DNA from: Bacillota bacterium
GTDB lineage: Bacteria > Bacillota_I > Bacilli_A > Izemoplasmatales > Hujiaoplasmataceae
NCBI GenBank assembly: GCA_003245625.1
Contig: QKCT01000107.1
Coordinates: 1-33,644 of the forward strand
Length of the DNA: 33,644 nt
Direction: 5' to 3'
The notes beneath the pieces were generated by a model. The model was not told the origin of the DNA. It saw nothing but the letters and a program-made list of their open reading frames with translations, and made no database searches. This document shows positions 1 through 33,644 of this stretch, piece after piece. The position numbers and the translations under genes are program-made. Position 1 is the stretch's first letter, and each line of letters opens with the position of its first letter.

Positions 1-1
1 G

Positions 2-121
2 GATGTTGTTGGCATTAATCGATTAGAAAAAAAATATCGAAATGGAACATTAGAAAACAGAGCGATGAAATATGTCGTTAATTATCTTCGAGAAAACAAA
101 AAAACTCCTGAAACTGAATAG
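2..121 (+). CDS. C-terminal fragment of an unidentified protein (truncated by window start)
   Basis: Open frame from base 2 reads DVVGINRLEKKYRNGTLENRAMKYVVNYLRENKKTPETE* with stop TAG at 119-121; no family recognised. Confidence 0.5.
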   Translation, partial: DVVGINRLEKKYRNGTLENRAMKYVVNYLRENKKTPETE

Positions 122-141
122 GAAAACAGAGGAAAATTTGG

Positions 142-147
142 TATAAT
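142..147 (+). promoter_or_regulatory. Putative -10 box (TATAAT) upstream of the EIN-like/dnaX transcription unit
   Basis: TATAAT directly after the preceding stop codon; no convincing -35; SD-like CAGGAG at 155-160. Confidence 0.4.
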
Positions 148-173
148 ATTTATACAGGAGATTCCTATATTCT

Positions 174-899
174 ATGAAATGTAATACCCAAATTATTAGC
201 CACGGAATTGCTTTGGGAAAAGCAAAGTTTCTCAAAGTCTTAGAACAAGAAAACATCCATCATGACAACCACAACCAATTGGAATTATTCCACACAGCAG
301 TCAAGGCGGTGAATGATCAATTGGATGTTCAAATTAAACAAGCAGAAACGAATTTCAGCGATAGAATCACTGAGATATTTGTTACTCATAAATTTATCGT
401 GAATGATCCACTGATTATTGAACCGACCGAAAAGAGAATCGAACAAGGATTGTCGGCTCAAGAATCATACAAAGAAACAGTTGATCATGTTCTGTCAGAT
501 TTCAGCAAAATTCAAAACGAATATATGTTAGGAAGAATCGTGGATATTTTGGATGCCACTGATAAAGTGAAGGTCCAATTAAACAGTATTCACGAAGAAG
601 TTATATCCGATGAAATAGAAGATACAATTCTAGTTCTAAAGAATTTGAAGCCCAGTATTATTTTTGAATTAAGACAAAGTAATATTAAAGGCTTTATAGC
701 GAGCGAAGGGGTCTATACTCAACACTCGGGAATTATCGCAAGAGAAATAAAGATACCGGGCATGGTATGCCCTGAAATTGTAAAGAAGATACAAGAGAAT
801 GATTTCATCATAATCGATTCTGACAATGAGTTGGTTATTATCAATCCAGATGAAGATACTCTTCAAAAGTATCAAAAGGAGGAAGGATATGAGTTATAA
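174..899 (+). CDS. Stand-alone PEP-utilising enzyme / enzyme I N-terminal domain-like protein (no PEP-binding C-domain)
   Basis: N-terminus ISHGIALGKA, helical HPr-binding-like region (IFVTHKFIVNDPLI...EYMLGRIVDILDATDKV) and active-site-like segment GVYTQHSGIIAREIKIPGMV (cf. PtsI GGRTSHSAIMARSLxIPAVVG); ends at 241 aa. Confidence 0.8.
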   Translation: MKCNTQIISHGIALGKAKFLKVLEQENIHHDNHNQLELFHTAVKAVNDQLDVQIKQAETNFSDRITEIFVTHKFIVNDPLIIEPTEKRIEQGLSAQESYKETVDHVLSDFSKIQNEYMLGRIVDILDATDKVKVQLNSIHEEVISDEIEDTILVLKNLKPSIIFELRQSNIKGFIASEGVYTQHSGIIAREIKIPGMVCPEIVKKIQENDFIIIDSDNELVIINPDEDTLQKYQKEEGYEL

Positions 900-2742
900 A
901 GCCCTCTATCGTATTTATCGACCACAAGACTTCAATGAAGTAGCTGGACAAGAACACATTACAACAACATTAAGAAATGCGTTAGCGAATGATAAAGTTG
1001 CTCACGCATATCTTTTCAGTGGACCAAGAGGAACTGGAAAAACATCGATTGCAAAAATTTTTGCCAAGGCAGTGAACTGTGTTCATGCACCTGTAGATAA
1101 TCCGTGTAATGTTTGTGAAAATTGTGTTGGGATTACTTCGGGAGTAATCAGTGATATTATTGAAATCGATGCCGCAAGTAACAATGGTGTTGATGAAATT
1201 CGGGAGATACGAGACAAAGTGAAATACCTTCCCGGATATGTAAAATATAAAGTTTATATCATTGATGAAGTCCATATGTTAAGCACGGGAGCGTTTAACG
1301 CTTTGCTAAAAACATTGGAAGAACCACCGGCTCATGTAATCTTTGTTTTATGTACAACAGAACCTCAAAAAATTCCATTGACAATCCATTCGCGTTGTCA
1401 ACGTTTTGATTTCAAAGCAATCACAACGAGGGATATCATTGGAAAATTGAATGAAATAATTGATAAAGAAAACATCTCTATTGATAAAGGCGCTGTTCAT
1501 CAAATTTCTCTATATGCAGAAGGGGGATTGCGTGATGCCATCAGCATGTTGGATCAAGCCCACGCATACAGCCCGGAACATATCACCGAAGAAGATGTCA
1601 ATCAAATTACTGGAGCTGTCTCTTTAGGAATGCAAATAGAGCTGGCAGATGCCTTAATTCAGGGAAGTTCCACGAAAGCGATGGAATTGCTCAACGCTTT
1701 ATTGGCAGAAGGCAAAGAAGTGCGAAAAATTGTTCTAAATCTTATCGAATTCTTCCGTGATTTGCTCATGATGAGAAACTTGAGGAAGTTAGATGAAAGT
1801 AATTTATTATATCAAAACGATCAATTTGTCGCTTTATCAAAAGGTGTCAGTAACCGATTTATCTTCTATGCTTTAGATGTTTTAAACAAGGTAAACAACG
1901 AAATTAAATGGAGCAATAATCCAAAGATATATTTGGAGTTGGCTTTCATTAAAATCACCGATAATGAGGTTGGAAGTGACTCTAAATTACTCTCTGTGAT
2001 CGATGATTTAGAATCCAGGATATCTGAAATCGAAAAATTGAAAAGTGGCATTGATGCAATAAATCAGCGGGTTTCAGAGAATATCATTAAAGAAATTATT
2101 AACGAAGATGAACCAAAAACCCAAACGATCAGTACGAAACCAGAAGAACCGGTTGAAGAGTTGCAAAAGGAAGAAAAAACAGAAGAGGAATTCGATCTTT
2201 TTGAATCACCTTCCATTGAAGAGCAGTTATGCGATGATCTTGATAATACCTACTCAATCTCTTTTGTAGAGCAAGTGTTGAATAACGGCAGTAGAGAAGA
2301 TAAGAACACATTAAACAACGATTGGTATTTATTACGCCGAAGTGTCAAGAATGAAGATGAGAAGTTTATCTCTAAGATTTTGGAAACTGGCAAAATTGTC
2401 GCGAGTTCCATTGATAATATTATCATCACATTTACCAGTCCAGAGATTTGCAATCAAATAATGACTCCTGCAAATAAAAAGGTTGCGAGAGAATTGCTTC
2501 AAAATCATTACCGAAGAGATATGGATTTTATTGCCCTTCCGGAACACGTTTTTAATGATTTAGCAAGTGAGTTCATTACCCTTTGGAACCAAGGAAAACG
2601 AAACATCAAATTATCCAAAATCACATGTGATGATCTCAAAGATGTTTCACAAACGAAGAATCAAGAACAAGATAATATCAAACCAAAAGTAGTTTCAGAT
2701 GCAATTGATCTTTTTGGTGATATCGTTACTGTAAAGAAATAG
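889..2742 (+). CDS. dnaX: DNA polymerase III subunit gamma/tau
   Basis: MSYKALYRIYRPQDFNEVAGQEHI, Walker A GPRGTGKTS, Cys cluster CNVCENC, Walker B-like IIDEVHMLS; start moved to 889 behind SD AAAGGAGGAAGG, overlapping the upstream CDS by 11 nt. Confidence 0.97.
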   Translation: MSYKALYRIYRPQDFNEVAGQEHITTTLRNALANDKVAHAYLFSGPRGTGKTSIAKIFAKAVNCVHAPVDNPCNVCENCVGITSGVISDIIEIDAASNNGVDEIREIRDKVKYLPGYVKYKVYIIDEVHMLSTGAFNALLKTLEEPPAHVIFVLCTTEPQKIPLTIHSRCQRFDFKAITTRDIIGKLNEIIDKENISIDKGAVHQISLYAEGGLRDAISMLDQAHAYSPEHITEEDVNQITGAVSLGMQIELADALIQGSSTKAMELLNALLAEGKEVRKIVLNLIEFFRDLLMMRNLRKLDESNLLYQNDQFVALSKGVSNRFIFYALDVLNKVNNEIKWSNNPKIYLELAFIKITDNEVGSDSKLLSVIDDLESRISEIEKLKSGIDAINQRVSENIIKEIINEDEPKTQTISTKPEEPVEELQKEEKTEEEFDLFESPSIEEQLCDDLDNTYSISFVEQVLNNGSREDKNTLNNDWYLLRRSVKNEDEKFISKILETGKIVASSIDNIIITFTSPEICNQIMTPANKKVARELLQNHYRRDMDFIALPEHVFNDLASEFITLWNQGKRNIKLSKITCDDLKDVSQTKNQEQDNIKPKVVSDAIDLFGDIVTVKK

Positions 2743-2754
2743 GAGGGAGAAAAG

Positions 2755-3063
2755 ATGTTTAATCCTCAAATGTTAAAACAAATCAAAAAAATGCAAGATG
2801 ATCTAAAGAAGGCACAAGACGAAATCAACGCTTCTACATTTTATGGTCAAGCAGGCGGCTCTGTGGTTCAAGTGGCAGTTAAAGGAACAAAGCGAGTAGA
2901 ATCTGTTCAAATTAAAAGTGAAGAAATCGATTTGAATGATATTGAAATGTTACAAGATTTAATTGTAGCTGCAATGAATGATGCATTTGCAAAGGTAGAC
3001 AAAGAGTTAGAAGAGAACATCGGTTCCATAACACAAGGAATGAATATGCCGGGGTTATTTTAA
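2755..3063 (+). CDS. YbaB/EbfC family nucleoid-associated protein
   Basis: 102 aa, MLKQIKKMQDDLKKAQDEI...; conserved dnaX-ybaB-recR order; SD GGAGGG. Confidence 0.93.
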   Translation: MFNPQMLKQIKKMQDDLKKAQDEINASTFYGQAGGSVVQVAVKGTKRVESVQIKSEEIDLNDIEMLQDLIVAAMNDAFAKVDKELEENIGSITQGMNMPGLF

Positions 3064-3662
3064 TGTTGCCAAAAGCTTTTGAAGATCTTATCACGGAATT
3101 CATGAAATTTCCGGGGGTTGGAAGAAAAACTGCGGAACGATACGCATTGTATACATTTGATAGATTGTCCGATGAAGACACGGATCGTTTTAGTCATGCA
3201 ATCGCATCAATAAAACAAGAGGTTCATCATTGCCCAGTATGCGGACATCTAACAGATCAAGAAAAATGTGACGTCTGTAGCAATCCAAACAGAAATGATT
3301 CTCTGTTGATGGTGGTGGAATCTTCCAAAGATGTTTTTTCTATTGAGAAATCAGGAGAATACAAAGGATATTATCATGTCCTAAATGGAAATATATCTCC
3401 AATGGATGGAATTGGACCCGAAGATATCAATATCGCAACACTTTGGCCTCGGATCGTTGATAGCAATAAAGTAAAAGAAGTTATCATCGCTACCTCGTCT
3501 ACTCAAGAAGGCGAAACAACAGCTTTATATATCAATAAAGTCCTGAAAGATATCGATGTTATAGTGACGAGAATCGGATATGGAGTGCCTGTGGGTTTAA
3601 ATCTAGAGTATGCCGACGATCTCACGTTATCTAAAGCAATAGAGAACAGAAGAAAAATATAA
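3063..3662 (+). CDS. recR: Recombination protein RecR
   Basis: FPGVGRKTAERYAL helix-hairpin-helix, zinc finger CPVCGHLTDQEKCDVCSN, Toprim-type VVESSKD; start overlaps ybaB stop (TAATG). Confidence 0.97.
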   Translation: MLPKAFEDLITEFMKFPGVGRKTAERYALYTFDRLSDEDTDRFSHAIASIKQEVHHCPVCGHLTDQEKCDVCSNPNRNDSLLMVVESSKDVFSIEKSGEYKGYYHVLNGNISPMDGIGPEDINIATLWPRIVDSNKVKEVIIATSSTQEGETTALYINKVLKDIDVIVTRIGYGVPVGLNLEYADDLTLSKAIENRRKI

Positions 3663-3699
3663 ATTCAAAATAAATTCTTAGAAAAATATTTATAAAATT

Positions 3700-3729
3700 T
3701 TTACACGATTATTATTATTATGTTATAAT
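3700..3729 (+). promoter_or_regulatory. Putative SigA-type promoter, extended -10
   Basis: TTTACA (3700-3705), 18-nt spacer, TGTTATAAT with TATAAT at 3724-3729, SD AGGAGGG before 3761. Confidence 0.7.
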
Positions 3730-3760
3730 AATATGAGACAAATTTTGTTAGGAGGGAACC

Positions 3761-4066
3761 ATGATTTTAAATTCATTGCTAAGAATGAATGCAATCACCG
3801 ATACAATATCTGATTTTGTAGACGATTACGTTGACCAATTAATGGGTATTTTTAATGGTCTTGATTATTGGTTGCAAGCTGTCGTTCTATTAGTAGTTGC
3901 GATTTTTATGTTAATTGGTATATTTGTGTTCTTGAAGAAATTCATTAAATTATTCTTGGTACTCGCTGTTATAGGAGGCATTGGGTACGTTCTTTATACG
4001 CAGGGAATCTTGGATAGTATTTTGAATTCGAGTGCTTATATCACAAGCATCTTTATTGTTTTGTGA
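3761..4066 (+). CDS. Small membrane protein of unknown function (two predicted TM helices)
   Basis: 101 aa with two hydrophobic stretches (WLQAVVLLVVAIFMLIGIFVFL and FIKLFLVLAVIGGIGYVLY); promoter and SD in place. Confidence 0.7.
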   Translation: MILNSLLRMNAITDTISDFVDDYVDQLMGIFNGLDYWLQAVVLLVVAIFMLIGIFVFLKKFIKLFLVLAVIGGIGYVLYTQGILDSILNSSAYITSIFIVL

Positions 4067-4073
4067 AAAATCT

Positions 4074-4105
4074 AGGTTAACCGTGTAAGGTTTCCCTTTT
4101 TTTTT
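4074..4105 (+). terminator. Possible weak rho-independent terminator
   Basis: AGG-tt-AACC gtgtaa GGTT-tc-CCT imperfect hairpin followed by a T9 run. Confidence 0.4.
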
Positions 4106-4169
4106 CTAAAAAAGGCGTCAAAAAATAGTGAAAAATCAAATTTTTTTATAGATTACAGGAGAAATTTTT

Positions 4170-5252
4170 ATGGAAATTAAAATGGAGAATTTAACGAAAG
4201 TTTTTGTTGCAAAAGACAAAAGCGAAGTAAGAGCCGTTGACAATGTCAGTTTGACTATACCTTCGGGAAAACTGATTGGCTTATTGGGGCCATCTGGATG
4301 CGGTAAATCAACAACCCTCTACCTTTTAGCTGGATTGTTGAGACAAAATGATGGAAAAATCTACTTTGAAGAGGACGAGGTTTCAAATACTCCACCCGAA
4401 AAAAGAGGGATAGGTTTGGTCTTCCAAAATTACGCCCTTTATCCACATATGACCGTCAGGGAAAATATCCTATTCCCACTGCAAAACTTAAAAGTTGAAG
4501 CAGAACTTGCAAAACAAAAAACAGTAGAAATGGCAAGATTAGTTGGTTTGGAATCAATGTTGGATCGTAAACCAAAAGAGTTGTCAGGTGGGCAACAACA
4601 ACGCGTTGCTATCGCAAGAGCGTTGGTTAAAACACCAAGAGTATTATTGCTCGATGAACCACTATCAAACTTGGACGCTCGTTTACGTCTCCAAACAAGA
4701 GAAGAAATTAAGAGAATCCAAAGAGAGACACAAATCACAACGGTATTCGTAACGCATGACCAAGAAGAAGCAATGTCTATTTCTGATGAAATCGTCGTAA
4801 TGAAAGACGGAGTTATTCAACAAATGGGTGCTCCTCAAGATGTCTATGATGATCCAAGTAATCTATTTGTTGCTAAATTTCTAGGGAACCCTCAAATCAA
4901 TGTATTCGATGGTGTAATCAAAGGTAAGAAAATTTATATCAACGATATGGTTGTAGGAAAAAGCAAATTACCAGATGGAGAAGTATTAATTGGTATTAGA
5001 CCGGAAGGTTTCATTGTTGACCAAGAAAAGAAAAGCCCATTTAAATTTAACATCGATCTTGTTTCAACCATTGGTAGAGATACAACATTGATTGTTGATT
5101 TACCAAGTGAATCCGATAATATTTTGGATAAAAAATCATTCAAAGCTATTGTTGATGCAATGTTGAGAATCCAATCTGGAGATGAAATTCATTTCATCGT
5201 AAGACCGGAAAAAATGTTCTTATTCAATATGGAAGGAGAGAGATTGGAATAA
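4170..5252 (+). CDS. ABC transporter ATP-binding protein, CUT1 (MsmK/UgpC/MalK-like)
   Basis: Walker A GPSGCGKST, signature LSGGQQQRVAIARAL, Walker B VLLLDEPLSNLD, C-terminal regulatory-like domain. Confidence 0.95.
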   Translation: MEIKMENLTKVFVAKDKSEVRAVDNVSLTIPSGKLIGLLGPSGCGKSTTLYLLAGLLRQNDGKIYFEEDEVSNTPPEKRGIGLVFQNYALYPHMTVRENILFPLQNLKVEAELAKQKTVEMARLVGLESMLDRKPKELSGGQQQRVAIARALVKTPRVLLLDEPLSNLDARLRLQTREEIKRIQRETQITTVFVTHDQEEAMSISDEIVVMKDGVIQQMGAPQDVYDDPSNLFVAKFLGNPQINVFDGVIKGKKIYINDMVVGKSKLPDGEVLIGIRPEGFIVDQEKKSPFKFNIDLVSTIGRDTTLIVDLPSESDNILDKKSFKAIVDAMLRIQSGDEIHFIVRPEKMFLFNMEGERLE

Positions 5253-5255
5253 CAC

Positions 5256-6164
5256 ATGGAAAAAAGAAATAACCTGAAAGCCTGGTTGTATCTTGCTCCA
5301 TTATTGATTCTAATGGGTATCTTCATCTTTTATCCATTGATCAACGCGTTCTATATCTCTATTCTTGAAGAATATAGACCATTGGCGCCAGGTGGGGCAA
5401 CCGCCACAGGCTATACATTAAGCAATTTTGCCAGAATTCTAAATGATGAATTGTTCTGGCAAGCGATCAAGAATACTTTTGTTGTCGCGTTCATATCCGT
5501 TCCAATATCAATTCTAATTTCATTAGTGATTGCTGTTTCTTTGAACTCGATTCCAAAATTAAAAGCATTATATCAAACAGTATTCTTCTTACCTTATGTT
5601 ACCAATGCAATCGCAATTGGTATGGCATTTGCGTTTATGTTCCATAAAGATTATGGTTTGATTAATTTAATGTTGAGTTGGCTCGGAATCGATCCAGTCA
5701 ACTGGGTTGGTAATGTGGCTACATGGTGGGCACAGATGGGAGCATTACTTGTTTATACGATTTGGGGTGGATTAGCATTCAAAATCTTGGTATTTACAAG
5801 TGGATTACAAAATATTGATAAACAATATTATGATGCTGCTAAAATCGATTCCGCATCTAAATGGACAGTATTTCGTAGAATTACAGTTCCGTTGTTATCG
5901 CCATTCATTCTTTATATCTCAATCACTTCGATGATTGGTGCACTTAAAGCATATCGTACTGTCATCGGTTTGTTTGGGGAACGTTTGGGTGCTCAACAGA
6001 ACTCCATGATTACAATTGTTGCATATGTTTATAAGTACAGATCGGCATATCAAGACGTATCTGCTATTTCATACGCAGCTTCCGCTGCGATCATCTTGTT
6101 CTTCATTACGGTAGTTTTCTCGCTGATTCAAGGTGTTGTCAGCAGAAAACGCGTCCATTACTAG
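5256..6164 (+). CDS. ABC transporter permease, MalF/UgpA-like
   Basis: 302 aa, multiple TM segments; EAA-like loop YYDAAKIDSASKWTVFRRITVPLLSP. Confidence 0.93.
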   Translation: MEKRNNLKAWLYLAPLLILMGIFIFYPLINAFYISILEEYRPLAPGGATATGYTLSNFARILNDELFWQAIKNTFVVAFISVPISILISLVIAVSLNSIPKLKALYQTVFFLPYVTNAIAIGMAFAFMFHKDYGLINLMLSWLGIDPVNWVGNVATWWAQMGALLVYTIWGGLAFKILVFTSGLQNIDKQYYDAAKIDSASKWTVFRRITVPLLSPFILYISITSMIGALKAYRTVIGLFGERLGAQQNSMITIVAYVYKYRSAYQDVSAISYAASAAIILFFITVVFSLIQGVVSRKRVHY

Positions 6165-6176
6165 GGAGGTGACATC

Positions 6177-7106
6177 ATGGCGGAAATATTTGTAGAAAAT
6201 GAAAAAGCTTATAAGCGCAGAAGATTGATTTCCAATATTGTCACATTTGGTTTCTTGTCTCTTGTGGCAATTGGTATTTTAATTCCGTTTTATTGGATGA
6301 TCTTAACGTCACTTAAGAGTATTCAAGAAATTGAAAGTGTTCCTCCAATTCTTTGGTTGAACTTTAGTGATTGGAAGATTACAAACTACACAGACTTGTT
6401 CTTGACCGTTCAAAGTGGTGAACGTGCTGGGGAACCGTTGTTCCCATTCTTCACTTATATGAAGAATACCGTATTGATTTCGTTCTTAACTACGTTAGGA
6501 ACAATCATCACAACGATTCTTGCGGCGTTTGCGTTTGCTAGATTGAACTTTAAAGGAAAAGATACTTTATTTGCAGTATTGTTGGCAACGATGATGGTCC
6601 CAGGTGAAATTTTCATTTTGACGAACTTCTTGACTATCAATCAATTCGGATGGTACGACATTTTAACACAAACTTACACAGAAGCAGTGTTGGCGATGAC
6701 GATACCGTTTATGATTTCGGTATTCTATGTCTTTTACTTAAGACAAACATTTAGAAAAATTCCGGATGAATTGTATTTTGCTGCAAAAGTAGATGGTACT
6801 TCGGATTTCAAATATTTATTAAAAATTATGATTCCGATTGCGATGCCAACGATCGTAACCATCATTATTTTGAACTCTATGGGAGCATGGAGTGCATACA
6901 TTTGGCCGGCTATGGTAACAACACAAGACAAATACCGTTTGGTAAGTAATGGTCTTCGTGGTGCCTTCACCGATACAACCGGTCGTACTGATTATGGACA
7001 ACAGATGGCCGCTGCTACTCTCGTCACCGTACCTCTGATTATTCTATTCTTCACGTTTAGAAAACAGATTATGCGTGGTGTTGGTCGAAGCGGTATCAAA
7101 GGATAA
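6177..7106 (+). CDS. ABC transporter permease, MalG/UgpE-like
   Basis: 309 aa, multiple TM segments; EAA-like loop ELYFAAKVDGTSDFKYLLKIMIPIAMP. Confidence 0.93.
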   Translation: MAEIFVENEKAYKRRRLISNIVTFGFLSLVAIGILIPFYWMILTSLKSIQEIESVPPILWLNFSDWKITNYTDLFLTVQSGERAGEPLFPFFTYMKNTVLISFLTTLGTIITTILAAFAFARLNFKGKDTLFAVLLATMMVPGEIFILTNFLTINQFGWYDILTQTYTEAVLAMTIPFMISVFYVFYLRQTFRKIPDELYFAAKVDGTSDFKYLLKIMIPIAMPTIVTIIILNSMGAWSAYIWPAMVTTQDKYRLVSNGLRGAFTDTTGRTDYGQQMAAATLVTVPLIILFFTFRKQIMRGVGRSGIKG

Positions 7107-7131
7107 AAAATAATAGGAGGAGAAATATATA

Positions 7132-8793
7132 ATGAAAAAATTTGTTTTACTACTCGTTACTTTCGTAATTGCATTAGCATTTGCGGGTTGTGTTAACGTT
7201 GGTACAACAGCTAGTACAACAGCTGGTACTCAAGAAACAACAACATTGCAACTTGCTGAAGAACTTCCTGATGAGGAAGTAGAAATTACATTCTGGCACA
7301 TTTATGGTACAGACAAAACAGCTTTATTGGATCAAATGATTGCTGAATTTGAAGCTATGTATCCAAATGTTACTATTACAGACACTTCTCAAACAGATTA
7401 CAATACTTTGAGAGAAAAAATCAACATGGGTATTTCTGTTGACCAAGTTCCTACAATGGCTTTAGGATATCCTGACCATTTTGCTGGATACATTGAAGCA
7501 GACGCAGTTTTGAAATTAGATGATTACATCAATAACACTACAGAATATGAAATCACTAATTCAAGTTCTTCTATCTTTGGGGAAACAGTAACTATCGGTT
7601 TGGATTTAGATGACTTTGTTGCTTCTTATTTGGAAGAAAACAGTCAATATGAAGGTGGATATTATTATTCATTACCATTCTCTAAATCGACTGAGACAAT
7701 GGCTGTTAACGTAGATGTCTTGAAAGCTCACTTGACAGAAATCAGAGCAGCTGGAATTACCATCTCCGACAATGGATTCTTGTCACATGATGTTCCATTA
7801 ACTTATGCTCAAATCGAAGCGTTGGCTGATATCATAGTGGATACAAACGGAACAAATACAACGACAAGCAAATGTGAATACTTATTGAACTATGACTCAT
7901 CTGGTAATATGTTTATCAATATGAGCCGTCAATGGAATGCACCTTACACCAATACAGATGGAGAAATCCTGATTGACAACGATACAACAAAATCAATGTT
8001 ACAATACGTACAAGATCTATTCCTTAATAATACATTGGCATTACCAATTGCTTGGGATCAAAGTTATGGTTCAACAAACTTCAAATATGGTGATGTATGT
8101 ATGTCAGTCGGTTCAACAGCCGGTGTTAACTACAACATTCCTACTGATGCAGATACTCAAGAAAACTTGCAATTTGGACAATTCCAAGTTGACTTCGTTC
8201 CGGTGCCTCAATTCGTTGCGACAGAAGGCGATAGCTTTACTGTAAGTATCGACGGAACAGATTCAACATTTACAGGTTCATTGTCAGCAGTTCAACAAGG
8301 TCCAAACATTGGTATCTTCTCAAGCGCAAGCTCAGCAGAAAAACTATATGCTTGGTTATTCTTGAAATATTTGATCGAAACTGATAACACAGCAAAATGG
8401 GCTATGAACACTGGTTACTTACCAGCTAGACTTTCTTCTTATAGCTCTGAAGCAGCAATCGATCTAACTGCATCTTATTCCACTAATTATGCTGATTTCT
8501 TGCAAATCGCAAAAGATTTCTGGGATGCTGATGGCGAAGTGACTTGGGCAACAACAGATGTAAGATGGAATTACTTGTATTCTTCTATGGTTGCGAATAT
8601 CGCTCAATCTCAAAATACATATTATCAATATGATCCAGCGTTCGCGGCAGGAACTAATAGTGCAGGATCCGCAACAGCCAGAGTTGAAGCCGGATACTGT
8701 TTAGAAAATATCTATATCGGAACACTTGCTTCCGGAAGTAGCTACAACCCGAATACAGCACTGAACACAATGCTTAACCAATTGACTTGGTAA
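7132..8793 (+). CDS. Extracellular solute-binding lipoprotein (family 1, UgpB/MalE-like)
   Basis: Signal peptide with lipobox LAFAGC, Thr-rich linker, EVEITFWHIYGTDKTALLDQMIAEFEAMYPNVTIT; SD AGGAGGAG. Confidence 0.92.
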   Translation: MKKFVLLLVTFVIALAFAGCVNVGTTASTTAGTQETTTLQLAEELPDEEVEITFWHIYGTDKTALLDQMIAEFEAMYPNVTITDTSQTDYNTLREKINMGISVDQVPTMALGYPDHFAGYIEADAVLKLDDYINNTTEYEITNSSSSIFGETVTIGLDLDDFVASYLEENSQYEGGYYYSLPFSKSTETMAVNVDVLKAHLTEIRAAGITISDNGFLSHDVPLTYAQIEALADIIVDTNGTNTTTSKCEYLLNYDSSGNMFINMSRQWNAPYTNTDGEILIDNDTTKSMLQYVQDLFLNNTLALPIAWDQSYGSTNFKYGDVCMSVGSTAGVNYNIPTDADTQENLQFGQFQVDFVPVPQFVATEGDSFTVSIDGTDSTFTGSLSAVQQGPNIGIFSSASSAEKLYAWLFLKYLIETDNTAKWAMNTGYLPARLSSYSSEAAIDLTASYSTNYADFLQIAKDFWDADGEVTWATTDVRWNYLYSSMVANIAQSQNTYYQYDPAFAAGTNSAGSATARVEAGYCLENIYIGTLASGSSYNPNTALNTMLNQLTW

Positions 8794-8814
8794 ATCTAAT
8801 TAAGGACTGATTTA

Positions 8815-10296
8815 ATGTTTAAGAAAGCTTTTTTGCTAATCATAATTGGACTCATGTCGTTTTCGACGATAGCTTGTCAAACAACTACTACAGACGTCAC
8901 CACTGCCACCACAACAAGTGGCAGTGTGGCTCTTCCAGATTTGACTGGGATGTCGCAATCGGAAATTACAACAACTCTAAATAACTTAGGATTAACACCA
9001 AAATTCTATTTTGATGTATCAGTCAGTTATGATTCAGAGGATGATTACGATAAATTTGTGATGTACGGATCCGATCTTGTAGCCGGAGATGTTGTTGCAT
9101 CCGGAACGGAAGTGCGTGTTTATACAACGCCGTTAAACCTAACTCCGGTATATTACAACGATTTAGCTGCATATGATTCATCGCTCCAACTCGAAACCAG
9201 TGATTATACCGGCCAAGAGTTTATAGCGGATGGAATTGGTGAAGTAACTGTTGAGCGTTATGTCGATGGAGATACTACTTTCTTCAGGAGTGGCGGTCAA
9301 ACATTCTCTGTACGCTATTTAGGTATTGATACACCGGAATCTACAGCGCTTTATGAACCATGGGGTAAAGCCGCTGCCAATTATACTAAAGAGAGACTTT
9401 CTACCGCTGAAACTATCGTGTTACAGGCGGAAGGAGATCGTATGGATGGAAACGGAAGATATTTGGCTTGGGTATGGTACATTCCCGAAGGCGAAGATAC
9501 GTTCATTCTTCTCAATTTGGAATTGGTAGAGTTGGCATACTCGAAAGACAAGGTTTCTTCAGGCTCTGTTTATTCTGCCGTTTTATTGCAAGCGGACTGG
9601 AACGCATCACTCACGAAACGTCGTGTTTGGGGCGAACTAGATCCAAACTATGATTATTCCTTGGATGGAACTCAAATGTCCATTCAATACTTAATGGAAA
9701 ACTTCATCGAATACGTTGGTCTAAAAGTTGTTATTACTGGAGAAATCGTAAGAAAACTTGGTAATGGCATTTACATTCAAGACGAAAATGGTTATGGAGT
9801 TTATATGTACATGGGTTATACGACTGACGCGCAACTTCAAGTCGGTGTGAATGTAACGATTTCTGCTTTGGTTCCAACCTTCTATGGTGGATCACCGCAG
9901 TTATCTAGTTACTATCGTACGAACCTGATGGTAAACGATGATGATTTTGTTGTCGTTCCAGAGGTAATCACGTATGATGATTTCACATTCTCGTTGCTCG
10001 GATCTTTAGTTACAATGGAAGATTTGGAAGTGACTAGCATCAGCTATGCCGCTACCAGTTCATCCGAAAGTATCCATGTTGAAGATTCTGCCGGCAATAC
10101 ATTTGTCGTTCGCATTGACGATTCAACAGGATTAAGTTCAGAATCTCTTGGAATTACCGTTGGTTCTATCATCACAGTAACCGGACCGTTAGGATATTAC
10201 GACTACGATTATAATAACGATCCTGAAAGTTATAATTGGTTGGCTGAAAACTTCCAATTGATGATTATTACCAGCGATGATGTCACAATAGAGTAA
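8815..10296 (+). CDS. Secreted lipoprotein nuclease: PASTA-like domain, staphylococcal/thermonuclease (SNase) domain, C-terminal OB-like pair
   Basis: Lipobox STIAC; PASTA-like VALPDLTGMSQSEITTTLNNLGL...GDVVASGTEVRVYTT; SNase VDGDT (D151/D153), RYLGIDTPES (R167, D172, E175), DGNGRYLAWVW (R215). Residue spacing matches SNase D21-R35-D40-E43. Confidence 0.92.
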   Translation: MFKKAFLLIIIGLMSFSTIACQTTTTDVTTATTTSGSVALPDLTGMSQSEITTTLNNLGLTPKFYFDVSVSYDSEDDYDKFVMYGSDLVAGDVVASGTEVRVYTTPLNLTPVYYNDLAAYDSSLQLETSDYTGQEFIADGIGEVTVERYVDGDTTFFRSGGQTFSVRYLGIDTPESTALYEPWGKAAANYTKERLSTAETIVLQAEGDRMDGNGRYLAWVWYIPEGEDTFILLNLELVELAYSKDKVSSGSVYSAVLLQADWNASLTKRRVWGELDPNYDYSLDGTQMSIQYLMENFIEYVGLKVVITGEIVRKLGNGIYIQDENGYGVYMYMGYTTDAQLQVGVNVTISALVPTFYGGSPQLSSYYRTNLMVNDDDFVVVPEVITYDDFTFSLLGSLVTMEDLEVTSISYAATSSSESIHVEDSAGNTFVVRIDDSTGLSSESLGITVGSIITVTGPLGYYDYDYNNDPESYNWLAENFQLMIITSDDVTIE

Positions 10297-10322
10297 ATAA
10301 AAATTTAAATAGGAGGAATTAT

Positions 10323-13300
10323 ATGAAATTATTATTGAAGAGATTGGCTTTATTGACAATCGTCTTCGGTCTTACCATTGCGTTTATCGGATGTAACGAA
10401 ACTAGCACTACAACCGAAGAACAAACAACTGGTACAACGACTGAAAACGTAACAACGACGACAGAAGAGCCAACAACAACAGTTGATTTACTCGCTACCG
10501 TTCCAAATAGAATTATTATCGACGGTTCCGATCAAATCACTGGAAACTTTTTGTTACCTGGCGAAGTTCTAGGTGTAACAATTACCTATGCATCTTCAAA
10601 CACAGATGTAGCAACCATTTCTGAAACTGTAAATGACGATGGATTCTACACTGTTTATATCACTACTCCTTCCATCCCATTGGGTGGCGAAAACACTTCT
10701 GTAGTGATTACAGGTACAATGACTTATGGTGGTGAAACGGAAACATTCACAAAAACAATCCGTGTCATCGCTCAAAACATCATTTTCGTTAATAACATTG
10801 CAGAAGTTCATGCAAATGCAAGTTTGAATGATGTTGTTGAAGTTACTGGTACTGTATTCTCAATCTTTAGTGGTGGATTCTTCATTTATGATGAAACTGG
10901 TACTCTAGGAGTTTATGACAGTTCTGTAGATGTAGCAGTCGGCGATAACATTACCTTAAAAGGTACTTATGCAAACTATTATACATTGTATCAATTAGCT
11001 AGCATCGCTGATTACACAATCAACAGCTCTGGAAATGCAATCACATTACAACCAATCGTATTAGGTAACGGCGCTTATATCGCGAACGCTGATTCCACTG
11101 ACAAAACATTAGCCGGAACATTGTTCACAGTAACAGCATTGTTGGAAGAAAGAACTAATACAAGTGGATATACCAATATGTATTTGGTCGATGTTGATGG
11201 AAATGCAATCGCACAAATCTATCATTATTCAGATTCAGATTCATTGGATGTATTGAAAGCATTGATAGACGAAGTTATTACATTAGATGTTGTTTACTAC
11301 ACTGACCACGGTGATGTTGTTTATGTTTCATTCTATGGAACATCTGCAGATGTAACAGTGGCTGATACAGATGAAAAAGTAGCGGCATTCTATGCAGACG
11401 CATTGGAAATCGAAGATTCTTATGTTAACAATACAAGTTCTGATCTTCCTACTTCAATCGGTGTTGCAACTGTTTCTTGGGCTCCAGGAGCTAGCGAAAC
11501 AAACATTACCGTTTCTGGTAATACAGCAACATTCGCAGATGTTACAGGAGATACAACAGCTGTATTGACAGCAACTGTAACTTATACACCTGATGGTGGA
11601 TCCGCAGTTGTCTTGACAAGAGATTTCACTGTTACAATTCTTGACCAAACAGAAGCTCAATTAGTTGCAACTGACAAAGCTGATCTAGACATCACTTTAA
11701 CAGCAACTGAAATGGATAAAGTAGCATTACCTACCGATGGTGGAATGGGCTCAACAATTACTTGGGCAGTTACTTCAGGGGCGGCATATTTAAGCGGAAC
11801 TAGCGTTGTTTATGACTTCACTGGTGCTGCAGCAAATGTTGTATTGACAGCAACAATCACTAACGGTGCAGCTTCCGATACAAAAGACTTTACTGTCGCT
11901 GTATCACCAATCACTGTTTCTACTATCGCTGACGCATTAGCAGGAACAAATGGAGATTACTTCGCAGTTCGTGGTGTTGTATATTACACAACCGTGAATG
12001 GATTCTTCTTACAAGATGGAAGCAATAAATTATTGGTTTATACAAGTTCAACTCCAACTGTAGCAGTTGGTGACGAAGTTGTTATCTATGGTGCTCGTGC
12101 AGAATACCACGGATCAAAACAAATCCAATACCCTATCGTCAGCTCAGCGATAACAACTGGTAATGATGCAACTCAAACTTCTGAAGGTGCATTTGACCCA
12201 GCAACAACAACATTGCAAACTGGTTATACTTACACTGTTACTGGTACTGTACAATATGGTGCAGTAGTAACTGGTGGTTATGACAACTTGTTCTTTGGAA
12301 CAGGAACTGATGCAGGAACTGCAATGGTTTATTATAAAGCGGATGCTGCTTCTTATGCATTGCTTAAGAGTTTAGTTGGACAAAATATCACAGTTGACCT
12401 AGTATACTACAATGAAGATGCTGTTAGCATGTTCGTATTCTTAGGAACAAGCGATGATATTACAATCAACGGCATCACTGATGCTGAATTGATTACAGCT
12501 GCTTTGAATTCAATTGATTTACCAAACACAGTTACGGAAAATACCACATTGACATTGCCTACTTCCGCATTTGGTGTTGCTTTCACATATTCTTCTGATA
12601 TGGCAAGTTACATTACTGATGCTGGTGTTGTAACCGTTACAGACGGAATGCAAGTTACTGTTACTTTAACTGTTACTGGTACATTCAATTCTTTAACAGA
12701 TACATTGGCAATTGAAATCCAAGTTGGTGAACTTCCTGTTAGTGATATCGCAGACATCTACGATGCAACTAAATTTGAAGAAGGCGACATGATTAAAATC
12801 CAAGGTATCTTAACTGCAGATACAAAAACATCAGCATTCTGGTTACAAGATACTACAAGTGGTATTAACCTTTATGTACCTTCCGCACTTCGTACAGAAT
12901 TCGCTGCATTAACAATTGGTAGTGAATTACTAATCGTTGGTGAGGTTGATATTTATAATGGTTTATATGAAGTAGCTAACTTTACATATGAAGTGATCAG
13001 CGATACACCTGCTCTACCTGCTTCCACTGATATTTCTGATGTAGACTTTACACCAGAAGCATTATTGGCTTACCAAGGACAATTAGTAACTTTGAACGGA
13101 TATACATTGCAATCTGTAATTGCTGATCCAGGAACTTCTGACTTCACATTTACATTGGTAAGTGTTGTCGACGATTCCAAGACAATGTATGTTTATGTAG
13201 ATAGCGATGCATCTGGATTTGCTGCACTTGCAACTGAATTGCAAACTTACTCCGTGGATGATGTATTGATTATTGAAGGTGGTATCCTTGGTTGGTACAA

Positions 13301-15200
13301 CAGCCCTCAATTATTGTTATCTTACGACTCACAAGTTAGATTAGCTACAGATGCAGAATTATTAGCGTTGGAAGTAGCAATGTTTGATCCAACTGCTATG
13401 TTTGAACAAGGTACTACAATTGAAGTTCCATTAGCTGGTGAACTTGGTACTACATTCACATGGGATGTAACTGAAATCACAAATGCTGGTGGTACATTCG
13501 ACGCTTTGACAGGAGAATTAACATTCCCTACATTAACTGCAACTACAACTTACTCTGGTACTGTTACCATCACTATTGGTACAGAATCTCAAGTAGTTAA
13601 TGTTTCAGTGGAAGTATTTGTTTTGACAGATGCTGAAAAATTAGCAGCTGATAAAGCAGAATTAGACATCGCTTTGACTGCTATCGAATTTGATACAGTT
13701 ACACTTCCTGATACATTGACATATGGTTCAGTAGTAACTTGGGCTTTAGATAGCGGAACAGCTACTCTAAATGGAAACGATTTAACATTCGATTATGTTG
13801 GAGCTGATCAAACAGTTGTAGTTACTGCTACATTAACTTATACAAAAGCTGATACTACTACAATCACTGATACAAAATCATTTACTATTACTGTTACTGC
13901 TGCAGAAGTCATTACTGACTTAAGTTTATTGACAAGTATTGCTGATGGCGAAGTAGTGATTTTACAAGGTGTTGTTGCCGGATTTGTTTCTTCTGGATTC
14001 TTCTTAGAAGATGCTTCTGGAAACGGTATCTATCTTTATAAAGGTGAAGGTTACAACGACGGCACTGTCGTCGTTGGTGACCAAGTCATCTATGAAGGAA
14101 CATTGGGTACATATTATGGTGTAAGACAATTGGCAACAGGCGCAGCTTTATTGCATCTAATTGATCAAGGTAATACTCCAGTTGTTACTCCTTATACAGA
14201 AAATGCTTTAGCATTAGCAACAAATGCAGATACAAACTTCCTGATTTCGAATGCAGCATTTGAAATTTCAAATATCGTTTCAGGATCTTATATTGAGTTT
14301 ACTGCAGTTTCTGATGATACATTGACTACTACATTATTCAGATATTATTACACATCTGCAAACCCTTGGTTAGCTGATGTATATTCAGTAGGAGATACAG
14401 TTGATCTTCAATTTGTATTGATTACTTATTATTCTTCTGGATATTGGAAAATTGATGTTGTAACAACAGAAATGACAGATGCACAAGCTCAAGAAGCTGA
14501 TGCAGCTCAATTACCATCAACTTTGACTATGTCAGAAGATGAAGTTTTACCAACACCTTTATATGGTTCTACATTCACTGTTGTTGGAGTTACTGGTGAT
14601 GCAGCAACTTACATTGATTACACTACTACTCCTGGAACATTGATTTTAACAAGTCAACCTTCAGGTGCAGATGCAACTGGTACTGTAACAGTTCAAGTTT
14701 CCATTGGAACTGAATTAGATATCACAGTTGATATCGCTGTAACTGTTAGCCAAGCTATGACTTTGTTATATTCAACAGGATTTGAAACCGCTGAAGGATT
14801 TACAGCTTCTACATCTTACTCAAGTGGTTTTACAGCTAATAATTGGATTGGTGTTTCTGGAGTTGTCACTGCAACTAATGGAACAACAGAAGACTTACAT
14901 TTGCAAATGAGAGATTATGCAGATAGTATTATCCCTTATGCACAATGGTCTGATGGAAGTACCGTTATAACTGTTGTAGTATTCAATGCTTTCACTAATA
15001 CAGCAGGTACACAATTGACTGTTCAATTCTCATTAGATGGTACTACATGGAGTACTGGTACTGTAGTAGATTTAGCAACAACAGATGGAACATTCACTGT
15101 TAATTCTGATTTAGCTAATTCAATCTATGTTCGTTTCTCTGAAACAACAGCTACAGAAAGTTCTCAAAGAGTCAGTCTTGACGACGTCAAAATTTACTAA
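10323..15200 (+). CDS. Giant (1625 aa) modular surface lipoprotein with repeated OB-like and Ig-like modules
   Basis: Lipobox FIGC, Thr/Glu-rich linker; recurring modules of type '..GxVxxxxxxGFFLxDxxGxxxxVYxxxxxxVAVGDxVxxxGxxxxYYGxxQL' and 'xTWxVxSGxAxLxGxxxxxDxxGAxxxVVLTATxT...KxFTVxVxx'; SD AGGAGG. Confidence 0.88.
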   Translation: MKLLLKRLALLTIVFGLTIAFIGCNETSTTTEEQTTGTTTENVTTTTEEPTTTVDLLATVPNRIIIDGSDQITGNFLLPGEVLGVTITYASSNTDVATISETVNDDGFYTVYITTPSIPLGGENTSVVITGTMTYGGETETFTKTIRVIAQNIIFVNNIAEVHANASLNDVVEVTGTVFSIFSGGFFIYDETGTLGVYDSSVDVAVGDNITLKGTYANYYTLYQLASIADYTINSSGNAITLQPIVLGNGAYIANADSTDKTLAGTLFTVTALLEERTNTSGYTNMYLVDVDGNAIAQIYHYSDSDSLDVLKALIDEVITLDVVYYTDHGDVVYVSFYGTSADVTVADTDEKVAAFYADALEIEDSYVNNTSSDLPTSIGVATVSWAPGASETNITVSGNTATFADVTGDTTAVLTATVTYTPDGGSAVVLTRDFTVTILDQTEAQLVATDKADLDITLTATEMDKVALPTDGGMGSTITWAVTSGAAYLSGTSVVYDFTGAAANVVLTATITNGAASDTKDFTVAVSPITVSTIADALAGTNGDYFAVRGVVYYTTVNGFFLQDGSNKLLVYTSSTPTVAVGDEVVIYGARAEYHGSKQIQYPIVSSAITTGNDATQTSEGAFDPATTTLQTGYTYTVTGTVQYGAVVTGGYDNLFFGTGTDAGTAMVYYKADAASYALLKSLVGQNITVDLVYYNEDAVSMFVFLGTSDDITINGITDAELITAALNSIDLPNTVTENTTLTLPTSAFGVAFTYSSDMASYITDAGVVTVTDGMQVTVTLTVTGTFNSLTDTLAIEIQVGELPVSDIADIYDATKFEEGDMIKIQGILTADTKTSAFWLQDTTSGINLYVPSALRTEFAALTIGSELLIVGEVDIYNGLYEVANFTYEVISDTPALPASTDISDVDFTPEALLAYQGQLVTLNGYTLQSVIADPGTSDFTFTLVSVVDDSKTMYVYVDSDASGFAALATELQTYSVDDVLIIEGGILGWYNSPQLLLSYDSQVRLATDAELLALEVAMFDPTAMFEQGTTIEVPLAGELGTTFTWDVTEITNAGGTFDALTGELTFPTLTATTTYSGTVTITIGTESQVVNVSVEVFVLTDAEKLAADKAELDIALTAIEFDTVTLPDTLTYGSVVTWALDSGTATLNGNDLTFDYVGADQTVVVTATLTYTKADTTTITDTKSFTITVTAAEVITDLSLLTSIADGEVVILQGVVAGFVSSGFFLEDASGNGIYLYKGEGYNDGTVVVGDQVIYEGTLGTYYGVRQLATGAALLHLIDQGNTPVVTPYTENALALATNADTNFLISNAAFEISNIVSGSYIEFTAVSDDTLTTTLFRYYYTSANPWLADVYSVGDTVDLQFVLITYYSSGYWKIDVVTTEMTDAQAQEADAAQLPSTLTMSEDEVLPTPLYGSTFTVVGVTGDAATYIDYTTTPGTLILTSQPSGADATGTVTVQVSIGTELDITVDIAVTVSQAMTLLYSTGFETAEGFTASTSYSSGFTANNWIGVSGVVTATNGTTEDLHLQMRDYADSIIPYAQWSDGSTVITVVVFNAFTNTAGTQLTVQFSLDGTTWSTGTVVDLATTDGTFTVNSDLANSIYVRFSETTATESSQRVSLDDVKIY
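10779..14750 (+). repeat. Four protein-level repeat units in the giant lipoprotein, (OB-OB-Ig-Ig)(OB-OB-Ig)(OB-OB-Ig-Ig)(OB-OB-Ig); approximate boundaries 10779-11909, 11913-12731, 12732-13901, 13905-14750
   Basis: Manual alignment of the translated repeats; domain assignment is by pattern, not by profile search. Confidence 0.6.
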
Positions 15201-15236
15201 TTAAAATTTTTTACTCGAAGATTTGATAAAAATTAC

Positions 15237-15267
15237 AAAAGGCGCAACAATTTGTTGTGCCTTTTTT
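15237..15267 (+). terminator. Strong rho-independent terminator ending the nuclease/ABC operon
   Basis: AAAAGGCGCAAC-aattt-GTTGTGCCTTTTTT. Confidence 0.93.
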
Positions 15268-15326
15268 CTTTGTTTTTTCATTTTGGATAATATTTGAGTA
15301 AATATCTGTTGAAAGATTTTGGATTA

Positions 15327-15335
15327 TGTTATAAT
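15327..15335 (+). promoter_or_regulatory. Putative extended -10 promoter for the DHH phosphoesterase pair
   Basis: TGTTATAAT (TATAAT 15330-15335), TTGAAA at 15309-15314 (short 15-nt spacer). Confidence 0.6.
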
Positions 15336-15362
15336 GTAACGTTATTGGAAAGGTGATGACGT

Positions 15363-16301
15363 ATGAAGGATAAAATACTATCATTTATAAAAGAATATAA
15401 TAATATAATAATAGGGAGACATAAGAATCCTGATTTGGATGCATATGGATCTCAGTTTGGAATGTACTACGCTTTGAAGGAATATTTTCCAGATAAGAAT
15501 ATCTATGTGATAGGAGATACGAATCCGTTAAATCTGTTTCAACCATTTGATGAAGTAGAGGAAGATACAAGAAAAGAAAGTTTACTTCTCATTTTGGACA
15601 CAGTCGCTAAACAGATGCTTGATCCAGAAATCTATCGCACCTATGGAAAATTGATATTAATTGATCACCATCGCAATGAGGTTGATATTGAATGCGATCT
15701 AGCTTATCAATATACAGAAGCTTCCTCAACCGCAGAGATCGTAGCGGATTTATTGATAGAGTGGAATATTCCAATTACCTATGAGTCAGCGAGGGCTTTA
15801 TACTTTGGTATTATCGGTGACACCGGTCGTTTCATGTATAGCAATACAACAGAAAAAACATTGCTGATTGCGTCCAAATTACTTTCCAAAGGATTAAACA
15901 TTCAAGAATTACACAATGAAATTTATTTGGAACCAAGAAAAAATAAAGAAATTAAGAACGCCTTTTTCCAGAAGGTTCAATATACCGCTAAAAATCTCGC
16001 CTATGCAAAAAACGACTTGAATTTCCTAAGTGATTATGGATTATCTACCTCTTATGTGAGTAGAGGGTTGGTAAATCAAATGTCTGGGATGGTCGAAGTA
16101 CCTATTTGGGTAAACTTCACAGAGGAACAAGAGACGAGAAATATCATTTGTGAGATCAGATCAAGGAATATCCCTGTCTTGGATGTCGCAAAAAAATATG
16201 GCGGTGGCGGACATTTAAACGCTTGTGGTTGTACGCTAACTGATTGGAATCAGGCCGATAATGTTATCCAGGATTTGGATAATTTGTTACAGGAGGAATA
16301 A
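15363..16301 (+). CDS. DHH/DHHA1 phosphoesterase (NrnA / oligoribonuclease-pAp phosphatase-like), copy 1
   Basis: HKNPDLDAYGS, LILDT, LIDHHRN, GGGGHLNACGC motifs. Confidence 0.93.
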   Translation: MKDKILSFIKEYNNIIIGRHKNPDLDAYGSQFGMYYALKEYFPDKNIYVIGDTNPLNLFQPFDEVEEDTRKESLLLILDTVAKQMLDPEIYRTYGKLILIDHHRNEVDIECDLAYQYTEASSTAEIVADLLIEWNIPITYESARALYFGIIGDTGRFMYSNTTEKTLLIASKLLSKGLNIQELHNEIYLEPRKNKEIKNAFFQKVQYTAKNLAYAKNDLNFLSDYGLSTSYVSRGLVNQMSGMVEVPIWVNFTEEQETRNIICEIRSRNIPVLDVAKKYGGGGHLNACGCTLTDWNQADNVIQDLDNLLQEE

Positions 16302-16302
16302 A

Positions 16303-17253
16303 ATGGAACATATTTTACAAAAAATCAAGGAATACAAAAAAATTGTCATTCACAAACACGTCAGACCAGATGGAGATTGTTATGGTGCTGGGTTTGGATT
16401 AAAAGAAATTATCAAGGAATCATTCCCTGAAAAAGAAGTGTATGTGGTTGGTGAAACGGCGGATTATGTTAGTTTTATCGGGACACCAGATGTCATCGAG
16501 GATGAATTTTTTCAAGGAGCGCTATCTCTCGTTATTGATACGGCCAGTGCATCAAGAGTTGCCGATCAAAGATTTAAATTAGCTGAATACGTCATAAAGA
16601 TTGACCATCATATCCCAGTTGAAGATTTTGGTGATTATCAATATGTAGATACCACACGCGCCGCGACGGCACAATTGGTTTTAGAGTTCTATCTTAAATT
16701 CCAAGATCAGTTAAAGTTCAATATGAATGCAGCGAAAGCTTTGTATACAGGTATCGTTACTGATACTGGAAGATTTAAATATCGTTCGGTTACAGCGGAT
16801 ACTTTCAAAGCTGTAGCATTCTTAGTGGAATATGGTTTGGATTTCACGGAAATTCTAGGAAAACTAGATATTAAATCTGAAAAACTTATGAAGTTACAAG
16901 GATATGTTCTTCAAAACTTTGAAAAGACTCCAAATGGTGTTGCATACATTAAGATGAAACCAGAAATTATTGAACAGTTTGATGTATCTTTGGAAGAAGC
17001 AACATCACTTGTAAATGAATTATCAACGTTAGAAGATTGTCCAGTATGGATGTTATTCGCAGAATATGAGAATAATTTTGTTAGAGGGCGACTTCGTAGT
17101 CGAAAACCTGCGATAGATTTATTAGCAAACAAATATAATGGCGGTGGACATAAACTAGCATGCGGAGCCAATCTTGGGGATTGGGATACCGTTGAAAAAT
17201 TACTAGTGGATGCCGACGAATTGGTACGCGAATTCAAAAGCAGTATGAAATAG
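16303..17253 (+). CDS. DHH/DHHA1 phosphoesterase (NrnA-like), copy 2
   Basis: HVRPDGDCYGA, VIDTAS, IDHHIP, GGGHKLACGA; ATG 16303 behind SD AGGAGG rather than the longer ORF start at 16261. Confidence 0.93.
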   Translation: MEHILQKIKEYKKIVIHKHVRPDGDCYGAGFGLKEIIKESFPEKEVYVVGETADYVSFIGTPDVIEDEFFQGALSLVIDTASASRVADQRFKLAEYVIKIDHHIPVEDFGDYQYVDTTRAATAQLVLEFYLKFQDQLKFNMNAAKALYTGIVTDTGRFKYRSVTADTFKAVAFLVEYGLDFTEILGKLDIKSEKLMKLQGYVLQNFEKTPNGVAYIKMKPEIIEQFDVSLEEATSLVNELSTLEDCPVWMLFAEYENNFVRGRLRSRKPAIDLLANKYNGGGHKLACGANLGDWDTVEKLLVDADELVREFKSSMK

Positions 17254-17262
17254 TTTTTACAC

Positions 17263-17290
17263 TTGTTTTTTTACTTTGATTTGATATAAT
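17263..17290 (+). promoter_or_regulatory. Putative SigA promoter for the Na/Pi cotransporter
   Basis: TTGTTT (17263-17268), 16-nt spacer, TATAAT (17285-17290). Confidence 0.6.
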
Positions 17291-17331
17291 AATAGCGGTT
17301 TTCTATATCCATATCGATCAAGGAGATAAAA

Positions 17332-19008
17332 ATGCCACATCTGTTTTTGGAAATTGAATGGGAAATAACGATATTTTCCATCCTTGGAGGACTAGGCGTC
17401 TTCTTATACGGAATCAATCTGATGAGCGATTCTCTCAAAAAAATTGCGGGGTCCAAATTAAAATTGATTTTGGAAAAAACGACCAATACACCATTAAAAG
17501 GTATATTCGTCGGTATTTTCATTACAGCGATTATTCAATCATCATCCGCAACGAGTGCTTTGGTCGTTGGTTTGGTTCGTGCCGGATTAATGACGTTACC
17601 GCAAGCGGTTGGAGTAATCTTTGGGGCTAATATTGGTACAACATTTACGTCTGTCCTTATATCTTTAAGTATCGGAGATTATAAATACCCGATTATGTTC
17701 GTTGGAGCCGTCATGATTTTCTTTATTCAAAATAAGAAAGTCAAGAATTACGGTAGAACTTTGATGGGATTTGGGATGTTATTCTTTGGATTGGAAACCA
17801 TGGGAGATGCTTTAAAAGAATTTTCCACATTGCCAGGGTATGTGAACTTACTATCTGCAGTATCCAATCATCCGATTCTTGGTGTTTTGACAGGTGCCGC
17901 AACTACGGCAGTTATTCAATCATCTTCCGCTACCATCGGTATCCTACAAACATTGTATAATAATGGCGGAGTTCCGCTTGTCGGTGCGATTGCCATTGTA
18001 TTAGGTGATAATATAGGTACAACCGTTACTTCTGTAATGGCATCGATTGGAGGATCCTCTCAAGCAAAACGCGCTGCTATGATTCACGTTATGTTTAATA
18101 CAATCGGTACGGTTGTGTTCTTCATTTTAATCAAACCTTATAGCATGTTAATCGAATGGTTTGCTCAAGTGGTTGGAATCACCGATTGGGAAACAAGTCG
18201 ATTTACGATATCACTTGCTCACGTTGGATTCAATTTGATTAACGTATTTATCCTATACTTCTTTATACGCCAGATGGTTTGGCTTGTCAGCAAAATCATT
18301 CCAAGTAAGGGAGAGATTCTCGCCAATGAGATCGCTTTGGAAGAAACTTTGGTTAAAGAATCACCGGATTTAGCATTAGAGAATGTGAAAAATGCAATTG
18401 GCAATATGGGTAATGTTGCAAGAGGCATGTACGAATTTGTTTACAACTATGCATTCACAAAAGATGCAAAAGAATTAGAAATGGTCAATCAATGTGAAGA
18501 ATTACTCGATGATATGGATGATAAGATTCATAACTATCTCGTTAAAATCGGTGCTCAAGATTTGGTGGATCGTCAGATCCAACAAGTCGCAAAGGATATC
18601 GATACTATCACTGACGTGGAACGTATTGGTGACCACTTAAATAACTTATCTGAATTCTTCGAAATGCGTCATGAGAAGAAACTCGGATTCCATGACAAAG
18701 CAAGAGAAGAATTAGAAGAATTATTTGAAATTTTAAGACGAACATTAGATCAAGCCATCAATGCCTATATTAATATGGATAGAGACTTAGCACTCGAAGT
18801 TAACGCAAGAGAAGATAAGTTAGATCGCATGGTTAAGAAATTCCGTAAGAATCATATTAACCGCATCAACGATAAGACTTGTGAAGAATTCGAAGCCGGA
18901 TTCTATGTTGATATTCTATCAAATATGGAACGCATTGGAGATCACTGCAATAACATGGCAATTAACGTTTTAACCGATGATTTTACACATGATGACCAGT
19001 ACTATTGA
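17332..19008 (+). CDS. Na+/phosphate cotransporter family protein with C-terminal PhoU-like helical domain
   Basis: Two QSSSATSALVVG / QSSSATIGILQ inverted-repeat motifs, GANIGTTFTS / GDNIGTTVTS; C-terminal PhoU-like DIDTITDVERIGDHLNNLSEF and NMERIGDHCNNMA. Confidence 0.95.
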   Translation: MPHLFLEIEWEITIFSILGGLGVFLYGINLMSDSLKKIAGSKLKLILEKTTNTPLKGIFVGIFITAIIQSSSATSALVVGLVRAGLMTLPQAVGVIFGANIGTTFTSVLISLSIGDYKYPIMFVGAVMIFFIQNKKVKNYGRTLMGFGMLFFGLETMGDALKEFSTLPGYVNLLSAVSNHPILGVLTGAATTAVIQSSSATIGILQTLYNNGGVPLVGAIAIVLGDNIGTTVTSVMASIGGSSQAKRAAMIHVMFNTIGTVVFFILIKPYSMLIEWFAQVVGITDWETSRFTISLAHVGFNLINVFILYFFIRQMVWLVSKIIPSKGEILANEIALEETLVKESPDLALENVKNAIGNMGNVARGMYEFVYNYAFTKDAKELEMVNQCEELLDDMDDKIHNYLVKIGAQDLVDRQIQQVAKDIDTITDVERIGDHLNNLSEFFEMRHEKKLGFHDKAREELEELFEILRRTLDQAINAYINMDRDLALEVNAREDKLDRMVKKFRKNHINRINDKTCEEFEAGFYVDILSNMERIGDHCNNMAINVLTDDFTHDDQYY

Positions 19009-19037
19009 TGATATAAAAATGTTTTAAAAAAATATGC

Positions 19038-19066
19038 TTGTATTATTTATCACTTTAATATATAAT
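19038..19066 (+). promoter_or_regulatory. Putative SigA promoter for rpoE
   Basis: TTGTAT (19038-19043), 17-nt spacer, TATAAT (19061-19066). Confidence 0.65.
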
Positions 19067-19136
19067 ATGTAAAGCAAAAATATAGACAGTCAATACATGG
19101 CAAATCACGTACATTTTTACAGAATGGATGGTAATA

Positions 19137-19775
19137 ATGACAAATAGAAAAAACATGTCAATAATGGAACTTGCTTATCAAATTCTTCTAGAAGAAGAAA
19201 GAGCGATGTCTTTTATTGAACTTTATGACAAGATTTGTAAAGAAAAAGAAATCAGCGAAGAAGATAAAGCTGAGAATATTTCGCAAATCTACTCTGATTT
19301 CATTACATCTGCCAAATTCATTTATGTCGGTGACGATGAATGGGATATCAAAGGAAGACAAGCAATCGATTTGTGGGACAAAGACGGTGCTTACTATGAC
19401 GAATACCCTGACTATGAAGAAGAATTGACTCTGTACGACGACGAAAAAGAACCGGACGAATACTCTATCGAAGAAGATCTTGAAGAAGAAGACGAAGAAG
19501 ACGATAGCGCATACGAAGACGACTTTGATGAAGACGATATCGAAGATGATGAGTCAGATTACGATGACTTTGAAGACGAAGAAGACGATTACATCGAAGA
19601 TGAAGAAGATTTGATCTACGATGAAGACGAAGAAGACGACTTTGAAGATGAAGAGGAAGAAGACGAAGAGGTCGAAGAAGAAGGATTTGACGAACTCGAA
19701 GAAGAGGGCGAAGAATTCGATGATGAAGAGTACAACGAGTACATGGACGATTACGAGGAAATGTACGACGATTAA
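19137..19775 (+). CDS. rpoE: DNA-directed RNA polymerase delta subunit
   Basis: N-terminal HARE-HTH-like MSIMELAYQILLEEERAMSFIELYDKICKEK...FIYVGDDEWDIK and long Asp/Glu tail; adjacent to pyrG as in Bacilli; start could also be 19128. Confidence 0.92.
   Translation: MTNRKNMSIMELAYQILLEEERAMSFIELYDKICKEKEISEEDKAENISQIYSDFITSAKFIYVGDDEWDIKGRQAIDLWDKDGAYYDEYPDYEEELTLYDDEKEPDEYSIEEDLEEEDEEDDSAYEDDFDEDDIEDDESDYDDFEDEEDDYIEDEEDLIYDEDEEDDFEDEEEEDEEVEEEGFDELEEEGEEFDDEEYNEYMDDYEEMYDD
19470..19772 (+). repeat. Low-complexity GAA/GAC codon tract encoding the acidic C-terminal tail of delta
   Basis: Near-uninterrupted D/E codons punctuated by Y/F. Confidence 0.85.
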
Positions 19776-19781
19776 TCTCTT

Positions 19782-19800
19782 TTATGATTGAAAATCATAA
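19782..19800. promoter_or_regulatory. 19-nt perfect inverted repeat overlapping the pyrG -35 region
   Basis: TTATGATT gaa AATCATAA. Confidence 0.6.
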
Positions 19801-19816
19801 TGATATTTGATATAAT
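19788..19816 (+). promoter_or_regulatory. pyrG promoter
   Basis: TTGAAA (19788-19793), 17-nt spacer, TATAAT (19811-19816). Confidence 0.8.
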
Positions 19817-19833
19817 CTTAAAGAGCTCACTAA

Positions 19834-19873
19834 AAAAGGGTTCTCCAATTCGGGAGAATCCTTTTCTTTTTTT
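19834..19873 (+). terminator. pyrG leader terminator/attenuator
   Basis: AAAAGGGTTCTCC aattcg GGAGAATCCTTTT followed by CTTTTTTT, located between the promoter and the pyrG SD (GGAGG 19874-19878). Confidence 0.85.
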
Positions 19874-19886
19874 GGAGGAAGATGAA

Positions 19887-21491
19887 ATGAAGCAAACAAA
19901 ATATATCTTTGTGACCGGTGGGGTTGTTTCCAGCCTTGGGAAGGGGATTGCGGCCGCATCCCTAGGAAGACTGTTAAAAAACAAGGGATTAAAAGTCTTT
20001 ATGGTCAAGTTTGACCCTTATTTAAATGTGGATCCAGGAACAATGTCTCCTTATCAACACGGAGAAGTTTTTGTGACTGACGATGGTGGTGAAACAGATT
20101 TAGACTTGGGTCACTATGAACGCTTTATCGATGAAAATCTTTCCAGAGATTCTTCTGTCACAGCTGGTAAAGTCTACCAAACCGTTATTGAAAAAGAGCG
20201 TAGAGGAGATTATTTAGGCGCTACGATACAAGTTATTCCACACGTAACGAATGAGATCAAGTCTCGATTAACCCAATTATCTGAGGAAACTGGGTGCGAT
20301 GTCTTGATTACCGAAGTTGGAGGAACCGTTGGCGATATCGAATCGCTCCCTTTTTTAGAGGCAATTCGACAGATGAGAAGAGATCTTGGTCCAACCAATA
20401 CGATGTATATTCATAATACATTGATCCCTTATCTAGAAACAACGGGAGAAATGAAGACAAAACCGACTCAACATAGCGTGAAAGAACTGCGATCATTGGG
20501 TATTATTCCTGATGTAATTATATTAAGAACGGTGAAGTCTATCAACAATGCCATCCGTGAAAAAGTTGCACTATTTTGTGATGTTCAAAAAGAAGCAGTA
20601 ATTGAATGTAAAGACGTTGATGTTTTATATGAAGTAATGCTCAATTTGAAAAAAGAACATCTAGACGATCTAGTTGTGAACCATTTAGGCTTGCCTCAAC
20701 AAGAAAGTGATATTACTGTATTCCGTGATTTGATCCAACGAATCAAATCAATCAAATCTAGTGTAAGAATTGCATTGGTTGGAAAATATGTTAGTCTTCA
20801 CGATGCCTATTTATCGGTTAGTGAAGCTTTGAAACACGCCGGATATCATCATTCTGTTGATATCGAAATTGATTGGATCAATTCTGGAACACTAACCGAA
20901 GAGAATGTTCATGAAGTATTAAAGGATCACGATGGAATTTTAGTTCCAGGAGGCTTTGGCCATCGCGGAATCGAAGGGAAAATTGTCGCGATTCAATATG
21001 CTAGAGAAAACAAAATACCGTTTTTTGGTCTTTGTCTAGGAATGCAACTATCCGTTATTGAATTTGCAAGACATCAATGCGGATTAAAAAAAGCTAATTC
21101 TACCGAATTTGAACCGAATACAATTTTCAATGTTATTGATTATTTAAAAGACCAATATGATGGAATCGATATGGGCGGTACAATGCGGTTAGGTCTCTAT
21201 AATTGTGATTTGTTGGAAGGATCCGTCGCAAAAGCCGCTTATGGTAGTGATAGAATCCAAGAACGTCATCGCCATCGATACGAGTTTAACAATAAATTTA
21301 AAGCCATTTTTGAAGAAAACGGGATGATATTCTCGGGCATCAATCCAGAACAAAATCTTTGTGAAATCATCGAACTAAAAGATCATCCATTTTTCTTAGC
21401 GACGCAATTTCATCCAGAGTTTTTAAGTAGACCGGATAAACCGCATCCATTATTTTCAAAATTCATTGAATCCGCAATTAAAAACAAGTAA
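19887..21491 (+). CDS. pyrG: CTP synthase
   Basis: [31 protein letters not shown], [15 protein letters not shown], GAT domain [12 protein letters not shown] and [11 protein letters not shown] 19887 behind SD GGAGGAAG. Confidence 0.98.
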
Positions 21492-21518
21492 CGTGCACTC
21501 TTGCATGTTATTTTTTTT
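21490..21518 (+). terminator. Rho-independent terminator after pyrG
   Basis: AACGTGCA ctct TGCATGTT followed by a T-rich run; the stem starts inside the stop codon. Confidence 0.8.
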
Positions 21519-21527
21519 ATTTAGGTA

Positions 21528-21556
21528 TTGTGTAACGCACAGTACTGTGTTATAAT
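21528..21556 (+). promoter_or_regulatory. padR promoter with 12-bp palindrome in the spacer
   Basis: TTGTGT (21528-21533), 17-nt spacer containing CACAGTACTGTG (21538-21549), TATAAT (21551-21556). Confidence 0.75.
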
Positions 21557-21576
21557 ACAAAACAGGAGGGGATAAT

Positions 21577-21942
21577 ATGAATTCACAATTCAAACGAGGA
21601 ATTATCGAACTTTGCGTATTGAAGGAATTAATCCCAGAGGATACCTATGGCTATATGATTATCAATAGTTTATCGGAGCATCTCAACGTCAACGAAAACA
21701 CAATTTATCCGATTTTAAGACGGTTGACGAAAGATGGGTATTTTACAACATACTTAATGGAATCGAGTTCGGGAGCGCCAAGAAAGTACTACAGAATCAC
21801 AAAAAAAGGATTTGATTACTATCTGAAATTACGTGATGAGTGGGACCAATTTATCGGCGGGGTATATGTTATATTAAATAAGGGAGGAAAAACAAATGAA
21901 GAAGTACTTGCAAGATTTAGAGACAGAACTGAGAAAGAATAA
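21577..21942 (+). CDS. PadR family transcriptional regulator
   Basis: IIELCVLKELIPEDTYGYMIINSLSEHLNVNENTIYPILRRLTKDGYFTTYLMESSSGAPRKYYRITKKG. Confidence 0.93.
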   Translation: MNSQFKRGIIELCVLKELIPEDTYGYMIINSLSEHLNVNENTIYPILRRLTKDGYFTTYLMESSSGAPRKYYRITKKGFDYYLKLRDEWDQFIGGVYVILNKGGKTNEEVLARFRDRTEKE

Positions 21943-22858
21943 TCTCAGAGAAGAAGAGATTCAGGACATTCTCGATGATCACAGGGAAATGATCGAGACC
22001 GCTATCGCTGAAGGATTGACAGATGAAGATTTAGAAAGTAAATTTGGTAATCCTAAAGATGTGGCAGAAGAATTGTCCCAGTTCTCCGAAAAGAAGAATG
22101 AAGGAAGGGAAAAGAAAACCAAAATGAAAACAAAAGAATTTACAGGAATTGAAAAAGGATATCAGGTGACAATTAATGTTGTAAACGATGATATCGAAGT
22201 CGTTCATGCGAACGATGACAAAATCACGATCGAGTATACAGGGAAACGAGATCTTGAGGACTACAAAATCGAGTATCAAAACAATGAATTTCTTTTAGAA
22301 GAACCAAAGGGTGGGTTATTCAAAAGAAGCATGTTTTCACACGATAACGGTGGAAAATTTGTAATTACTTTGCCAGAAGGTTTAGAAGTTGGAACATTCA
22401 AATTAAAGGAAATCAATGGAGATATCGATTTGTCGAACATTACCTGCGAATCGTTCCATTACGGAACCACTAACGGAGATTCAAAACTTGTGGGAATCCA
22501 CACGAAAGATGTGAACATTAGTTCTATCAACGGAGATATGCAACTAGAAGATTTTCACGCAACAACCGTTCAACTGTCCCAGATTAGCGGTGATATGAAA
22601 ATATTCAAATCAACGATTGAAGAAGAATTCAATGCTCATACCGTAAGCGGTGATATTTCTTTACAAGAAGTATCCAGTGGAGATTTTCGTCTTAAAACAG
22701 TATCGGGAGATATCAAAGGAGACGAATTCTATCCAAAAAGTGTTTCTTTGAATTCGGTATCCGGCGATATTAAAATCAAAAACTCCGATGCTGACCGCCC
22801 AATTGTAATCAATCATAAAAAATCAATATCCGGAGATATTGAGATCAAAGTCAAATAA
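21896..22858 (+). CDS. DUF1700 (HAAS)-like N-terminus fused to DUF4097-like beta-repeat domain
   Basis: DLETELRKNNLREEEIQDILDDHREMIETAIAEGLTDEDLESKFGNPKDVAEEL followed by repeating 'xxxSGDIxxxxx' motifs (VSGDIS, VSGDIKG, VSGDIKI, ISGDIEI); SD GGAGG. Confidence 0.85.
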   Translation: MKKYLQDLETELRKNNLREEEIQDILDDHREMIETAIAEGLTDEDLESKFGNPKDVAEELSQFSEKKNEGREKKTKMKTKEFTGIEKGYQVTINVVNDDIEVVHANDDKITIEYTGKRDLEDYKIEYQNNEFLLEEPKGGLFKRSMFSHDNGGKFVITLPEGLEVGTFKLKEINGDIDLSNITCESFHYGTTNGDSKLVGIHTKDVNISSINGDMQLEDFHATTVQLSQISGDMKIFKSTIEEEFNAHTVSGDISLQEVSSGDFRLKTVSGDIKGDEFYPKSVSLNSVSGDIKIKNSDADRPIVINHKKSISGDIEIKVK

Positions 22859-22882
22859 TAGCGAAAACATCCCGAAACATAG

Positions 22883-22888
22883 TATAAT
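22883..22888 (+). promoter_or_regulatory. Putative -10 box for the M32 peptidase gene
   Basis: AGTATAATATAC 19 nt upstream of the GTG start; weak -35. Confidence 0.45.
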
Positions 22889-22906
22889 ATACCTGAGGTG
22901 ATAAAT

Positions 22907-24397
22907 GTGGAATTAGCAAAACAATTCAGAAATATGATCAACAAAATGAGAGCATATGAGTATGTTTTCAGCGTATTAGGATGGGATTCCAATACGGAAG
23001 CGCCAAGAGAATCTCATCAGTTAAGAGCGGAAGTAATGGGCGTTTTATCAAAAGAGCTCTTTGCGATGCAGACGTCGAAAGAATATCAAGACGTTGTAAA
23101 TCAGCTGATTGATCAAGTGGATTCTTTAGATGATTTATTAGCAAGAGAAGTCAAGAAAGCAAAGAAGAACTTGGATAAAGTTGTTAATGTACCAGAGTCT
23201 GAATATGTAGAGTATATGAAGCTTGTACAACTTTCTCAATTGGTATGGGAAGATGCGAAAGAAAACAATGATTATGATTCCTTCAAAGGAAACCTAGAAC
23301 AACTCATTGAATTCAATAAAAAGTTTGCTTTGTATTACGCACCAGACAAGGATCCATATGATACGTTACTTGATGAATATGAAGACGGAATGACGACAAA
23401 AGAATACGATGCCTTCTTTGGACAATTAAAAGAAGAACTCGTTCCGTTCGTACGTGAAGTGCTACAGAAAACCAATAACCAATATGATCACTTTATCAAC
23501 GACACTTTCAACGCCAAGAAACAAGAGGAATACTGCGACTATTTGATCGACGTAATCAAATTCGACCGAAATCGTGGTTTGATGAAGAAATCCGTTCATC
23601 CATTTACTTGGAACACATCTCCTCAAGATGTTCGTTTTACAACCAGATATTTAGAAAACTATGTTTTTTCCAGTATTTTTGCGGCGATCCATGAACTAGG
23701 TCATGCAACATATGAACAACAGATTTCAACAGAATTCGATGGTACTTTATTGAGTGGAGGAACTTCCATGGGTATTCATGAATCTCAGTCGAGATTCTAC
23801 GAAAACACCATTGGTAGAAGCTTGGAATTTTGGCAAGCTCATCTTGGAAAATTCAAAGAAATCTTCCCGCACCAAACTCAAAAAATTGAACCAGAAGACA
23901 TGTTTAAAGCAGTCAATAAGGTAGAAGCTTCTTTGATTCGTGTGGAAGCAGATGAATTGACTTATCCAATGCACATAATGTTGCGATATGAAATTGAACG
24001 TTTGTTGATGTCTGGAACAGTTAGCGTTGATGAACTACCTAAATTGTGGGATAACAAGATGGAAGAATACTTGGGTATTCGTCCAGCCAATAATTCCGAA
24101 GGCGTACTTCAAGATGTCCATTGGAGTGGAGGAATGTTTGGATACTTCCCTACCTATGCATTAGGATCTGCATATTCTGCACAAATCTATTATGCAATGC
24201 AAAAAGATTTGGATTTATCTCAACTGATTTTGAATAATCAACTAGAAGAAGTCAACGCTTGGTTGAAAGAAAAAATCCATAAATATGGTTCTAGTAAAAC
24301 TCCAAAAGAGATTTTATTAGAAGTCACCGGCGAAGAATTCAATCCAAAATATTACATTCAATATTTAAAGGACAAATATACTAAACTGTATTTGTAA
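22907..24397 (+). CDS. M32 family carboxypeptidase (Taq-type)
   Basis: Zinc motif HELGHATYEQQ, HESQSRFYEN, WDSNTEAPRESHQLRAEVMGVLS; GTG start at 22907 fits SD GAGGTG better than 22898. Confidence 0.93.
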   Translation: MELAKQFRNMINKMRAYEYVFSVLGWDSNTEAPRESHQLRAEVMGVLSKELFAMQTSKEYQDVVNQLIDQVDSLDDLLAREVKKAKKNLDKVVNVPESEYVEYMKLVQLSQLVWEDAKENNDYDSFKGNLEQLIEFNKKFALYYAPDKDPYDTLLDEYEDGMTTKEYDAFFGQLKEELVPFVREVLQKTNNQYDHFINDTFNAKKQEEYCDYLIDVIKFDRNRGLMKKSVHPFTWNTSPQDVRFTTRYLENYVFSSIFAAIHELGHATYEQQISTEFDGTLLSGGTSMGIHESQSRFYENTIGRSLEFWQAHLGKFKEIFPHQTQKIEPEDMFKAVNKVEASLIRVEADELTYPMHIMLRYEIERLLMSGTVSVDELPKLWDNKMEEYLGIRPANNSEGVLQDVHWSGGMFGYFPTYALGSAYSAQIYYAMQKDLDLSQLILNNQLEEVNAWLKEKIHKYGSSKTPKEILLEVTGEEFNPKYYIQYLKDKYTKLYL

Positions 24398-24407
24398 TGC
24401 ATTGACG

Positions 24408-24434
24408 AGTGGCTCTTGTCGAGCCACTTTTTTT
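24408..24434 (+). terminator. Rho-independent terminator
   Basis: AGTGGCTC ttgtc GAGCCACT TTTTTT. Confidence 0.92.
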
Positions 24435-24496
24435 ATCTTTCAAAAAGAACATTTTTATGATAAAATTTAAGTAATAGAATAATAAGGAGGCAAAGA

Positions 24497-25891
24497 ATGT
24501 TATTAGAGAAGAAACTGATCGAAGAGTTGCTAGACGCAGGGTTATCCCGCGGTGCAGACTTCGCCGAAGTTTTTGTTGAAGAAACCGATTCAACAATGCT
24601 TCAGTCTCTTTCCGGTAAATTGGAAAAAGCTAATAGCAGTAAATTGTTTGGTGTTGGTATCAGACTTGCGAAGAAATTTCAAACTGTTTATGGATATACA
24701 AATAGTCAAAACCCAGAAGATTTATTAAAATTAGCGGACGATTTGTCCAAATCATTTAGCGATGATCAATTAACAAAAAGAGTTCCATTGATGGAGTTAG
24801 AAGTAGGTCCAAGACACAACGCAGAGATCAAACCTCAAGATGTTCCATTAACTGACAAAGTAGCTTTAATGAAAAAAGCATATAAAGCTGCAGCAGATTA
24901 TGATGAAGTCATTCAACAGGTTATCATCTATTTGTTAGACAATACTCAAAATGTATTGATTGCTAACTCAGAAGGTCGTTTTGTGACAGAAACAAGATAC
25001 CGTGTTCGTATCGGAATCAATTCCGTAGCAGCAAAAGACGGTGTGATGCAAACCGGCGGTGTTGGACCTGGTTCAGGGAAAGGATTTGAGTATCTTTTCA
25101 ACGAAATCGATGTGGAAGAATATGGGAAAGAAGCATCTAGAATTGCAATTACCATGTTAAACGCAGAAGAATGTCCAAGTGGAGTTATGCCAGTTGTTAT
25201 CCACAATGGATTCGGAGGAGTCATTTTCCACGAAGCTTGCGGGCATCCTCTTGAAGCAACGTCTGTTGCGAAGAATGCATCTGTATTCTGCAATAAGATG
25301 GGCACTAAAGTTGCATCTGATATCGTTACGGCTATTGATGACGGTACCATTGAAAATAGATGGGGATCTGCAAATTACGATGATGAGGGGTATCCTCAAC
25401 AACGTCGTGTGTTGATTGAAAATGGCGTTTTGAAATCCTATATGATCGACAAATTGAATGGAAGAAGAATGAATGCTGAAGCAACAGGATCTTCCAGAAG
25501 ACAAAACTATAAATTCGCTCCAACATCAAGAATGAGTAATACTTATATTGATAATGGAGAATCAACATTTGATGAGATCATCCAAGATACAAAATATGGT
25601 TTATTTGCAGCAAAACTAGGTGGTGGATCTGTAAATCCTGGTAACGGTGACTTCAACTTCGCCGTTATGGAAGGATATATGATTCGTGATGGAAAAATCG
25701 CAGAACCAGTTCGAGGAGCTTCGCTAGTAGGTAATGGTGCTAATATTCTGTATAAAATAGATATGATCGCTAACAACCTTGAAAGCGCAAGAGGTATGTG
25801 TGGATCCGTATCCGGTTCCATTCCTGCCGATGTCGGCCAACCAACTTTGAGAGTAACAGAAATCACTGTTGGTGGAAAGAGAGGTGCTTAA
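24497..25891 (+). CDS. tldD: TldD metalloprotease
   Basis: HEACGHPLEA zinc motif, GSSRRQNYKFAPTSRMSNTYI, NFAVMEGYMIRDGKIAEPVRGASLVG. Confidence 0.95.
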   Translation: MLLEKKLIEELLDAGLSRGADFAEVFVEETDSTMLQSLSGKLEKANSSKLFGVGIRLAKKFQTVYGYTNSQNPEDLLKLADDLSKSFSDDQLTKRVPLMELEVGPRHNAEIKPQDVPLTDKVALMKKAYKAAADYDEVIQQVIIYLLDNTQNVLIANSEGRFVTETRYRVRIGINSVAAKDGVMQTGGVGPGSGKGFEYLFNEIDVEEYGKEASRIAITMLNAEECPSGVMPVVIHNGFGGVIFHEACGHPLEATSVAKNASVFCNKMGTKVASDIVTAIDDGTIENRWGSANYDDEGYPQQRRVLIENGVLKSYMIDKLNGRRMNAEATGSSRRQNYKFAPTSRMSNTYIDNGESTFDEIIQDTKYGLFAAKLGGGSVNPGNGDFNFAVMEGYMIRDGKIAEPVRGASLVGNGANILYKIDMIANNLESARGMCGSVSGSIPADVGQPTLRVTEITVGGKRGA

Positions 25892-25892
25892 G

Positions 25893-27209
25893 ATGTTGAA
25901 TATCGATAAATTATTCCAAGTAGCAAAAGAAAAAGGAATTCAAGACATTCAAGTCTACCTATCTACTTCAACGAATCTAAGCGTTGAAATCTTCGAAGGT
26001 GAAGTCGATAAATACGAAATCGCCGATAATACAAGTTTGACAGTCAAAGGTGTCTTCAACAATAAAATGGGAGTTTATAGTACTGAAGTAATCAGCGACG
26101 AACTCATCGATGAAATTGTTGATACCGTGATAGCAAGCGCTAAAGTCATTGATTCTGACGATGATGCAATCATTTATGAAGGTGATGATCAATACGAAGA
26201 AGTCGAAGGGCTTTATAATGATGATTTAACTCAACTTGACGTAGCGAAGAAGATTGAAACATTGAAAAAAATGGATCAAAAATTCCACAACTTCGATAAA
26301 AGAGTTAAGAACGTTGAAACTAGTTACACGGAAACCATCAACTCAATCCTTTTACAAAATTCCAAAGGCTTGAAGTTAGAAAACAAAGCGAATGCTAGTT
26401 ATATCGTTGGTCAAGTTATCGTAGCCGATGAGAATGATCAGAGAACCGGATTTGACGTTAAGATTACCAACGATTTCAACGATTATAATATCGATGAATT
26501 GGTGGAAGAAATCACTAACGATGCATTAAACTCTTTAGGAGCTCAACCAGTTCCATCCAAGAATTATGAAATTTTATTCTCTGGATTAAGTTTAGCGACG
26601 TTGTTCTCTGCATTCCAAAATGTATTTTCCGCACAAGCAGTTCAAAAAGGAATTTCTTTGTTGAAAGGAAAACTGGGAGAAGTAGTTGGATCTGAACTGA
26701 TTAATGTAGTTGATGATCCTTTCATGAAAAAGAGTGCAAGTAGCCGTTCCTTCGATGATGAAGGTGTGGCGACTAAGCACAAATATTTGATTAAAAACGG
26801 TGTTTTGAACACCTATCTACATAATCTTGTTACCGCTAAGAAAGATGGCGTTAAATCGACTGGTAATGGTTTTGGTGGAGGAATTCGCGCCGTTAACATG
26901 ATGATTGAACCAGGACTTACTCCATTTGATGAAATGCTAGCATCCGTAAAGGATGGTATTTATATCACAAATGTTCAAGGAGCACATGCTGGAGCCAACC
27001 CTGTCAGTGGAGATTTCTCCTTGCAAGCTGCAGGATACTATGTTGTGGATGGAAAGATTGTATCGCCTGTTGCTTTGATTACGGTAGCCGGTAACTTCTT
27101 AGAGATGTTAAAAGATGTTATTCTTGTTGGAAATGAATCCAAAATGACCTATTATGGAATTACCTGTCCAGCAGTAAAAGTGAAATCGATGATTGTTTCT
27201 GGAAAATAA
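25893..27209 (+). CDS. TldE/PmbA-type partner protein
   Basis: TldD/PmbA family features (VYSTEVISDELID, GAHAGANPVSGDFSLQAAGYYVVDGKI) and no zinc motif; ATG 25893 directly after the tldD stop. Confidence 0.93.
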   Translation: MLNIDKLFQVAKEKGIQDIQVYLSTSTNLSVEIFEGEVDKYEIADNTSLTVKGVFNNKMGVYSTEVISDELIDEIVDTVIASAKVIDSDDDAIIYEGDDQYEEVEGLYNDDLTQLDVAKKIETLKKMDQKFHNFDKRVKNVETSYTETINSILLQNSKGLKLENKANASYIVGQVIVADENDQRTGFDVKITNDFNDYNIDELVEEITNDALNSLGAQPVPSKNYEILFSGLSLATLFSAFQNVFSAQAVQKGISLLKGKLGEVVGSELINVVDDPFMKKSASSRSFDDEGVATKHKYLIKNGVLNTYLHNLVTAKKDGVKSTGNGFGGGIRAVNMMIEPGLTPFDEMLASVKDGIYITNVQGAHAGANPVSGDFSLQAAGYYVVDGKIVSPVALITVAGNFLEMLKDVILVGNESKMTYYGITCPAVKVKSMIVSGK

Positions 27210-27226
27210 ATATTGCATTCCATTAG

Positions 27227-27254
27227 AAAAGCTCAAGAATTCTTGAGCTTTTTT
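27227..27254 (+). terminator. Rho-independent terminator after tldE
   Basis: AAAAGCTCAAG aatt CTTGAGCTTTTTT. Confidence 0.93.
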
Positions 27255-27316
27255 CTTTGTATATGAGATTTTTTGAAATGAATTATGTTATGATGGATTC
27301 AAACTGAGGTGTGAAT

Positions 27317-28750
27317 ATGAATGAAAACAAGACGTTGATCAACATTTCCAAGAAGTCTTTCTTGAGTGTGCTGATTATTCTAGCTTCTCTTTTAGTTGTG
27401 GTATTTCTCCTTACCTATCTGATTCCGCAAGGAGCTTATCAAAGAGATTTGGATGGAAATATCATATCCGGTACTTTTCAATATACAGATAATATCAATT
27501 TACCGATTTATAAGTTATTGATTGCTCCATTTGCCGTATTTGTAGGAGAAGACGGAATTACAGTTATTATGATTTGTCTTTTCTTGTTAGTGCTTGGAGG
27601 GTTTTTCCAAGTGATGGAAAAAGCAAATGGAATCAAAGTTATTATTTCGAAAATGATTGAGAAGTTTCAGAATCAAAAATATAAGCTAATTCGGATTATT
27701 GTCCTTATCTTCATGGTGTTTGGGGCTTTCTTTGGAGTGTTTGAAGAATCCGTTGCACTGTTACCGATTATTATTTTGTTATCATTATCTTTAGGATTCG
27801 ATACCTTGCTTGCACTGGGCATGACTCTTTTAGCAGCCGGGTTTGGTTTTGCCACTGCGATTACCAATCCTTTTTCGGTTGGAGTGGCTTCTGAGATTGC
27901 AGGAACAAATATATTAGCCGGTGGATTATATCGAATTGGTATTTTTGTGATTATGTACTTCATCGTTTCGGAGTTTTTAGTCCGATATGCTAAGAAAATT
28001 GAAATAGATCCAAAACGTTCATTAACCTATGAGAATGATTTGGAAAAGTCGAGAGAATTCCATTTGGGTTCCGAGATTGCGGTTGAGAACGAAAATCGTA
28101 TCTTTAAAGTCTTTACTACTATTTTTGTGATTTTGATAGCTGTGATTGTCATATCATCTCTATTGCAACTGATATTCGAGATTTCAATTCCTACGATTCC
28201 TCTAATGGCAGTCACGTTTTTGATTGGAGGATTTGTATCTGGGTGGATGGTTCAAAAAGATTTGTCTATCGTTGGGTCAGCTTTTCTAAAGGGAATGTTA
28301 AGTGTCTTACCAGCAATCGTATTGATTATGTTGGCCACTTCGGTCAAGTGGATTATTACCGAAGGGGAAATCATGGATTCCATTCTCTATTTCCTAGAAA
28401 CCTTTTTTACAAACAAACCCGCTGTTTTGACTATCTTAGGAATTTATTTTATTATTCTGTTTCTAGAATTCTTTATCGGTTCTGCATCCGCCAAAGCATT
28501 CTTGATTATGCCGATATTGATTCCTTTGGTGGGTTTACTCGGTATTACCAAAGAATTGACTATTTTAGCCTTCATTTTCGGTGATGGATTCACAAATGTT
28601 ATCTTCCCTACGAATGGAGTGTTATTAATCGCACTTAGCATCGCCAATGTAGGATATGACAAGTGGTTTAAATGGACGTATAAACTGCAATTATTGACAT
28701 TGACTTTAGCGATGATTTTTCTCGTTATTGGTCTATATATCGGTTATTGA
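27317..28750 (+). CDS. YfcC family membrane carrier (DcuC/anaerobic C4-dicarboxylate carrier superfamily)
   Basis: About 12 TM segments, LLTYLIPQGAYQRD, GFGFATAITNPFSVGVASEIAG, ILIPLVGLLGITKEL; ATG 27317 (GTG 27311 also possible). Confidence 0.85.
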   Translation: MNENKTLINISKKSFLSVLIILASLLVVVFLLTYLIPQGAYQRDLDGNIISGTFQYTDNINLPIYKLLIAPFAVFVGEDGITVIMICLFLLVLGGFFQVMEKANGIKVIISKMIEKFQNQKYKLIRIIVLIFMVFGAFFGVFEESVALLPIIILLSLSLGFDTLLALGMTLLAAGFGFATAITNPFSVGVASEIAGTNILAGGLYRIGIFVIMYFIVSEFLVRYAKKIEIDPKRSLTYENDLEKSREFHLGSEIAVENENRIFKVFTTIFVILIAVIVISSLLQLIFEISIPTIPLMAVTFLIGGFVSGWMVQKDLSIVGSAFLKGMLSVLPAIVLIMLATSVKWIITEGEIMDSILYFLETFFTNKPAVLTILGIYFIILFLEFFIGSASAKAFLIMPILIPLVGLLGITKELTILAFIFGDGFTNVIFPTNGVLLIALSIANVGYDKWFKWTYKLQLLTLTLAMIFLVIGLYIGY

Positions 28751-28766
28751 GAAGGAGTGATATTCC

Positions 28767-28795
28767 TTTACATTTCGCGCTGATAAATGTATAAT
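28767..28795 (+). promoter_or_regulatory. Putative SigA promoter for fba
   Basis: TTTACA (28767-28772), 17-nt spacer, TATAAT (28790-28795). Confidence 0.75.
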
Positions 28796-28830
28796 GATAT
28801 AGGAAATAAATATTTTAGGAGGATATACTT

Positions 28831-29697
28831 ATGGCATTAGTTAATGCAAAAGGAATGCTAGACAAAGCGTTTCAAAATGGATACGCAGTCGGGCAATTCA
28901 ATATCAACAACTTGGAATGGACAAAAGCAATACTTTTAACAGCACAAGAATTGAATTCACCAGTTATCTTAGGTGTTTCTGAAGGTGCAGCAAAATACAT
29001 GACCGGATTCAAAGTCGTAGCCGATATGGTTAAGGCAATGATCGATTCACTTGGAATTACTGTTCCAGTGGCGTTACATTTAGATCACGGAACCTATGAA
29101 GGATCTTACAAAGCTATCGCAGCTGGATTCTCATCCATCATGTTTGATGGATCTCATTATCCAATTGAAGAAAACATCGAAAAGACCAAAGAATTAGTTG
29201 GTAAAGTGAAAGAACTTGGACTATCTTTGGAAGCCGAAGTTGGAGCGATTGGTGGAGAGGAAGATGGAGTTATCGGCGGTGGAGAAGTAGCTGATCCGAA
29301 AGAATGCAAGATGATTGCTGATCTTGGAGTTGACTTCTTAGCAGCTGGAATCGGTAATATTCACGGAAAATATCCTGAAAACTGGGCCGGTTTAAACTTC
29401 GAAGTACTTTCTGCAGTCAACGATATTACAGGAGATACTCCACTCGTATTACATGGTGGAACAGGTATTCCTGAAGATATGATTAAAAAAGCAATATCCA
29501 TGGGTGTATCCAAAATTAACGTTAATACAGAATGCCAATTAGTATTCGCTGAAGCAACTAGAAAATATATTGAAGACGGTAAGGATTTAATTGGTAAAGG
29601 ATTTGATCCAAGAAAATTATTAGCACCTGGTACAGATGCAATCAAACAAGCAGTCAGAGAAAAAATGACATTGTTCGGCTCTGTCAATCAAGCCTAA
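28831..29697 (+). CDS. fba: Class II fructose-bisphosphate aldolase
   Basis: HLDHGTYEGSYKAIAAGFSSIMFDGSHYPIEENI, EVGAIGGEEDG, LHGGTGIPEDMIKKAI; SD AGGAGG. Confidence 0.97.
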   Translation: MALVNAKGMLDKAFQNGYAVGQFNINNLEWTKAILLTAQELNSPVILGVSEGAAKYMTGFKVVADMVKAMIDSLGITVPVALHLDHGTYEGSYKAIAAGFSSIMFDGSHYPIEENIEKTKELVGKVKELGLSLEAEVGAIGGEEDGVIGGGEVADPKECKMIADLGVDFLAAGIGNIHGKYPENWAGLNFEVLSAVNDITGDTPLVLHGGTGIPEDMIKKAISMGVSKINVNTECQLVFAEATRKYIEDGKDLIGKGFDPRKLLAPGTDAIKQAVREKMTLFGSVNQA

Positions 29698-29704
29698 ACA
29701 CAAA

Positions 29705-29729
29705 AAAACCACATATTGAATGTGGTTTT
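29705..29729 (+). terminator. Rho-independent terminator after fba
   Basis: AAAACCACAT attga ATGTGGTTTT followed by CTTTT. Confidence 0.88.
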
Positions 29730-29742
29730 CTTTTGCAAATAA

Positions 29743-29750
29743 TGTATAAT
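29743..29750 (+). promoter_or_regulatory. Putative -10 box for the 29768 gene
   Basis: TGTATAAT; no clear -35; 14 nt beyond the fba terminator stem. Confidence 0.45.
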
Positions 29751-29767
29751 AAGATAAGAGGTTTATT

Positions 29768-30349
29768 ATGAAAAGAATCATTCGAGAATACAATCAATGG
29801 TTGAAAGATAACCAACATTTCATTCTGCACCTAAGAGGGCATGACTCTTCTTTGTATACAAGGGTTTCTCCTATTTATGAAGTGTTGAACCATTTCAAAG
29901 AAGAATATGAAGACGGAATCCTGGAATCCGATGAAGATGTAATGAAGATTTTTCAAGTTGGATTGGAGTATCTTCACTCTCAAGTGGAGACATGCAGAAT
30001 CTATTTGGAAAACACATTTCATCAAGATTTTCATCATTTCTTGGAATATGAGCAAATCATAGGATATCTATTATATATAGAGGATCTCCGTTATGAATTG
30101 GAAGAAAATGAAGTATCTTATGACAAACACACAATGGATCAACTAATTGATTTTTTAGAAGATCTAATGGCGGACAAAGCGGAAATACCCGAAAATATCA
30201 ATCTGTATGTAGATAGTGAAATTCATAAGATAGCCGATTTTTCCAAATGGAATTTTCAAAGCATCATTGATATTTTCGTACAAATTGCAGAAACCGTTGG
30301 AATTGAATTATATATTGAGAGCGACTATGTCGTGGGAAAGGATATTTAA
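29768..30349 (+). CDS. Hypothetical cytosolic protein (193 aa, acidic, probably helical)
   Basis: Intact ORF between terminator and next gene; no recognised family. Confidence 0.7.
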   Translation: MKRIIREYNQWLKDNQHFILHLRGHDSSLYTRVSPIYEVLNHFKEEYEDGILESDEDVMKIFQVGLEYLHSQVETCRIYLENTFHQDFHHFLEYEQIIGYLLYIEDLRYELEENEVSYDKHTMDQLIDFLEDLMADKAEIPENINLYVDSEIHKIADFSKWNFQSIIDIFVQIAETVGIELYIESDYVVGKDI

Positions 30350-30350
30350 G

Positions 30351-31280
30351 ATGAACAAGAAACAATATATCACCTTTATGGCGGTCTATTTGACCCTTTC
30401 AGTTGCACTAATCGTTTTGAATGCGATTTATCACTTTAACGAAAGTTGGATTATTATCTTAATCGTTATTTCTGTTGGATATTTCTATATCCGTTATAAA
30501 ATCACAGGTCCATTACAGATGTTTGCGACACGCTTTAACATGATGGTCGATTATGATATCGATGTAGAAGGCGCGTTGAAGATGGTGGAAGAAAACTCTG
30601 AGAACGCTCCAACTCAAGCGATCAAATCGATGTTTATGATTTACCTGGGAATGGCATACTATTATAATGCTCGTTACAGAGAATCGATCAATACCTTTAA
30701 TCAAATCAACCTGTCGAAAGTCAATCATTTGTATCATGTACTGATTTTTGCTTTCACCGCATACTCTGCATATGAAGAAGGAGACGACGAAGCTTTTGAT
30801 ATTGCATTGGATCGTTTGAATCAAGTGAAGAATCGTATCAATCGTCGTTATTTTAGTTTCGCCACAGGATATATCGAAATATTGACAGCGATGAAAAACC
30901 TTAAAGAGAATCCGGAAGGATATCGCGAGGTCGTAGAACGTAATTTCTCAAGAGATGACGGATATATTTCTACAAAACTTGTATACAATTATCGCATGGC
31001 ATTCTATTATCGTACAGTTGGCGATACAGAAGAAATGGATAAATGCTTTGCCAGATGTATTGCGAACGGAAAAGGACATCATACTGCGATTCAATCGAAA
31101 AAATATTTCCAAGGAACCTGCAATGTAGATGACTTTGTATTCCCAGAACCAGGAACAGAAGTCGAGGAAGCAGAGATTGTCGAGGAACCAAAACAAATCG
31201 GTGAAATCGAAGAAGTGGAACGAGTAGAAGTTACTGAAACAATTGGAGAACCGACGGACGAAAGCTTCGACAAGGAATAA
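30351..31280 (+). CDS. Membrane-anchored protein with helical (TPR-like) cytosolic region and acidic tail
   Basis: Two N-terminal TM segments (YITFMAVYLTLSVALIVLNAIY, IIILIVISVGYFYI); repeat-like AYYYNARYRESINTFNQINLSK / AFYYRTVGDTEEMDKCFARCIA; ATG 30351 follows the stop of the preceding gene by 1 nt. Confidence 0.7.
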   Translation: MNKKQYITFMAVYLTLSVALIVLNAIYHFNESWIIILIVISVGYFYIRYKITGPLQMFATRFNMMVDYDIDVEGALKMVEENSENAPTQAIKSMFMIYLGMAYYYNARYRESINTFNQINLSKVNHLYHVLIFAFTAYSAYEEGDDEAFDIALDRLNQVKNRINRRYFSFATGYIEILTAMKNLKENPEGYREVVERNFSRDDGYISTKLVYNYRMAFYYRTVGDTEEMDKCFARCIANGKGHHTAIQSKKYFQGTCNVDDFVFPEPGTEVEEAEIVEEPKQIGEIEEVERVEVTETIGEPTDESFDKE

Positions 31281-31285
31281 AAGAT

Positions 31286-31325
31286 AAAAAAACACCGATT
31301 GCCTATTGCAAACGGTGTTATTTTT

Positions 31326-31328
<3 letters not shown>
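31286..31328. terminator. Bidirectional terminator between convergent genes
   Basis: AACACCGaTTGC ctatt GCAAaCGGTGTT flanked by A-rich left arm and T-rich right arm. Confidence 0.85.
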
Positions 31329-32828
<1,500 letters not shown>

Positions 32829-33644
32829 CTATTCTGTTTCTACATATCCAACTGCGAGTTTTAATAGTTCGAGATTCTCATACATGACACTGATGTAATC
32901 TTTTCCGGCTTCTGCATCTTCATCGGTTAATGATTGAAGAATATTGAACTCTAGTTTGATTGGATTCATATCCAATGATACCAATTCATCAAAAACGGCA
33001 TTGGATAATGGTGAAGAAGTGTATTTTTCATAAACAATGTAATGAATGTCATCTTCGACCGCATGGGCGACGATTTCTTCTTTTTGTTGACTAGTGAATT
33101 GTTCGGTTTCTTCATGATATCCCGGTGAAATAGAGATGTATTCGAAACCATAATCATCTCTTAAGTATCCATAGATATTTGTGGATGTCATTGTCAAAGT
33201 AGTAGCATTTGAGAGGACTTCGTCGAAAGCATCACTCAATGCTTGTAATTCGGTTACCAAGTTATTATAGTTTGTTTCCATGACACCGGATGGATCGTCG
33301 AATTTCGCTGCAATCTTATCATAAACCATAGCGCTTACTTGTTGGACTTTTAACGGTGAGATCCAAAAATGTGGATCATATCCTAAAGTAGCTTCCTCTT
33401 CGGTATCTTCCTCTCCGTCTTCATGGGAGTGGATAATGCCTTCTATAAATTGGATATAATTGGTTTGATCTTCGATTTTAACTAATTCAACTTCTCGGTT
33501 GGTGAACAAACTTTCGATCTGGTAGTCGATGTATTGATCATAGTTTGCACCTACATAAATTAGGTAGGTTGCATTTGTCATCGCAATGATTTCTTTTGGA
33601 GACCAGTCTACTGAGTTTTCATGTGATGTGACACCAGGGACAAT
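32829..33644 (-). CDS. ZnuA/AdcA-like metal ABC transporter substrate-binding protein (N-terminus outside window)
   Basis: Frame is open to the window edge: ...IVPGVTSHENSVDWSPKEIIAMTNATYLIYVGANYDQYI; His/acidic loop HSHEDGEEDTEEE; GYDPHFWISPLKVQQ; the ORF track start at 33581 is internal. Confidence 0.87.
   Translation of the reverse strand: MVPGVTSHENSVDWSPKEIIAMTNATYLIYVGANYDQYIDYQIESLFTNREVELVKIEDQTNYIQFIEGIIHSHEDGEEDTEEEATLGYDPHFWISPLKVQQVSAMVYDKIAAKFDDPSGVMETNYNNLVTELQALSDAFDEVLSNATTLTMTSTNIYGYLRDDYGFEYISISPGYHEETEQFTSQQKEEIVAHAVEDDIHYIVYEKYTSSPLSNAVFDELVSLDMNPIKLEFNILQSLTDEDAEAGKDYISVMYENLELLKLAVGYVETE

Follow-up and report, generated by a model that had tools for sequence, protein, structure and literature searches.

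A conserved nuclease–CUT1 importer locus for probable dinucleotide salvage in an Izemoplasmatales genome

Overview

The window, a 33,644-nucleotide stretch of contig QKCT01000107.1 (assembly GCA_003245625.1) from an Izemoplasmatales bacterium, contains a locus that very probably serves to forage nucleic acids. As a whole, it is best explained, in our judgement with reasonable probability, by a pathway comprising a surface SNase, dinucleotide capture and CUT1-type import, and NrnA-like splitting inside the cell. In this pathway, the lipid-anchored SNase would cut extracellular DNA or RNA into short oligonucleotides at the surface of the cell, and a giant OB/Ig lipoprotein would probably keep the polymer near the membrane through the type of OB pair that is also present on the nuclease. 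The ligand captured by the binding lipoprotein would be a linear phosphodiester and most likely a dinucleotide, which the CUT1 importer would then take in. Two NrnA-like enzymes would split the dinucleotide into mononucleotides in the cytosol, and a Na/Pi transporter may handle the phosphate set free. The sequence itself shows the order of the genes and how it is conserved, the catalytic residues of the SNase, the OB modules common to nuclease and giant, and the conserved dinucleotide-type contacts.

Organization of the locus

The features of the locus are listed in Table 1. Consistent with the original prediction of six tightly spaced genes, most with their own Shine–Dalgarno sequence, the six same-strand ORFs from the ATPase gene to the giant gene are separated by gaps of 3, 12, 25, 21, and 26 nt, and Shine–Dalgarno-like sequences precede most of their starts. 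The strong terminator expected after the giant gene forms a hairpin of 13 pairs (-18 kcal/mol, z = -4.7). Domain searches identified a MalK-type ATPase, two permeases, and an SBP_bac_1/8 binding protein, and all three secreted proteins possess lipobox-like N-termini (C20, C21, and C24), bearing out the claim of a complete CUT1 importer combined with a lipid-anchored SNase nuclease.

The six predicted genes are real, but the conserved unit is larger. In the window as in its relatives, recR and a small membrane-protein gene lie upstream, and the NrnA-like pair and the Na/Pi transporter gene (15363–19008) lie downstream. The span originally proposed, 4170–15267, leaves out the half of the pathway that would take place in the cytosol. 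The locus shows synteny with dnaX–recR, and its order-level arrangement is dnaX, ybaB, recR, the small membrane-protein gene, the ATPase gene, two permease genes, the binding-protein gene, the SNase gene, the giant gene, often a second SNase gene, two DHH-DHHA1 genes, and the Na/Pi gene. The window carries every gene of this series except the second SNase. The synteny is kept in part across the class, in which regions from other families retain the order of importer, SNase, and large lipoprotein. A Pfam search with the 101-aa small membrane protein gave no match. Upstream of dnaX, positions 174–899 encode a stand-alone 241-aa protein that has the N-terminal and mobile domains of PTS enzyme I-type proteins and no others; it occupies the same place in several relatives.

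The spacing of the genes suggests that 3761–15200 constitutes one transcription unit. The best promoter-like match is located upstream of 3761 and not of 4170, although the number of promoter-like sites in the window is not above chance. The NrnA-like pair, set apart from the six-gene operon by the strong terminator, probably has its own promoter, and a TTGAAA-15-TATAAT sequence is found between the terminator and the pair, at about 15309–15335. An Rfam search of the window detected no RNA family.

Table 1. Features of the locus, with positions in the window
Feature	Position	Strand	Basis or remarks
Candidate operon promoter, TTTACA-18-TATAAT, extended -10	3700–3729	+	Consensus match only, 11/12
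Gene for a small 101-aa membrane protein, flanked by recR and the ATPase gene in relatives too	3761–4066	+	Position conserved
CUT1-type ABC ATPase, UgpC/MalK-like	4170–5252	+	ABC_tran with MalK/UgpC-like C-terminus
CUT1 permease 1, UgpA/MalF-like	5256–6164	+	BPD_transp_1
CUT1 permease 2, UgpE/MalG-like; close relatives SNase-linked	6177–7106	+	BPD_transp_1
Substrate-binding lipoprotein	7132–8793	+	SBP_bac_8/SBP_bac_1; AF2 model, Foldseek, profile search, contact mapping
Lipoprotein nuclease: lipobox C21, PASTA, SNase, tandem OB pair	8815–10296	+	Domain search, alignment, model
SNase catalytic domain; D153, R167, D172, T173, E175, R215 kept	9310–9630	+	Alignment
Tandem OB module of the nuclease, common to the giant lipoprotein	9664–10293	+	Family profile
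Giant lipoprotein, 1625 aa, of aBig_2 and OB modules	10323–15200	+	Domain searches, profiles
Giant OB module 1, aa 171–296	10833–11210	+	Nuclease C-terminus family profile
Giant OB module 2, aa 529–602	11907–12128	+	Nuclease C-terminus family profile
Giant OB pair 3, aa 821–1005	12783–13337	+	Nuclease C-terminus family profile
Giant OB pair 4, aa 1211–1370	13953–14432	+	Nuclease C-terminus family profile
Intrinsic terminator, 3' of the giant gene	15237–15265	+	Hairpin energy and z score
NrnA-like DHH-DHHA1 phosphoesterase 1	15363–16301	+	202 bits vs NCBIfam NrnA equivalog cut-off 350
NrnA-like DHH-DHHA1 phosphoesterase 2	16303–17253	+	245 bits vs cut-off 350
Na/Pi transporter with PhoU domains, conserved in the locus	17332–19008	+	Domain search, synteny

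Coupling of the importer to an SNase gene

The co-occurrence of nuclease and transporter, for which the original prediction had proposed a search, was counted in 80 named loci (L134–L213) fetched by permease similarity alone; the set covers the closest relatives and not CUT1 permeases as a whole. Only this set was counted, because L032–L063 had been selected by their SNase and L094–L125 partly by SNase adjacency. A six-frame profile search, which removed some apparent SNase gaps that were ORF-picking artefacts in GC-rich contigs, revealed, in 76 of the 80 loci, an SNase encoded on the same strand no more than 4.3 kb away (median 1.9 kb), and the remaining four contigs stop 0.4–3.4 kb downstream of the permease gene. 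The loci span Bacilli and Clostridia, including MAGs labelled Oscillospiraceae, Lachnospiraceae, and Christensenellaceae. A transporter conserved without the nuclease and beside glycosidases, the case named in advance as speaking against a link, was not found among them; the four loci in which no SNase is seen lie on contigs that end too early. The view that the nuclease and the importer form one conserved unit is supported by this genomic survey.

Among all 138 loci examined, L113 is the only true exception, with NrnA and SurE in place of the SNase; in L109 and L110, the SNase lies slightly farther downstream, past the giant gene. The L113 region (3989–10099), which lies in a genome of 3 Mb from a different family, carries the same-family CUT1 importer followed by the NrnA-like and SurE genes. 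Nucleotide enzymes thus flank related importers, namely SurE in L113 and a 5'-nucleotidase (NT5C)–guanylate kinase fusion in L177. In the latter type of Clostridia locus (L177:4352–6289), the fusion and an RDD membrane protein are encoded just upstream of the importer, and the RDD gene recurs in L122 and L165. In congeneric and same-family genomes (L123, L124, and L125), recR and the NrnA pair enclose a different form of the locus, in which a PASTA–lamin tail–SNase gene is located upstream of the ATPase gene and the permease and binding protein are longer; this suggests replacement at one site.

The binding-protein profile A1 was rejected as the sole definition of the importer family, as it is too general and also matches unlinked CUT1 binding proteins. 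Very small genomes (0.6–0.9 Mb) from genus g139 of family f12 show a single match to the binding protein (E about 1e-57 to 1e-69) and do not appear in the SNase list; this match may be what remains of an importer without its nuclease. In the sampled SNase-bearing TGA-readthrough genomes (f17), no orthologous CUT1 locus was found beside the SNase, and the mycoplasma link therefore rests on the literature. The sequence tie to mycoplasmas is a weak match to P68 lipoproteins in the domain search.

Binding protein and the imported substrate

In a Foldseek search with the AF2 model of the binding protein (pLDDT 87), the best 25 PDB chains are dinucleotide-binding proteins holding UpG (E 4.5e-22), and UgpB follows behind them (E 1.1e-19). 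A sequence search with the family profile also places dinucleotide-binding proteins first (2.7e-35), with 125 bits for the dinucleotide-binding protein versus 112 bits for the UgpB family. Since the UgpB family is close in both fold and profile score, the evidence is stronger for the binding of a phosphodiester than for the length of a dinucleotide. The nearest solved structure is that of the Thermus thermophilus dinucleotide-binding protein (PDB 7c0f to 7c19), which is only about 18% identical to the window protein.

For contact mapping, we used the eight Thermus residues mutated by the PDB depositors, whose status as ligand contacts was deduced from the PDB entry titles; the numbering was checked on four mutants, and one constant offset fits. 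Y56, F79, N81, S127, Y224, T240, Y246, and Q274 align with Y90, Y113, D115, S186, Y312, S328, Y334, and Q389 of the window protein; at each of these eight tested positions, the window residue equals its Thermus counterpart or is chemically similar to it. The UpG of the Thermus structures reportedly co-purified with the protein. Among 157 homologues, the majority residue is likewise identical or similar to that of Thermus at all eight positions. Conservation reaches 90% or more at seven of the eight, as compared with 36 of 378 columns overall (hypergeometric P about 3e-7), and 99% or more at five (P 2.5e-6), these P values serving only as a guide because the homologues are related. Eight other alignable binding proteins of the genome lack the contact set.

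A set of Tyr and Ser residues coordinates the phosphate in UgpB and in the glycerophosphocholine- and UpG-binding proteins (PMC12718374), and this set is kept in the window protein. E. coli UgpB likewise combines the CUT1 fold with phosphate-coordinating Tyr/Ser residues, but lacks the contacts common to the window protein and the dinucleotide protein: at D115, K185, E188, Y312, Y334, and Q389, the window protein equals or resembles the Thermus protein, whereas UgpB differs. The UgpB-specific pocket residues are absent from the window protein, and agreement with UgpB is mainly confined to the shared phosphate set (Y90, S186, S328, and Y429), Y113, and R517. Furthermore, UgpB belongs to a glycerol-3-phosphate operon with ugpQ, while the window locus is without UgpQ.

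Two Bmp-type (nucleoside) binding proteins are encoded elsewhere in the genome, and therefore a separate nucleoside uptake route is likely. The original prediction considered the cargo to be a product of extracellular nucleic-acid digestion, which probably holds; its broad list of oligonucleotides, nucleotides, deoxyribose phosphate, and similar compounds most likely narrows to a phosphodiester, with a dinucleotide foremost. On balance, the residue comparisons favor a mainly dinucleotide import over a mononucleotide import.

Nuclease and giant lipoprotein

The SNase domain was matched in the genome search with 38.8 bits, above the cut-off, and D21, R35, D40, E43, and R87 of the S. aureus nuclease align with D153, R167, D172, E175, and R215 of the window protein. 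The fold of the nuclease model matches SNase structures; the relative placement of its domains is not trusted because the overall pTM is low (0.49). A PHROGs search returned generic nuclease matches only. According to the SNase family search, the genome (about 90% complete) contains one SNase-domain gene. The nuclease also bears a PASTA domain (aa 38–104; window 8926–9126). PASTA domains are usually tied to peptidoglycan, but a search for a penicillin-binding transpeptidase gave no match in this genome (about 90% complete).

In the giant lipoprotein, domain searches found five aBig_2 stretches and one OB-fold match, and neither a nuclease nor a lamin-tail domain, although the latter is present in the giants of relatives. 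The proposal that the nuclease and the 1625-aa lipoprotein have OB modules in common was confirmed with a profile built from 25 orthologues of the nuclease C-terminus (aa 284–493), which matches the giant at several places (E = 4.4e-15); the best of 200 shuffled giants reached E = 0.06 in the control with a single-module profile. This relation is seen by family profiles only, as pairwise BLAST between the nuclease C-terminus and the giant was not significant. A PDB search with the giant gave no sequence relative. Based on its OB modules, which we assume to bind nucleic acids, the giant may act as a nucleic-acid holder.

Downstream genes

Both phosphoesterases carry DHH and DHHA1 domains, and the pair is conserved in the locus. 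They are named NrnA-like only because their scores fall below the equivalog cut-off. The listed ORF of phosphoesterase 2 starts at 16261, and the ATG at 16303 fits better. In Mycoplasma bovis, a tandem NrnA pair acts on linear dinucleotides, cleaving pApA and pGpG (PMC7373297).

Alternative explanations

SNase releases 3'-phosphorylated mono- and oligonucleotides, so the importer might carry mononucleotides (3'-NMPs) or mixed short phosphorylated oligonucleotides instead of dinucleotides specifically, and SurE, of a nucleotidase family, is encoded beside the importer in L113. We consider this doubtful, given that the match to the dinucleotide protein extends to contacts outside the phosphate set and that NrnA-like pairs act on dinucleotides (PMC7373297). 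The import of nucleosides or nucleobases, made outside the cell by the nuclease and nucleotidases, is the published interpretation, which Wasmund et al. suggested from the gene neighbourhood (PMC8289736), and nucleotidases are indeed present in related loci. However, a secreted nucleotidase is absent from the window operon, the conserved Tyr/Ser phosphate set would be useless for a nucleoside, NrnA-like enzymes require phosphodiester substrates, and the genome has its Bmp-type proteins elsewhere; this cargo thus appears unlikely.

The UgpB-like fold and profile similarity would also fit an ordinary importer of glycerol-3-phosphate, glycerophosphodiesters, or sugars that merely lies beside a nuclease. 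The near-universal SNase linkage, the lack of glycosidase and UgpQ genes in the locus, and a pocket with dinucleotide-type contacts in place of the UgpB-specific features make this very improbable. We give still less weight, and scarcely any, to a role of the nuclease and the giant mainly in surface defence or biofilm clearing with nutrient import secondary. Mycoplasma surface nucleases can act in this way according to the review literature, and the supernatant of strain zrk29 inhibited biofilm formation (PMC10470597); nevertheless, the importer and the cytosolic NrnA-like pair are conserved, and DNA or RNA promotes the growth of relatives (PMC8397711, PMC10470597).

Significance

The cargo of nuclease-linked ABC importers has so far been guessed from gene neighbourhood only. 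If dinucleotide salvage is correct, such import would avoid full extracellular digestion to nucleosides, and would represent a distinct uptake route with a nutritional role for NrnA-like enzymes. Sediment and gut bacteria that feed on extracellular DNA are important to the recycling of phosphorus and nitrogen, and mycoplasmas rely on the nucleic acids of their hosts. We see an even chance that a dedicated route of dinucleotide salvage, through surface SNase, binding lipoprotein, CUT1 importer, and NrnA-like enzymes, occurs widely among wall-less Bacilli and the Clostridia of gut and rumen, and that the mycoplasma nuclease–ABC operons serve the same function. The dinucleotide assignment can be checked with one purified protein.

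Comparison with known systems

The original prediction held that the full composition with the giant lipoprotein might be new; it has in fact already been published (PMC8289736, PMC8397711, PMC10470597, PMC3585158). Wasmund et al. (2021) described an Izemoplasmatales "DNA-degradation locus" in Ca. Izemoplasmataceae and the GTDB family UBA5603 (PMC8289736). The closest named relative of the window genome (L135) belongs to UBA5603, the same family as the window genome. Those loci comprise an extracellular nuclease, an ABC transporter, 3'-5' nucleases, a phosphate transporter, and a large nucleic-acid-binding protein (PMC8289736, Fig. 6), and the window has their counterparts in the nuclease (8815–10296), the ABC transporter (4170–8793), and the NrnA-like pair with the Na/Pi transporter (15363–19008). 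The giant is the local version of the published large nucleic-acid-binding lipoprotein, lacking the lamin-tail domain present in many relatives. The published loci also include a phosphate ABC transporter (PMC8289736) and multiple extracellular nucleases, whereas the window has one SNase gene and its 1625-aa giant lacks a lamin-tail or nuclease domain. In contrast to the nucleoside or nucleobase reading of Wasmund et al., we interpret the substrate as probably a dinucleotide.

Nucleic-acid degradation loci are also known in the cultured Xianfuyuplasma coldseepsis zrk13 (PMC8397711) and Hujiaoplasma nucleasis zrk29 (PMC10470597), which are of different families; these strains grow better with nucleic acids, which also induce such loci (PMC8397711, PMC10470597). 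Compared by their published descriptions, both loci resemble the window in having a nuclease and an ABC transporter, and that of zrk29 also in NrnA, a nucleoid-associated protein, and RecR. In Mycoplasma agalactiae, the P80-MAG_5040-ABC operon contains co-transcribed genes for a binding lipoprotein, an SNase, an ATPase, and two permeases (PMC3585158); its gene order differs from that of the window, and a giant protein is not reported. Given these published examples, this kind of locus is known. What is new here, beyond them, is the SNase coupling of the permease-selected loci, the dinucleotide-type binding pocket, and the conserved NrnA-like pair directly downstream. The window is a real and well-conserved member of the published locus type, with a sharper substrate assignment.
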